From Anaeromyxobacter terrae (GTDB lineage: Bacteria > Myxococcota > Myxococcia > Myxococcales > Anaeromyxobacteraceae): a stretch of 64,000 nucleotides of DNA. This document shows positions 1-64,000 of this stretch, piece by piece; positions within the stretch are counted from its first letter, which is position 1; every line of letters begins with the position of its first letter. The position numbers were made by a program, and so were the translations under genes. Location: positions 1 through 64,000 of the forward strand of contig NZ_JALCYY010000004.1 in assembly GCF_022690685.1 (NCBI RefSeq), in the 5' to 3' direction. Under the pieces are notes generated by a model that worked only from the letters and a program-made list of their open reading frames with translations, was not told where the DNA came from and did not search any database.

Positions 1-516
1 CCGGCGCGCGAGCCGCTGCAGGCCGCTCGCGCGCCACGCCCAGAGGAGGAGCGCCGCGGCGCGCAGCCGCGCGGGGCGCGGGAACAGCGCGAAGACGCCG
101 GCGCGGTGCAGCCGGTCCGCCGGCGTGCGCCTGAGCTCGCGCTCCACCCGGAAGCGCGCGGCCTCGATGACGTGGTCGTAGCGCACGCCCGAGGGGCACG
201 CGGTCATGCACGCCATGCAGCCGAGGCAGCGGTCGAAGTGCTCGGCGACGATGGGCGACATCGCGACGCGGCCGTCCTCGAGCGCCCGGAAGAGGTCGAT
301 GCGGCCGCGCGGCGAGTCCATCTCCTCCTGCCAGCTCTGCCAGGTGGGGCAGACCGGCAGGCAGAAGCCGCAGTGGACGCAGTCGTCCGCGGGGCTCCGC
401 GCGCGCGCCGGCTCGCCGCCGCTGCGGCTCGTCCCGCGGTCCTCGGCGGGGACGCCGCGCGCGTCGCGGGCGACGGTCCGCTGCGTGGCGATGCGCGCGT
501 CGTCTGCCGTCGCCAT
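1..516 (-). CDS. glcF: Glycolate oxidase iron-sulfur subunit, 3' part off the window
   Basis: This is the N-terminal 172 residues of the iron-sulfur subunit of the membrane-associated glycolate oxidase, which passes electrons from glycolate oxidation towards the quinone pool. Two ferredoxin-type 4Fe-4S motifs are visible: C46-x2-C49-x2-C52-x3-C56-P and C97-x2-C100-x2-C103-x3-C107-P. The rest, normally a pair of CCG-type domains, lies beyond position 1. The ATG overlaps the glcE stop by one base (TGATG), and a GGGAGGG-like ribosome site lies just upstream, so it is translationally coupled to glcE. Seen directly: motifs, overlap and frame to the window edge. GlcF rather than the related LldE/LutA lactate subunit is inferred from the GlcD and GlcE neighbours. 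Confidence 0.9.
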   Translation of the reverse strand, partial: MATADDARIATQRTVARDARGVPAEDRGTSRSGGEPARARSPADDCVHCGFCLPVCPTWQSWQEEMDSPRGRIDLFRALEDGRVAMSPIVAEHFDRCLGCMACMTACPSGVRYDHVIEAARFRVERELRRTPADRLHRAGVFALFPRPARLRAAALLLWAWRASGLQRLARR

Positions 517-1730
517 CAGATCCCTCCCGCCAGCCGCCCGGGCGCGAGCCGCCCGTCCGGATCGAGCTCACGCTTCAGCCTGCGCATCACCTCGACCGCG
601 GGCGGCGGGTCGCCCCACGGATCCGCGACGGCGCGCAGCGCCGCCGGCGCGGCGGCGAGCACGAGCGAGCCGTTCCCCGGCCGGAGCGCGGGGCGCGCCG
701 CGGCGATGGCCCGCCCGGTCGCCTCGGCGCGCGAGAGCGTTCCCGCGACGAACGCGATCCCGAGCGCGGGGTGGAGCACGAGCGCCCCCGCGGCGAGCGT
801 CGCGACGACGGGCTCGAGCGCCCGCACCGCGCCCTCGAGCGCGGCGGGCGGAAAGGCGGCCTTGGCCCGCACGTCGCCCGCGAGGCGGAGCGCGTCGTGC
901 CGCGCCCAGAGCGCCGCCTCGTCGGCGCCCTCGATCCGCTCGCCCCGCGCGTCGAGGGCGAGGAGCCGCTCGGCCTGCTCGTGCACGCCCGGGCCGAACC
1001 CCTCGAAGCGGATCGCGAGCCGGAACCGGTCGCCCTCCTGCAGCGCCGCCATCGCGACCGGATCGAGCCGCGCGTCGAGCGCGGCGCGCGCGAGGGCGCG
1101 GACCTCCGCCGGAGCGAGGCCGGGGACGGCGACCGTGGCGGACGCCTCGGGCAGCGGATGGAGCCGGAAGACCACCTCGGCGAGGAGCCCGAGCGAGCCG
1201 AGCGAGCCGCAGAGGAGCCGCGGGAGGTCGAACCCCGCCACGTTCTTCACGACCTTGCCGCCGCCGCGCGCGACGACGCCGTCCGCCCGGACGATCGTCA
1301 CCCCGATGACGAGGTCGCGCACCGTGCCGAAGCGCGTGCGGCGCGGGCCGAACGCGTTCGCGGCGACGACGCCGCCCACCGTCGCGCGCTCCGGATGCGG
1401 CGGGTCGAGCGCCAGCCGCTGCCCGTGCGGCGCGAGGTGGCGCTGGAGCGCCGCGACGGTCATGCCCGCCTCGACCGCGACGATCTGGTCGGCGGGGGCG
1501 TGCTCGCGGACGCGGTCGAGCCGCCTCGTGTGGAGCACCGCGTCGAGACGCGCCGGCGGCGCGCCGAGCTCGAGATCCGTGCCGCCTCCGACGAACGTCA
1601 CCGCGGCCCGGTCGCGGGCGAGCGCGCGCATCGCGTCGGCCGCCTCGTCGAGCGAGGCGGGCTCGAGCGCCACCCGCGGGGAGAGGCCCAGGACGGCGTC
1701 GCCGTCCACCGGCGCGCGTACGCCGCTCAC
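516..1730 (-). CDS. glcE: Glycolate oxidase FAD-binding subunit
   Basis: A 404-residue FAD_binding_4 flavoprotein, the second flavin subunit of glycolate oxidase (glycolate to glyoxylate). The PCMH-type FAD-binding region shows FVGGGTDLELGAP near residue 40 and ATVGGVVAANAFGPRRTRFG near residue 110. I chose a GTG start at 1730 because it overlaps the glcD stop as GTGA and gives the usual GlcE N-terminus (VSGVRAPV). Reading further upstream in the same frame only gives arginine-rich shadow of glcD. Its stop overlaps the glcF ATG, so the three subunits form one tightly coupled operon. Sequence length fits the family. Confidence 0.9.
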   Translation of the reverse strand: MSGVRAPVDGDAVLGLSPRVALEPASLDEAADAMRALARDRAAVTFVGGGTDLELGAPPARLDAVLHTRRLDRVREHAPADQIVAVEAGMTVAALQRHLAPHGQRLALDPPHPERATVGGVVAANAFGPRRTRFGTVRDLVIGVTIVRADGVVARGGGKVVKNVAGFDLPRLLCGSLGSLGLLAEVVFRLHPLPEASATVAVPGLAPAEVRALARAALDARLDPVAMAALQEGDRFRLAIRFEGFGPGVHEQAERLLALDARGERIEGADEAALWARHDALRLAGDVRAKAAFPPAALEGAVRALEPVVATLAAGALVLHPALGIAFVAGTLSRAEATGRAIAAARPALRPGNGSLVLAAAPAALRAVADPWGDPPPAVEVMRRLKRELDPDGRLAPGRLAGGI

Positions 1731-3223
1731 CAGCGCTCCGCGAGCCCGGCCACCTCCGCGGGGTGGGGGCGGTAGGGGCCGGGCTTCTCGCCGCAGAGGC
1801 GCGGCGTCGGGAAGACCTTGCCCGGGTTCATGAGCGCGGCGCCGTCGAAGGCGCAGCGGACGCGCTGCATCGTGTCGAGATCGTCCGGCCCGAACTGCTC
1901 CGCCATGTACGCCGCCTTCTCGGCGCCGACGCCGTGCTCGCCGGTGATCGAGCCCCCGTAGCGGATGCACAGGCGCAGGATCTCGCCGCCGAGCCGGGCC
2001 GCGCGCTCCTCCTCGCCCGGCACGCGCGCGTCGTAGAGCACGAGCGGGTGGAGGTTCCCGTCCCCGGCGTGGAAGACGTTCGCGACCCGGAGCCCCGCCT
2101 CGTCGGCGAGGCGCGCGATGTCGCGGAGCACGCGCGCGATCTCGGAGCGCGGGATGACACCGTCCTCGACGAGGTAGCTCGGGCTGATGCGGCCCACCGC
2201 CGCGAACGCCGACTTGCGCCCCTTCCACATGAGCTGCCGCTCCGCCTCGTCGCGCGGCACGCGGACCTCGAGCGCACCCGCCGCGCGCGCGATCTCGATG
2301 GCCCGCGCCGAGACGTGCTCGACCTCTGCGCGCGGCCCGTCCGCGTCCATGAGCAGCGCCGCGCCCACGTCGGGCCAGTCGAGCCCGGTCGCGGCCTTGG
2401 CCGCCACGATCGCGAGCCGGTCCATCATCTCGATCGCCGCGGGGAGGATGCCCGCCGCGATGATGCCGGAGACCGCCGCGCCCGCCTCGTCGGTGGAGGG
2501 GAAGGTCGCGAAGAAGGTCCGCGTGGTCTCGGGCTTGCGCAGGAGCCGCACCGTGACCTCGGTGACGACCCCGAGCATCCCCTCGCTCCCGACGAGCGCG
2601 GCGAGCAGGTCGTAGCCCGGCGCGTCCGGCGCCGGGCCGCCGAGGTCGACGACGGCGCCGTCGGAGAGGACGACCCGGGCGGCGAGCACGTGGTTCGTCG
2701 TGAAGCCGTACTTGAGGCAGTGGGCGCCGCCGGAGTTCTCGGCGACGTTGCCGCCGATCGAGCAGACGCTCTGCGACGAGGGATCGGGCGCGTAGTAGAA
2801 GCCGTCGCCGGCCACCGCGCGCGTGACGTCGAGGTTGATGACCCCGGGCTCCACGCGCGCCCAGCCGTTCTCGAGGTCGAGCGCGAGGATGCGCCGCATG
2901 CGCGAGAGCGAGACGACCGCGCAGCCCGGCACCGGACGGGCCCCGCCGGACAGGCCGGTCCCCGCGCCCCGTGGCACGAGGGGTACGTTCGCGTCGCGCG
3001 CCACCCGGACGACCGCCGCGACCTCCTCGGTCGAGCCCGGGAGCACGACGAGCTCGGGGCACACGCGCCCGTGGGTCAGGCCGTCGCACTCGTACACGAG
3101 CAGCTCCGCGGGATCGACGACGACGTTCCGCGGCCCCACGATCCCGGCGAGCTGGCGAGCGAGGGACCGTGCGCCGACGCCTTCCCGTCGGGCCGCCTCC
3201 CCCGCTGCGCTCCGGGCAGTCAC
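1727..3223 (-). CDS. glcD: Glycolate oxidase large FAD subunit
   Basis: A 498-residue FAD-linked oxidase, the catalytic subunit of glycolate oxidase. It carries the PCMH FAD-binding loop VPRGAGTGLSGGA and the segment PDPSSQSVCSIGGNVAENSG. The C-terminal FAD-oxidase domain has FHAGDGNLHPLVLYD and YGGSITGEHGVG, both hallmarks of GlcD. The start is placed at a GTG at 3223 because a GGAGG lies 9 bases upstream and the length then matches E. coli GlcD. A longer in-frame reading reaches into a decayed TRAP gene and is not needed. The GTG overlaps the stop of that remnant (GTGA). D-lactate dehydrogenase is the main alternative, but glcE and glcF downstream favour glycolate. Confidence 0.92.
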   Translation of the reverse strand: MTARSAAGEAARREGVGARSLARQLAGIVGPRNVVVDPAELLVYECDGLTHGRVCPELVVLPGSTEEVAAVVRVARDANVPLVPRGAGTGLSGGARPVPGCAVVSLSRMRRILALDLENGWARVEPGVINLDVTRAVAGDGFYYAPDPSSQSVCSIGGNVAENSGGAHCLKYGFTTNHVLAARVVLSDGAVVDLGGPAPDAPGYDLLAALVGSEGMLGVVTEVTVRLLRKPETTRTFFATFPSTDEAGAAVSGIIAAGILPAAIEMMDRLAIVAAKAATGLDWPDVGAALLMDADGPRAEVEHVSARAIEIARAAGALEVRVPRDEAERQLMWKGRKSAFAAVGRISPSYLVEDGVIPRSEIARVLRDIARLADEAGLRVANVFHAGDGNLHPLVLYDARVPGEEERAARLGGEILRLCIRYGGSITGEHGVGAEKAAYMAEQFGPDDLDTMQRVRCAFDGAALMNPGKVFPTPRLCGEKPGPYRPHPAEVAGLAERW

Positions 3224-3476
3224 GGGTCGAGCGCCTCCGGGAGCCAGGGCACGATCGCCGTGGCCCCCTTCAGGCAAACCCCCGCCATCGCGACGGGCGG
3301 CGACAGGAACGCGGTCTTGAGGTTCACCGACACGAGCAGGACGGGGAAGCAGCGGGTCGTTCGCGAAGTGGCCGAAGGAGCGGGATGAGGATCGGCATGT
3401 AAGGTGACGACGATCTCGGTCCATTCCAGGGGCCACCCCAGGAGGAAGGGGGGAAGAAGACGACCTCGGAACCGGG
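3220..3476 (-). pseudogene. Remnant of a TRAP transporter large permease (DctM-type), multiply frameshifted
   Basis: Reading the minus strand while changing frame recovers the C-terminus of a TRAP large permease in order: LLGWPLEWTEIVVTL, then MPILIPLL, then FGHFANDPLL, then VNLKTAFLSPPVAMAGVCLK, ending ALDP and stop. This matches the known end of DctM-like permeases (EWTEI...PI..P...NL.TAFLSPPVAM...LKG). At least three frame changes in about 250 bases are needed, and one lies near a run of six C. The final TGA still overlaps the glcD GTG, so the ancestral dctM-glcD operon junction survives. The inferred lost function is TRAP uptake of a hydroxycarboxylate such as glycolate or lactate. The N-terminal part of the permease was not found upstream. 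Confidence 0.65.
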
Positions 3477-3736
3477 CATGGGCTGAAGCCCGCGTCGCGC
3501 CGCGCGCCTCCCAGCGGCGACACGCTGTGTCAATCGTCGACCCAACCGGTCGGACCCGCCCGCGACCCGGCGGAAGAAGTCGAGCGCATCCATCGTTCAG
3601 CGAGAGTCCGGGCTGGCGCGGGTTCCGCCGGCCTTGAACCGGAGTGCCTTACACGCGGCGTTTTGCCACGCGGCCAGTAGGCTCGGCCTGGTGGCGCCCG
3701 CCCCCGCGAAGGAGTGGCGTGATAGTTTCCGGCCAC
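3477..3736. other. Intergenic region between the TRAP remnant and the repeat lipoprotein gene
   Basis: No gene is convincing on either strand. A perfect TTGACA hexamer occurs on the minus strand near 3529-3534 and could belong to a promoter for the glc genes, but no matching -10 element at 17 bases was found. The plus-strand reading frame of the lipoprotein stays open back to 3644, but its extension lacks a signal peptide at its start and was not used. Confidence 0.4.
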
Positions 3737-6700
3737 ATGCTCCGCACCCGCTTCCTCGCCCGGGCGATCGCGGCCGCGCTGCTCATCTCGGCGGCGTGCG
3801 GCACCCGCGAAGCCGCGTCGCCCCCCTCCCCCACGACGCCCGGGACGCCGACGAGCGACGGGACCCAGGGCGCGGTGAGCCCGGTCGGAGGGAACGTCAC
3901 CGCGCGCGGCGGCGGGCTCGTCGTCGCGGTCCCGGCGGGCGCGATCGCGTCGCCCATCGACATCACCATCACCGAGATCACGAACCACGCGCCGAACGGC
4001 ACGGGCTCGGCCTACCGGCTCGGACCGGAGGGAACGAAGTTCTCCGCGCCCGTCGCGCTCATCTTCCGCGTCGATCCCGACGTGTCCGTCTTCGACCTCG
4101 CCGTCGCGACCCAGGATCCCTCCGGCTTCTGGGTCCGGGTCCCCGGCGTCCGGCGCGATCCGGTCGCGCACACCGTCGTCGCGACCACCACGCACTTCAG
4201 CGACTGGGCGCTCATCCCCGCCCCCTCCGATCGCGACCTCTCGGGCGTGTTCCAGATCTCCTCGACTCGCGACGGCGTCGTGGCGCACGGGATCTCGCGC
4301 CTCTACTTCGAGAGCGGCGACTCGAGCTCGAACTACTACCTCCAGTCCGGCCGGATCACCGTCGACTCGCCCATCTCCATCCCGGGCGCCACCTGCACCC
4401 CCACCGCGGCGACGCAGGACGTCGGGCCGAACATCGCCGAGATCCTCTCGAACCCGACCCGCTTCCGCTGGGGCGCGAGCGGGGTCTGGGACACCGCCTG
4501 CACCACGGACACCGGCACGCAGGTGCCGGGTTTCTCGTACGTCGTCTTCGACAACGTCGGCATCAACTATCTCCAGTGCGCGCGGGCCTACCTCGCGCCG
4601 CCCGTGATCCAGACGGACAAGGTCCTCGGCCAGTACCGCATCGACTGCGGGACCCAGGGCACCATCGACGCCGACTGGCACTTCGAGCGCTGCGTGCCGG
4701 GAGAGGTCTGCCAGTCCACGAACATCTGCAAGACCGCCGCGATCAGCTGCGACTCGGGCCTCCCGCTCTGCGTCGAGAACGGCAACGTCACGAACGGCAC
4801 GTACTGCGGGACGAACCTGGTCTGCGGCGACGGCGTGTGCAACGCGTGCACGGTCGGCGAGGCGTGCACGCCCACCAACGTCTGCCACGTGGGCGGGATC
4901 ACCTGCGACACCGGCTTCAAGGTGTGCACCGACACCGGCACGTCGCTCGCGAACGGCACGACCTGCGGCACGAACCAGGTCTGCTTCACCGGGACCTGCG
5001 TCGCCTGCACCGCCGGTGTGACCTGCGCGACGAACCCCAACAAGTGCGTTGCCGGAACGACCTCCTGCGCGACCGGGCAGGAGGTGTGCGTCGACACGGC
5101 CACGCCCATCGCCGCCGGTACCTCCTGCGGTACGAACCAGGTCTGCACCGGCACCGGCACCTGCATCGCGTGCACGGCGGGCGTGGCCTGCTCCACGAAC
5201 GCGAACAAGTGCGTCGCGGGAACGACCTCGTGCGCCACGGGCGCGGAGACGTGCGAGAACACCGCGACGAACATCGCCAACGGCACGACCTGCGACGTGA
5301 ACCCGAGCGTCCCCGAGGTCTGCTACAACGGCACCTGCTCCGCCTGCACCGCCGGCACCGCCTGCGCGACGAACCCCAACAAGTGCGTCGCCGGCACGAC
5401 GTCCTGCGCCACCGGCCAGGAGCTCTGCGTCGACACGACCACGCCGATCGCAAACGGCACGACCTGCGACGTGAACCCGAGCGTCCCCGAGGTGTGCCTC
5501 AACGGTACGTGCAACGCCTGCACGGCCGGGGGCACCTGCTCTACGAACGCGAACCCGTGCGTCGCGGGCACGTTCTCCTGCGCCACCGGCCAGCAGACCT
5601 GCGAGAACACGGCGACGAGCATCGCAGCCGGCACGACCTGCGGCGTGAACCAGGTCTGCAACGGCACCGGCACCTGCATCGCCTGCACGGCCGCGCTGTC
5701 CTGCTCCACGAACCCGAACAACTGCGTGGCGGGCACGACCTCCTGCTCCACGGGCGCCCAGACCTGCGTGAACACGGCGACGAACCTGCCGGACGGCACC
5801 GTGTGCGGCACCAACCAGGTCTGCAACGGCGGGACCTGCTCCGCCTGCACCGCTGGCACCGCCTGCTCGACGAACCCCAACAAGTGCGTCGCGGGCGTGT
5901 CCGACTGCTCCACCGGCACCGAGCGGTGCATCGACACGACGACGATCATCGCGAACGGCACGACCTGCGACGTGAACCCGAGCGTCCCCGAGGTCTGCTT
6001 CAACGGGACGTGCAGCGCCTGCACGGCGGGCCTCGCCTGCGCGACGAACCCGGGCGCCGCGTGCCTCACGGGCGTCACCTCCTGCTCGACCGGCACCGAG
6101 ACCTGCGTCGACTCGACGCCCAAGCCGAACGGCACGAGCTGCGGGTCGAACCTGGTCTGCAACGGCGGGGCGTGCCTCGCCTGCACCGCGGGCCTGTCCT
6201 GCTCGACGAACCCGAACGCCGCCTGCCTGACGGGCGTGACGTCCTGCTCGACCGGCACCGAGACCTGCATCGACTCGACGCCCAAGCCGAACGGCACCAC
6301 CTGCGGCACGAACCTGGTCTGTAGCGGCGGCACGTGCTCCGCCTGCACCGCCGGCACCGCCTGCGTCGGGAATCCGGATCCCGCCTGCCACGACGGCGTC
6401 ACCTCCTGCTCGACCGGCACCGAGGCCTGCGTCGACGGCGCGGCGAAGGCGAACGGCACCGCCTGCGGAACGGACCTGGTGTGCAGCGGCGGCGTCTGCT
6501 CCGCCTGCACGGCGAACCTCGCCTGCACGACGAACCCGGACACGGCCTGTCACGACGGCGTCACCTCGTGCGCCACCGGCACCCAGACCTGCATCGACGG
6601 CGCCGCGAAGACGAACGGCACCACGTGCGGCACGAACCTGGTCTGCAATGGCGGGGCGTGCAGCGCCTGCACGGCGAACGCGGCCTGCACCGCCAACCCG

Positions 6701-9700
6701 GACGCGGCCTGCCACGACGGCGTCACCTCCTGCTCGACCGGCACCCAGACCTGCCTCGACTCGACGGCGAAGCCGAACGGGACGAGCTGCGGCCTGAACC
6801 AGGTCTGCAACGGCGGCGCCTGCACCACCTGTACCGGGGGCCTCTCCTGCACGAACCCGGGCTCGTGCTTCCTCGGCACGACGTCGTGCTCGACCGGCTC
6901 GCAGACGTGCGTCGACACCGCGACGCCCGCGCCGAACGGCACCACCTGCGGCACGAACCAGGTCTGCAACGCGGGGACGTGCACCGCCTGCACGGCCGGA
7001 ACCGCCTGCTCGACGAACTCGAACCCCTGCGTCACCGGCCTCACCTCCTGCTCGTCGGGCGTGCAGACCTGCGAGAACACCTCGACGGCCGTCACGAATG
7101 GCACCTCCTGCGGCACGAACCTCGTCTGCAGCGCCGGCGCCTGCTCCGCCTGCACCGCCGGCACCGCCTGCACCACGAACCCGGGCGCCGCCTGCCTCAA
7201 CGGCGTGACGTCCTGCTCGACCGGGGCCGAGGTCTGCGTCGACTCGACGCCGAAGGGCGACGGGACGAGCTGCGGGACGAACATGGTCTGCTCGGGCGGC
7301 GTGTGCGGCTCCTGCACCGCGGGGCTCGACTGCGCGACGAACCCGAGCACGTGCCTCGGCGGGACGACCTCCTGCTCGACCGGCACCCAGGCGTGCCTCG
7401 ACGATCCGCTGAAGCCGAAGACGAACGGGACGGCCTGCGGGACGAACCAGGTCTGCAGCGGCGGCGTGTGCTCCGCCTGCACCGCCGGGCTCTCCTGCTC
7501 CGGGAACCCTGACCCGTGCCTCGCCGGCACGACCTCCTGCTCGAGCGGGACCTCGACCTGCGTCAACTCGACGACGGTGCTCGCGAACGGCACGAGCTGC
7601 GGGACGAACCTCTTCTGCAGCGCCGGCGTCTGCTCGCCCTGCACGGCGGGCGTCGCCTGCACGACGAACCCCGATCCGTGCCACACCGGCACGACCTCCT
7701 GCTCCACCGGGACGTCCACCTGTGTGGATACGGCGACGGCGGAGCCGAACGGCACGCTCTGCGGGACGAACCTCGTCTGTAACGGCGGCGCCTGCTCGGC
7801 CTGCACCGCGAACCAGGCCTGCTCGACGAACTCCGACCGGTGCCGGGCCGGCACCACCTCGTGCACGACCGGCACGCAGACCTGCGAGAACTCGGCGACG
7901 GTCCTCGCGAACGGCACGACCTGCGGCGTGAACGAGGTGTGCAACGGAGGCGTCTGCTCGACCTGCACCGCGAACCTGCCGTGCACCACGAACCCGAACC
8001 CGTGCCTCGACGGCACCACCTCCTGCACGAGCGGCACCCAGACCTGCGTCGACACGGCGACGCCGAAGTCGAACGGCACGACCTGCGGGACGAACCTCGT
8101 CTGCAACGCCGGCACCTGCAGCTCCTGCGTCGCCGGCACGGACTGCACGCCCGCGGGCGCCTGCGTCGTGTCCCAGACCTCGTGCTCGACCGGCACCCAG
8201 ACCTGTGTCGCGACGACCACCCCGCTCGCGAACGGCACGACCTGCGGCGCGAACCAGGTCTGCAACGGCGGGACTTGCACCGCGTGCACCGCGGGGGCGG
8301 CCTGCGCGACGAATACGAACAAGTGCGCCGCCGGGACGACCTCGTGCTCGACCGGCACCCAGACCTGCGAGAACACGACGACGAACCTCGCGAACGGCAC
8401 GAGCTGCGGCACGAACCAGGTCTGCGACGCGGGCGCCTGCGTGGCCTGCGCGGCGGGCGGCGCGTGCTCGACGAACCCGAACCCCTGCGTGGACGGCGTC
8501 GAGTCCTGCTCCACGGGCTCCCTCACCTGCGCCGACACGACCACCGTGAAGGCGAACGGCAGCTCGTGCGGCACGAACCAGGTGTGCAACGGCGGGAGCT
8601 GCGTCGCTTGCACCGCGGGCGCCGCCTGCACCACCAACCCGAACATCTGCGTCGCGGGCGTCACCTCCTGCGCGACGGGCGCGCAGGTTTGCGACAACGG
8701 CACGGTCGCGGCGAACGAGGGCGCCACTTGCGGCACGGACCTCGTCTGCCGGTCGGGATCGTGCATCCGCGTCGTCAGCGGCACGCGGCTCGTCACGCGC
8801 TGGACGACGGGCCTCGGCTGCTCGACGGCGGCGCCCTGTCAGACGACCACGGTCGCGCCGGACGTCGTCTCGCTCACCGCGCAGGTGGAGGCGATCGGGC
8901 CGGACGGCACGCGCTACCCCGGCTCGTTCTCGCCGTCGGGCTCCTTCTCGATCTCGGGCGTTCCCCCGGGCGCGTACACCCTCGCGTTCACGGACGGCGC
9001 CGGCGTCACGCACTTCTACGAGACCTCCGCGAGCACCGTCGACCTCGGCTACGACGTCCTCGGCCGCGAGGCCACCGCCGCGAGCGCCCCGACGCCGGTC
9101 ACCATCTCGGTCTCCGGGCTCTCCGGCTGGATCGACAGCGACGACGTGCAGCTCGCCGCGCCCGACGTGGACGCGTGGGACGCGCCGATCACCGGCGCGG
9201 AGATCCTCGCCGGCGAGGTGGGCGGCAGCGTCGTGGAGGACTGGTCGGCGAGCTCGATCGGGCGGGCGCTGAACCTCGTCGGCGGGACGGACGCGGTCTG
9301 GGTGCACCAGCTCTCGACCTCGACGGTGACGAGCGGGGTCCGCGCGTTCGCCTACCAGGCGGTGACCCGCTATGCCGCGACGACGTTCGGCGCCGACATG
9401 ACGAGCGGGGTCGCCGCGAGCCTCACCGCGCCGCTCGGCACGACGACGCAGACCGGGACGCTCACCATCGACTGGCGCACGAGCCAGTTCGAGGGGCTCC
9501 TCGCGTCGATGGGCCCCGGCGCCCAGCCCGCCTCGAACCCGCACGCGCTCGTCGTCCGTGCGCACCCCTACGCGCTCTCGAGCCCGGCCCCGGTCGCCGC
9601 CGGCGGCGCGCTCGAGCTCTTCCGTCTCGTCCAGCCGGCCGCCACCGCGGACGTGGATCTGACCGCGCTCACTCCGCCGATCGTCTACGGCCGGTATCTG

Positions 9701-10213
9701 GACTCTGCGCTCTGGTCGGAGTCGCGAGCGGCCACGTTCACGGCCCGCGTGAGCTACACCGCGCCGGGCGCCGTCACCGCGCTCGACGCGCTCGCGACCA
9801 TCGCGCGGCGCGAGCCGATGCTGCCCGCGCCCCCGTCGCCGATCGTGCCGGCGGTCGGCCCCGTCCAGGCGCCGCTCGTGAACGGGCTCGACGCCCTCGG
9901 CCCGCTCGGCGCCGTCGGCACGACCCCGACGATCGCCTGGTCCGCCCCGACGGTGGGTGCGCCCTCGAGCTACGGCGTCACCCTGCGCGAGCTGTACGCC
10001 GCGGGGACCGCGAGCGCGACGCGGGCGGTCGCGACCTGGGCCGTCACGGGCCGCTCGATCACGCTGCCGGCGGGCCTCGTCGTCGCCGGCAAGACGTACT
10101 ACGTCGAGATCACCGCGTACGCGCGTACGCCGGAGCAGCTCGACACCGCGCCCAACCGGTCCTCCAACGTGGGCAGCGACGCGACGACGCTGACCTCCAC
10201 GTTCACGCCCTGA
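3737..10213 (+). CDS. Giant secreted lipoprotein with 25 tandem cysteine-rich repeats
   Basis: A 2158-residue protein with a lipoprotein-type signal (hydrophobic stretch, then SAAC with Cys21), so probably exported and lipid-anchored. Residues about 50-150 resemble a ZU5-like domain (SPVGGNVTARGGGLVVAVPA). Residues about 319-1677 are 25 tandem units of about 54 residues following C-x2-CTAG-x-C-x-TNP-x2-C-x2-G-x-TSC-x6-C...NGT-x-CGTN-x-VC-x3-C, with roughly eight cysteines each, probably disulfide-bonded. The C-terminal 480 residues have no repeats and end in a fibronectin type III-like stretch. ATG 3737 is chosen because it gives a proper signal peptide. Similar NGTxCGTNxVC repeats are common in large myxobacterial surface proteins, often given unreliable names. 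The function is unknown; a surface stalk or adhesin is a guess. Confidence 0.85.
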   Translation: MLRTRFLARAIAAALLISAACGTREAASPPSPTTPGTPTSDGTQGAVSPVGGNVTARGGGLVVAVPAGAIASPIDITITEITNHAPNGTGSAYRLGPEGTKFSAPVALIFRVDPDVSVFDLAVATQDPSGFWVRVPGVRRDPVAHTVVATTTHFSDWALIPAPSDRDLSGVFQISSTRDGVVAHGISRLYFESGDSSSNYYLQSGRITVDSPISIPGATCTPTAATQDVGPNIAEILSNPTRFRWGASGVWDTACTTDTGTQVPGFSYVVFDNVGINYLQCARAYLAPPVIQTDKVLGQYRIDCGTQGTIDADWHFERCVPGEVCQSTNICKTAAISCDSGLPLCVENGNVTNGTYCGTNLVCGDGVCNACTVGEACTPTNVCHVGGITCDTGFKVCTDTGTSLANGTTCGTNQVCFTGTCVACTAGVTCATNPNKCVAGTTSCATGQEVCVDTATPIAAGTSCGTNQVCTGTGTCIACTAGVACSTNANKCVAGTTSCATGAETCENTATNIANGTTCDVNPSVPEVCYNGTCSACTAGTACATNPNKCVAGTTSCATGQELCVDTTTPIANGTTCDVNPSVPEVCLNGTCNACTAGGTCSTNANPCVAGTFSCATGQQTCENTATSIAAGTTCGVNQVCNGTGTCIACTAALSCSTNPNNCVAGTTSCSTGAQTCVNTATNLPDGTVCGTNQVCNGGTCSACTAGTACSTNPNKCVAGVSDCSTGTERCIDTTTIIANGTTCDVNPSVPEVCFNGTCSACTAGLACATNPGAACLTGVTSCSTGTETCVDSTPKPNGTSCGSNLVCNGGACLACTAGLSCSTNPNAACLTGVTSCSTGTETCIDSTPKPNGTTCGTNLVCSGGTCSACTAGTACVGNPDPACHDGVTSCSTGTEACVDGAAKANGTACGTDLVCSGGVCSACTANLACTTNPDTACHDGVTSCATGTQTCIDGAAKTNGTTCGTNLVCNGGACSACTANAACTANPDAACHDGVTSCSTGTQTCLDSTAKPNGTSCGLNQVCNGGACTTCTGGLSCTNPGSCFLGTTSCSTGSQTCVDTATPAPNGTTCGTNQVCNAGTCTACTAGTACSTNSNPCVTGLTSCSSGVQTCENTSTAVTNGTSCGTNLVCSAGACSACTAGTACTTNPGAACLNGVTSCSTGAEVCVDSTPKGDGTSCGTNMVCSGGVCGSCTAGLDCATNPSTCLGGTTSCSTGTQACLDDPLKPKTNGTACGTNQVCSGGVCSACTAGLSCSGNPDPCLAGTTSCSSGTSTCVNSTTVLANGTSCGTNLFCSAGVCSPCTAGVACTTNPDPCHTGTTSCSTGTSTCVDTATAEPNGTLCGTNLVCNGGACSACTANQACSTNSDRCRAGTTSCTTGTQTCENSATVLANGTTCGVNEVCNGGVCSTCTANLPCTTNPNPCLDGTTSCTSGTQTCVDTATPKSNGTTCGTNLVCNAGTCSSCVAGTDCTPAGACVVSQTSCSTGTQTCVATTTPLANGTTCGANQVCNGGTCTACTAGAACATNTNKCAAGTTSCSTGTQTCENTTTNLANGTSCGTNQVCDAGACVACAAGGACSTNPNPCVDGVESCSTGSLTCADTTTVKANGSSCGTNQVCNGGSCVACTAGAACTTNPNICVAGVTSCATGAQVCDNGTVAANEGATCGTDLVCRSGSCIRVVSGTRLVTRWTTGLGCSTAAPCQTTTVAPDVVSLTAQVEAIGPDGTRYPGSFSPSGSFSISGVPPGAYTLAFTDGAGVTHFYETSASTVDLGYDVLGREATAASAPTPVTISVSGLSGWIDSDDVQLAAPDVDAWDAPITGAEILAGEVGGSVVEDWSASSIGRALNLVGGTDAVWVHQLSTSTVTSGVRAFAYQAVTRYAATTFGADMTSGVAASLTAPLGTTTQTGTLTIDWRTSQFEGLLASMGPGAQPASNPHALVVRAHPYALSSPAPVAAGGALELFRLVQPAATADVDLTALTPPIVYGRYLDSALWSESRAATFTARVSYTAPGAVTALDALATIARREPMLPAPPSPIVPAVGPVQAPLVNGLDALGPLGAVGTTPTIAWSAPTVGAPSSYGVTLRELYAAGTASATRAVATWAVTGRSITLPAGLVVAGKTYYVEITAYARTPEQLDTAPNRSSNVGSDATTLTSTFTP
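4691..8767 (+). repeat. 25 tandem copies of a ~162-bp coding repeat
   Basis: The array encodes the cysteine-rich units of the lipoprotein. Units average about 163 bp. Subfamilies are visible: three units (the 4th, 5th and 8th) carry the same insert encoding DVNPSVPEVC, with identical DNA over more than 30 bases. Units 9 and 10 share LTGVTSCSTGTETC followed by DSTPKPNGT, and units 11 to 13 share ACHDGVTSC. The lack of stop codons in several frames on both strands is a by-product of repeated GC-rich codons. Confidence 0.9.
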
Positions 10214-10336
10214 GCGACGGGGCAGTTCGCGAGCAGCCCCCGGTGAGATCATGCGGCCGCAGGCCGCGTGCCCTCTCCGGGCCGACGTCCGCACGGGGGC
10301 TCGCCCGGACGTCCGCCCTGCTCCCACCTTGGCTCC

Positions 10337-11038
10337 ATGCCGTGGGAGCTCCTCCTCGCCGCCGCGTGTCTGTCCTCGGCCCTCGTCTGGGCCTCCCTCG
10401 CGGCGCGACGGGCGGGGGTGGTCCGCGGCCTCGCCCTTCACTCCTTGTTCGGGGGTGCGGCGGCGTTCGGGTTCGCCGTGATCGCCTACGACCTCCTGGA
10501 CGGGGTGGGCGCGCGGGTCCAGTGGGAGCGGCTCGCCGGGGCCGATCTCGCCGAGGCCGCGCCGCTCGCGGGCCTGATCGGCCTCGTCGAGGAGGGCGCG
10601 AAGCTCGCGGGGCTGCTCCTCGTCGTGGAGCGGGGGTGGCGGACGCGGACCGTGATGGGCGCGGCGGTCGGCGTCTCGGCCGGGTTCGCGGCGCTCGAGG
10701 CGCTCACGACGCTCCAGGGCTGGGACTCGCCGGTCGCGCTCGCGCGCGTGGCGCTCGGCCCCGCCGCGCACGCGATGCTCGCGCTCCCCATCGGCCTCGG
10801 CGTCGCTGCCGTCGCGCGTGGCGGGCGGGGCGCGTGGGGCTCCCTCGCGGGCGGGCTCGCCCTGTCCGCGGCGCTCCACGCCGCGGGAGACCTCAGCCTC
10901 GCCTCCGGCGCCGGGAAGCTCGGCTACGGCGCGGCGCTCCTCGCCGCGCCGCTCTGGCTCTTCCTCCGCACGCGCCTCCCGGCGCGCGGCGTCGAGGCGC
11001 CGGTCGCGGTGGCACGCCAGAGCGCCGTCCGCCCGTAG
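10337..11038 (+). CDS. PrsW-like intramembrane glutamic protease family protein
   Basis: A 233-residue membrane protein with about seven hydrophobic segments. Family motifs are in order: EEGAK (the EExxK motif), FAALEA (FxxxE), a histidine in PAAHAM, and HAAGD near the C-terminus. These are the conserved residues of the PrsW/YhfE-type proteases, of which Bacillus PrsW starts cleavage of an anti-sigma factor. The substrate here is unknown and no anti-sigma factor gene is adjacent. The start at 10337 gives a hydrophobic N-terminus (MPWELLLAAACL); an upstream in-frame ATG at 10268 adds only a proline- and arginine-rich tail. It converges on the lipase gene with one base between the stop codons. 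Confidence 0.75.
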   Translation: MPWELLLAAACLSSALVWASLAARRAGVVRGLALHSLFGGAAAFGFAVIAYDLLDGVGARVQWERLAGADLAEAAPLAGLIGLVEEGAKLAGLLLVVERGWRTRTVMGAAVGVSAGFAALEALTTLQGWDSPVALARVALGPAAHAMLALPIGLGVAAVARGGRGAWGSLAGGLALSAALHAAGDLSLASGAGKLGYGAALLAAPLWLFLRTRLPARGVEAPVAVARQSAVRP

Positions 11039-11039
11039 C

Positions 11040-12164
11040 TCACATGCCCGCGGCCACGTACGCCGCGACCTCTCGCCAGACGCGCTCGAACTGCTGCCGG
11101 TCGAAGCCGCTGCCGCTCGTGAGCCAGTCGAAGTGCGGCGGCACGTGCGTCGGGTGGTGGAAGTGGCCGATGACGTCGAGGTGATCGGCCCACGCCGCGT
11201 GGATGACGTCGCCCCAGACCTGGCTCAGGGTCGGGACCATCCCGTCGTTCGCGCGCGCGTCGGTGCGCCACCCGTACGCGCGGCGCAGGGTGGCCGCCTG
11301 CGCGCGGGTGAGCCGCGGCTGGTGCGCGACGGGCGTGCGGGACGCGACGCGGTAGAGCGCCACGTAGACGGCGTGCGTCGTCTGCGCGTACGGGTTCAGG
11401 CCGGCGCCGATGGCCGAGCGGAGCCCCGGCGGCCGCGCGCGCGTCACCACGCAGCCGTAGCGCACGCCGGGGCGGTCGTGCGTCGCAGCGTTGAACACGT
11501 CCATCGAGCCGGGGGTGATCTGGCCGACCAGATCCTGGTCCTTTCCGAGGCTCGAGAAGAACGACTCGATCTCCTCGCGGCGATCGCGCGAGAAGTCGGC
11601 GAGGAGCTCCTTCAGGAGCTGGTCGACGAGGCTGCCCGGCGCCGCGTCGCGACGCCGGAGGAGACGGGCGACGCGCAGGCCGAGGCCGATGGGGAGCCGG
11701 CCGGCCCGGATGACGTAGATCGTCAGGACCGACAGGAGCCGCAGCAGCTGCTGGCCGAGGAGGTTGTTGAAGAGGTGCGCGACCGGCGTGCCGTGGTGCG
11801 GGGCGGAGACGGTCACGACCGTGCGGACCGCACGCGCGCAGCGCTCGACGTCGAGGGGCGACGGGAGCGACACGTCGGGCGTGACCACGAGGCGCGCGTC
11901 GAGGCCGCCGCTCGAGTGGCCGATCACGCTGACGGCGCCCCCCTTCTCGTCGAGGAGCTCGTCGATGCTCTCCACGAGCCGCGCCGCGCGGATCCGCAGT
12001 GACGCGGTGGGGATCGTCCGCACGACCCGGACCTCGCCGCGGATGCCGAGCGCGGGCCCGATCTCGGACAGGTACTCGCGGACGTGGCCGAAGTAGGCGA
12101 AGTCGCCGAGGCTCGCGAACCCGAAGAAGCCTGGGACGAGGAGGAGGTGGTGCGGCCCGCTCAC
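11040..12164 (-). CDS. Alpha/beta-hydrolase, triacylglycerol lipase-like
   Basis: A 374-residue hydrolase with the N-terminal strand LLLVPGFFGF followed by GHSSG, which places the nucleophile at Ser84 (GxSxG). SAPHHGTPVAHLFN is typical of lipases and esterases of the PGAP1/LipA type. A late DGMVP segment and DVIGHFHH supply plausible Asp and His of the triad. No signal peptide is apparent, so it may be cytoplasmic or exported by another route. The start is a GTG with no clear Shine-Dalgarno sequence, but the strand starts immediately after it and no better start is present. Natural substrate unknown. Confidence 0.8.
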   Translation of the reverse strand: MSGPHHLLLVPGFFGFASLGDFAYFGHVREYLSEIGPALGIRGEVRVVRTIPTASLRIRAARLVESIDELLDEKGGAVSVIGHSSGGLDARLVVTPDVSLPSPLDVERCARAVRTVVTVSAPHHGTPVAHLFNNLLGQQLLRLLSVLTIYVIRAGRLPIGLGLRVARLLRRRDAAPGSLVDQLLKELLADFSRDRREEIESFFSSLGKDQDLVGQITPGSMDVFNAATHDRPGVRYGCVVTRARPPGLRSAIGAGLNPYAQTTHAVYVALYRVASRTPVAHQPRLTRAQAATLRRAYGWRTDARANDGMVPTLSQVWGDVIHAAWADHLDVIGHFHHPTHVPPHFDWLTSGSGFDRQQFERVWREVAAYVAAGM

Positions 12165-12319
12165 CTGGGAAATCTAGCCGCCCTCGCGCGCGCCACCGGC
12201 TTCCCAGGCGTGGCGCGACGCGGGAACGAGGGATGCGGGGCCCCGATCGAGCCACGCGCTCGTCACGCGCAGAGACACCGGCGAGGTCGCGCAGCGTCTC
12301 CGCGCGACGCGGCCCGTGA

Positions 12320-12631
12320 TCAGACGAGCACGTCGCGCAGCGAGGCGTCGCGGTCGAAGACCGCCCGCGCGTACGGACAGATCGGCACGATGCGCGTTCC
12401 GCTCGCGCGGGCCCAGGTCACGGCCGCGTCCACGAGCTTCCGCGCGACGCCCTGCCCCCGCAGCACGTCGGACACCTCGGTGTGCTCGATCACGGCTCGA
12501 CCGCCGCCCTCGCCCGCGTACGTCAGCTCCGCCACGCGCCGCCCGCCCTGCTCGACGTAGAACGCGCCGCGGCCGCCCTGCTCCTCGTGCCGCACGTCGA
12601 GCCCGCCCGCCTCGAGGTTCGTGTCGCTCAT
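12320..12631 (-). CDS. Small GCN5-related N-acetyltransferase (YjdJ-like)
   Basis: A 103-residue single-domain GNAT of the short type. It has HEEQGGRGAFYVEQGG as first strands, VIEHTEVSDVLRGQGVARKL with the acetyl-CoA loop (RGQGVA), and the closing PICPYARAVF, which is diagnostic of this mini-GNAT family. The ATG at 12631 is used because the protein there starts like its relatives; the frame stays open upstream but only encodes arginine- and proline-rich sequence. Substrate unknown. It is divergent from the hybrid kinase gene across about 250 bases. Confidence 0.8.
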   Translation of the reverse strand: MSDTNLEAGGLDVRHEEQGGRGAFYVEQGGRRVAELTYAGEGGGRAVIEHTEVSDVLRGQGVARKLVDAAVTWARASGTRIVPICPYARAVFDRDASLRDVLV

Positions 12632-12885
12632 GGTCGTTGAGCGTAAGGAGCGATCCCGGCGGACGCACGCCGGGATCGGGGACACTGGCGAGCGGCCCGA
12701 CCTCGACCTCGACCGCGACGGACCGAGAGGCCGTTCATCCCGTGCGCCGCGACGCCGCGCCCGCGGCGGAGCGACGTCGAAGGCCCCCAACTGCCCTTCC
12801 CCGATTCGCGGGACGGCCCGGAATGTGACGGCGACCCACCCCCCGGGTATCATCCGCCCTACACCTGCAGCGGAGGTGTTCCAAC
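12632..12885. promoter_or_regulatory. Divergent intergenic region between GNAT and hybrid kinase genes
   Basis: It must hold promoters for both flanking genes. Directly visible are a GACCTC tandem tract at 12698-12720 (three near-identical copies) and a strong Shine-Dalgarno CGGAGGTG at 12871-12878 for the kinase. No consensus promoter could be assigned. Confidence 0.4.
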
Positions 12886-14760
12886 GTGCGCAGCGATGGG
12901 GGCACCGCAGCGGACGGACTCGTGGAGGCGCTGTTCGAGCAGGCCGCCATCGGCCTCTGCCTCGTGAGCGCCGCGGGGAAGGTCCTCCGGACCAACCCCG
13001 AGTGGCTCCGCGTCACCGGCCACCTCTCCGACGAGGCGCTCGGGCGCGAGGTGGCGGAGCTCCTCCCCTGGGACCGCGCGCTCACGCGCGCGCTGAGCGA
13101 GCCGCTCGCCGCGGGCGAGCGGCGCGAGCTGCCGCGACGGCCGCGGATCGTGAACGGACGCGAGGCGTGGTGGGAGGGGCGCGTCACCGCGGTCCCGCTC
13201 GAGGGCGGCCTCGGCCGGCTCCTGGCGCTGCGCGACGTCACCGCCGAGGCTGCGCCCGGGCCCGGGCTCGAGGGCGGCGCCCGCTACCGCCGCCTCTTCG
13301 ACGAGCTGCGCGAGCACGTCTTCGTCTACACGGTGGTCCGCGACGGCGCGGGCCGGATCGTCGACTGGGTGCTCTCCGACGCGAACCGCGAGGCGCTCCG
13401 GCTCCTCGGCGCGCCGCTCCACGAGGTCGCCGGCCGGCGCGCGACGGAGCTCTTCGGCGCGGAGGCGATCGCGGACGACCTCGACGCCTCTCGCGAGGTG
13501 ATGGCGAGCGGCTGTGGCCGCACCTTCGAGCGCCGCTTCGCGTGGGACGGTCGCCACTACCTGACGTCGATCTTCCCGCTCGACCACTGGCACCTCGTCG
13601 AGGCCGGCGTCGACACCACGGAGCGCGTCGCCGCCGAGGAGGCGCTCCGGGCGGAGGACCGGCGCAAGAGCGAGTTCATCGCGATGCTCTCTCACGAGCT
13701 GCGCAACCCGCTCGCCCCGGTGCGCACCGCGCTCGCCGTCCTCGATCGCGCCACGCCGGGGGGACCCGAGGCGATCCGCGCGCGCGAGGTGGTCCGCCGG
13801 CAGACCGATCACCTCGCGCGCCTCGTGGACGACCTCCTCGACGTGACGCGCGTCGCGCACGGGAAGATCCAGCTCCGGCGGGAGCGCGTCGATCTCGCCG
13901 CGCTCGCGCGCCAGACCGCCGACGATCACGCGGACCTGCTCGCGGCGCAGGGCGTCGCGCTGCGGATCGAGGGAGGCGGCGCGTCCCTCCACGTCGACGG
14001 CGACCCGACGCGCCTCGCGCAGGTGATCGGGAACCTCCTCGCGAACGCCGAGAAGTTCACCCACGGCGGCGGCAGCGTGACGGTGGCGCTGCGGCAGGAG
14101 GCGGACCGGGCGCTCCTGTCCATCTCCGACGACGGCGAGGGCATCGACCCGGCGCTCCTGCCGCGCCTGTTCGCCCCGTTCGTGCAGGCGGACGCCGGGC
14201 TCGACCGCGCGCGCGGCGGGCTCGGGCTCGGGCTCTACCTCGTGCGATCCCTCGTGGAGCTGCACGGCGGCTCGGTCGAGGTCACGAGCGGCGGGGCGGG
14301 CCGCGGCGCGGAGTTCACCCTCGCGCTGCCGCTCGCGGCCCAGGACGCCCCCGCGCCGGAGGCGCCCCGGGACCCGCTCGCCCTGGGCCAGCCGCGGCGC
14401 GTGCTCGTCATCGAGGACAACGCCGACGCCGCCGAGATGCTGCGCGATCTGCTCTCCGGGGCGGCGCACGAGGTCGAGATCGCGCCCGACGGGCGCGCGG
14501 GCGTGGCGCTCGCTCGCGCGACCCGGCCCGACCTCGTCCTCTGCGACATCGGCCTCCCGCTCATGGACGGCTACGAGGTCGCCCGCGCCCTGCGCGGCGA
14601 CCCGGAGCTCGCCACGACCCTCCTCGTCGCCCTCTCCGGCTACGCGCTGCCGGACGACGTCGAGAAGGCGGCGCGCGCCGGGTTCGACCGGCACCTCGCG
14701 AAGCCGGTCTCGCTCGAGGAGCTCGGCGCGGTCCTCGCCGCCTCCGCGCGCGGCGTCTGA
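12886..14760 (+). CDS. Hybrid sensor histidine kinase with C-terminal receiver
   Basis: A 624-residue soluble hybrid kinase. Two PAS-like domains (about residues 10-120 and 130-245) precede a HisKA dimerisation helix with SHELRNPL (phosphoacceptor His270). A HATPase_c domain follows with the N box NLLANAEKF, DDGEGI and GLGLGLYLV. A receiver at about 505-620 contains VLVIEDNADA, phospho-site Asp554 (LVLCDIGLP) and a terminal LAKP lysine. No transmembrane helix is seen, so the signal is probably cytoplasmic. The start is a GTG at 12886 with GGAGGTG eight bases upstream. No output regulator is adjacent, so its partner is unknown. All catalytic residues are present. Confidence 0.9.
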   Translation: MRSDGGTAADGLVEALFEQAAIGLCLVSAAGKVLRTNPEWLRVTGHLSDEALGREVAELLPWDRALTRALSEPLAAGERRELPRRPRIVNGREAWWEGRVTAVPLEGGLGRLLALRDVTAEAAPGPGLEGGARYRRLFDELREHVFVYTVVRDGAGRIVDWVLSDANREALRLLGAPLHEVAGRRATELFGAEAIADDLDASREVMASGCGRTFERRFAWDGRHYLTSIFPLDHWHLVEAGVDTTERVAAEEALRAEDRRKSEFIAMLSHELRNPLAPVRTALAVLDRATPGGPEAIRAREVVRRQTDHLARLVDDLLDVTRVAHGKIQLRRERVDLAALARQTADDHADLLAAQGVALRIEGGGASLHVDGDPTRLAQVIGNLLANAEKFTHGGGSVTVALRQEADRALLSISDDGEGIDPALLPRLFAPFVQADAGLDRARGGLGLGLYLVRSLVELHGGSVEVTSGGAGRGAEFTLALPLAAQDAPAPEAPRDPLALGQPRRVLVIEDNADAAEMLRDLLSGAAHEVEIAPDGRAGVALARATRPDLVLCDIGLPLMDGYEVARALRGDPELATTLLVALSGYALPDDVEKAARAGFDRHLAKPVSLEELGAVLAASARGV

Positions 14761-14867
14761 GCCCGACACGCCCGACCGCTCGCCCCCTCCAGGCGGGTGA
14801 CGCGCGCGGAGAGGCGCCCCAGCCGGAAATCGGTTAAACCGGGGGCCCGAACCGTTCGAGGGTCCCC

Positions 14868-16061
14868 ATGAACGCCGCCTTCACCGACCACCTCCGTTCG
14901 CAGCTCCGCCAGCTCGAGGCCGACGGCCTGCTCAAGCGCGAGCGGATCATCACCACGCCGCAGGGCGCCTGGGTCGAGGCGGACGGGCGGCGCGTCGTGA
15001 ACCTCTGCGCCAACAACTACCTCGGCCTCGCCGGCCGGCCCGAGCTCGTGAAGGCCGCCCAGGAGGCGCTGCCGCGCCACGGCTTCGGCCTCTCGTCGGT
15101 CCGGTTCATCTGCGGCACCCAGGACGTCCACAAGGAGCTCGAGGCGCGCATCGCCCGGTTCCTCGGGTTCGAGGACGCGATCCTGTTCTCGTCCTGCTTC
15201 GACGCGAACGGCGGCGTGTTCGAGGCGCTGCTCGGCGAGGAGGACGCGGTCGTCTCGGACGCGCTCAACCACGCCTCCATCATCGACGGCATCCGCTTGT
15301 GCAAGGCGCGCCGCTACCGCTACGCGAACGGCGACATGGCCGATCTCGAGGCGAAGCTCGCCGAGGCGGACGCCGGGGGCGCGCGCTTCAAGCTCGTCGT
15401 CACCGACGGCGTCTTCTCGATGGACGGGTACCTCGCGAAGCTGCCGGCCATCTGCGAGGCCGCCGAGCGGCACGGCGCGCTCGTCATGGTGGACGACAGC
15501 CACGCCGTGGGGTTCATCGGCGAGAAGGGCCGCGGCACGCCCGAGCACTTCGGGGTGATGGGCCGGGTGGACCTCGTCACGGGCACGCTGGGCAAGGCGC
15601 TCGGCGGCGCGTCGGGCGGCTACGTGGCGGGCTCGCGCGAGGTGGTGGAGTGGCTCCGGCAGAAGGCGCGGCCCTACCTCTTCTCGAACACGCTCGCGCC
15701 GGTGATCGCGGCGGTGAGCCTCGAGGTCCTCGACCTCGTCGAGCAGAGCGACGACCTCCGCCGGCGGCTCCGCGAGAACGCGGCGTACTTCCGCGCCGAG
15801 CTGACGAAGCTCGGGTTCGAGCTCCTCCCGGGCGAGCACCCGATCATCCCGGTGATGCTGCACGAGGCGCCGCTGGCGCAGGAGTTCGCGCGGCGGCTCC
15901 TCGACGAGGGGGTGTACGCGATCGGCTTCTTCTTCCCGGTCGTCCCGAAGGGCCAGGCGCGCATCCGCACGCAGATGAGCGCCGCGCACTCGCGGGAGGA
16001 CCTCGACTTCGCCGTGGCCGCCTTCTCCAAGGTCGGGCGCGCGCTCGGCGTCATCCGCTGA
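14868..16061 (+). CDS. kbl: Glycine C-acetyltransferase (2-amino-3-ketobutyrate CoA ligase)
   Basis: A 397-residue PLP enzyme of the alpha-oxoamine synthase family that cleaves 2-amino-3-ketobutyrate with CoA to glycine and acetyl-CoA. Characteristic segments are [12 protein letters not shown] near the N-terminus, [40 protein letters not shown] and the PLP-lysine region [15 protein letters not shown]. Length is as expected for Kbl. It lies 22 bases upstream of tdh on the same strand, the classic threonine-degradation pair. A GAGGG precedes the ATG, and a short palindrome (CGGTT-A-AACCG, 14831-14841) lies in the leader. Confidence 0.96.
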
Positions 16062-16083
16062 CAGGCAACGAGGGCAGACATCG

Positions 16084-17115
16084 ATGAAGGCGCTGATGAA
16101 GTCGGAGCGGGCCGAGGGCATCTGGATGGTGCGGGACGCGCCCGTCCCGGAGGTCGGCGTCCACGACGTGCGCATCCGCGTCCGGAAGAGCGCGATCTGC
16201 GGGACCGACGTCCACATCTACAACTGGGACGAGTGGAGCCAGCGGACGGTCCCGGTGCCGATGATCGTCGGGCACGAGTACGTGGGCGTGGTGGACGCCG
16301 TGGGCGCAGAGATCGAGGCCTTCAAGCCGGGAGACCGTGTCTCCGGCGAGGGGCACGTCACCTGCGGGTTCTGCCGGAACTGCCGCGCCGGCCGGCGCCA
16401 CCTCTGCCGCCACACGGTCGGCGTCGGCGTGAACCGGCCCGGCTCGTTCGCCGAGTACCTCGTGATCCCGGCGAGCAACGTGTACCGGATCCCGGACGAC
16501 ATCCCGGACGACGTGGCCTCGATCTTCGATCCCTACGGCAACGCCACCCACACCGCGCTCTCGTTCGATCTCGTCGGCGAGGACGTGCTCGTCACGGGCG
16601 CGGGCCCCATCGGCGTGATGGCGGTCGCGATCGCGCGCCACGTCGGCGCCCGCCACGTCGTCGTCACCGACGTGAACGACTACCGGCTCGACCTCGCGCG
16701 GAAGATGGGCGCGACGCGCGCGGTGAACGTCGCGCGCGAGGATCTGCGCGGCGTGATGAAGGACCTGGGGATGAAGGAGGGGTTCGACGTCGGGCTCGAG
16801 ATGAGCGGCAACGGTCGCGCGTTCCGGCAGATGCTCGACGTCATGAACCACGGCGCCAAGCTCGCGCTCCTCGGGATCATGCCGGGGGAGGAGGCGATCG
16901 ACTGGAGCCAGGTCGTCTTCAAGGGCCTCCTCCTGAAGGGCATCTACGGCCGGGAGATGTACGAGACCTGGTACAAGATGGTCGCGATGCTCCAGAGCGG
17001 GCTCGACATCTCGCCCGTCGTCACGCACCGCTTCCCGATCGACGAGTTCCAGCGCGGCTTCGACGTGATGCGGAGCGGCCAGTCCGGCAAGGTCGTGCTG
17101 GACTGGGGGACGTAG
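16084..17115 (+). CDS. tdh: L-threonine 3-dehydrogenase
   Basis: A 343-residue zinc-dependent medium-chain dehydrogenase oxidising L-threonine to 2-amino-3-ketobutyrate with NAD, the substrate of the preceding Kbl. Visible are the catalytic zinc ligands in [12 protein letters not shown] and GHEYVG, the structural zinc cysteines in [15 protein letters not shown], the NAD-binding glycine motif [10 protein letters not shown], and the Tdh-specific [12 protein letters not shown]. Downstream there is no further gene in the operon; a palindromic repeat copy begins seven bases after the stop. Threonine dehydrogenase is strongly preferred over other MDR enzymes because of these motifs and the kbl context. 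Confidence 0.96.
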
Positions 17116-17122
17116 AAGAGGA

Positions 17123-17171
17123 GCGCCGCAGGCGCGAGGACGCCTGCCGCAGGCCCGGTGCCGTTCGCCGA
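17123..17171. repeat. Intergenic palindromic repeat, copy 1
   Basis: Begins with the perfect palindrome GCGCC-GCA-GGCGC, continues CGAGGACGCC and GCCGC, and ends CGTTCGCCGAG. A second copy lies at 17757-17813 in the same orientation. Both sit just 3' of minus-strand genes (tautomerase and acyl-CoA dehydrogenase). Confidence 0.65.
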
Positions 17172-17176
17172 GGCGG

Positions 17177-17575
17177 TCAGCCTGCGAGCGGGTCCTCGCC
17201 CTCGGACCACGACGGCAGCACGCGGTCCTCGAGCTGGAAGTTCTCGCCGTCGTGCTCGGTATACACGACGTAGACGCTGCGCTTCGGCACGCGCCAGGTC
17301 CGCTCGAGCTCGTCCATGATCGCGAGGGCGAGCCGACGCTTCTGATCGGCGGTCCGCCCGCGCCGGATGTCCGCGTCGAGGAAGGCGATGCCCCTCTCCG
17401 GCTGCTCCGCGCGCCCGAACACGAGGTCGTCCCGGCCGTAGGAGCGGAGCGTGATGCCGATGTGATCGGTGCCGGTGTCCATGACCCTCGCGAAGTGGCC
17501 GACGACGGCCTCCGCGAAGCGCCGCTTCTCCTCGGCGGTGGGTGCGAAGTTCAGGTCGAAGGAGAGGTGGGGCAT
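17177..17575 (-). CDS. Tautomerase superfamily protein
   Basis: A 132-residue protein starting MPHLSFDLNF, which places proline directly after the initiator Met as in the tautomerase/MIF superfamily, whose N-terminal proline is the catalytic base. MDTGTDHIGITLRSYGRD and a second half with RRLALAIMDELERTW fit the fused two-unit tautomerase fold. ATG 17575 is chosen because it exposes this Pro; the upstream open frame is arginine-rich shadow. Flanked on both sides by copies of one intergenic repeat. The substrate cannot be read from sequence. Confidence 0.75.
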   Translation of the reverse strand: MPHLSFDLNFAPTAEEKRRFAEAVVGHFARVMDTGTDHIGITLRSYGRDDLVFGRAEQPERGIAFLDADIRRGRTADQKRRLALAIMDELERTWRVPKRSVYVVYTEHDGENFQLEDRVLPSWSEGEDPLAG

Positions 17576-17756
17576 CGGCGCGCTCCGGGGAGAGGGAAGA
17601 CCGCGCCGGATCGAGTAACGGAGCGCGCGCCCGGCGCGACGGCCCGGGCGGGAGCGGAGTCCAGACCGTACGCCGCAGGCGCCGAGGCGGGCACCCGCAG
17701 CGACGCGCGCCGAGGCGCTCATCTTGTTCGAGCCGCGCACAGCGGCGCCTGGCAGT

Positions 17757-17813
17757 GCGCCGCAGGCGCAAGGAGCGAGGACGCCCGCCGCTGGCCCGGT
17801 ATCGTTCGCCGAG
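17757..17813. repeat. Intergenic palindromic repeat, copy 2
   Basis: Repeats copy 1 at 17123-17171 with a small insertion (an extra AAGGAGC-like stretch) and a few substitutions. Shared parts are GCGCCGCAGGCG, CGAGGACGCC, GCCGC, GGCCCGGT and CGTTCGCCGAG. It abuts the stop codon of the acyl-CoA dehydrogenase gene. Confidence 0.65.
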
Positions 17814-19004
17814 CTAGGTGAAGGCGTCGATCCCCGTCGCCGCCCTCCCCAGCGCCAGCGTGTGCACGTCGTGGGTCCCCTCGTACGTGTAGACGGACTC
17901 CAGGTTGGCCATGTGCCGCATGGGCGGGTGATCGTCCACGATGCCGGCCGCGCCCAGGATCTCGCGGCAGGTGCGCGCCGCGTCGCGCGCCATCCGCACG
18001 TTCGCGCGCTTCGCCATCGAGATCTGCGCGGCGGTCGCGCCGCCCTGGTCCTCGAGCTCGCCGAGGCGGAGCGCGAGGAGCTGGCCCTTCACGATCCCCT
18101 CCCACACGTCCACGAGCTTCTCCTGCACGAGCTGGAACGACGCGATCGGACGTGCGAACTGGATCCGCTCCCGCGCGTAGGCGCGCGCCGACTCGAAGCA
18201 GGCGATCGCCGCGCCCACCGCGCCCCACGCGATCCCGTAGCGCGCCTTCGAGAGGCACGAGAGCGGCGCGCGGAGCCCGAGCCCCTCGGTCCCCGGCAGC
18301 ACGTTCTCGGCGGGGACGCGCACGCCGTCGAGGTGCAGCTCCGAGGTGACCGACGCGCGCAGGGAGAGCTTGCCCTCGACGTCTCGCGCGGTGAACCCGG
18401 GCGTCCCCTTCTCCACGAGGAAGCCGCGGATCGCGCGGGCGTCCGGGCCGCCCACCTTGGCCCAGATCACCGCCACGTCGGCGAGGCTGCCGTTCGTGAT
18501 CCAGGCCTTCGCGCCGTCGAGGACGTACGCGTCGCCGTCGCGCACGGCGCGGGTGCGGAGCCCGCCCGGATCGGAGCCGAAGTCCGGCTCGGTCAGGCCG
18601 AAGCAGCCGATGAGCTCGCCCCGCGCCATCGGCGGCAGGAAGCGGGCGCGCTGCGCCTCCGAGCCGTACGCGTGGATGGGGTACATGCAGAGCGCGCCCT
18701 GCACCGACGCGAAGCTGCGCAGCGCCGAGTCGCCGCGCTCGAGCTCCTGCATCGCCGCGCCATAGGCGATCGCCGAGGCGCCCGCGCAGCCGTAGCCCTC
18801 GAGCGTCATCCCGAAGATCCCGAGCGCGCCCATCTCGGGCACGAGCTCGAGGGGGAAGGTCCCGGCGCGGAAGTGGCGCTGCACGAGCGGGAGGAACCTC
18901 TCGTCCACGAAGCGGCCGACGGCGCGGCGGACGAGTCGCTCCTCGTCAGACAGCCGGTCCTGCACCTGGAACAGATCGACGGGGGCGGGTGTTGCGATCT
19001 TCAT
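17814..19004 (-). CDS. gcdH: Acyl-CoA dehydrogenase, glutaryl-CoA dehydrogenase-like
   Basis: A 396-residue FAD-dependent acyl-CoA dehydrogenase. CFGLTEPDFGSDPGG and AWITNGSLADVAVIWAK are the flavin-binding signature, and ANLESVYTYEGTHDVHTL is the glutaryl-CoA dehydrogenase-type catalytic region, with the Glu in YEGT as expected base. Glutaryl-CoA dehydrogenases convert glutaryl-CoA to crotonyl-CoA in lysine and tryptophan breakdown. No other genes of that pathway are adjacent, so the exact substrate remains inferred. ATG 19004 is chosen as the start (MKIATPAPVDLFQVQD); the frame is open a little further upstream. Confidence 0.82.
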   Translation of the reverse strand: MKIATPAPVDLFQVQDRLSDEERLVRRAVGRFVDERFLPLVQRHFRAGTFPLELVPEMGALGIFGMTLEGYGCAGASAIAYGAAMQELERGDSALRSFASVQGALCMYPIHAYGSEAQRARFLPPMARGELIGCFGLTEPDFGSDPGGLRTRAVRDGDAYVLDGAKAWITNGSLADVAVIWAKVGGPDARAIRGFLVEKGTPGFTARDVEGKLSLRASVTSELHLDGVRVPAENVLPGTEGLGLRAPLSCLSKARYGIAWGAVGAAIACFESARAYARERIQFARPIASFQLVQEKLVDVWEGIVKGQLLALRLGELEDQGGATAAQISMAKRANVRMARDAARTCREILGAAGIVDDHPPMRHMANLESVYTYEGTHDVHTLALGRAATGIDAFT

Positions 19005-19131
19005 CCCGCTAGCTTGCGGAGAGCCCGCCGCGCCGGTCAAGCGCGGCGTCCCTAGAGGACGGGACCCGCGAGCACCCGGTCGCGGGCGGGGGGAGACGGC
19101 CCGGCCGTGTCCCGGTTATCCTCGCCGTTTC

Positions 19132-20289
19132 ATGTCCTCGGATCTCGACAGCGCCGCGTGCGACCAGAGCTCCGGGCCCATGGCCCTCCCCGACGCGCGC
19201 CGCGCCCCGCCGGAGCAGGTCCTCCGCGAGATCGAGCTCGCGCGCCGGAGCCCCGTCGTGACGGCGGTGCTCGACGCCGCCGACGGCGCGGTCTTCGTGG
19301 TCAACGCGCAGCGCCAGATCGTCGCGGCGAACGATCGCGGCCAGCTCGCCGGTGACGCCGCGGCGCTCGCGGGCCTCCGGATGGGCGAGGCGCTCGGCTG
19401 CGTGAACGCGCGCGCGGCGGGGGACTGCGGCGCGTCGCCCGCGTGCCGGCAGTGCGGGGCGCTCACCGCCATGCTGTGCTCCCAGCGCGAGGCGCGCTCG
19501 CTCGAGGCGGAGTGTCTCTTGCGCAGCGAGCTGCCGGGCCGGGCCGCCCTCGAGCTCAACGTCCGCGCGACGCCGCTCCAGGTGGAGGGCCACCGCTTCA
19601 CCGCGATGTCCCTGCGCGACGTCTCCGCCGAGAAGCGGCGCGACGCGCTCGAGCAGCTCTTCCTGCACGACGTCCTCAACACCGTCGCCGGGCTCCGCGG
19701 CTGGGCGGCGCGGGTCAGGCGCGGCACCGTGCAGCCCGCCGCCGCCTTCGAGCGGATGGACCAGCTGACCGGCCAGCTCGAGCGCGAGATCCGCGATCAC
19801 CGCGCCCTCCTGCTCGCCGAGCGCCGCCTGCTCGTCCTCGAGCCCGCGCCCGTTCGCGCCTCGGACCTGCTCGCCGAGCTCGAGGCGGTGTTCTCGTCGC
19901 ACGCGGCCGCGCGCGAGCGGCGGCTCGCGATCGCTCCCGCGCCCGCCGAGCTCGTCTTGCACACGGACGCGTCGCTCCTCCTCCGCGTCCTCGTGAACAT
20001 GGTCATGAACGGGCTCGAGGCGAGCCCCTCCGGCGGCGAGGTCCGGGTCGCGTGCGGGGCAGCGGGCGGCGAGGCCACGCTGAAGGTGCACAACGCCGGC
20101 GTCATCCCGCCCGAGGTGCAGGCGCGGATCTTCCAGCGCTCGTTCAGCACCAAGGCCGCGCGCGGCCGCGGCCTCGGGACCTACGGCATGAAGCTCCTCG
20201 GCGAGCAGGTCCTCGGCGGCGAGGTTTCGTTCAGCTCGGATCCGGAGCGCGGGACGGTGTTCGCGATCCGGCTGCCGCTCCGGCGGTAG
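19132..20289 (+). CDS. PAS sensor histidine kinase with a cysteine cluster
   Basis: A 385-residue soluble kinase. A PAS domain (about residues 40-165) contains five cysteines at 90, 99, 105, 108 and 116 (DCGASPACRQCGA core), suggesting a metal, Fe-S or thiol redox site. The phosphoacceptor is probably His179 in FLHDVLNTVAGLRG, a non-classical H box. The ATPase domain has NMVMNGLEAS (N box), the relaxed HNAGVIP in place of DxGxG, and RGRGLGTYGMKLL. No transmembrane helix and no adjacent response regulator. This gene and the next, on the opposite strand, converge, and their stop codons sit in one hairpin. Confidence 0.85.
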   Translation: MSSDLDSAACDQSSGPMALPDARRAPPEQVLREIELARRSPVVTAVLDAADGAVFVVNAQRQIVAANDRGQLAGDAAALAGLRMGEALGCVNARAAGDCGASPACRQCGALTAMLCSQREARSLEAECLLRSELPGRAALELNVRATPLQVEGHRFTAMSLRDVSAEKRRDALEQLFLHDVLNTVAGLRGWAARVRRGTVQPAAAFERMDQLTGQLEREIRDHRALLLAERRLLVLEPAPVRASDLLAELEAVFSSHAAARERRLAIAPAPAELVLHTDASLLLRVLVNMVMNGLEASPSGGEVRVACGAAGGEATLKVHNAGVIPPEVQARIFQRSFSTKAARGRGLGTYGMKLLGEQVLGGEVSFSSDPERGTVFAIRLPLRR

Positions 20290-20302
20290 CCGGCGGCTAC
20301 CG
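20284..20302. terminator. Symmetric hairpin spanning two convergent stop codons
   Basis: CGGTAGCC-GGC-GGCTACCG is a perfect 8-bp inverted repeat. The left arm holds the TAG of the plus-strand kinase (20287-20289), and the right arm holds the TAG of the minus-strand secreted protein (20297-20299). No T tract follows, so termination in either direction is an inference. Confidence 0.55.
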
Positions 20303-20842
20303 CGCCCCCGAGCGCCTGCCCTGCGCGCGCGCGTCGGCCGTGCCGCGCACGGGCACCTCGGGAGCCCAGCCCGCCGGGACCGCGATCTCGCTCCCCATCA
20401 CCTCGATCCGCTCGCCGCCCATGCGCAGGCTCACGGTGCCCACGAGCTGCCAGTCGAGCGCGAGCGTGAGCGCGTCTCCCTGCGCGCGCCCGGTGCCGGA
20501 GCCGAGCGTCGCCTCCACGCGCCCCCGAACGTCCTCCTCGTCGAGGGCGAGCGCGCAGCGCTGTCCCGGGGCGAACGTGAGCTCGCCCTGCTCGCCGGCG
20601 CGGGCGGAGAGCTCGCAGGTCTTGCCCCGCGCGGAGAGCTTGACCCGGACGCGCCCCGCCGAGGCCGGGGCGAGCACCGCCCGTGCGTCCTCGCGGACCT
20701 CGCGATCCAGCACGCCCCCGGCGTGGACACGCACGGTGGCGGCGACGCGGTACTCGCCGGCCGGCGGCGCCGCCGCCGCGAAGGCCGGGAGGGCCGCACA
20801 GAGGGCGGCGACGACGAGAGGCTCGAGGGACGTGCTCCGCAT
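20297..20842 (-). CDS. Secreted protein of unknown function
   Basis: A 181-residue protein with a good signal peptide (MRSTSLEPLVVAALCAALPA, cleavage probably after FAAA). The mature part alternates short beta-prone stretches, holds two cysteines (in GKTCELSARAG and GQRCALAL) and no recognised domain. A GAGGTGAACC ribosome site precedes the ATG. The leader contains GTGCACGG twice in tandem. Likely periplasmic or surface-exposed. I do not recognise the family. Confidence 0.6.
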   Translation of the reverse strand: MRSTSLEPLVVAALCAALPAFAAAAPPAGEYRVAATVRVHAGGVLDREVREDARAVLAPASAGRVRVKLSARGKTCELSARAGEQGELTFAPGQRCALALDEEDVRGRVEATLGSGTGRAQGDALTLALDWQLVGTVSLRMGGERIEVMGSEIAVPAGWAPEVPVRGTADARAQGRRSGAR

Positions 20843-20951
20843 GGTTCACCTCACCGTGCACCGCTCCGTGCACCCGCGCGCCCCTCGACCGCCGCCTCGC
20901 TGCGCCGCCGGGCCGCACCGGGCGAGGTGGCGTACCTGGCGGGACGCTCCT

Positions 20952-20966
20952 GTGCGAGAATCGCAC
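20952..20966. promoter_or_regulatory. Inverted repeat upstream of the TPR gene
   Basis: GTGCGA-GAA-TCGCAC is a perfect 6-bp inverted repeat about 38 bases before the TTG start of the TPR gene. It has the size of a dimeric regulator site or an RNA hairpin in the leader. Function not established. Confidence 0.3.
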
Positions 20967-21004
20967 GTCCGGACCCGCCGGTCCGCAAATGAGGAGGAAG
21001 TCCG

Positions 21005-21592
21005 TTGAACAAGAACACCGTCATCGCGCTGCTCGTCGGCGTGCTCGCCGGCCTCATCATCGGCTACTCGGTCGGCTCGAGCATGGGGGGCGGGAGCTCG
21101 CGCCCGCCGGTCGTCGCCGCGCCCGCCGGCGCGCCCGCGCCGGCCGGCATGCCCGGCGCTCCGGGAGGCGTGAACGCCCAGCAGCGGATCGCCATGCTCC
21201 AGCAGGCCGTCGCGCAGGACCCCAAGAACGTCCAGGCCTGGTCGCAGCTCGGGAACGACTACTTCGACACGAACCAGCCGCAGAAGGCGGTCGAGGCCTA
21301 CGCCCACGTGCTCGAGGCGCAGCCCAACAACTCGGACGTCCTCACCGATCAGGGCGTCATGTACCGGGCGCTGGGCCAGTTCGACAAGGCGGTCGAGAAC
21401 TTCAAGAAGGCGAACGAGGCGAACCCGCGCCACCTGCAGAGCCTCTTCAACCTCGGCGTCGTCTACGCGTACGACCTCAAGCAGCCGAAGAAGGCGATCG
21501 AGGCGTGGGAGAAGGTCGTCGCCACCGACCCGAGCAGCGGGCAGGCGATCCAGGCGCGCACCCAGCTCGAGCAGCTGAAGAGCGCGAAGTAG
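21005..21592 (+). CDS. Membrane-anchored tetratricopeptide repeat protein
   Basis: A 195-residue protein with an N-terminal membrane helix (VIALLVGVLAGLIIGYSVG), a Gly/Pro/Ala-rich linker (about residues 28-60) and at least three TPR units. Examples are AWSQLGNDYFDTNQPQKAVE, GVMYRALGQFDKAVENFKKA and SLFNLGVVYAYDLKQPKKAI. It is likely a scaffold facing the periplasm. The start is an unusual TTG, supported by GAGGAGGAAG at 20991-21000 and by the immediate start of the membrane helix. Partner unknown. Confidence 0.85.
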   Translation: MNKNTVIALLVGVLAGLIIGYSVGSSMGGGSSRPPVVAAPAGAPAPAGMPGAPGGVNAQQRIAMLQQAVAQDPKNVQAWSQLGNDYFDTNQPQKAVEAYAHVLEAQPNNSDVLTDQGVMYRALGQFDKAVENFKKANEANPRHLQSLFNLGVVYAYDLKQPKKAIEAWEKVVATDPSSGQAIQARTQLEQLKSAK

Positions 21593-21647
21593 GCCCGAGC
21601 GCGCGCACGCGCTGGCGAGCGGGGCGGGCATCCGCGACAATCGCGGC

Positions 21648-24600
21648 ATGCCCGTCTCCGCCCTGCTCGCCTCGGCCCTCGCCGCCGCGCCTGCGCTCCT
21701 CTCCCTCCAGGACCCCGGGTTCGAGGCGGGCGCGCCCGGCGCGCCGCCCCCGGCCTGGACCGTCCGCGCGAGCGAAGGGGCGCGCGTGGCCGTCACCGAC
21801 GCCGTGCGCGCAGAGGGCACCCGCGCGCTCGCGATCACCGCTCCCGCCGCGGGCGCCGAGGTCACGGTCGCCTCCGCGCCCGTGCGGCTCGAGGTCGGCA
21901 AGCTCTACCGGTTGTCCGCCTGGGTGCGGACCCGCGGCGTGCGCGCCGATCCGCTCGCCCGCTACCCCACCGCGCTCGGCGCGTGCGTGGCGATGGCGAG
22001 CACCCCGTTCACCAACTGCTCGCCCCCGGCGGCCTCGAGCGGCGAGGGGCGGCTCTCGCTCCTGTTCTTCGCGCTCGCGCCCGAGGACCGCGTCGCGCTG
22101 CACCTCGGCCGGAACGGACGCGCCACCGGCGAGGCGGTGTTCGACGACGTGCGGCTCGAGCCGGTGGCCGACGTCACCGAGTACGTCCCGCTCGAGACCG
22201 TGCGCTGGGCGGGCAAGGGGTTCCGTTACGACGACGGCGGCTGGATCTTCGTCCACGTGGAGGGCGAGCCGTACGCCCGGGGGGCGCAGTACGGCGAGCT
22301 CGTCTCGGCCGAGATCGCGCGCTTCCTCGCGAAGGTCGCCACGCTGCACGACAAGGCCGACCCGGAGCGCGGCTGGAACGACCTCCGCCGGCTCACCGAC
22401 GCGCTCATGCTCCGCAAGTACGACGCCGAGTACCTGGAGGAGATGAAGGGCATCGCCGATGGCGCCGCGAAGGCGGGAGCGCGCTGGAAGGGCCGCCCGC
22501 TCGACCTCCTCGACGTGGCGGCGCTCAACTCGGCAGTGGACCTCGGCCAGCTCGACGACGCGTTGCAGGTCTCGCGCACGCCGCTCAGCGGCCGGAGCTT
22601 CGTGAAGGCGGAGGACGAGACGGCGCAGGCGGAGGGCGATCGCTGCTCCTCGTTCGTCGCCACCCGCTCGGCGACGCGGAGCGGCCGCTTCGTCATGGGC
22701 CAGCTCTTCATGTGGAACGGCTACACCGGCGTGCACTGGGACGTGGTGCTCGACGTCCTGCCGGCGAAGGGCCACCGGCTCGTGATGCAGACCTTCCCCG
22801 GCGGGATCCACTCTGGGTCCGACTGGTACCTGAACGGCGCAGGGATCGTGATCGGCGAGACCACCGTGGGCCAGACGCCCTTCGCTCCGGACGGGACCCC
22901 GCAGTCGAACCGGATCCGCAAGGCGGCGCAGTACGGGTCGTCGATCGACGAGGTCGCCGCGCTGCTGCGCACCGGGAACAACGGGCTCTACTCGAACGAC
23001 TGGACGATCGCGGACGCCAAGACGGACGAGGGCGCGTGCCTGCTCCTCGGGACGAGGACGAGCCGCCTCTGGCGCACCGGCGCGCGCGGGCGGCGCGGCG
23101 ACACGCCCGGCGGGCTCCGCGACTTCGTGTGGGCCAACAACAACGCCCGCGATCCCGCGGTGAGGCGCGAGCTCACCCTCGGGCCCGGCGACGCCCCGGT
23201 GGACGTCAACTTCCCGGCCTGGAACCGCGACATCGCCTTCCAGGAGTTCTACCGCGAGCACGGCCGGGGCGGGATCGACCTGGAGGCGGGCGTGCGGCTC
23301 TGGGCATCGTCGCCCCTGAACCGTCCGCACGCGTGCGACGGCAAGCTCACCACCGCGGAGATGGCGGAGAAGCTCGTGTTCCTCGCCCACTACGGGAAGA
23401 CGACCCTCCGCGAGAAGTGGGTGGGCGGGCGGTGGATCCCCGCCGACCTCCCGGACGCGATCCCGCACCTCACGCTCGGCTACACGGCCTTCAGCCCGAT
23501 CGTCGTGGCGGACGGCCTCGCCCGCGCCCGCGCGGCGCGCGACGCCGCCCGCCCCGGGTCCGGCGCGGCGCCCGCGCCCGACGCGCGGCCGAAGCCGGAG
23601 CTCGCCGGGATCGCCCCGGCGCTCGCCTACGACCCGAAGCTGCTCTGGAAGGACACGGTGTTCCCCGCGACCGACGCGGACGCGTGGTTCACGAGCGGCT
23701 CGGCCGCGTACCACGCCCTGCTCGCGAAGCTCCCCGAGGAGCCCGCGAAGGCGCTCGAGGCGCTCCGCGGAGGCCTCGACGACCTGTCCGCGCGGCTCGC
23801 CTGGCTCACGCTGCGCGAGGGCGCGGCCGCCCCGGCCCGGCTCTCCCTCGCCTACGATCGCTACGGCCCGTACCAGATCCCGCGCATCCGCGGGACGTTC
23901 GCGCTGCACCAGCTGCGGCTCCTCCTCGGGAACGTGGCGTTCGCCAGGGGCATGCGCGCGGTGCACGAGCGCTACGCGGGGAGGCCGATGCGCACCGAGG
24001 ACTTCCTGCGCACGTTCTCCGCCGCGGCGGGCCGCGACGTCGCTCCGTTCGTGAGACCGTGGATCGAGCGCGCGGATCTCCCGGACCCCGCGCTCTCCGC
24101 CGTGGCCACGCGCGCGGGCGAACGCTTCCGGCTCGTGGTGGAGGTCGCGCAGCGCGGGGACCCTTGGCCGTTCGTGTCCACGCTGGCGATCCGGGGCGAG
24201 AAGACGGTCCGGTACGAGCGGATCGAGATCCCCGCCGCCGCCTCCCAGAAGTTCACGTTCGAGCTCCCCGAGCGTCCGCTGCGCGTCGCCCTCGCGGGTG
24301 ACGCCGCCGTGGGGCGCGACGATCCGTTCGTGCTCCCGAACCTCCTCGACGACTTCCCGGGCGCGCTCTTCGTGTGGGGCTCGTCTCGCCAGGTCGAGGC
24401 CGGCCACTCGCTCGCGATCGTCTGGCGCGACACCGTGGCGGACGCCTTCACCGAGGTCCTCCCGTCGCTGTCGCCGGACGCCGAGGTGTCGGACGCCGAT
24501 CTCGCGGCGCACGACCTCGTGGTCCTCGGCGGCGTCGCCGACAACGCGCTCGTCGCGCGGCTCGCGCGCGAGGGCAAGCTGCCGTTCGAGGCCGGGCGCG

Positions 24601-24881
24601 GCTTCTTCCGGTGGGACGGGACGCTCCACGGGCGCGCCGACGAGGGGCTCGCGGTCGCCCTGCGGAACCCGTGGAACCCGCGGCGCGGGCTCTACGTGTA
24701 CCTCGCGAACTCGCGCCTCCAGCTCTGGCAGATGACCCACGCCTGGCAGCGCGGGCTGCCCGGCTGGACGGTGTGGCGCGGCGGCGAGGTGGTGGAGCGC
24801 GGCCATCTCGGCACCGAGCGGCTCGACGTCGCGGTGAAGCTCGAGGACGCGGGCGCCGCGCCGTCGGCCGCGGCGCGCTGA
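21648..24881 (+). CDS. C45-type acyltransferase/amidohydrolase fused to an M1-like helical C-terminal region
   Basis: A 1077-residue exported protein. After a short signal-like N-terminus, residues about 20-180 resemble a carbohydrate-binding jelly roll (DPGFEAG...WTVRA). Residues about 190-620 resemble C45 Ntn hydrolases (acyl-CoA:6-aminopenicillanate acyltransferase type), with RCSSFVATRS placing the likely nucleophile at Cys333 and GQLFMWNGYTG after it. Residues about 740-830 (GTFALHQLRLLLG and RTEDFLRTFSAAAG) look like the helical C-terminal part of M1 aminopeptidases, but no HExxH zinc site is present. A further conserved-looking tail ends the protein. Family members cleave or transfer acyl groups on amides; the substrate here is unknown. 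The domain combination is unusual. Confidence 0.6.
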   Translation: MPVSALLASALAAAPALLSLQDPGFEAGAPGAPPPAWTVRASEGARVAVTDAVRAEGTRALAITAPAAGAEVTVASAPVRLEVGKLYRLSAWVRTRGVRADPLARYPTALGACVAMASTPFTNCSPPAASSGEGRLSLLFFALAPEDRVALHLGRNGRATGEAVFDDVRLEPVADVTEYVPLETVRWAGKGFRYDDGGWIFVHVEGEPYARGAQYGELVSAEIARFLAKVATLHDKADPERGWNDLRRLTDALMLRKYDAEYLEEMKGIADGAAKAGARWKGRPLDLLDVAALNSAVDLGQLDDALQVSRTPLSGRSFVKAEDETAQAEGDRCSSFVATRSATRSGRFVMGQLFMWNGYTGVHWDVVLDVLPAKGHRLVMQTFPGGIHSGSDWYLNGAGIVIGETTVGQTPFAPDGTPQSNRIRKAAQYGSSIDEVAALLRTGNNGLYSNDWTIADAKTDEGACLLLGTRTSRLWRTGARGRRGDTPGGLRDFVWANNNARDPAVRRELTLGPGDAPVDVNFPAWNRDIAFQEFYREHGRGGIDLEAGVRLWASSPLNRPHACDGKLTTAEMAEKLVFLAHYGKTTLREKWVGGRWIPADLPDAIPHLTLGYTAFSPIVVADGLARARAARDAARPGSGAAPAPDARPKPELAGIAPALAYDPKLLWKDTVFPATDADAWFTSGSAAYHALLAKLPEEPAKALEALRGGLDDLSARLAWLTLREGAAAPARLSLAYDRYGPYQIPRIRGTFALHQLRLLLGNVAFARGMRAVHERYAGRPMRTEDFLRTFSAAAGRDVAPFVRPWIERADLPDPALSAVATRAGERFRLVVEVAQRGDPWPFVSTLAIRGEKTVRYERIEIPAAASQKFTFELPERPLRVALAGDAAVGRDDPFVLPNLLDDFPGALFVWGSSRQVEAGHSLAIVWRDTVADAFTEVLPSLSPDAEVSDADLAAHDLVVLGGVADNALVARLAREGKLPFEAGRGFFRWDGTLHGRADEGLAVALRNPWNPRRGLYVYLANSRLQLWQMTHAWQRGLPGWTVWRGGEVVERGHLGTERLDVAVKLEDAGAAPSAAAR

Positions 24882-24885
24882 CGCG

Positions 24886-24916
24886 GCGGGCCCGGAGCCG
24901 GCGGAGGCCGGCCCGC
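24886..24916 (+). terminator. GC-rich hairpin after the C45-like gene
   Basis: GCGGGCC and GGCCCGC form 7-bp arms around an inner GCC/GGC pairing, starting five bases after the stop codon. There is no T tract, so intrinsic termination is uncertain. Confidence 0.4.
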
Positions 24917-24986
24917 ATCACGCGAGGTGCGTGGCGGCCCCACCGGACACGAGCGTCGCTCGCCGCGACGCGCTATCTGTCGAGGG

Positions 24987-26009
24987 GTGAGCCCGAACCG
25001 AGTCGTCGCCGCCTCCGCCCTCGCCCTCCTCTCCGCCGCCTGCGCGAGCCGCCCGAACCCGAAGCTCGTGCAGGAGCCGATCTCCACCGAGCGCACCTGG
25101 GTGTCCGAGCGCCTCCGCGATCACCCCCTCGTGGGGAAGATCTGGGACGCGCGCGCGGGGCGGCTCGTCGACGAGGCCACGCTCACGAGCGCGGTCGACG
25201 GGGCCGATCTCGTGATGCTCGGCGAGATGCACGACAACCTCGACCACCACCTGCTGCAGGCCCGGCTCGTGCGCGCGATCGGCGCGGCGGGGAAGCGGCC
25301 GGCCCTCGCCTTCGAGATGATGGAGGAGGACGACCAGCCCGCCATCGACGCCGCGATCGCCCGCGCCCCCCGCGATCCCGACGCGATCGCCCGGGCCGTC
25401 GACTGGAATCACAGCGGCTGGTACGACTTCGCGACGTACCGGCCGATCTTCGCCGCCGGGCTCGAGGCGGGCATGCCGATCGTCGGCGCGAACCTGCCCG
25501 TCCCCCTCGCGAAGGCGATCGCCATGAAGGGCTCCGAGGCGCTCACCCCGGAGCTCCGCGGCGCGCTCGAGAAGGAGGAGCCGCTCCCGCCCGAGGTCGT
25601 CACCTCGCTCCGCGCCGAGATGAAGGCCGCGCACTGCGACGCGCCGATGCCGGACCCGATCCTCGACCGGCTCGCGCTCGCGCAGCGCGCCCGGGACGCG
25701 CAGATGGCGCGCCGGCTCTCCGCCGCGGGCGAGGCGGCCGGCGGAGCCATCCTCGTGACCGGCAACGGCCACGCCCGCACCGACCGCGGCGTCCCGGCGG
25801 CGCTCGCGCGCGAGCGCCCGGGCCGGCGCGTCGTCTCGGTGGGGCTGTTCGAGGTCTCGCCCGGGAAGCTCGACCCGGCGCTCTACGCCGCGGAGTTCGG
25901 GACGGGGCCGCTCCCCTTCGACTTCGTCGTGTTCACGCCCGCCGCAGAGCGTGAGGATCCGTGCCTCGCGCTGCGCGGTCACGACTTCACGAAGCACAAG
26001 GCGCCCTGA
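24987..26009 (+). CDS. ChaN-like lipoprotein (haem-binding uptake/Tiki superfamily)
   Basis: A 340-residue lipoprotein. The signal peptide ends LSAAC with the cysteine as lipidation site. The ChaN domain shows MLGEMHDNLDHHLLQARL and AFEMMEEDDQ, then NWNHSGWYDF-like residues and GGAILVTGNGHARTDRG near the end. These GE-H and GNxHxR motifs define the family, whose members bind haem or act as metal-dependent proteases. The GTG start at 24987 is chosen because it begins the signal peptide; the frame is open 60 bases further upstream. It converges on a tiny secreted protein gene. Confidence 0.82.
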   Translation: MSPNRVVAASALALLSAACASRPNPKLVQEPISTERTWVSERLRDHPLVGKIWDARAGRLVDEATLTSAVDGADLVMLGEMHDNLDHHLLQARLVRAIGAAGKRPALAFEMMEEDDQPAIDAAIARAPRDPDAIARAVDWNHSGWYDFATYRPIFAAGLEAGMPIVGANLPVPLAKAIAMKGSEALTPELRGALEKEEPLPPEVVTSLRAEMKAAHCDAPMPDPILDRLALAQRARDAQMARRLSAAGEAAGGAILVTGNGHARTDRGVPAALARERPGRRVVSVGLFEVSPGKLDPALYAAEFGTGPLPFDFVVFTPAAEREDPCLALRGHDFTKHKAP

Positions 26010-26020
26010 CGGCGGCGGGA

Positions 26021-26058
26021 GAAAAAAAGAGCGCCGCCGGCCCGGAGCCCGGCGGCGC
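26021..26058 (-). terminator. Rho-independent terminator
   Basis: On the minus strand a stem GCGCCGCCGG...CCGGCGGCGC (10-bp arms) is followed by TCTTTTTTTC. It lies about 40 bases after the stop of the small secreted protein gene and is the clearest intrinsic terminator of the minus-strand genes here. Confidence 0.85.
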
Positions 26059-26097
26059 CCACCCCCCGTGGCGATGCGGGGGGCCCGCGCTTCGAAA

Positions 26098-26310
26098 CTA
26101 GTTGGTGGCAGTGGCCTTCTGAGGCGCCGCCTTGGCCGTCTTCGTCTGGGCCTTCTTCTCGGTCTTCGCTACGGCCTCCTTGCCCTTCGTCGAGGCGGTG
26201 GTCGAGGACGACGAGGACGCGGTCGTCATCTGCTTCTCGCCACACGGGAAGGCAGGGGTCGCGAGGCCGAGGATCGCGAGCGCAGCGGCGGCGCGGAGAA
26301 CGAGCTTCAT
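26098..26310 (-). CDS. Small secreted Thr/Ser/Lys/Ala-rich protein
   Basis: A 70-residue protein with a signal peptide (MKLVLRAAAALAILGLATPA, cleavage near FP-CGEK). The mature peptide has a single cysteine and a low-complexity tail of Ser/Thr runs then Lys/Ala/Thr. A strong AAGGAG ribosome site lies 7 bases before the ATG, and a clear terminator follows, so it is very likely a real gene. If the Cys is lipidated (AFPC), it could be a short lipoprotein. No homologous domain recognised. Confidence 0.7.
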   Translation of the reverse strand: MKLVLRAAAALAILGLATPAFPCGEKQMTTASSSSSTTASTKGKEAVAKTEKKAQTKTAKAAPQKATATN

Positions 26311-26552
26311 GGATCACTCCTTCGTTCGGGCCCCCGGAGCGGAGCCTGCGCAACTCATGACGACCGCGGCGTCGTGCCGCAACCCCTCGCGGCCGGATCG
26401 GACGTTTGCGCCCCGAGCGTGTCGGCCGGCTGCCCCGTGCTGGGGAGGACGTGCGCCCTGCGCGGGCCCCTCGGGCGGCTCGACCCGGGCCGCGCGACCG
26501 CCTCGGCCTGGTCACCCCACCGAAGGCTCGGCCTCGTGACTCACGGATGACC

Positions 26553-26572
26553 CGCGCGGCGTAAACCGCGCG
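26553..26572 (+). promoter_or_regulatory. Hairpin immediately before the radical SAM start codon
   Basis: CGCGCGG-CGTAAA-CCGCGCG has perfect 7-bp arms and ends one base before the ATG at 26574. No Shine-Dalgarno sequence is present. It could be an operator, or an RNA hairpin limiting translation. Confidence 0.4.
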
Positions 26573-26573
26573 A

Positions 26574-28145
26574 ATGCGTGCACTCCTCGTGCAGGGCTCC
26601 ACGCCGCCGACGTACTGGGGTTACGGGCACAGCCTCCCGTTCATCCGCAAGGACGCGGCGCTCCCGCCGCTCGGGCTCGCGACGCTCGCGGCGCACCTGC
26701 CGGCGAGCTGGGAGCTCAGGCTCCACGACGAGCACCTCGAGGCGCTGCCGGACGAGCTCCTCCGCTGGGCGGACGCGGTGCTCGTGTCGGGCATGCTCGT
26801 GCAGGCTCCGTCGATGCGCGCGACCCTCGCGCGCGCCGCCGCGCTCGGCAAGGTCACCGTCGCGGGCGGGCCCGCCCCCACCACCTTGCCGGAGCGGTTC
26901 CCGGAGGCGGGGTACGTGTTCCAGGGCGAGGCCGAGGGCCGGCTCGAGCGGCTCGTCGAAGCGCTCGAGCACCCCGGCGGTCACGACCGCGTCCTCTCGC
27001 CAGCCGGCGAGGAGCGGCCCGATCTCGCGCTCGCGCGGGTCCCGCGCTTCGATCTCCTCGCCCTCGACCGCTACGCGAGCCACGCGATCCAGGTGTCGCG
27101 CGGGTGCCCGTTCAGCTGCGAGTTCTGCGACATCATCGAGGTCTTCGGGCGCACGCCGAGGGTGAAGACCGCGGCGCAGGTGCTCGCCGAGCTGGAGGCG
27201 CTCCGCCGCCTCGGAGCGCGCGGGCCGCTGTTCCTCGTCGACGACAACTTCATCGGCAACCGGCGCGCGGCGGCCCGGCTCCTCCCCGAGATCGCGCGCT
27301 GGCAGGAGGCGCACGGGCGGCCGTTCGACCTCTACACGGAGGCGAGCCTCGATCTCGCGACGCTCCCGGAGCTGCTCGCCGCGATGATCGACGCCGGCTT
27401 CTCCGCGGTGTTCGTGGGGATCGAGACGCCCGATCGCGCCGCCCTCCAGGAGGCCGGCAAGCGCCAGAACCTGCGCGTCGATCCGGCGGAGGCGGTGATG
27501 CGCCTCACCGCCGCCGGGCTCGAGGTGTTCGCCGGGTTCATCGTGGGCTTCGACGCCGACGACGCGGGCACGTTCGCGCGCCAGCGCGCGTTCATCCAGG
27601 CGCTCCCGATCCCGCGCGCGATGGTCGGGACGCTGACCGCCCTGCCCGGCACCGCGCTGTGGCGACGGCTCGCGCGCGAGGGTCGGCTGCGCGCCGAGGC
27701 CAGCGGTGACCAGTTCGGCGAGACGAACTTCGAGCCGGCCATGGGCGAGCTGCCGCTCCTCGAGGGCTACCGCCGGCTGCTCGCGGAGCTCTACGACGAG
27801 GACGCGTACTTCCGCCGCTGCGCGCTGCACCTCGCGCTCGCGCCGGCCCGCCCGAGCCCGCTCAGGCCGGGGTCCCTCGCCGCGCTCGCGCGGATCGTCT
27901 GGCGCCTCGGCGCGCGCGGATCGCGCCGCCGGCACTTCTGGCGCCTCGTCGCCCAGGCGCTGCGGCTCGGCCCCGCGGCGGTCCCGCGCGCGGTGACGCT
28001 CGCGGTGCTCGGCGAGCACCTCCTCCGCTACACGCACGAGGAGGTGCTGCCGCGCCTCGACGGGCGGCTCGCCGCGCTCCGGGCGGCCGGACCCGGGTCC
28101 GGCGCCGGGCTCGCTCGCGCGGCTGCGGCGCCGTCCGCCTCCTGA
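26574..28145 (+). CDS. B12-binding radical SAM protein (DUF4070/HpnP-like)
   Basis: A 523-residue enzyme. Residues about 1-130 form a cobalamin-binding-like Rossmann domain (GHSLPFIRKDAALPPLGLAT, then VAGGPAPTT). The radical SAM core starts at VSRGCPFSCEFCDII, with the CxxxCxxC cluster ligands. FLVDDNFIGN, YTEASLDLA, FVGIETP and GFIVGFDAD are conserved in B12-dependent radical SAM methylases. The C-terminal region with the LTALPGTALW and NFEP segments matches the DUF4070 group that includes hopanoid 2-methylase HpnP. No hopanoid genes are adjacent, so I do not assign HpnP; a methylase or lipid-modifying role is inferred. The start has no obvious ribosome site. Confidence 0.82.
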   Translation: MRALLVQGSTPPTYWGYGHSLPFIRKDAALPPLGLATLAAHLPASWELRLHDEHLEALPDELLRWADAVLVSGMLVQAPSMRATLARAAALGKVTVAGGPAPTTLPERFPEAGYVFQGEAEGRLERLVEALEHPGGHDRVLSPAGEERPDLALARVPRFDLLALDRYASHAIQVSRGCPFSCEFCDIIEVFGRTPRVKTAAQVLAELEALRRLGARGPLFLVDDNFIGNRRAAARLLPEIARWQEAHGRPFDLYTEASLDLATLPELLAAMIDAGFSAVFVGIETPDRAALQEAGKRQNLRVDPAEAVMRLTAAGLEVFAGFIVGFDADDAGTFARQRAFIQALPIPRAMVGTLTALPGTALWRRLAREGRLRAEASGDQFGETNFEPAMGELPLLEGYRRLLAELYDEDAYFRRCALHLALAPARPSPLRPGSLAALARIVWRLGARGSRRRHFWRLVAQALRLGPAAVPRAVTLAVLGEHLLRYTHEEVLPRLDGRLAALRAAGPGSGAGLARAAAAPSAS

Positions 28146-28175
28146 CGGCGACCGGCGCCTCGGACCGCGCGGGAG

Positions 28176-28190
28176 CCCTCGGCCCGAGGG
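28176..28190. terminator. Hairpin between convergent radical SAM and Cache genes
   Basis: CCCTCGG-C-CCGAGGG is a perfect 7-bp inverted repeat in the 54-base gap between the two stops. The one-base loop means the inner pair must open. No T tract. Confidence 0.35.
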
Positions 28191-28199
28191 GCGGCGCGC

Positions 28200-28661
28200 C
28201 TACTTCTTGTAGGCGCCGGCGACGAGCACCACGCCGTCGACGAGCTCGAAGTACGCCACCTTCTGCTCGACCTTGTTCGTGACGGGGTTGTTGAACTTGT
28301 ACTGCTGCCAGCCCTTCCCGTGCTTCCGGGCGAGCTGGAGCCGCTCGCGGACGAACTCCCGCCCGTCGGGGTCCTTGTCGCTCATGTTGTTCTTGCCGAC
28401 GCGCTCCGGCTTCGTCGGGTGCGCGAGACAGGTGCCGTCGAGGTCGTACGCGAAGACGTACAGATCCCGGTAGATGAACGGACCGTGCGGGTCGTTGAAG
28501 GTCGCGATCGCCTTCTCCTTGCCCTCCTTCTTCATGAACAGCGCCGCCCGGTGCACGAGCAGCTCGGCGTCCTTGCTGGTGGCGTACGGCTCTGCGGCGG
28601 CGGCCTGCCCGAACGCTCCGAGGACGACGGCGGCGAGGGCGGCGGCGAGGAGCTTCTTCAT
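28200..28661 (-). CDS. Secreted Cache-domain protein
   Basis: A 153-residue periplasmic protein with a signal peptide (MKKLLAAALAAVVLGAFGQA). A single Cache_2-type sensory domain follows: FNDPHGPFIYRDLYVFAYDL, GTCLAHPTKPERVGKN and a final strand VAYFELVDGVVLVAGAYKK. Such domains bind small ligands such as organic acids. GGAGG lies seven bases before the ATG. It lies 67 bases downstream of the chemoreceptor gene on the same strand, suggesting co-transcription and possibly a ligand-presenting partner for that receptor, which is an inference. Confidence 0.82.
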   Translation of the reverse strand: MKKLLAAALAAVVLGAFGQAAAAEPYATSKDAELLVHRAALFMKKEGKEKAIATFNDPHGPFIYRDLYVFAYDLDGTCLAHPTKPERVGKNNMSDKDPDGREFVRERLQLARKHGKGWQQYKFNNPVTNKVEQKVAYFELVDGVVLVAGAYKK

Positions 28662-28728
28662 GCGGGATCCTCCAGGATCGGGGTGCGAGATCGGGTCGGC
28701 GGGTGGAGCGTCGCGGGGCGGCCCCGGG

Positions 28729-30345
28729 TCAGCGGGCGCCGGCGGCGCGCAGGCGGGGCAGGTCGGCCGGGGCGAGCGCGCGCGGGTGGGCGTCCGGCGC
28801 CTTCGCGGGGCCGTCGTCCGCGACGGTGAAGAAGGCGGCCCGCTCGCGGAGCGCGTCGGCGTGGGTGGAGAGCTCCTCGGCGGTGGCAGACAGCTCCTCG
28901 GCGGCGGAGGCGTTCCGCTGCGTGACCTGATCGACGACCGTCATCGCCTTCGAGAGCTGACCCACGCCGGCCGACTGCTCCTGCGACGCCGCCGAGACCT
29001 CGCGCACCCGCTCGGCGGTCGTCGCGATGGTCGTCACGAGCTCCGCGAGGAGCCCGCCGCTGCGCTCGGCGACGCCGACGGAGCGGGCGGCGAGCTCGCC
29101 GATCTCCTTCGCGGCCGCCTGGCTGCGCTCGGCGAGCTTTCGGACCTCGGTCGCCACGACGCCGAAGCCCCGCCCCTGCTCGCCCGCCCGCGCCGCCTCG
29201 ATGGCGGCGTTCAGGGCGAGGAGGTTCGTCTGGTAGGCGATCTCCTCGACGATCGAGACCCGGTCGGCGATGGCGCGCATCGCGTTCACGGTCTCCGCGA
29301 CGGCCGCGCCGCTGCGCTCCGCGTTCCTCGCGCCCTCGCCCGCCATCCGCTCCACGTCCCGGCTGCTCGCCGCGTTGGAGCCGATGGACGCGTTCATCTC
29401 CTCGAGCAGCGCCGAGGTCTCCTCCACGCTGGAGGCCTGCTCGCCGGTGCCCTGCGAGAGCTGCTGCGAGGTGGCGGAGACCTGGCCCGCGACCGAGGCC
29501 AGCGCGGCGGCGCCGGAGCGCACGTCGCCGATCACCTGCGCGAGCTGTGCGCCCATCCGGCGCATCGCGGCCTGCAGGTCGCCGAGCTCGTCCTGGCTCG
29601 TCACCTCCACCGCGTCGCGCAGGTCGCCCGCCTCGATCCGCTCCGCCGCCTGCACGACCGAGCGGAGGCCGCGGCGGATGGCGCGGACGAGGAACGCCCC
29701 GGCGGCGGCGAGCGCCGTCGTCGCGAAGAGGAAGACGAGCGCGATGTCGCGCCGGGCCTCGGCCTCGGCGTCGCGGGCGCGCGCCTCGCTCGCGTCGGCG
29801 GCGGCGCGGGTCTCCGCCGCGCTCGCGTCGACGACCTCGAGGAGCCGCTGCGCGTCGACGCGGAGGCGCTCGAACGCGTCCGTGACGTCGTGCTGCGCGC
29901 CGGCCTCCTCCGCGAACTGGCCCGCCGCGCCCGCCTCCTGCCTCGCCCGCGCGGCGGCGTCGAGCTGCGCGAGATCCTGCTTCCAGCGGTCGAGCGCGGG
30001 CGCGATCGCGGGCGCCCCGGCGTCCGCGCCACGCCGCGCCGCCTCGAACCCCCGCTCGGCGTCCACCGCCTCGCGGAGCTGGCCGGCGATCAGCGCAAGC
30101 GCGGCCTCGTGCACCGCCGGCTCGAGGGTGCCGTTCTCGACCGCCGAGGCCGCGCCCGTGGCGCGCCCCACCGCCGTGGCGAGGCGCGACACCGCGACGA
30201 GCTGGGGCACCTTCGCGCGCGCGTAGTCGCCGACCACGCCGCCCATCGAGGACGTGGCGAGGAGACCGGCGCCGCCGACCAGCGCGACGAAGATCACCGC
30301 CACGACGAGGAGTCCCAGCACCTTCCCACTGAGCCGCAGCTTCAT
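28729..30345 (-). CDS. Methyl-accepting chemotaxis protein
   Basis: A 538-residue chemoreceptor. It has an N-terminal membrane helix ([20 protein letters not shown]), a mostly helical periplasmic domain (about residues 32-190), a second membrane helix ([20 protein letters not shown]) and a HAMP segment. The long cytoplasmic signalling coiled coil has the conserved hairpin tip [20 protein letters not shown] followed by [18 protein letters not shown]. The ATG at 30345 is preferred because AGGTGA lies five bases upstream; an in-frame GTG three codons earlier is possible. No che genes are near. A secreted Cache protein lies downstream. Confidence 0.92.
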
Positions 30346-30569
30346 CACGTTCACCTACCCGGACAGGACGTCTCGACCGTCCTCCGAATGCAGGACGGAG
30401 GCCGCCTGTGGCGGATCCGCGCACCGTCAAGAAGCGGGGGTCCAAGCTGCCGCCGATCCTGGGACCCGGGCGGATAGGGCTCCGCGGCCGCCGCAGGCGG
30501 ACGGGCCCGGCCCGGCCGACCCGAGGTCGAGCACACCCGCCGGCCGGGACCCGGGCGCGCCAATCCCTT

Positions 30570-32084
30570 ATGTTCCCTCCGCGACCTGCCGTGACGCTCG
30601 CCGACCTCATCGACCTCGAGGCCCAGCTCGCCCGCGATCGGGACGCGCCCGCCGGCGCGCTCGAGCGGCGCGATCGCGAGGCGCTGCGGGAGGACTCCCG
30701 CGCGGGCGGACGGGCGGAGCTGCTCGGCCGCTGGCTCGCCGCGCTCCGCGAGCGCGAGCCGGGCCTCCTCTTCCCCGGGCGCACGGTGTCCCGCGCGCTG
30801 GCCGGCGTCCGGCTCGCGCTGGCGGCGCTGGGGCTCGCGCTCGGCTGGGGCGCAGCCACCGCGCTCCTGCACTACACCGGCGAGCACCCCGTGAACGTGT
30901 GGGACGTGCTGCTCGTCCTCGTCGGCGTGCAGGTGCTCCTGCTCCTGTTCCTCCTCTCCGCGTTCCTCTTCCCTCTCGCGACGCTCGGGGCGCCGCTCGT
31001 GGGCGTCTTCCGCGAGGCGGTCGGGGCGCTCTACCCGCGCCTCGCCAGGCGCGCCGCGGGAACGGCGCGCGCGGAGGAGTGGCGCGCGCTCTGGCACCGG
31101 CTGCGCAGCCGCCGCTCGCTGTACCACGCCGTGGAGCCCTGGCTCCTGCTCGGCGCGACGCAGACGTTCGGGGTCGCCTTCAACGTCGGGGCGCTCCTCG
31201 GGTGCCTGCGCCTCGTCGTCTTCTCCGACATCGCCTTCGCCTGGAGCACGACGCTCGTCGACCTCGACGCGCCTCGCTTCCACGCCCTCGTCTCCGCGCT
31301 CGCGCGGCCGTGGGCGTGGCTCTGGCCCGACGCCGCCCCCTCGCTCGCCCTGGTGGAGGCGACGCGCTACTCGCGCCTCGAGGGCGCCTACCTGCACGCA
31401 GGCGCCGGCCGCGCCGCGGATCTCGCCCTCGTCGGCGGGTGGTGGCGCTTCCTCCTCGCCGCGGTCGCGACCTACGGCCTCCTCCCGCGCGCGCTCGCGC
31501 TCGCCGTCGCCCGCCTCCGCGCCGCGCGCCTCCTCGCCCGCCTGCCGCTCGACGACGCCGAGATCTCGCGCGTCCTCGCCCGGCTCGCAGGCCCGCTCGT
31601 CGAGACGGGCGCGGTCGTCCCCGAGCCCGCGCTCTCCGGGGCGCTCCAGGGTCCGGTCCCCGCCGCCGCGCCGCCCGCGGGGACGCGCTGCGCGGTGGTG
31701 CTCTGGCGAGACGTGCCGGAGCACCCGGGCCTCGCGGCGGCCATCGCGCGGCAGGTCCGGTGCGAGATCGCGAACGTGCACGCCGCCGGCGGGCGTGAGG
31801 GGCGCGACGAGCTCGGCGCGCGCTGGCTCGCCGCGGTGGACGGGGCGGAGCCGGTGGTCGTGGTCGCCGAGGGCTTCGAGGCGCCGGATCGGGCGGCGCT
31901 GCGGCTCGTGCGCGACCTGCGCGCCGCCCTGGGCCCCCGCCGGCACCTGCTCGTGCTCGTGGCGGAGGTGAGGGAGGACCGCGTCGGCCCGGCCGCGGAC
32001 GCGACCGTCCGCACCTGGCGAGAGGGGCTCGCCCGGCTCGAGGATCCGTACCTCGCCGTCGAGCCGCTCCGGGGGGCGCCGTGA
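30570..32084 (+). CDS. DUF2868 membrane protein
   Basis: A 504-residue membrane protein of the DUF2868 family, usually encoded directly before a DUF3482 GTPase. It starts with LADLIDLEAQLARDR and has paired membrane helices around residues 85-145 (VRLALAALGLALGWGAATAL, then VWDVLLVLVGVQVLLLLFLL). A conserved YHAVEPWLLLGATQTFGVAF segment leads to two more helical hairpins. The C-terminal part looks soluble (RCAVVLWRDVPEHPG). ATG 30570 begins the recognisable domain. The stop overlaps the next gene as GTGA, so the two products are probably made in equal amounts and act together at the inner membrane. Biochemical role unknown. Confidence 0.8.
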   Translation: MFPPRPAVTLADLIDLEAQLARDRDAPAGALERRDREALREDSRAGGRAELLGRWLAALREREPGLLFPGRTVSRALAGVRLALAALGLALGWGAATALLHYTGEHPVNVWDVLLVLVGVQVLLLLFLLSAFLFPLATLGAPLVGVFREAVGALYPRLARRAAGTARAEEWRALWHRLRSRRSLYHAVEPWLLLGATQTFGVAFNVGALLGCLRLVVFSDIAFAWSTTLVDLDAPRFHALVSALARPWAWLWPDAAPSLALVEATRYSRLEGAYLHAGAGRAADLALVGGWWRFLLAAVATYGLLPRALALAVARLRAARLLARLPLDDAEISRVLARLAGPLVETGAVVPEPALSGALQGPVPAAAPPAGTRCAVVLWRDVPEHPGLAAAIARQVRCEIANVHAAGGREGRDELGARWLAAVDGAEPVVVVAEGFEAPDRAALRLVRDLRAALGPRRHLLVLVAEVREDRVGPAADATVRTWREGLARLEDPYLAVEPLRGAP

Positions 32085-33610
32085 TCCCGGCGGTGCCGCG
32101 CTTCGCGGTGGTCGGCCGCGTGAACAAGGGGAAGTCGAGCATCGTCGCGACGCTCGCGGAGGACGACTCGGTGCGCATCGACGCGCGGCCGGGGACCACC
32201 ACCGAGGTCCGCGAGTTCCCGGTCCGCGTGGACGGGCGGACGCTGTTCGTGCTCGTCGACACGCCGGGGTTCGAGGACGCGCCGCGCGCGCTCGCCTGGC
32301 TCCGCGCGCGCGAGGTGAGCGCCGCGGAGCGGCCGGCGCGCGTCGCCGAGCTCCTGCGCGCCTTCGAGGGCACCTCCGAGTTCGTCGAGGAGCGCCGCCT
32401 GCTCGCGCCGATCCTCGCCGGCGCGAGCGTGCTGTACGTCGTCGACGGCACGCACCCGTACCGCCCCAACTACGACGCGGAGATGGAGATCCTCCGCTGG
32501 ACGGGCCGGCCCGGGATGGCGCTCGTCAACCGGATCGGCACGGAGGACCACGCGGCCGAGTGGCGCCGCGCGCTCGATCAGCACTTCAAGATCGTGCGCG
32601 ACTTCGACGCGTTCTCGGTCTCGTTCGAGGAGCGCGTGCACCTCCTGCAGGTCTTCCGGGAGCTCCGGCCCGACTGGCGCGCAGCGGTGGACGAGGCCGT
32701 GGCCGCGCTCGTCGCGCAGCGCCGGCGGCGCCGGGAGGAGGCGGCCGCGCTCGTCTCCAGCCTCCTCGTGGACGCGCTCACGCACACCGAGGAGCTCGCG
32801 GTCGAGGACGAGGCCGCCATCGAGGAGCAGCGCGACCGGCTCGAGCGGAGCTTCCACGACGCGCTCCGCGCGCGAGAGCAGGAGGCGCGCCGTCGCGTCG
32901 AGGCGCTCTACGGTCACCGCGAGGCGCGGTTCGACGAGGGCCCCGGCCTCGAGCGGCCGGTGTACCGCCAGGATCTCTTCGCCGAGGAGGCGTGGAAGAT
33001 GCTCGGGCTCTCGCCCGCACAGCTCGTCGCCGCCGGCGCGCTCGCCGGCGCGGCGATCGGCGGCGCGGTGGACGCCGCGGTCGGCGGCGCGAGCATCTTC
33101 GCGGGCACCGTCCTCGGCGGCGCGCTCGGCGGCGGCGGCGCGCTGTACGGCGTCGGGAGGCGCTACGCGCGCGTCCGCTCGATCGGGCCGCCCGGCATCC
33201 CCGGCCTCCTCCTCGACGTCCAGCGCTACTGGTCCGGCGCGCGCCGCTTCCGGATCGGACCCCACGCGCAGCCCAACTTCCCGTGGGTCCTGCTCGATCG
33301 CGCGCTCCTCCACTACGACAGCGTCGTCCGCCGCACCCACGCCCGGCGCGGAGCGATCGCGGTCGACGCCGGCGAGGGCGCGCGGGCAGGCATCGTCGCG
33401 GAGTTCGCGCGCGGCGAGCGGCGCGCGCTCGAGGCGCTCTTCCGGCGGCTCCGGCGCGACCCCTACGACCCGCCGCGCTGGCTGGCGGACGATCTCGAGC
33501 GGGCCATCGCCCGGATCCTGCGCCGCGTGGATCCCGTCCCGGGCGAGGAGCCCTCGACGGGAGAGCTCCCGGGCGGCCCCGCCCCCGCGCGCGGAACGCC
33601 CGCGCGCTGA
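32081..33610 (+). CDS. GTPase with DUF3482 domain
   Basis: A 509-residue protein. The N-terminal GTPase domain has the P-loop GRVNKGKSS, switch I threonines in PGTTTEV, and DTPGFED (G3). The G4 position reads NRIG instead of NKxD, so guanine specificity may be altered. A charged helical middle region follows. A glycine-zipper-like hydrophobic segment at about residues 305-350 (AGALAGAAIGGAVDAAVGGA) probably inserts in the membrane, and the C-terminal domain is typical of DUF3482. It overlaps the DUF2868 gene by four bases. The pair is widespread in proteobacteria, and its function is not established. Confidence 0.85.
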   Translation: MIPAVPRFAVVGRVNKGKSSIVATLAEDDSVRIDARPGTTTEVREFPVRVDGRTLFVLVDTPGFEDAPRALAWLRAREVSAAERPARVAELLRAFEGTSEFVEERRLLAPILAGASVLYVVDGTHPYRPNYDAEMEILRWTGRPGMALVNRIGTEDHAAEWRRALDQHFKIVRDFDAFSVSFEERVHLLQVFRELRPDWRAAVDEAVAALVAQRRRRREEAAALVSSLLVDALTHTEELAVEDEAAIEEQRDRLERSFHDALRAREQEARRRVEALYGHREARFDEGPGLERPVYRQDLFAEEAWKMLGLSPAQLVAAGALAGAAIGGAVDAAVGGASIFAGTVLGGALGGGGALYGVGRRYARVRSIGPPGIPGLLLDVQRYWSGARRFRIGPHAQPNFPWVLLDRALLHYDSVVRRTHARRGAIAVDAGEGARAGIVAEFARGERRALEALFRRLRRDPYDPPRWLADDLERAIARILRRVDPVPGEEPSTGELPGGPAPARGTPAR

Positions 33611-33995
33611 CGGGCCCACCCGCCGCCGCGCGACGGATCTCGCGCTGTGGCCGCCTCCGCGGCGGGCGCCGATGCTCATCATTCATCGCGTCCTGGTGAT
33701 GCAACCGTGCACGCGGTTGCCGCTCGACGAGCGGCCCAGCGCGCGGACCGGTGGGGCATCGACGGGGGTGAGCCCGTGCGGCCCGGAACGCGCCCTTCGG
33801 AGCGGTACGCGAGCGGCAAGCTCGCGGCGAGCGTTGACTGCTGGGACCCGGGCCGAGAGGTCGAACGCCTGGCGGAGGCGCCGCGCCGCGACGTCGGCCC
33901 GACCGAAGCTGGAGAGCCGTCGCTTGGGTGCCGCCGCGGCGGCGAGGCGCCGTCCGCGCGCGGGGCGCCGGCGCAGCCGTGCCGGCCCGCAAGTC
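33611..33995. other. Long non-coding stretch downstream of the GTPase gene
   Basis: No reading frame here has convincing coding features. A palindrome GCAACCG-TGCACG-CGGTTGC with perfect 7-bp arms lies at 33701-33720. Base composition is more mixed than in the flanking genes. Together with 35214-35774 it isolates the HNH gene. Confidence 0.5.
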
Positions 33996-35180
33996 TCACT
34001 GCGCCCACATTCCTAGCTGCAGGACGGGGCGCAGGGGCGCGACGCCAGCGCGTTCCTGCGGCGTCGTGCCCTCGGCCAGGTCGCGGCGGAAGCGCTCCAT
34101 GTGCTCGCGTCCGAAGGTCCTCTCGGCGTGAAGCAGGTTATGAGCTCGGCAGGCGAGCCGTAGATTGTCGATCGTCGAGGGCCCCCCGAGCGCGACGGGT
34201 TGGATGTGGTCGAGCTCGAGCTTCCAGCGGCTGCTGCAGCGGCACCCGTCCGGACCGACCCAGGCGCAGCGCCCGCCGTCGCGCTTCCACACCGCGCGGC
34301 GCACTATCGCTGGGATCGTGGACGTCGGCTCCGGGGACGCCGCCGCGGTCGGCTCCGGGCGCTTTGTCTTTCGCTCCGGCGCGACCGCGCCCTTGCGCTT
34401 GCCGTGCTTCTCGATGGCGCAGCGGATCGCCTCGTGGAGCACCGCCGCCAGGTCACCGTCCGGGATCTTGTGCGAGAGAAGACATCGGAGCGTCTCGAGG
34501 TCCTCCTTGCAGGCGCGGTCGAGGGTGACGCGGAGGGACCAGTGGCTCTCGGTGACCGCCACGGTCTCCGACCTGCGCCTCGGCCTCTCGCTCCGGACTT
34601 CGCGGGTTGCCGGGGACGCGCCGTCTGTCGGGCTCGCGGGCATGGGCGCTGCGGGTGCTCCCTCCGACGGCTCGGCGCGCTCCCCGCCAGCTTCCGGCGC
34701 TGTTAGCGGCAGCGCCGCGCTCGCCTGGGCGGGCTCGCGCTCCGGGAGCTTGCGGATCCCCGCGCGCGGCGCGGCGCGCGCCTGGATGGAGGCGACGAGG
34801 TGCTCGACCTCGGCGCGGGTCCGGTACGCGGCGCGGCAGAGGAGGTCGTCCACGTTCTCCTCGGTGAAAACCTGGCCGAGGAGCGTCACGGTAGACAGGC
34901 AGACGCGCCCATCGCGCAGCGGCGCCTCGAGCCTCGGGAAGCGGCGCAGCACGCGCATGGCCTGGATGCGGCGGCCGGCGGCCCCCTCCCGGAGGTGGAG
35001 GACCTTCAGGCAATAGGCCCAGAGCGAGGCATGCCCCGCCTCGACGAAGGCGCGCCGTCGGTCGAACTCGTCGAGGTGGAGGAGGAAGTCGACCTGGACG
35101 TTTCGTTCCTCTCCGGCGAGCTGGCGCAAGCGAACGGCGAGGGCGTCCGAGTCGAGTGAGGCGGGGGCGAACGAAGACAT
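33996..35180 (-). CDS. HNH endonuclease-motif protein
   Basis: A 394-residue protein. The N-terminal 150 residues form a helical domain (AGEERNVQVDFLLHLDEFDR, then GHASLWAYCLKVLHLREGAA) seen in many high-GC bacterial HNH proteins. A low-complexity Pro/Ala/Ser linker follows. The C-terminal HNH nuclease domain has VWKRDGGRCAWVGPDGCRC, LELDHIQPVALGG (first His), IDNLRLACRAHN (Asn and second His) and LHAERTFG. All HNH residues are present. ATG 35180 is preferred because GGAGG lies 8 bases upstream. A hairpin brackets this ribosome site. Such genes occur in many copies in some genomes and may be mobile, but that is not shown here. Confidence 0.85.
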   Translation of the reverse strand: MSSFAPASLDSDALAVRLRQLAGEERNVQVDFLLHLDEFDRRRAFVEAGHASLWAYCLKVLHLREGAAGRRIQAMRVLRRFPRLEAPLRDGRVCLSTVTLLGQVFTEENVDDLLCRAAYRTRAEVEHLVASIQARAAPRAGIRKLPEREPAQASAALPLTAPEAGGERAEPSEGAPAAPMPASPTDGASPATREVRSERPRRRSETVAVTESHWSLRVTLDRACKEDLETLRCLLSHKIPDGDLAAVLHEAIRCAIEKHGKRKGAVAPERKTKRPEPTAAASPEPTSTIPAIVRRAVWKRDGGRCAWVGPDGCRCSSRWKLELDHIQPVALGGPSTIDNLRLACRAHNLLHAERTFGREHMERFRRDLAEGTTPQERAGVAPLRPVLQLGMWAQ

Positions 35181-35205
35181 AAGGTGCACCTCCATATGCA
35201 CCCTT
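35181..35205 (-). promoter_or_regulatory. Hairpin bracketing the HNH ribosome binding site
   Basis: On the minus strand AAGGGTGCA and TGCACCTT pair (one bulged G) around a loop TATGGAGG that holds the Shine-Dalgarno sequence; the ATG follows the second arm directly. This could limit translation of the nuclease. Confidence 0.4.
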
Positions 35206-35213
35206 CGTAACAC

Positions 35214-35774
35214 GCGATTTCGGGAGCTCCGGAGGCGCTCCAGGCTCGCGCGAGCGCGGCTTTTCTCGGCCTCCTCTCGGCAACCCCCTCCCGCGGTCGA
35301 ACTCGCGCGCCAGGCCCAGCTGCGCGCGCTGGAGCGGCCCTATCGCGCCGCCTCGAACCCCGGAGCGGAACTTCGGCGGGAGCAGTCAAGGACGTTCTTT
35401 ACGCACCGCAACTGGGACGGATTGTTCATATCGTCAGGAAGCCCGTACGACGACCGGCGCTTCCTCTGGCGATAGTTGTCACGATTAGTGAATTGGTGTG
35501 CGCCTCTTCCGGGCTCGCCGCCGCGCGTGGGCGCGAGCGGTCACGGCAAGACGCTCTCGGTGGAGACGCTCGCCTGAACCCGCCACTCCGGCCGGGCCGC
35601 TCGGAACCGTGCCCGGAGAGCGCGATCCCACCTCGTTGATGCCCGAGTCCGATGCGCGCATCCATACGCCAATCCATCGGCGTACGGCCCTCCGGGCGGT
35701 CGACCCTGAGATGTGATGAATCGAGGCCAGCTCGCCCGCGAGGTCCATCGCGGTCGAGGTCGAGGGTCGGGCCC
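35214..35774. other. 560-base region without a recognisable gene
   Basis: The middle (about 35390-35510) is clearly more AT-rich than its surroundings. A frame on the plus strand (about 35299-35475, ending WDGLFISSGSPYDDRRFLWR and a stop) is open but has no start codon with a ribosome site and no recognisable family. It could be gene debris. A GGTCGA tandem tract is at 35752-35770. I see no terminal inverted repeats or transposase remains. Confidence 0.45.
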
Positions 35775-36137
35775 CTACGCGCCCCCCACCAGCGCCGCGA
35801 GCTCGCCCTGCACGTCGCTGCCGACGTTCAGCTCCACGAGCCGGCGGAGGTGCGCGATGCTCTCGAGGTCGATCGCGTACCAGCGGACGCCGAGGCGCGT
35901 CCCCTCGCGATGCGCGATGGCGCCGTCCATCCGGATCACCACCTCGCCGCCCTCGAGCCGGAGCGCGAGCGCGCACGGGTCGCCGCGCTCGACCTCGAGC
36001 CCCTCGCCCACCTCGACGAGCGCGCCCTTGAGCCCGATGTCCAGGAGCCGCGCGGGCGCGGTGCCGCGCTCCACGTGCAGCTCGACGCCGGCGTGGAAGG
36101 GGATGCGCGAGAACCGCCGCCGGTCGGGTGCGTCCAT
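35775..36137 (-). CDS. PilZ domain protein
   Basis: A 120-residue stand-alone PilZ domain. RRRFSRIPF carries the arginine motif (RxxxR), and DIGLKGALVEVG corresponds to the (D/N)xSxxG motif with Ser replaced by Gly. Typical PilZ proteins bind cyclic-di-GMP; the altered second motif leaves ligand binding uncertain. The start at 36137 has GGAGG six bases upstream; the longer open frame is not needed. No motility or polysaccharide genes are adjacent. Confidence 0.8.
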   Translation of the reverse strand: MDAPDRRRFSRIPFHAGVELHVERGTAPARLLDIGLKGALVEVGEGLEVERGDPCALALRLEGGEVVIRMDGAIAHREGTRLGVRWYAIDLESIAHLRRLVELNVGSDVQGELAALVGGA

Positions 36138-36204
36138 GCAGGACCTCCGCGCGCGGCCCGCTGGAGGGCCGACGACGTTCGTCCGTCGAACCTCGCCCGA
36201 GGGA

Positions 36205-36498
36205 TCAGCGCGGCGCAACGGGCGGCTCGGGGCGTGCGCGAGCGCGCACCTCCACGTGCGCGCCCGTGACCATCACCGGGCGAAGCCGGGCGCCGGCGAG
36301 CGCCTCGAAGATGGCGCGCGCGACGACCCCCGGATCCTGGAAGAGGTCCGCGACCACCGAGGCGGGGAACACCTCGCAGGCGGCTGCCGCGTCAGGGCGG
36401 CGATGCGGCTGGAAGCCCGAGCGCCCGAGCAGCTCGAAGGCGGCGCGGTACGGAGCGAGATCGGCGCCCGAGAGCGCGAAGCGAATGACCGTCCACAT
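36205..36498 (-). CDS. Conserved-looking small hypothetical protein
   Basis: A 97-residue protein, MWTVIRFALSGADLAPYRAA at its start, with a compact alpha/beta pattern for 75 residues and a Pro/Arg-rich tail. No signal peptide, membrane helix or known motif. A weak AAGG ribosome site precedes the ATG. It follows the same strand as the PilZ gene and lies 67 bases upstream of it, so the two may be co-transcribed. Function unknown. Confidence 0.5.
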   Translation of the reverse strand: MWTVIRFALSGADLAPYRAAFELLGRSGFQPHRRPDAAAACEVFPASVVADLFQDPGVVARAIFEALAGARLRPVMVTGAHVEVRARARPEPPVAPR

Positions 36499-36619
36499 GA
36501 CCCTTGCGGCGAACCTCCGTCACGGCAGCCGAGCCACCAAGTGCCCCAAGGGGAGCCGCCTCCGGGTGCGGCAAGGAGGGCGGCGCCCGCCCGTCCGGGT
36601 TGCGTGAGGCGGCAACTGC

Positions 36620-37291
36620 GTGGTCTGGTGCGTGCCATTGCGAACGCTCGAGGAGCTCGTCCAATTCGTCCGCGAGCGGACCGACCCCGCGCCCGTCCCG
36701 CTCGCGCCGGAGCTCGTCCTCCATCAGGCGAGCGAGCTCACTCCGCTGTGGCACGCGACGGCCGCCGAGCTGGCCGGATGGGACGACTCGCCGTTCTGGG
36801 CCTTTCCGTGGGCGGGAGGCCAGGCGCTCGCACGGTACGTGCTCGATGGCCCGGAGCTCGTCCGCGGGCGCTCGATCGCCGACTTCGCGACCGGCAGCGG
36901 CCTCGTCGCCATCGCCGCGCTCCGCGCCGGCGCGGCGAAGGTCCTCGCGCTCGACCTCGATCCGTTCTGCGAGGCGGCCGTACGCGTGAACGCAGGGCTG
37001 AACGGGGTCGCGCCGGAGTTCCGGGCGGGCGACGCGATCGAGGCGCCGCTCCCCGCGGTCGACGTGCTGCTCGCCGGCGACGTGTTCTACGAGCGGTCGC
37101 TCGCCGCCCGCAGCCTCGCCTGGTTCCACCGGCTCGCCGCGCTCGGCGTGCGCGTCCTCGCCGGCGACGCGGGCCGCACCTACGCGCCGCGCGAAGGCTT
37201 CGTCGTCCGGGCGTCCTACGACGTCCCAACGACGGTGGAGATCGAGGACGGTCCGGTCCGGCAGGCGCGCGTGCTCGAGATCCTGCCCTGA
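36620..37291 (+). CDS. Class I methyltransferase, ETFB lysine methyltransferase-like
   Basis: A 223-residue SAM-dependent methyltransferase. LWHATAAELAGW and PFWAFPWAGGQALARYVLD precede motif I (SIADFATGSGLVAIAA), followed by an acidic motif II (LALDLDPFC) and VDVLLAGDVFYERSLA. This arrangement matches the bacterial homologues of METTL20/ETFBKMT, which methylate lysines of the electron-transfer flavoprotein beta subunit, and is also close to PrmA-type enzymes. No etf genes are nearby, so the substrate is inferred. The start is a GTG; the next in-frame GTG at 36632 is also possible. Confidence 0.75.
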   Translation: MVWCVPLRTLEELVQFVRERTDPAPVPLAPELVLHQASELTPLWHATAAELAGWDDSPFWAFPWAGGQALARYVLDGPELVRGRSIADFATGSGLVAIAALRAGAAKVLALDLDPFCEAAVRVNAGLNGVAPEFRAGDAIEAPLPAVDVLLAGDVFYERSLAARSLAWFHRLAALGVRVLAGDAGRTYAPREGFVVRASYDVPTTVEIEDGPVRQARVLEILP

Positions 37292-37371
37292 CCCTCGGCG
37301 CGTCGGGGCGGGCCCCGCCGGATCCTGCTCGCGAGGCTGCGCCCGGCGGGACGGATGTTAGGCTCGGCGCG

Positions 37372-38241
37372 ATGCTCGACCTGCACTCCTCCCTCGCGCG
37401 TCCAGCGGCCGTCGTCTGCGGCCTCGTGACCCTCGACCGCGTCGCCGGGCGGCTCGTCCCGGGGGGCTCTGCGTGGTACGCGGCGCACACCTTCCGCGGG
37501 CTCGGCGCCGAGGCACGCGTGCTCACCGCCGCCGGCCCCGACTACCCGCAGAGCGCGCTCGCCGGGATGGAGTCCCGCATCGCGGCGGCGGCGCGGACCA
37601 CGCTCTTCGTGAACGTGCACGCGCCCGGCGGCGGCCGCCGGCAGCGGGTCGAGGCCGCCGCCCCGCCGCTCGATCCCGCCGCGCTCCCCGCCGCATGGCG
37701 CGGGGCGGACGTGCTGCACCTCGCGCCCGTCCTCGGCGAGATCTCGCCCCGCGCCTTCGCGGACGCCGCCGGCGCACGCATCGTCGGCCTGGGCGTCCAG
37801 GGACTCGTGCGTGCCGTCGCGCCCGACGGCGCGGTCGTGCAGCCGCGCTGGTCTTTCGCGCCGGCCGAGCTCTCCGGCGTCACCGCCGCGTTCGTGGGAG
37901 AGGACGACCTCGCCGGCCAGGACGACCTCCTCGCGCGCCTCGCCGCGGCCGTGCCCATCGTCGTCTTCACCCGGGGCGCCGCCGGCTGCACCGTCACCGC
38001 GAGGGGCCGCACCTTCCACGTGGGCGTGTTCCCGACGCGCGAGGTCGATCCGACGGGCGCCGGAGACGTGTTCGCGGCCGGCTTCCTCCTCGCGCTCGCG
38101 CGCGGCGCCGACGCGGGCGACGCGGCCCGCCTCGGCGCGGCGGCTGCGTCGATCGTGGTCGAGGGCGTGGGAGGGGAGATGCTGCCGCGGATCGGAGAGG
38201 CGGCGGAGCGCGCGGGCCGGGTGCCCGTGATCGCGGGTTGA
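37372..38241 (+). CDS. PfkB family carbohydrate kinase
   Basis: A 289-residue ribokinase-like protein. It starts directly in the fold (AAVVCGLVTLDR), has the substrate-loop signature PGGSAWYAAHTFRGLG and the ATP/anion-hole signature EVDPTGAGDVFAAGFLLAL, with the catalytic Asp in GAGD. A shortened central region lacks the usual lid strand pattern. Typical substrates are sugars or nucleosides; none can be assigned here. The ATG at 37372 is chosen since the upstream frame is shadow. It converges on trmJ with 30 bases between stops. Confidence 0.82.
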   Translation: MLDLHSSLARPAAVVCGLVTLDRVAGRLVPGGSAWYAAHTFRGLGAEARVLTAAGPDYPQSALAGMESRIAAAARTTLFVNVHAPGGGRRQRVEAAAPPLDPAALPAAWRGADVLHLAPVLGEISPRAFADAAGARIVGLGVQGLVRAVAPDGAVVQPRWSFAPAELSGVTAAFVGEDDLAGQDDLLARLAAAVPIVVFTRGAAGCTVTARGRTFHVGVFPTREVDPTGAGDVFAAGFLLALARGADAGDAARLGAAAASIVVEGVGGEMLPRIGEAAERAGRVPVIAG

Positions 38242-38271
38242 TGGGGTCGAGGTCGCGATCGCGGTCGAGTT

Positions 38272-39000
38272 CTACCCCTCCCTCCCCAGCGTCCGGAGCG
38301 CCGCCGCCCACAGCCTCGCCTCCCGCTGCGTGAGCCGCGCGCGACGCAGCGGCGCGACGAGGTCGCGCACCGCGTGCCGCTCCGGTCCCGCGAGGAAGCC
38401 CCCGGTCCGCAGCGCGGTCCGCAGCGCCTCCTCGAGGTTGCCGAGCTCCTCGTCCGTCGCGCCCGCCGGCGCGGGCGCGGGAGCCCGCTCGTGCGCCTCG
38501 AGCGCCGCCCGCCGGAGCTCGTACGCGTAGAGGAGCACCGCCTGGGCGAGGTTCACGGACGGCTGCGCCTCGTCCGTCGGGATGGCCGACAGGTCGTGGC
38601 AGCGGTGGACCTCGTCGTTCGTGAGCCCGCTGCGCTCGTCGCCGAAGACGATCGCGGTCCGCCCGGCCGGGGCGCGCTCGAGAGCCTCGCGCGCGACCGC
38701 CGCGGGAGCGAGGCGCCGCTTGCCGCGGACCCTCCGCGAGCTCGTGCCGACGACCCAGGCGCAGTCGGCGACCGCCTCGTCGAGCGTCCGGACGAGCCGG
38801 GGCCGGTCGAGGAGGTCCTCCGCGTGCACCGCCACCCTGCGCGCGGTCGCGAAGTCGTGCGTGCCGAGCTCGGCGATCGCCCAGTCGCCGAGGCCGAAGT
38901 TCTTCATCGCGCGGGCGACGGCGCCGAGGTTCTCGGGGTTGCGCGGGCGGAGCAGGACGATCCGCACGGGGGCGGCGACGAGGGGCTTCGCTTCGGCCAT
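38272..39000 (-). CDS. trmJ: tRNA/rRNA methyltransferase of the TrmH/TrmJ type
   Basis: A 242-residue SPOUT methyltransferase. VRIVLLRPRNPENLGAVARA, MKNFGLGD, FGDERSGLTNDE and the closing knot segment PSVNLAQAVLLYAYEL are the three SpoU motifs, and the C-terminal extension (about residues 165-240) matches TrmJ. TrmJ makes 2'-O-methylation at position 32 of certain tRNAs. ATG 39000 gives the length expected of TrmJ (about 245). The reading frame is open upstream, but only as shadow sequence. Confidence 0.85.
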   Translation of the reverse strand: MAEAKPLVAAPVRIVLLRPRNPENLGAVARAMKNFGLGDWAIAELGTHDFATARRVAVHAEDLLDRPRLVRTLDEAVADCAWVVGTSSRRVRGKRRLAPAAVAREALERAPAGRTAIVFGDERSGLTNDEVHRCHDLSAIPTDEAQPSVNLAQAVLLYAYELRRAALEAHERAPAPAPAGATDEELGNLEEALRTALRTGGFLAGPERHAVRDLVAPLRRARLTQREARLWAAALRTLGREG

Positions 39001-39144
39001 GCGACATCGTACGACGCCTCCTCGCCCGCCCGCTCGGCCGGCGCCACGGTGGGCGCGGCGCGCTGCCCGCCTCCACGGGAGCGCCCCGACGGTCCCTCTC
39101 GCGCGACGCGAGCGCGTGAGGTTCGATGGACGCGGAGGTGGGCG

Positions 39145-39570
39145 ATGCGAGTGCGCGAGGTGATGACGCGGAACGCCGTGACCATCGGCGTCGACGAGAC
39201 GCTGGTCGCGGCTGCGCGGAAGATGAAGGAGCTCGGCGTCGGCGCCCTCCCCGTGCTCGAGGACGGCACGCTCTCGGGGATCGTGACCGACCGCGATCTC
39301 GCCGTGCGGGCGACCGCCGCGGGCGCCGATCCCCGGCGCACCCGGGTCCGTGAGGCGATGACGCCGCAGGTCGTCGCCTGCACCGAGGAGGACGAGCTCG
39401 CCGAGGCGGCGCACGCGATGGAGGCGTGCGCGGTGCGGCGGCTCATCGTGCTCGATGGGACCGGGCACCTCGCCGGCATGCTCTCCGTCGAGGACATCGC
39501 GAACGCGAGCACGGCGCTCGCCGCGGAGGTGCTCCGCCACGCGCGCGACCCGGCGCTCCACGCCCCGTGA
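39145..39570 (+). CDS. Two-CBS-domain protein
   Basis: A 141-residue protein made only of a CBS pair: MRVREVMTRNAVTIGVDETL and GALPVLEDGTLSGIVTDRDL (first), VREAMTPQVVACTEEDEL and RLIVLDGTGHLAGMLSVEDI (second). Such proteins bind adenine nucleotides and modulate partners. GGAGGTG lies six bases before the ATG. It is divergent from trmJ, and the next gene begins 88 bases downstream on the same strand. Confidence 0.88.
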   Translation: MRVREVMTRNAVTIGVDETLVAAARKMKELGVGALPVLEDGTLSGIVTDRDLAVRATAAGADPRRTRVREAMTPQVVACTEEDELAEAAHAMEACAVRRLIVLDGTGHLAGMLSVEDIANASTALAAEVLRHARDPALHAP

Positions 39571-39658
39571 GCGGGGAGCGGGCGCTCTGGCTCTCGCGAG
39601 GCCGTGCCGCCGTGAGCTCGCGCGTTCGCGGCGGCTGGGGTCGTGCTAAGTAGCGCGC

Positions 39659-40300
39659 GTGCTCCACGGCGGCTTCCACCTCCCCATCTTCTTCGACGTC
39701 GCCGCCTCGTTCCTGTTCGCGGTCACCGGCGCGATCTCCGCGGTCCGGAAGCGCTACGACCTCGTCGGCATCCTCGTGCTCTCGTTCGCCACGGGGCTCG
39801 GCGGCGCGCTCCTCCGCGACGGACTGTTCCTCCAGCAGGGGCCGGCGGCCGTGCTCACCGACGGGCGCTACCTGCTCGGCGTCCTCGGCGGCGGGCTCAC
39901 CGGCGCGTTCTTCGGCCGGCACGTCCAGCGCGCCCGACTCGCGATCGAGATCGTCGACGCGCTCGCCCTCGGCGTATACGGGGTGGTGGGCGCGCAGAAG
40001 TCGCTCGCCGCAGGCCTCCCCCTCGTGTCGGTGGCGCTGGTCGGCTGCGTGAACGCGGTGGGCGGCGGCATGCTGCGCGACGTCCTGGTGCGCGAGGAGC
40101 CCCTCATCTTCAAGCCGGGCGAGTTCTACGCGCTCGCCGCCCTCGCCGGCGTGCTCGCCTTCATCGCGCTCGCGGCGGGGCTGCACCTGCCCGAGGAGAC
40201 CGCGGCGATCGGGGGGATAGGTCTCGCGTTCATGGTACGTCTCCTCTCGATCCGGCTCGGCTGGCGAACCGGCGCGTTCGAACCCGACCACGGCCCCTGA
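39659..40300 (+). CDS. TRIC-type (UPF0126) cation channel membrane protein
   Basis: A 213-residue protein with seven hydrophobic helices in two homologous halves. Each half carries the family motif: GLGGALLRDGLF and AVGGGMLRDVLV. YDLVGILVLSFAT and VGAQKSL are also typical. Prokaryotic TRIC homologues form trimeric cation channels; in many bacteria the function is only predicted. The start is GTG at 39659; no strong ribosome site is visible. Confidence 0.85.
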   Translation: MLHGGFHLPIFFDVAASFLFAVTGAISAVRKRYDLVGILVLSFATGLGGALLRDGLFLQQGPAAVLTDGRYLLGVLGGGLTGAFFGRHVQRARLAIEIVDALALGVYGVVGAQKSLAAGLPLVSVALVGCVNAVGGGMLRDVLVREEPLIFKPGEFYALAALAGVLAFIALAAGLHLPEETAAIGGIGLAFMVRLLSIRLGWRTGAFEPDHGP

Positions 40301-40418
40301 CGCACGCTCGCCCGGTTGCTCTTCGTCAAGGCAGCCGAGCGACCCGTTTGCGTAGAGTCCCGCGGCTTTCGCACCCATCGAGGGTGTCAACCCGCGGTAA
40401 GCATCAGGAGCTCTTCAC

Positions 40419-40997
40419 ATGAACGGCGTTCGAATCCTCGTCCTCTCCCTCGCGGCCGCGCTGCCTCTCTCCGCGTTCGCCTTCGGCGGGCACGACGGCG
40501 TCGGCTGCAACGGCTGCCACGGCATCCACACGGCGAAGGGCGACGTCATCTTCGCCGTGGCCCCGAACAAGGTCGCGCAGAACCCGCGCACGAAGGCCGC
40601 GTACACCGGCTCGACGGCGCTCTGCCTCGGCTGCCACGAGGAGACCTCGAAGGGCGGCCAGGGCTACGCCCCCGTCTCCGGCCACATGAGCCACCCGTAC
40701 GGCCTCACCTCGGTGAACCCGAAGGTCGCGAACGTCCCCGCCGACCTCCTCCGCGGCGGCCGGTTCGAGTGCGTCGGCTGCCATGACCCGCACCCGTCGA
40801 ACGCGAACTACAAGTACCTGCGCGTCGACACGGCGAAGGGGCAGAGCATGGACGCGTTCTGCGCCGTCTGCCACTCCGCCAAGGCCGATGGGAAGGTCGT
40901 CGCGAAGAAGGCGGCGATCTTCAGCTCGATGGATCAGCGCAACGGCGCCGCTGCGCCCGCGGCCGCTGCGCCCGCGGCCGCGCCCGCGAAGAAGTAG
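40419..40997 (+). CDS. Periplasmic tetrahaem cytochrome c
   Basis: A 192-residue protein with a signal peptide (MNGVRILVLSLAAALPLSAF) and four CxxCH haem-binding motifs: CNGCH, CLGCH, CVGCH and CAVCH. Additional histidines (GHMSHPYG, DPHPSN) may serve as distal ligands. The C-terminus is a low-complexity Ala/Pro/Lys tail. It is likely a periplasmic electron carrier of the doubled-CXXCH type, as used in metal-reducing and anaerobic respiration. AGGAG lies eight bases before the ATG, and a GCACCC/GGGTGT hairpin lies in the leader. No partner oxidoreductase is adjacent. Confidence 0.92.
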   Translation: MNGVRILVLSLAAALPLSAFAFGGHDGVGCNGCHGIHTAKGDVIFAVAPNKVAQNPRTKAAYTGSTALCLGCHEETSKGGQGYAPVSGHMSHPYGLTSVNPKVANVPADLLRGGRFECVGCHDPHPSNANYKYLRVDTAKGQSMDAFCAVCHSAKADGKVVAKKAAIFSSMDQRNGAAAPAAAAPAAAPAKK

Positions 40998-41020
40998 CCG
41001 TCCGCTCTTCGTGAGCCGTC

Positions 41021-41055
41021 CGAGGCCCTCCGGCGCGCCGCGCCGGGGGGCCTCG
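41021..41055. terminator. Long near-perfect hairpin between convergent genes
   Basis: CGAGGCCCTCCGGCGCG pairs with its complement on the other side with a single T-G wobble. The stem of about 15-17 bp lies between the cytochrome stop and the GtrA-protein stop. No T tract; probably a bidirectional transcription block. Confidence 0.55.
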
Positions 41056-41084
41056 TCGTCCGCGGGGGCCGTGCCGCGGTCACG

Positions 41085-43166
41085 TCAGGGATACTGCGCG
41101 TGCTGCGTGCCCTCCGGCCTGGGCCGCCAGATCTCGAGCATGCCGCTCGCCGAGCGGGAGACCGGCTCGTAGCGGGACCGGAGCTCGCGCGCCATCCGCG
41201 CGCCGCACGGGCTCGCGAGCGCGTCGGGGGTGAGGCCGTAGAGGAGGACGTAGTCGACCCGCGCGGTCACGGCCGCGCGCAGGTCGATGCACGGTGGCAT
41301 CCCCTCCATCTTCGCGAGCGATCCGGCGAGCATCAGGAACGGGTTGTTGTCGGCGGGAAACCGCAGCGGACAGTGATCGGTGAACGCCTGGCTGTTCTTG
41401 AGATCCACCCCGCCGTTGCTCGCCACGATCCAGCCGGTCGCGTGCAGCAGCGGCTTCACGCGATAGCCGAGGTTCCGGCCGTTCGCGTCGACCGGCCCGT
41501 GGGGCGAGATCGCGATCGGCAGGAGCACGCGGTCCGGGCCGAGCCCCGCCGCCGCCGCCACGTACTCCTCGACGTAGCCGGAGAGGTGGCGCTGCTTGTC
41601 GTAGCGGATCCCCGTCGCCACGACCGCGATGCCGGCGAGCGCGAGGGCGAGTCGCCGCACCGCGATCGCCGGCGCGGCGCCCGTGGCGATCCAGGCGGCC
41701 ACGCTGAGGAGCGTGAGCAGCGCGAAGCGGTCCGAGACGTGCGCGCCCGACGCCACGACCTCCGGCATCACGAAGTACAGGACGGCGAACGCGACCGCCG
41801 CGAGGAGCCAGCCGTCGTGCGGCCGGAACGCGCGCGTGGAGGTGGCACGCACGAGGGCGAGGTGCACGACGCCGATGAACAGGACGAGCGACACCAGGCA
41901 CGCGAGGAGGATCTCGCGGCGATCGATCGAGACGAGCGCGTACGCGGTCGCGAGCTTGGCCGCGAGCTCGTAGACCGGGATGCGCGAGGACGCGCGATCC
42001 GCGTGCGCGACGAGCCACGCGCCGAGCAGGACCGCCCCGGGCAGCATCGCCAGCGCGGCGCCGCCGGCACGCGCCGTGTAAGCGCGGACCACGGCGCGCC
42101 GGCGCCCCGGCTGCCCGCGTGAGCGCGTGAGCGCGAGGGCGAGCCGCCACGCGAGGAGGGTCCAGATCGCGACGAACGCGCCCGCGAACGCGACCGAGTG
42201 GGCGAGGAAGAGGAGCACCGACAGCACCGCGAGCACGAGCCAGCGGCCGATCCCGAGCCGGCCGCGGCTTCGCATCCAGAACCCCACCGTGAGGAGCGCC
42301 AGCGCGAGCCCGTAGCAGAAGTTCCAGAAGCCCATCTGGAAGGGGAAGGCGTGGACGAACGGGAACGCCGCGAAGGCGGCCCACCAGCCGTCGCGCCCCG
42401 GCGGAAGCATCGCCCGGAAGCCCAGCGGGAACAGCACCGTGTAGCCGGTGAGCACGAGCTTCTCGCCCGTGAGCGGGCCGACGACCTGCAGGAGCCCGGC
42501 GAGGAGCGCCTGCGTGAGCCAGTTCGGCTGCGCGCCCCAGTTCGCCACGTACCAGTGCTGCAGGAGCGGCGAGTGGCGGTAGCGCATGAGCGAGAGGACG
42601 TTCTCGACGTGCAGCGGCCCATCCTGCGTCGGGAAGTAGTGCACGAGCCAGATCGGCAGGACGTGGAGGGCGATGATCCCGGCGAAGATGGCGGGCGCGA
42701 TCCAGGCCCCCGGGCGCCGCATCGAGAGCGCCGGCTTCGGCGCGCACGCCCCGGCGGGCCCCCAGGCGAAGCGGAGGCTCCCCAGATAGTTCACCGCGAA
42801 GGCGACGGCGATGCCCGCGCCCTGGGCGAGGTACCGCAGGCCCCCGAGCTCCGCCCGGCCGAGGGTCCGCACGAGCGCCAGCGCGACGAGCACGAAGGTG
42901 ACGAGCTGCACCACGCCGCCCGCGAGGCTCACCGCGTGGTAGCGCCCGATCCGGCCCACGACCCCCGCGCCGAGCGCGCGGCGATCGCGGAAGGTGAACG
43001 CGTCGTTCAGGGCGAAGTTCGTGACGATGCTCGTCTCGATGGCGAGGGCGGAGGCGACGACCTCCTGGACCCCGAGCACCCCGGCGAAGAGGTGCAGCGC
43101 CGCGAGGTTCACGAGGACACCGGAGAGCCCCACCAGGGCGAACCGCGCGAGACGACCACCCTTCAT
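41085..43166 (-). CDS. GtrA-domain protein fused to a polytopic membrane protein
   Basis: A 693-residue membrane protein. Residues about 1-135 are a GtrA domain with four helices (RFALVGLSGVLVNLAALHLF, FALNDAFTFRDRR, FAVNYLGSLRFAW); GtrA proteins are thought to flip or move lipid-linked sugars. The remaining part has about nine helices starting WIAPAIFAGIIALHVLPIWL, an aromatic-rich loop HYFPTQDGPLHVENVLSLMR, and a soluble C-terminus. That layout resembles GT-C glycosyltransferases (PMT/ArnT type), with the acidic TQDGP loop as a possible catalytic site. GGAGGGG precedes the ATG. CCCGT-A-ACGGG (43220-43230) lies in the leader. The glycosyltransferase role is inferred. Confidence 0.7.
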   Translation of the reverse strand: MKGGRLARFALVGLSGVLVNLAALHLFAGVLGVQEVVASALAIETSIVTNFALNDAFTFRDRRALGAGVVGRIGRYHAVSLAGGVVQLVTFVLVALALVRTLGRAELGGLRYLAQGAGIAVAFAVNYLGSLRFAWGPAGACAPKPALSMRRPGAWIAPAIFAGIIALHVLPIWLVHYFPTQDGPLHVENVLSLMRYRHSPLLQHWYVANWGAQPNWLTQALLAGLLQVVGPLTGEKLVLTGYTVLFPLGFRAMLPPGRDGWWAAFAAFPFVHAFPFQMGFWNFCYGLALALLTVGFWMRSRGRLGIGRWLVLAVLSVLLFLAHSVAFAGAFVAIWTLLAWRLALALTRSRGQPGRRRAVVRAYTARAGGAALAMLPGAVLLGAWLVAHADRASSRIPVYELAAKLATAYALVSIDRREILLACLVSLVLFIGVVHLALVRATSTRAFRPHDGWLLAAVAFAVLYFVMPEVVASGAHVSDRFALLTLLSVAAWIATGAAPAIAVRRLALALAGIAVVATGIRYDKQRHLSGYVEEYVAAAAGLGPDRVLLPIAISPHGPVDANGRNLGYRVKPLLHATGWIVASNGGVDLKNSQAFTDHCPLRFPADNNPFLMLAGSLAKMEGMPPCIDLRAAVTARVDYVLLYGLTPDALASPCGARMARELRSRYEPVSRSASGMLEIWRPRPEGTQHAQYP

Positions 43167-43324
43167 CGGGGATTCCCCTCCCGGTGCTCACGCTGGGAGC
43201 GACGCTCCCGAAGGGCATTCCCGTAACGGGTCGTCACGCCCAACGAGGGTTTCTCGGCCGCAGCGCGAGCGTGCGCGCGGCGCGTCCACTCCGGCGGCGA
43301 CCTCCACGACCGCCGTGCGCTCGC

Positions 43325-43678
43325 TCAGGCGTGGCGATCGGGGTCGCAGAGCGACAGCACGAGCGCGAGCACGTCGTCGACGTCGAACGGCGTCGGGCCG
43401 TGACGGTGGTGACCGTCGCCGGCCATCGTGATCACGGGCACGTCGGCGAAGCGCGGATCGGCGCGCATCGCCGTCACGAACGCCTCGCTCCCGAGCCGGG
43501 GCTGACGGAGGCCGAGGAGCACCACCGCCGGCGCGGCGCCGTCCTCGAGCCGGGCGAGCCCGTCCGCGCCGTCGCTCGCGACGACGACCTCCGCGCCGCG
43601 GCCGGCGAGCGCCGCGGAGAGCGACGCGCGCACCGCGGTGTCTTGCTCGATGAGGAGGACTCGCCTGCTCGAAGGCAT
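43325..43678 (-). CDS. Degenerate receiver domain (pseudo-response regulator)
   Basis: A 117-residue stand-alone receiver fold (RRVLLIEQDTAVRASLSAAL, then ADGLARLEDG, VPVITMAGDG). The phosphoacceptor Asp is replaced by Gly56 (VVLLGLRQP where active receivers have LLDLRMP), and the conserved Lys is Thr96 (TPFDV in place of KPFDV). The acidic pocket keeps Glu11 and Asp13. It therefore cannot be phosphorylated in the usual way. Start at ATG 43678. No kinase partner is adjacent. It may act by protein binding. Confidence 0.75.
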   Translation of the reverse strand: MPSSRRVLLIEQDTAVRASLSAALAGRGAEVVVASDGADGLARLEDGAAPAVVLLGLRQPRLGSEAFVTAMRADPRFADVPVITMAGDGHHRHGPTPFDVDDVLALVLSLCDPDRHA

Positions 43679-43785
43679 CGGCGCGAGCCTACCCCGGACG
43701 CGCGCGCGGCCCGGTCGCACGACCGAGGGACGGCTCAGGCGTGCCGGTGCGCAGATGTCGGGCGGAGCGCCACCGCCCGCCGACA

Positions 43786-44121
43786 TCAGTTGAGATAGCC
43801 GCCTTCGCGCGACCGCTCGCCGGAGAGGCCGAGCAGCTCGAGGCCCTGCCGCGTGAGCAGGTACCGGACCGTCCCGGCGCCGCGCTCCGTGTCGAGCTTC
43901 GCCTCGAACGCGGGCCCCGTGATCGCGCCGAGCTGCATCGTCTTCTTCAAATTCACGACTCGCCCGCTCATGAGGTCGCCCGCGACCTGCCCCACGGAGT
44001 CGTCGCGCCTGTAGAGGTCCACCGCGGCCTCGTGCAGCGTCGCGGCGAGCGACGGCGAGAGCGGGATCGACGAGAAGAGGACGGAGATGAGGGTCCAGGA
44101 CTGGGACGCATCCGCAGGCAT
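43786..44121 (-). CDS. Hypothetical protein, possibly leaderless
   Basis: A 111-residue protein (MPADASQSWTLISVLFSSIP at the start, GTVRYLLTRQGLELLGL near the end) without signal peptide or known motif. The C-terminal part looks like a small helix-strand module. No Shine-Dalgarno is present; instead TACAAT lies about 10 bases before the ATG, as expected for a -10 element of a leaderless transcript. It is divergent from rsmE. Function unknown. Confidence 0.5.
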   Translation of the reverse strand: MPADASQSWTLISVLFSSIPLSPSLAATLHEAAVDLYRRDDSVGQVAGDLMSGRVVNLKKTMQLGAITGPAFEAKLDTERGAGTVRYLLTRQGLELLGLSGERSREGGYLN

Positions 44122-44212
44122 CGAGCGGATTGTACCCGGTCGTACGGCCCGGCGCCCGGCGGGGGGGCCAGGTGCGCTGCGGCGGCCTCGGCGCGGTGTA
44201 GTCTCCGCCTCC

Positions 44213-44959
44213 GTGAACCTCCTCCTCCTCGAGCCCTCCGAGCTCTCCGCGGACGGGACCGCCCGGCTGGCCGGCCGGCGCGCGCTGCACGTGCGCGAGG
44301 TCCTGCGCGCCGTCGCGGGCGATCGGATCCAGGCGGGCGTCGTGGGCGGTCGCATGGGTGAGGCGGAGGTGCTCCACGCCTCCGGCCCGGAGGTGGTGAT
44401 CGCGCCCCGCCTCGATCGCGACCCGCCGCCGCCTTCGCCGGTGACGCTCCTCGCCGCCGTGCCCCGTCCGAAGATCCTCCGCCGCGTCCTGCAGGCGGTC
44501 GCCTCCATGGGCGTGAAGAGGCTCGTGCTCCTCGGCAGCTACCGCGTCGAGAAGAGCTACTTCGGCTCGCCGCTGCTCGCGCCCGACGCGATCCGCGCGG
44601 AGCTCGTCCTGGGCCTCGAGCAGGGGAAGGACACGATCCTCCCCGAGGTGTCGCTCCGGCGCTTCTTCAAGCCGTTCGTGGAGGACGAGCTCGACGCGAC
44701 GCTCCCCGCGCGATCGCGCCTCCTCGCGCACCCGGCCGGGAGCGCGCCGCTCGAGACGCTCACGCCGCTCTCCGAGCGGGCCTGCGTCGCCATCGGTCCG
44801 GAGGGCGGCTGGACGCCCTACGAGGCGGACGCGCTCGGCGCGCGCGGCTTCGCGCCCTTCTCGCTCGGGCCGCGCGTGCTGCGCGTCGACGCGGCGGTGC
44901 CCTACGCGGTCGGCCAGGTGGAGCTCTGGCTCCGGGGTGCGGGGCGCGCGTCGATCTAA
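44213..44959 (+). CDS. rsmE: 16S rRNA m3U1498 methyltransferase
   Basis: A 248-residue SPOUT methyltransferase of the RsmE family. An N-terminal PUA-like domain (HVREVLRAVAGDRIQAGVVG) precedes the knotted domain with KILRRVLQAVASMGVKRLVL, IGPEGGWTPYE (SAM site) and SLGPRVLRVDAAVPYAVGQ. The usual LRTETA is LRVDAA here, a mild variation. RsmE methylates U1498 in the small-subunit decoding region. The GTG start at 44213 begins the domain directly (VNLLLLEPSEL). A cluster of hairpins follows the stop. Confidence 0.88.
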   Translation: MNLLLLEPSELSADGTARLAGRRALHVREVLRAVAGDRIQAGVVGGRMGEAEVLHASGPEVVIAPRLDRDPPPPSPVTLLAAVPRPKILRRVLQAVASMGVKRLVLLGSYRVEKSYFGSPLLAPDAIRAELVLGLEQGKDTILPEVSLRRFFKPFVEDELDATLPARSRLLAHPAGSAPLETLTPLSERACVAIGPEGGWTPYEADALGARGFAPFSLGPRVLRVDAAVPYAVGQVELWLRGAGRASI

Positions 44960-45070
44960 GCGGGGGCTGCGCCCCCGCCCCGCCGACGGCTGGCCGCCGT
45001 CGTCGGGGCCCCACCCCTGCTGGCCGGGTCCCCTGCGCCACCGCGTGGCGGCTTCGCCGCGAACGCGGCG
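44960..45070. repeat. Cluster of intergenic hairpins after rsmE
   Basis: Three hairpins stand in a row: GCGGGGG-CTGCG-CCCCCGC (44960-44978), CGACGGC-TGGCC-GCCGTCG (44984-45002) and CGCCGCG-AA-CGCGGCG (45055-45070). The first begins directly after the rsmE stop. They could end rsmE transcripts or be a mosaic of repeated elements. Confidence 0.5.
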
Positions 45071-45300
45071 GCGCCCCGGCGGGCTCGCTTCGCTCGCCTG
45101 ATCGCGAAATTCCGATCGGCCGTTTTACGCGCCGCGCCCGTCCTGCCGCGTGCGGCCTCTCCCCCGGCCGGACGACCGGCCCCGGAGAGCCCCCATGACC
45201 CCTGGGCCGCGGATAACCCCGTGGTGTATCTGTACTCGACTCGCGCTCTCGAGCTGGCGTGCACCACCGCCGCGCGCCCGTAACCCACGAGGTCCCGCAC
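45071..45300 (+). promoter_or_regulatory. Leader of the class V aminotransferase gene
   Basis: Apart from a short AT-richer patch (about 45105-45127, with GATCGCGAAATTCCGATC, an imperfect inverted repeat) and TGTATCTGTACTCG near 45235, nothing is distinctive. The frame upstream of the ATG is open but not needed. No Shine-Dalgarno of good quality precedes the ATG at 45301. Confidence 0.3.
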
Positions 45301-46479
45301 ATGAACGTCCCCGAGCTGTCTCCGCCCGCCCGCCTCCTCCTCGGCCCCGGGCCGAGCCCCGTCCACCCGCGCGTGCTGCGCGCCATGTCGACGCCGCTCC
45401 TCGGCCACCTGGACCCGAAGTTCCTGGAGATCATGAACGACGTCCAGGGCCAGCTCCGCGCGGTCTTCCGGACCCAGAACCCGTTCACGATCGCGGTGTC
45501 GGGCACGGGCTCCGCCGGCATGGAGGCGGCGCTCGTGAACGTCGTCGAGCCGGGCGACACGGTCGTCGTCGTCGCGGCGGGCGTGTTCGGCAACCGCATG
45601 GCCGACATCGTCGGCCGCTGCGGGGCGAAGCTCGTGAAGATCGAGATCCCGTGGGGCCAGACCTGCGACCTCGGACGGATCGAGGAGGAGCTGAAGAAGG
45701 AGAAGGTGAAGGCGGTCGGCATCGTGCACGCCGAGACGTCGACCGGCGCGCACCAGCCGCTCGAGGGGCTCGGCAAGCTCTGCCACGCGCACGGCGCGCT
45801 CCTCGTCGCGGACACCGTCACCTCGCTCGGCGGCGTGCCGGTGGAGGTGGACGCCTGGGAGATCGACGCCTGCTACTCCGGCACGCAGAAGTGCCTCTCC
45901 TGCCCCCCGGGGCTCGCGCCGCTCACCCTCTCGCACCGCGCGCTCGACGTGGTCCGCGCGCGCAAGACCAAGGTGCAGAGCTGGTACCTCGACGCGTCGA
46001 TGATCGCGGACTACTGGGCGGAGGGGAAGCGCGCCTACCACCACACCGCGCCCATCAGCATGGTCTACGCGCTCCGCGAGGCGCTCCGGATCGTCCACGA
46101 GGAAGGGCTCGAGCCGCGCTTCGCGCGCCACCGCCGCCACGCGGCCGCGCTCATGGCGGGCCTCGCCGCGCTGGGGTGCTCGCCGCAGGCGCAGGAGGGT
46201 CGCCGGCTCCCGACGCTGAACTGCGTGAAGGTTCCGGCGGGGATCGAGGAGGCCGCGGTGCGCAAGTCGCTCCTCGCCGATCACGGCATCGAGATCGGCG
46301 GCGGCCTCGGCCCGCTCGCGGGCAAGGTCTGGCGCATCGGCCTCATGGGCGAGGGCTCGCGGCAGGAGAGCGTGCTCGTCGTGCTCGCCGCGATCGAGCA
46401 GGCGCTCGCGAAGCAGGGCAAGGCGCCGAAGCCGGGCACCGCGACGGCGGCCGCGCTCGAGGTGTACGCGCGCGGGTAG
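45301..46479 (+). CDS. Class V aminotransferase, alanine/serine-glyoxylate type
   Basis: A 392-residue PLP enzyme. LLLGPGPSPVHPRVL and LGHLDPKFLEIM at the start, SGTGSAGMEAAL, ADTVTSLGGVPVEVDAW and the lysine region YSGTQKCLSCPPGLAP are the signature of the AGXT/SGAT group, which transfers an amino group from alanine or serine to glyoxylate to make glycine. In this window glyoxylate is made by glycolate oxidase and isocitrate lyase, which fits, but phosphonate aminotransferases are relatives. ATG 45301 starts the family domain; an upstream in-frame ATG adds only basic residues. Ends in a strong terminator. Confidence 0.85.
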   Translation: MNVPELSPPARLLLGPGPSPVHPRVLRAMSTPLLGHLDPKFLEIMNDVQGQLRAVFRTQNPFTIAVSGTGSAGMEAALVNVVEPGDTVVVVAAGVFGNRMADIVGRCGAKLVKIEIPWGQTCDLGRIEEELKKEKVKAVGIVHAETSTGAHQPLEGLGKLCHAHGALLVADTVTSLGGVPVEVDAWEIDACYSGTQKCLSCPPGLAPLTLSHRALDVVRARKTKVQSWYLDASMIADYWAEGKRAYHHTAPISMVYALREALRIVHEEGLEPRFARHRRHAAALMAGLAALGCSPQAQEGRRLPTLNCVKVPAGIEEAAVRKSLLADHGIEIGGGLGPLAGKVWRIGLMGEGSRQESVLVVLAAIEQALAKQGKAPKPGTATAAALEVYARG

Positions 46480-46506
46480 CGCTCGGCCGCGTCCGCGACG
46501 AATGAT

Positions 46507-46546
46507 CGCCCCCGCCCGGCTGGCCCGGGTCGGGGGCGCGGTTTTT
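46507..46546 (+). terminator. Rho-independent terminator after the aminotransferase gene
   Basis: CGCCCCCG pairs with CGGGGGCG around a further CCCGG/CCGGG inner stem, followed by CGGTTTTT. Starts 28 bases after the stop codon. A textbook intrinsic terminator on the plus strand. Confidence 0.85.
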
Positions 46547-46985
46547 GGGAGGTCCGGGTCGCGTCGGGTCTAGGTCGGGGTCGGGGTCGGGTCGCCGCTC
46601 CCCGCGCGTCGTCCCCCCTCTCGCCGACCCCCAGCGACCGCCCGCTCGGTCCCCAACTTTACGCACCACCGGACTGGCGCTCGCAGTGAACCTGGCAGGG
46701 CGAGGACGCCGGCGAGGGCCCGTTGCAGGTCCCGCCGATCGGCCGCCCCCGAGGCGAGGGGGATTCACCTCGCGATCGCGCTGCGCCGCAGGACTTCCGT
46801 GAGCACGGCTCCCTCCCGGGCCGGGCGTCCTTCCGAGCGAGGCCACGCTCGGATCTCGAACCCTCCCGCGCCGCCCGTACGCCTCTCCACCGAGCCCCTC
46901 CAGGCTCGCCCCGCCGGGTTCGCTTCCAGGGCTCGCTTGCCCTCCATAGGTTCGGCGACGGGTGGGGAACGGAGGCATCGAGTCC
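46547..46985. other. Non-coding stretch before the coiled-coil membrane protein
   Basis: Holds a GGTCGG/GGGTC tandem tract at about 46558-46595 and otherwise no convincing gene. GGAGG at about 46968-46975 serves as the ribosome site for the downstream ATG at 46986. No clear promoter was identified. Confidence 0.4.
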
Positions 46986-48410
46986 ATGCACGTCGGTGAC
47001 GACAACGTCGGCCTCGTGGCGGAGTTCAAGCGGCGGAAGGGGCCGGCCTGGCGCCGAGCGCTCGACCTCGCCGTCGAGGCGTCGCGACGGCGCGCCGCAG
47101 CCCGCGCTGCGGCGAAGGCGCCGAAGCCGCTGCCGGACGTGAGGGTGTCCCGGTCGCGGCTCGACGTCGCGCTCGAGGCGCGGCTCGCGGTCCGCTCGGG
47201 CGTCCGGCTCGAGGACTTCCTGCGCAACCGCCTCGCGAAGTACGCGTCGCGGCTCCCCGTCACGCTCGAGGATCTGCCGGTCGTCGTCGACGTCGAGGGC
47301 GGCGAGCCGGTCGTGCACGCCCGCGTCGCCGCGGCGCCCGCGATCCCGGCTGCCTACGGCGCGTCGTACGCCGCGCAGCCCCGGACGGACGACCAGGCGC
47401 GCTGGATGAAGTCCCTCGTCGAGCGCGAGGGACCGTTCGCCGCGCAGGAGATCCGCGAGGCGCTGGCCGCGCTCGCGGCGCTCGACGCGCGCGCCGAGGC
47501 CGCCCGCAGCCGCGCCGACGCGCTCGCGCGCACCCTCGCCGACGATCTCGCCGCGGGCAAGGTGCCGGCGCCCTCCACGGTGGACGCGACGCCCGAGCAG
47601 CTCGGACGCCCGCCGGTCCCGTCGCCGGCGCCGGCCGCGATCCTGCGGGGCTTCGTGCTCGCGCTCGTGGTCGCGGAGGCGTTCTTCTTCTCCGGCCCGA
47701 TCCTGTCCGCCCAGGGCGTGGACCCGTCGCGCGTCGTCGAGGCCCTGAACTCCTCGCCCGTCCCGGTGGGGATGGCGCTCATCTTCGCGCTCGGCGCCGC
47801 CGCGGCCGTGTTCGCCTTCGCGGCCGTCTCGCTCGAGCGTGCCGCGCTGCTCGACCGGCCGGACGGCGCGCCCCGCCGTGGCCTCGTCGGCACCGCGGCG
47901 CTCCTCGCGGCGCTCCTGGCCGGCGGCGTCGCCGCCGCCGCGACCGCCCCGAACCGGCTCGCCCACGTGGCGCTCCTCGCCATCGTCCCCTTCGCGGGCG
48001 CGCTCCTCGTCCGGGTCGCGACGCGGCTCCAGGCCAGCCGCGACGCGGCCCTCGACGCGGCGCTCGCCTGGGATCGCGCCCTCGCCCGCGACGTCTCGGA
48101 GCGCGCGCGCCGGATCGAGATCGTCGATCAGGCGCGCGCCGAGGTGGAGCGGGTCGAGGCCGACCGCGCCGAGGCCCGGCGCCGCATCCGCGCGCTCGAG
48201 CAGAGCGCCGTGAACGCCGAGCGGGCCGCCAGCGAGCGCAGCCGGCTCGAGGCCCGCCGCCTCGAGCGGCTGGCCGAGTCGCTCGCCGGCGCGCTCGAGC
48301 TCGACCGCTACGTCTTCCTGCGCCTCGCGAGCGAGGCGACGCACGACGCGCTCGTGCGCCCGGTGCGCAGGCTCGAGCGCTCCTCCGAGCGGCTCGGCGT
48401 GACCGGCTGA
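46986..48410 (+). CDS. Four-helix membrane protein with long C-terminal coiled coil
   Basis: A 474-residue protein of unknown family. Residues about 1-115 are soluble and basic (WRRALDLAVEASRRRAAARA, then FLRNRLAKYASRLPVTLEDL). A helical Ala/Arg-rich stretch at about 140-190 is a possible coiled coil. Four membrane helices lie at about 215-370 (RGFVLALVVAEAFFFSGPIL, GMALIFALGAAAAVFAFAAV, GLVGTAALLAALLAGGVAAA, VALLAIVPFAGALLVRVATR). The last 100 residues are a strong coiled coil rich in Glu, Arg and Ala. ATG 46986 is chosen for its GGAGG. The layout suggests an inner-membrane scaffold. It stands alone, without an operon partner. Confidence 0.6.
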   Translation: MHVGDDNVGLVAEFKRRKGPAWRRALDLAVEASRRRAAARAAAKAPKPLPDVRVSRSRLDVALEARLAVRSGVRLEDFLRNRLAKYASRLPVTLEDLPVVVDVEGGEPVVHARVAAAPAIPAAYGASYAAQPRTDDQARWMKSLVEREGPFAAQEIREALAALAALDARAEAARSRADALARTLADDLAAGKVPAPSTVDATPEQLGRPPVPSPAPAAILRGFVLALVVAEAFFFSGPILSAQGVDPSRVVEALNSSPVPVGMALIFALGAAAAVFAFAAVSLERAALLDRPDGAPRRGLVGTAALLAALLAGGVAAAATAPNRLAHVALLAIVPFAGALLVRVATRLQASRDAALDAALAWDRALARDVSERARRIEIVDQARAEVERVEADRAEARRRIRALEQSAVNAERAASERSRLEARRLERLAESLAGALELDRYVFLRLASEATHDALVRPVRRLERSSERLGVTG

Positions 48411-48411
48411 G

Positions 48412-48463
48412 ACGACAGCTCGCGATTCGCGATCACCTCCGGTGTCGCGCATCGCGCTGTCGT
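48412..48463. terminator. Long imperfect hairpin between convergent genes
   Basis: Left arm ACGACAGC...CACC (48412-48437) and right arm GGTG...GCTGTCGT (48441-48463) pair over about 22 positions with small bulges, around a TCC loop. It fills most of the gap between the coiled-coil gene stop and the membrane-fusion gene stop. On the plus strand TT follows the stem. Confidence 0.6.
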
Positions 48464-48480
48464 TTGGCGGAGCCGCTCCG

Positions 48481-49662
48481 TCACCGCGGCGCGACGCGCG
48501 TGCCGTCCGCGATCGCGTCCGTCGGGTGCAGCACCACGCGCTCGCCGGGGGTGAGCCCGGACGCGATCGCGACGGCGACCTCGCCCTGCTCGGCGACCGT
48601 GACCTCCCGCTGCCGCGCCCGTCCACCCTCCACGACGAACACCGCCCAGCGGTCGCCGCTCCTGAACAGCGCCGACGCCGGCACCTGGAGCGCATCCTCG
48701 CGAGCGGCGACGACGACGCGCGCCTCCACCGAGAAGCCGTCCCCGAGCCGCTCCCATCCCGGACCGACCGGATCGACGAGCACGAACACGCGCTGCTCCT
48801 CGACCCCGAGCGCCGACACCTTCGTGAACGCGGAGGGCTCGACCCTGCGCACCCGCCCGGCGAGCACGCCCTCCCCGCCCCAGCGCACGACCTCCACCGG
48901 CGCGGCCGGCGCGACGCGGACCGCCTGCGTGGTGAGGAGCTCCACCTCGACCTCGAGGACGCGCGGGTCGCCGAGCTCGAGGATGGGCGTACCGGCGGCG
49001 ATGGGCCCCTCGCTCTCGCGCAGCACCTCGAGCACGCGCCCCTCCGCCGGGGCACGGAGCGGGACGCGCTCCCCGCCCCGGGCCGCGGCCCCGGCGAGGG
49101 CGGCACGCGCCGCCTCCGCCTCTCCGGCGGCCCGGCGCACCGCGTGCTCCGCCATGTCGGCCTCCTCCGCCCTCCCCTGCGCGAGGGCGACCGCAGCCTC
49201 GACCTCGGAGGCCGGCGCGGAGCCGCCCGAGGCGAGCGCGCGCGTGCGTGCGAGATCGCGCCCCGCCTGCTCGGAGGCGACCCGCGCCCGGCTCGCGCCG
49301 GCGCGCGCCTCCTCCAGCGCCGCTCGAGCGGCGGCGAGCCGCGCCGTGAGCTCCGCGCGCGTGCGCGCGTCGAGCGGCGCGGACCCCGCCGGCGCCATCA
49401 CCGCGACGACCGCGCTCGCCGCCACGCAGTCGCCCGCCCGCAGCGCCACGCGCTCGAGGTGCCCAGGCACGGGCGCCGAGACCACGAACCGCTCGCGGAC
49501 CCGGGTCTTGCCGGTGCCGTCGACGGTCTCGCGGATCGGGCCGCGCGACGCTGCGCCGACGTCCACCCGGACCCGCTCCGGCCGGAGCGCGAGCGCGACC
49601 ACGCCGACGGCGACCGCCGCGGCCACGGCGAGGAGCGCGATCCGTTTGCGCGAGGCGGCCAT
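48481..49662 (-). CDS. Periplasmic adaptor (membrane fusion) protein of an ABC exporter
   Basis: A 393-residue HlyD/MacA-like adaptor. An N-terminal membrane anchor (KRIALLAVAAAVAVGVVALA) is followed by split lipoyl-like halves (GHLERVALRAGDCVAA, then APAEGRVLEVLRESEGPIAA) around an alpha-helical hairpin (about residues 95-190), then a beta-barrel and C-terminal domain (DALQVPASALF, GLTPGERVVLHP). ATG 49662 lies two bases after the permease stop. It is the last gene of a three-gene exporter operon. An outer-membrane channel gene is not present here. The exported substrate is unknown; lipoproteins, antibiotics or peptides are typical. Confidence 0.85.
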   Translation of the reverse strand: MAASRKRIALLAVAAAVAVGVVALALRPERVRVDVGAASRGPIRETVDGTGKTRVRERFVVSAPVPGHLERVALRAGDCVAASAVVAVMAPAGSAPLDARTRAELTARLAAARAALEEARAGASRARVASEQAGRDLARTRALASGGSAPASEVEAAVALAQGRAEEADMAEHAVRRAAGEAEAARAALAGAAARGGERVPLRAPAEGRVLEVLRESEGPIAAGTPILELGDPRVLEVEVELLTTQAVRVAPAAPVEVVRWGGEGVLAGRVRRVEPSAFTKVSALGVEEQRVFVLVDPVGPGWERLGDGFSVEARVVVAAREDALQVPASALFRSGDRWAVFVVEGGRARQREVTVAEQGEVAVAIASGLTPGERVVLHPTDAIADGTRVAPR

Positions 49663-49664
49663 GT

Positions 49665-52021
49665 TCACTCCCGGGACTTCAACACCTCGACCAGGTCGAG
49701 GCGGCGGATCCAGCGCCGCGCGACCAGCGTGACGAGGGCCGAGCCGCCGGCGACGACGAGCGCCGCCGTCGCGAAGGTCGGGCGCGCGATCGTCGTCGGC
49801 AGGCGGTAGAGGTCGGTGCTCGCCGCGCCCGCCGTGTACACGACGAAGGCGAGCGCGACGAGCCACCCCGCCGGCACCGCCGCCGCGACGTGCAGCGCGA
49901 TCTCGCCGGCCACGATCCGCCAGGCCTCGCCGCGCGTGAACCCGATGACGCGCAGCGTGGCGAGCTCCCGCTCGCGCTCCGAGTACGTCACGCGCGCCGA
50001 GCTGTAGACGACCCCGGCGGCGATCGCGAGCGCCAGCCCGGCGACCACGCCGAGGTAGATCCCGAGGAACTCGGCGATGAGGGCGCGGAACGCCGCGACG
50101 GTCGCCGCCCGCAGCGTGACCGAGGCGACGTTCGGCCGCGCGCGCAGCTCCGCCTGGAGCGCCGGGAGCGCGCGGGGATCGAGCGCGAGGTGGGCACCGG
50201 ACGCGAGCGCGCCCTCGCCGAGCGCCGCGGCGAGGTACGGCCGGGCCACCGTCGCCTGCACGCCGAGGTAGTCCTCGACCGTCGCGGCCACCCGCAGCCG
50301 CAGGACCGGCCGCCGCCCCTCGAGCACCTCCGCGTCGAGCGCGTCGCCGGGGCGCAGCGCGAGGAGCTCGGCGAGCTTCTTCGACAGGACGACGCCGCCC
50401 GGCGGCACCGGCACCACCGCGCCGTCGGCGTCCACGAGCCGCGTGAGCGCTGCGTCGACGTCGACGCCGAGGAGCGGGGTGCGGTGGCGCAGGTGCCCGC
50501 TGCGCAGCGTGGCCGGCACCGCCCGGAACGGCTCGACGCGGCGGACCCCCGGGAGCGCGCGCAGCTCGGTCGCGGCCGCGTCCGTGAGCGTGTGCGTGAA
50601 CGTCACCGTCGCGTCCTGCCGCTGGGCCTCGCCCATCACCCGAGTGAACATGAGGTCCATCGCGTCGCCCGCGAACCTCGCGACCACGAGGATCCCGATG
50701 GCGAGCGCGAGGCCCAGCGCGGAGAGGAGCGCGCGCACCGGGCGACGCGACAGGTCGCGCAGCACCATGCGCGCGCCCGGCGAGACGAGGCGCACCGGGC
50801 CGAGCCGCTCGATCGCGGCGCGCCGGTAGCTCGGCGGCGCGGCGGGACGCATCGCCTCCGCGGGCGGCAGCCGCACCGCGCGCAGCACCGCCCCGAGCGC
50901 GCCCGCGACCGCCCCGCCCACCGCGAGCGCCGCGCCGATGGCCACGACGGCCGCGTCCCCCTCGAAGACCAGCACCGGCAGCTTGTAGAAGTCCGCATAG
51001 GTCCGCGCGAGCCCCTGGCCCATCGCGGCGCCGCCGATCGCCCCGAGGCAGGCCCCGGCGCCCGCGACGAGGACCACGAGCTCGACGTAGTGGAGGCCGA
51101 TCTCCGCGGACGAGTACCCGACCGCCTTCAGCATCCCGAGCTGCTGCCGCTGGGTCGCGACGAGGCGCGACATGACGAGGGACACGAGGAACGCGGCCAC
51201 CCCGAGGAAGATCGCCGGGAGCACCGCGGCCATGGTCTTCAGCTGCGAGATCTCGTCGGTCAGGAAGCGGTGCGAGACCTGCTCGTCCCGGCCGTAGGCG
51301 CCGAGCCCGCCGTAGGGCGTGAGGACGCGATCCACCGCCGCCACGACGGCCTCCTCCCGCGCGCCCGGGGCGAGCGTGAGCGACACCTCGTCGAACGCGC
51401 CCTCGAGGTCGAGCGCGGCCGCGAGCGCCTCGCGCGGGAGCCAGAGGATCCCGTAGTGGCGATCGTCCGGGAAGACGTCGCCGGGGCGGATCGCATAGAC
51501 CACCTCGGGCGAGATCGCGATCCCAGCGATCCGCACCCGCTGGCGCCGCCCGTTCACGACGAGGTCGAGGACGTCCCCCGGCGCGAGCCGATTCGCGCCG
51601 GCGAAGCCCTCCGACACGAGGGCCTCGTCGGCGGCGCCGGGCGCGAGCGTGCGTCCCGCGCGGACGTAGGGCACGTTGAGGTGCGCCCCGTCGGGCGGGA
51701 GGGAGAGGACGCGCGCGCTGGCGGGCTCGTCCGAGCCGGGGACCCTCACCGTCGCGGCGCCGGTCGCGCGCGTCTCCAGCGTCGCGACCCCGGGTATCGC
51801 CGCGAGCCGCTGCCGCACCGGCTCCGGGACGCGCCGCGCCTCCGCGAACACCTGCGCGAAGCGGTGCGTCTCGTAGTAGCGGGCCTGGCTCCGCGCGAGC
51901 GCGCGCCAGGTCGCGACCGAGCCCACGAACATCGCGACCGCGCACGCCACCAGGACGGCGATCGCGGCCGCCTGCACCGCCAGGCCGCGGAGGTCGCGCA
52001 GGAGCTTGCGCTCGAGGGCCC

Positions 52022-52025
<4 letters not shown>
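49665..52025 (-). CDS. FtsX-type ABC transporter permease
   Basis: A 786-residue permease with two FtsX domains. An N-terminal helix ([20 protein letters not shown]) precedes a periplasmic MacB-like domain. The first FtsX core has [20 protein letters not shown] and [19 protein letters not shown], the second [20 protein letters not shown] and [15 protein letters not shown]. The GTG start overlaps the ATPase stop as GTGA (52025-52022). The duplicated architecture matches large exporters of the DevC/LolE relatives in which one polypeptide holds both halves. The stop lies two bases before the adaptor ATG. Confidence 0.88.
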
Positions 52026-52738
<713 letters not shown>

Positions 52739-52885
52739 GGCCCCTCGGCAAGCCGATGCTCCGCCGTGCGTCCGCGGGCGTCAATGCGCGAGGGCGCGCG
52801 GACCTGGGAGGGAGGTCGGGGAGCGAGGGAGCGGGCGGGCCGGACTGCGGCTCGGGCCGAGGTCGAGGTCGAGGTCGTCTCCCCT

Positions 52886-54316
<1,431 letters not shown>

Positions 54317-54511
54317 GGCGCGCCTCCTTCAGGTGGGGGCAGACGAGCGCCTTTCCGGAACATGTTGACGCAGGGGGACATTTTCAACGTTTACGGCCTT
54401 ACAGGCGGACCTTTACAGAGCTTTGGCATCTGAACCGACGGGAATCCCTGGAGGTATTGAGCTTGATCGAAATCACGACAACCTTTCCTTCAACGAGGAG
54501 GAGCCCGCCCG
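54317..54511. promoter_or_regulatory. Divergent promoter region of the regulator and the glyoxylate-shunt fusion
   Basis: This 195-base region is markedly AT-richer than its surroundings. It contains TTGACG (54365-54370), a run ACATTTTCAACGTTTACGGC and two direct repeats CCTTACAG (54397-54404) and CCTTTACAG (54410-54418), 13 bases apart. GAGGAGGAG just before 54512 is the ribosome site for the enzyme. The repeats are candidate operator sites for the XRE regulator. Confidence 0.5.
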
Positions 54512-57844
<3,333 letters not shown>

Positions 57845-57923
57845 GGGACGGGGGCGCCCTGCGTCCGGGCGCCCCGCCGGACGCCCGAACTTCCCGCGGC
57901 GACGATCCGTCGGGAGGGGTACG

Positions 57924-59156
57924 TTGTCTCTCGTGCTCGAGCCGTCGTCGCGTCCCAGCGAGCCCTCAGGGCCCGACGTGGTCGTCGGCGTGCCGGCGGA
58001 GCCGGACCGGATGGCGGCCACCGAGGCGGCGCTCGCGCTCGAGACGGGGCTCAAGGAGGCGTTCCCAGGGCGCCCCGCGCTGGCCGTCGTGCTCACCGGC
58101 GATCCGAACGGCGCGGCGACCCCGGAGACGGCGCTCGCGTCCGCGGAGCGCGATCACCCGCCGGCGATCTACACCGGAGGTCACACGGGTCCGCAGGCCG
58201 CCCTCCCCACCCTGCTCGAGATCGCGGTCGCGCGCGACGCGCCCGCCTGTGCCCTCCTCCAGCCCCTGCCCCGCCCGAGCGACCCGCGCTGGCTCCGCGC
58301 CCTGCTCGAGCCCGTGCTCACGGGTGGCTTCGACCTCGTCGTGCCGTCCTACGCGCGCGGCCGGCTCGACGGCGTGCTCGTCACCGGCATCGTCTACCCG
58401 CTCACGCGCGCCCTGTTCGGGCAGCGCCTGCGACAGCCGCTCGGGCGCGAGCTCGTGCTCTCGCGCCGCCTCGCGCAGCACCTCCTGTCCGACACCGAGT
58501 GGCGGACGGATCCGGAACACGCGGGCGAGGACCTGTGGTGCGTGACCAAGGCGCTCGCGCGAGAGGTGCGCATCGCGCAGGTGTTCATCGGCCCGCGACC
58601 TCGCCCTGCGCCGCAGCCGTCGGACGTCTCCGAGGCGCTCGCGCGCGTGCTCGACATCCTCTTCCACGAGATGGAGGTTCACGCGCACTACTGGCAGCGG
58701 GTGCGCGGCTCGGAGGCCGTCGCGACCTTCGGGGAGGAGCGCCTCGCCGAGGAGCCGGCGAGCGCGCCCGCGGTGGCGCCGCTCGTGGACGCGTTCGCGC
58801 TCGGCTGGCGCGACCTCCGTCCCCTGTGGAGCAGCATCCTCCCGCCGCAGACCCTGCTCGCGCTGCAGCGGATCCCGCGCACGCCCCCGGAGGCGTTCCG
58901 GATGCCGGACGCGATCTGGGCGCGCGTGCTGTACGACTTCGCCGTGGCGTGGCGCTTCAAGCTGATGGAGCGCCGCCAGCTGCTGCGCTCGCTCACGCCC
59001 ATCTACCTGGGCTGGGTCGCGAGCTACGTGAACGAGGTGGGACCGCTCGGGCCCGACGCGGCGGACGAGCGCGTCGAGCGGCTCTGCTCCGCGTTCGAGG
59101 ACGAGAAGCGGTACCTCATCTCGCGCTGGCGCTGGCCAGACCGCTTCAACCCGTGA
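57924..59156 (+). CDS. GT-A glycosyltransferase, glucosyl-3-phosphoglycerate synthase-like
   Basis: A 410-residue cytosolic glycosyltransferase-like protein. VVVGVPAEPD starts a nucleotide-sugar Rossmann fold, and GGFDLVVPSYARGRLDGVLV, TGIVYPLTRALFGQRLRQPL and GRELVLSRRLAQHLL match the acceptor-binding core of GpgS/MpgS-like GT families. The C-terminal half (about residues 240-410) is helical, with FAVAWRFKLMERRQLLRSL. The start is a TTG at 57924, supported by GGGAGGGG three bases upstream. It starts a gene group with a channel, MalQ and TreS, suggesting osmolyte or storage sugar metabolism. Donor and acceptor are not proven. Confidence 0.65.
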   Translation: MSLVLEPSSRPSEPSGPDVVVGVPAEPDRMAATEAALALETGLKEAFPGRPALAVVLTGDPNGAATPETALASAERDHPPAIYTGGHTGPQAALPTLLEIAVARDAPACALLQPLPRPSDPRWLRALLEPVLTGGFDLVVPSYARGRLDGVLVTGIVYPLTRALFGQRLRQPLGRELVLSRRLAQHLLSDTEWRTDPEHAGEDLWCVTKALAREVRIAQVFIGPRPRPAPQPSDVSEALARVLDILFHEMEVHAHYWQRVRGSEAVATFGEERLAEEPASAPAVAPLVDAFALGWRDLRPLWSSILPPQTLLALQRIPRTPPEAFRMPDAIWARVLYDFAVAWRFKLMERRQLLRSLTPIYLGWVASYVNEVGPLGPDAADERVERLCSAFEDEKRYLISRWRWPDRFNP

Positions 59157-59175
59157 GGGCCCCGAGGAGACCGCC

Positions 59176-59898
59176 ATGTGGGAACGGGTACAGGCAGTGC
59201 TGGACGAGGCGTTCGCGCGGCTCGGCGCGGTGATCGCGGCGGACCTGCCGGGCATCGTGGCGATGCTCATCGTGCTCGTGTCCGCGATCGTCGCCGCGTT
59301 CGTCATCCGGGCGATCCTGCGGACGGTGCTCACGCGCGTCGGCTTCGATCGGCGCGCGCGCGAGCTGGGCATGACCACCCGCCGCGACCTCGGGCCACGC
59401 CAGGAGCCCTCCTGGATCGTGGCGCGGTTCGCGTTCTGGCTCGTGGTGGTGGCCGGCATCGCCCTCGCGCTCGAGGTGCTCGGCGCGAGCACGATGACCG
59501 CCTTCGGCCTCTCGCTGCTCGTGTTCCTGCCGAAGCTCGTCGTCGGCGCGCTCATCCTGCTCGTCGGCATCGGCGTCGCCCGCTTCCTCGAGCGGAGCGC
59601 GCTCATCAACGCGGTGAACCAGCAGATCCGGCAGGCGCGCCTCATCGCCCTCGCGGTGAAGTGGCTCGTCCTCGTCCTCGCCGCGGCGATGGCCCTCGAG
59701 CACGTCGGCATCGGCGGGGAGCTGCCCACGCTCGCCTTCGCGATCGTGGTGGGCGGCATCGTGCTCGCCGTCGCGCTCGCGGTGGGGCTCGGGGCGCGCG
59801 AGGCGGTGTCGCGCGCGCTCGACCGCGAGGCCCGCGGGGAGGCTCGGCCGGGCGAGCCGGGGACGCCCGCCCCCGAGGACAAGGTCCAGCACCTCTAG
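59176..59898 (+). CDS. Membrane protein of the mechanosensitive-channel-like TM-helix repeat family
   Basis: A 240-residue protein with four to five hydrophobic helices: GIVAMLIVLVSAIVAAFVIR, FAFWLVVVAGIALALEVLG, LSLLVFLPKLVVGALILLVG, ALAVKWLVLVLAAAMALEHV and a final AFAIVVGGIVLAVALAVGLG. FLPKLVVGALILLVGIGVA and GLGAREAVSRAL match the TM_helix repeats of CmpX/YjeP-like proteins related to MscS. A charged 25-residue tail ends it. GAGGAGA lies before the ATG, and the gene follows the glycosyltransferase by 19 bases. Function is probably membrane-tension or osmotic response, by inference. Confidence 0.75.
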   Translation: MWERVQAVLDEAFARLGAVIAADLPGIVAMLIVLVSAIVAAFVIRAILRTVLTRVGFDRRARELGMTTRRDLGPRQEPSWIVARFAFWLVVVAGIALALEVLGASTMTAFGLSLLVFLPKLVVGALILLVGIGVARFLERSALINAVNQQIRQARLIALAVKWLVLVLAAAMALEHVGIGGELPTLAFAIVVGGIVLAVALAVGLGAREAVSRALDREARGEARPGEPGTPAPEDKVQHL

Positions 59899-59911
59899 CC
59901 CCGAGCGCCCC

Positions 59912-61435
59912 TTGCCCCGCGACCGCCGCAGCGGAATCCTGCTCCACCCGACCTCCCTCCCAGGCCCCCACGGCGTGGGCGACCTCGGCGGCGGGGCGCA
60001 TCGCTTCGCCGCCTGGCTCGCGGACGCCGGCCAGCGGCTGTGGCAGGTCCTCCCGCTCGGCCCGACCGGCTTCGGCGACTCCCCCTACCAGGCGCTCTCG
60101 TCGCGCGCCGGCAACACCCTGCTCGTCTCGCTCGAGACGCTCCGGAACGAGGGCTGGCTCGAGGACGCCGATCTCGCCGGCGCGCCCTCGCCCGATCCCG
60201 AGCACGCCGCGTACGACGAGGCGGGGCCCTGGAAGCGCGAACGGCTCGAGCGGGCGGCGGTGGCCTTCGGCGCGCGCGCGGGCGCCGAGGCGCGCGCCGA
60301 GCTCGAGGCCTTCCGCGCGCGCGAGGCGGACTGGCTCGAGGACTGGGCGCTGTTCTGGGTGCTGAAGCAGGCGCACGAGGGGCGGGCGTGGACGGCCTGG
60401 GCGGAGCCGCTCGCCCGCCGTGACCCGCGCGCGCTCGACGCCGCGCGCGCCCGCTACGCGCGATCGATCTTCGCGGAGGTGTTCGCGCAGTGGTGCTTCG
60501 CGCGCCAGTGGAACGCGCTCCGCGCCCGCTGCCGCGCCCTCGGGATCGCGCTCCTCGGCGACGTCCCCATCTACGTCGCGCACGACTCGGTCGAGGTCTG
60601 GTCGCGCCCCGAGCTGTTCCGCCTCGACGCCCGGGGCGAGCCCGCGGCCGTCGCCGGGGTCCCGCCCGACTACTTCAGCGCCAGCGGCCAGCTCTGGGGG
60701 AACCCGCTCTGGGACTGGGACGCCGTCGCGCGCGAAGGCTTCCGGAGCTGGCTCGCGCGCATCCGCGGCGCGCTCGCCCTCGTCGACCGGATCCGCCTCG
60801 ATCACTTCCGCGGCTTCGAGGCCTACTGGGAGATCCCCGCCGGCGCCGCCACCGCGGAGGAGGGACGGTGGGTGCCGGGGCCGGGCGCGCGACTGTTCGA
60901 GGCGCTCGAGGCCGCGCTCGGACCGCTGCCGTTCGTGGCCGAGAACCTCGGCGTCATCACCCCGGAGGTCGAGGCGCTCCGGCGGCACTTCCGCCTGCCC
61001 GGCATGGCCGTGCTCCAGTTCGCCTTCGGGACCGATCCCCAGGCGCCCACCTTCCTGCCGCACAACTACGAGCGCGACCTCGTCGCCTACACCGGCACGC
61101 ACGACAACGACACCGCGATGGGCTGGTGGGAGGGCGGGGCCGGCGACAGCGTCCGCACCGCGGAGGAAGTCGCGCTCGAGAAGGCGTACGCGCGCGCGTA
61201 CCTCGCGATCGACGAGCGCGAGCCGAGCTGGGTGATGATCCGGGCGATCCTCGCGTCGGTGGCGGACACCGCGATCGCGCCCATGCAGGACGTGCTCGGG
61301 CTCGGCTCGTCCGCGCGCATGAACACGCCCGCGACGCTCGGCGGCAACTGGCGCTGGCGGGTGCGGGATGACGCGCTCGCGCCGGAGCGCGCGGCGCGGC
61401 TCGCGGAGCTCACGCGGCTCTACGGCCGCGGCTGA
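59912..61435 (+). CDS. malQ: 4-alpha-glucanotransferase
   Basis: A 507-residue GH77 enzyme (amylomaltase) that transfers alpha-1,4-glucan segments. LLHPTSLPGPHGVGDLG and WQVLPLGPTGFGDSPYQALS open the barrel. The nucleophile Asp is in RIRLDHFRGFEAYWEIP, the acid/base Glu in FVAENLGVITPEVE, and the stabilising Asp in TGTHDNDTAMGWW. All catalytic residues are present, and the length fits the family. The start is TTG at 59912, only 13 bases after the channel gene stop, without a clear Shine-Dalgarno, so translation is probably coupled. Together with TreS it links maltodextrin and trehalose metabolism. Confidence 0.95.
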   Translation: MPRDRRSGILLHPTSLPGPHGVGDLGGGAHRFAAWLADAGQRLWQVLPLGPTGFGDSPYQALSSRAGNTLLVSLETLRNEGWLEDADLAGAPSPDPEHAAYDEAGPWKRERLERAAVAFGARAGAEARAELEAFRAREADWLEDWALFWVLKQAHEGRAWTAWAEPLARRDPRALDAARARYARSIFAEVFAQWCFARQWNALRARCRALGIALLGDVPIYVAHDSVEVWSRPELFRLDARGEPAAVAGVPPDYFSASGQLWGNPLWDWDAVAREGFRSWLARIRGALALVDRIRLDHFRGFEAYWEIPAGAATAEEGRWVPGPGARLFEALEAALGPLPFVAENLGVITPEVEALRRHFRLPGMAVLQFAFGTDPQAPTFLPHNYERDLVAYTGTHDNDTAMGWWEGGAGDSVRTAEEVALEKAYARAYLAIDEREPSWVMIRAILASVADTAIAPMQDVLGLGSSARMNTPATLGGNWRWRVRDDALAPERAARLAELTRLYGRG

Positions 61436-61450
61436 GGCGCGCCCGCGGGC

Positions 61451-61786
61451 CTACCCGGCCCGGAACGTCCGGATCCCCAGCAGCGCCGACACGAGCCAAG
61501 AGAGGACCGTGAGCGCGAGCGCGACGAGGAGCGCCCGCCAGAAGCCGATCCCGTACGCGCCCATGATCACCGCGAGCCAGATCGTCACGTAGAGGAGCCA
61601 CGGCAGGAGCAGGAACCAGAGGAACTTCGCGAGCGTGACGTAGTACGCGATCGAGAGGACGATCGAGACCGCCACCGCGCGCCCGAAGGTGTTCGCGGGG
61701 TTCGCCGGAGACACCCAGGCGACCGCGAGCCAGAGGACGCCGGCGGAGAGTACGAGGCGGAGCAGGAACGCGAGGAGGTGGACCAT
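61451..61786 (-). CDS. Small four-helix membrane protein
   Basis: A 111-residue protein with about four hydrophobic helices: LLAFLLRLVLSAGVLWLAVA, AVAVSIVLSIAYYVTLAKFL, FLLLPWLLYVTIWLAVIMGA and ALLVALALTVLSWLVSALLG. No recognised family. GGAGG lies five bases before the ATG at 61786, and the gene starts 11 bases after the treS stop on the same strand, so it is co-transcribed. It is a candidate regulator or export helper, but the role is unknown. Confidence 0.7.
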   Translation of the reverse strand: MVHLLAFLLRLVLSAGVLWLAVAWVSPANPANTFGRAVAVSIVLSIAYYVTLAKFLWFLLLPWLLYVTIWLAVIMGAYGIGFWRALLVALALTVLSWLVSALLGIRTFRAG

Positions 61787-61797
61787 GGGCGCCTCCG

Positions 61798-63459
<1,662 letters not shown>

Positions 63460-63721
63460 CCGGCGTCCGTGACCTCCTGCCAGTTCTAAGATCGCACCCG
63501 GGACCCGCAAGCGGAGGATTCCGCGCGGGGCGCCGGGACCCGCGAGCCTCCGGTGTATACGCCCGGACGGGCGGACGGGCGAGGGACCGCCGTCCCGGTT
63601 CTCGGAGCGTGAACGGAGCGGAGCGCCCCGCCGGGCGCGGGCCACGATGGGCCGGGGCGTTCGCGGCGCGAGCGCCGCGTCGCTAGCTTCAGACGTGGTC
63701 GCGTCGCGGGGCGGGGGCAGC

Positions 63722-64000
63722 GTGCGGATCTGGGCGGCGGCGGTCGCGGCGGCGCTGTGCCTCGGCGGCTGCGAGCCGTGGCACTGCGACTTCTACGTCC
63801 GCGACGCGTGCGTCGAGTTCGTGACCGATCCCGCCGACCTGGCCGACGCGGAGCAGCGGGTCTCCGCGCTGCTCGACCGCGAGCTGCCGTTCTGGGGGCT
63901 CGCGAACCTCGACGGCTGGCGCATCCAGTTCCGCGACGACGCCGAGTACGCCTGCTACCTCGCGTCCCACAACGACGGCTGCACCGACTACCTCGAGAAG
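63722..64000 (+). CDS. Putative lipoprotein, 5' part only
   Basis: The first 93 residues of a protein running off the right edge. A signal peptide ([17 protein letters not shown]) ends in an LGGC lipobox. The mature part has several cysteines ([31 protein letters not shown]) and a helical stretch between them. GTG 63722 is chosen because it begins the signal peptide; an in-frame GTG at 63695 is also possible. A plausible extracytoplasmic, disulfide-containing lipoprotein. Family not recognised. Confidence 0.6.

Follow-up and report, generated by a model that had tools for sequence, protein, structure and literature searches.

A gene of the soil bacterium Anaeromyxobacter terrae encodes a lipoprotein that consists largely of cysteine-rich repeats, and it raises the question of what such an array is for. 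The gene lies in the window, the whole stretch of DNA that was analyzed (64,000 nucleotides of contig NZ_JALCYY010000004.1 in a genome of 5.65 Mb and 142 contigs). An earlier note, made from the DNA letters, counted 25 tandem repeats with nearly 200 regularly spaced cysteines, and suggested a very long disulfide-stitched rod on the cell surface. Computation gives the architecture of the protein, its units, the conservation of their cysteines, a predicted unit fold and the exchange of stalks among relatives; location and function are argued from these results.

The repeat lipoprotein gene and its array

The plus-strand frame is open over 2189 codons (3644-10213). The ATG at 3737 is the likely start, and an alternative GTG at 3719 stands behind the sequence AAGGAG (3709-3714). 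The encoded parts are, in order, a lipobox, a ZU5 domain, a second beta domain, 25 units and a C-terminal module (Table 1). The protein has 207 cysteines: one in the lipobox, four in the N-terminal domains, 200 in the array and two in the C-terminal module. Its assignment as a lipoprotein holds, as the signal peptide has a lipobox-like end (SAAC here; SAAC, LAC or AAC in orthologs) whose cysteine the orthologs keep. An antisense open reading frame (3530-10879, minus strand, 2449 aa) was rejected as a gene because its GC pattern mirrors that of the sense frame, making it the shadow of a GC-rich frame; homology, the lipobox and selection all favor the plus frame.

Table 1. Coordinates of the repeat lipoprotein gene, its parts and one neighboring gene
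Feature	Position	Strand	Description and basis
Repeat lipoprotein coding sequence	3737..10213	+	2158 aa; open frame; A. soli ortholog over the whole gene; purifying selection
Signal peptide MLRTRFLARAIAAALLISAAC with lipid-attachment Cys21	3737..3799	+	Sequence; Cys kept in orthologs
ZU5 domain, proposed stalk base	3854..4237	+	Foldseek ankyrin ZU5, E 8e-7; VIA Z 13.4 over 118 residues; Pfam ZU5 E 0.02, under cut-off
HFS tripeptide (residues 153-155), candidate ZU5 self-cleavage site	4193..4201	+	Conserved in most members; predicted loop
Second beta domain, four Cys	4223..4690	+	Faintly like TbpB/fHbp lipoprotein barrel, VIA Z about 7 (weak); modest pLDDT
25 eight-Cys units, about 54 residues each	4691..8764	+	Repeat calls, conservation in A. 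soli, predicted fold with pLDDT about 80-94
C-terminal module	8768..10210	+	481 aa; myxobacteria-wide family with members in 98 of 195 Myxococcota genomes
C-terminal module, first part: rhamnogalacturonan-lyase domain II/carboxypeptidase-regulatory-like beta sandwich	8741..9067	+	Pfam fn3_3 E 0.009 and CarboxypepD_reg E 0.008, both under cut-off; VIA Z 7.0
C-terminal module, last part: fibronectin-III-like fold	9884..10126	+	VIA Z 7.2 (middling), rmsd 2.3, 70 residues
PrsW-family intramembrane metalloprotease gene, neighbor (context; link to the system not implied)	10268..11038	+	Pfam PF13367, E 1.9e-9

Tandem Repeats Finder reports a period of 162 nt across 4953-8680. In its natural register the array runs from a Cys codon to a Cys codon, which places the previously proposed interval (4691-8767) correctly to within one codon. 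It contains exactly 25 units of 50-56 residues with constant two-residue linkers (usually x-Ala), and the estimate of nearly 200 cysteines becomes exactly 200 (25 x 8). The composition is dominated by Thr (20%), Cys (15%) and Gly (13%), while charged and aromatic residues are scarce. Among the 1359 residues of the array there are only eight aromatics (Phe or Tyr) and no Trp, which makes a disulfide core the natural stabilizer. The copy number of 25 is not a guess of the assembly, since the units share on average 74% DNA identity (maximum 88%) and the independently assembled A. soli gene also has 25. No second copy of the gene was found in the A. terrae genome.

Relatives in the same genus were compared in A. 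soli SG29, A. oryzisoli SG63 and A. oryzae Red232, the nearest being A. soli (DNA identity about 85-93%). The A. soli ortholog aligns across the whole gene, likewise has 207 cysteines and keeps 200 of the 200 array cysteines. At the amino acid level the two arrays are 83% identical, the N-terminal parts 81% and the C-terminal parts 89%, with dN/dS values of 0.36, 0.35 and 0.17, respectively, and the substitutions in the array fall mostly at third codon positions. The alignment, the retained cysteines, the dN/dS of the array and the third-position bias together indicate that the array is neither a product of chance nor a reading of the wrong strand. Units of the two species correspond one-to-one over most of the array, with a VPEV-type insertion variant exchanged between some units.

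Elsewhere the unit number is 5 in A. oryzisoli, 8 in A. oryzae and 5 in the relative G063. The alignment of diverse units gave no pattern conserved enough for scanning the genome collection, and another alignment was used for the scans. A search with the unit profile finds related arrays in 37 of 195 Myxococcota genomes, in agreement with the claim that the repeat recurs in myxobacteria; the longest arrays in another family of the order have up to about 22 units. No relatives were found among viral contigs, plasmids or phages.

Predicted fold and kinship of the repeat unit

AlphaFold2, run on an alignment of staggered units, predicts five strands in the same pattern for each unit, the pLDDT being about 80-90 in one model and 84-94 in the other. 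The unit therefore has a defined predicted fold, one of the points on which the earlier note had staked its reading. With low pTM values for the whole models (0.30 and 0.46), the predictions establish neither the orientation of one unit to the next nor a straight rod. Foldseek and VIA results from the array models were filled by the C-terminal module or the ZU5 domain, and we claim no new fold for the unit.

All eight consensus cysteines are present in 206 of 220 full-length units from about 20 proteins, and most apparent losses are shifted cysteines. Since nearly all units keep eight and the losses are mostly alignment shifts, the disulfide pairing is not readable from co-loss of cysteines. 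The even cysteine numbers and their conservation, rather than coordinates, suggest four disulfides per unit. Stand-alone half-units with the last four cysteines occur in the relatives G011 and G031; they give a thin hint that the pairs may lie within unit halves.

Neither Pfam nor NCBIfam has a family that covers the repeat of the window, in keeping with its description as a repeat without assigned function. The nearest family is the ADAMTS cysteine-rich subdomain ADAMTS_CR_2 (PF17771), which scores 10.9 bits with the protein and 17.5 with a two-unit query, below the gathering cut-off of 27.3. The same family reaches 40.9 bits in G011, above the cut-off. Weak matches to the ADAMTS cysteine-rich domain were obtained with 14 of 16 sampled units (best E 3e-4), a two-unit stretch of A. 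oryzisoli gives E 1.3e-5, and the best PDB profile matches of the unit are ADAMTS-1, -5 and -4 (E 0.03-0.13). These weak but consistent matches suggest that the repeat is akin to the ADAMTS/ADAM cysteine-rich subdomain. Both share a half-unit of the form DGTxCGxxxxCxxGxC, whereas the protein of the window has 25 tandem copies and no protease: no Pfam match to a metalloprotease or disintegrin domain was found in it. The earlier note had missed this kinship, as it had the ZU5 base with its possible self-cleavage site and the widespread C-terminal module.

Exchange of the proposed stalk between relatives

An indication of what the array does comes from proteins in which something else takes its place. 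Among relatives that combine the ZU5 base, cysteine-rich units and the C-terminal module, the number of units is 25, 25, 8, 5 or 5. In G004, ten Big_9/cadherin-like repeats (E 9.6e-201) are placed on the ZU5 base, and this arrangement recurs in G001 and G002. The base carries Calx-beta repeats in G007. In G009 it is followed by one cysteine-rich unit and then by a different cysteine-rich repeat, plus the C-terminal module. Since the middle is swapped for known stalk repeats while the flanking parts are constant, the middle is most simply a spacer. A long stalk is thus a well-supported reading of these sequences. Of the very long rod proposed earlier, the long stalk stands, and straight stacking of the units does not find support in the models. 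The chain would extend over tens of nanometers; at 2.5-4 nm per unit its length could reach about 100 nm.

The stalk does not always bear the same tip, since G010, G011, G015 and G112 have the ZU5 base and a few cysteine-rich units without the C-terminal module. The module and a lipobox are often all that an open frame of about 520 codons encodes, and elsewhere the module is borne on PKD/Ig domains or directly behind a lipobox. No known adhesive domain was recognized in it, its ends being only weakly like rhamnogalacturonan-lyase domain II and fibronectin III, and its middle is badly modeled by AlphaFold2. A polymer of the matrix or surface is its probable ligand.

Residues near the mature N-terminus (CGTREAA) bear on the location of the protein. 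In Myxococcus xanthus, Lys at position +2 of lipoproteins is an inner-membrane mark, and FibA needs Ala at +7 to be sorted to the matrix (PMC3222651). In the protein of the window, as in its three nearest orthologs, position +2 is Gly rather than Lys and position +7 is Ala. These residues offer a lead, though not proof, toward an outer location, as the M. xanthus rules may not hold in Anaeromyxobacter; the protein is presumably exposed at the cell surface. Among the gene products of the genome are several members of the DsbA family and VKOR, and therefore a disulfide-forming pathway is present; no DsbB was found in the genome.

We consider it probable that the gene encodes an outer-envelope lipoprotein of modular construction. 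The lipid anchor and the ZU5/beta-domain base would be located at the membrane. The eight-Cys units, 25 in number, would make up a long disulfide-stabilized stalk, and the stalk would hold the 481-residue beta-sandwich module at its far end, where binding to a polymer of the matrix or surface is the likely role.

A different view is that binding takes place on the array, which would act as a multivalent adhesin or decoy, with the C-terminal module secondary. The relatives that have base and array without that module would fit this, as would L049, an array without any further domain, and some repeats of fibrillar adhesins are both stalk and adhesive (PMC8286594). The units are small, however, with few aromatic and charged residues, and unrelated repeats take their place in sister species, so we regard a binding array as unlikely. 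The 200 cysteines could also bind metals or store thiols, given their very high content, the CxxC at all 24 unit junctions and a genus that respires metals. Yet CC, CxC and CxxCH are all absent from the array, which thus lacks metallothionein-like clusters; each unit has eight evenly conserved cysteines in a confidently predicted beta fold, the nearest relatives are extracellular disulfide domains, and cysteine-poor stalk repeats occur on the ZU5 base in sister species. A metal or redox function is accordingly very improbable.

A further reading would supplement the stalk rather than replace it. Foldseek matches the ZU5 domain to that of ankyrin-B, and VIA also matches it to the self-cleaving FIIND of CARD8 (Z 7.4). 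The HFS tripeptide has the HF/S form of the HF/S or SF/S motif of autoproteolytic ZU5 domains. It is part of a THFSDW sequence at the end of the domain; in mature-protein numbering, the predicted strands on either side of it are 126-133 and 136-141. In PIDD, each ZU5 domain is followed directly by an HF/S site at which the protein cuts itself, and the fragments of CARD8 remain associated after cleavage (PMC3210808). For large surface proteins of bacteria that carry adhesion modules, it has been proposed that ZU5 domains process themselves (PMC3482391). Since the ZU5 domain ends in the motif of PIDD, in the expected loop, cleavage may take place at the base of the stalk. The array and C-terminal module would then be held non-covalently on a lipid-anchored stub, to be shed or pulled off under load. 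Self-cleavage at HFS is a prediction, and the motif is missing in three members (GFGDW in G011, DLHDW in G063 and HLSDW in one G010 copy); structural reasons may also preserve HFS in bacterial ZU5-like domains. We hold a stalk that breaks away at its base as a tentative possibility. The wider proposal is rather doubtful: a class of modular myxobacterial lipoproteins with a ZU5 base and interchangeable stalks (ADAMTS-like disulfide, other cysteine-rich, cadherin-like or Calx-beta), in which a self-cut at HF/S provides a breakaway joint where the stalk, tens of nanometers long, meets the lipid anchor.

Known stalk proteins and the genomic slot

Surface stalk proteins are a known kind, and the search of libraries and papers turned up no description of this repeat or of its combination with a ZU5 base. 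Fibrillar adhesins (Big_9, cadherin-like or Calx-beta) likewise have an anchor, tandem folded stalk domains and a terminal module, and Big_9 is a recognized stalk domain among them (PMC8286594). The protein of the window differs in its small disulfide-rich units and its N-terminal lipid anchor, and no known adhesive domain was recognized at its far end. TraA (PA14, TIGR04201 and MYXO-CTERM) is a myxobacterial surface protein whose tandem cysteine-rich region has been proposed as a rigid stalk (PMC3325183). The two proteins have a tandem cysteine-rich region in common, and the surface location is presumed for the one described here. The protein of the window has another repeat family, an N-terminal lipobox and no PA14. 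No NCBIfam family, TIGR04201 included, matched the window protein at E up to 1 or that of A. oryzisoli at 0.05, and the window protein ends in TLTSTFTP without a C-terminal helix tag or an NCBIfam match to MYXO-CTERM.

Periscope proteins (SasG, Rib and Sgo_0707) have near-identical repeats and change length fast (PMC8201768). Repeat number also varies between relatives here, from species to species, but full Periscope behavior was rejected given the divergence of the units and their mostly one-to-one correspondence with A. soli. PIDD, CARD8 and NLRP1 are ZU5-UPA autoproteolytic proteins that share the ZU5 fold and HFS in the cleavage loop, whereas the protein of the window is a predicted extracellular bacterial lipoprotein whose cleavage is only predicted.

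Through its base, the protein may connect animal signaling proteins, with their self-cleaving ZU5 domain, to a lipoprotein of the bacterial surface, and an unnamed disulfide-rich repeat would join the set of bacterial stalk domains. The natural swaps suggest that this repeat can replace cadherin-like or Calx-beta stalks on one base, and its units may serve as small, modular, covalently braced rods.

The ZU5/Calx-beta gene of G007 occupies the same slot as the gene of the window, with an FAD oxidase gene on one side and PrsW, hydrolase and kinase genes on the other, in the opposite orientation. The ZU5 domains of the two proteins are only 34% identical, and therefore the G007 gene may be a replacement rather than a direct ortholog. 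The PrsW gene adjoins the ZU5 gene in A. soli as well as in G007.

Possible exchange between units of the array

The NPSVPEV insertion variant occupies different unit positions in the A. soli array (L051, 5853-9776) and in that of the window (4691-8764), which suggests that units have exchanged sequence with one another while their total remained constant at 25.

Other repeats on the ZU5 base

In the relative G007, the slot that the Cys-repeat gene takes up in the window's genome is occupied, in reversed orientation, by a long open frame in which the ZU5 base precedes a very extensive series of Calx-beta repeats. The relative G009 encodes a protein with the base and C-terminal module of the window protein and a middle made up mostly of a different Cys-rich repeat (PDGTACNDGNACTxxDTCQAGxCTG...), which matched no Pfam or NCBIfam model.

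The PrsW neighbor and far-end modules

A PrsW gene follows the array gene and likewise adjoins the ZU5 gene in G007 and in A. soli, where a 1.8-kb insert separates the two. A link between PrsW and surface-protein release has been proposed for other systems. The far end of a Myxococcaceae array protein resembles the N-terminal model of the adventurous-gliding protein AgmC (E 4e-15, under the model's cut-off). The window's own genome carries another, partial C-terminal module away from the array gene.

Features at the compared loci
Feature	Location	Strand	Remark
PrsW-family intramembrane protease gene	window 10268-11038	+	55 bases downstream of array gene end
Open frame, G007	L090 2243-12721	-	3492 codons
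ZU5-base and C-module protein gene, G009	L071 596-4234	-	
Array protein frame, Myxococcaceae	L050 2383-4902	+	residues 526-828 match AgmC model
Second C-module copy, partial	G000:C134:12983-13444		42% identity over 155 residues
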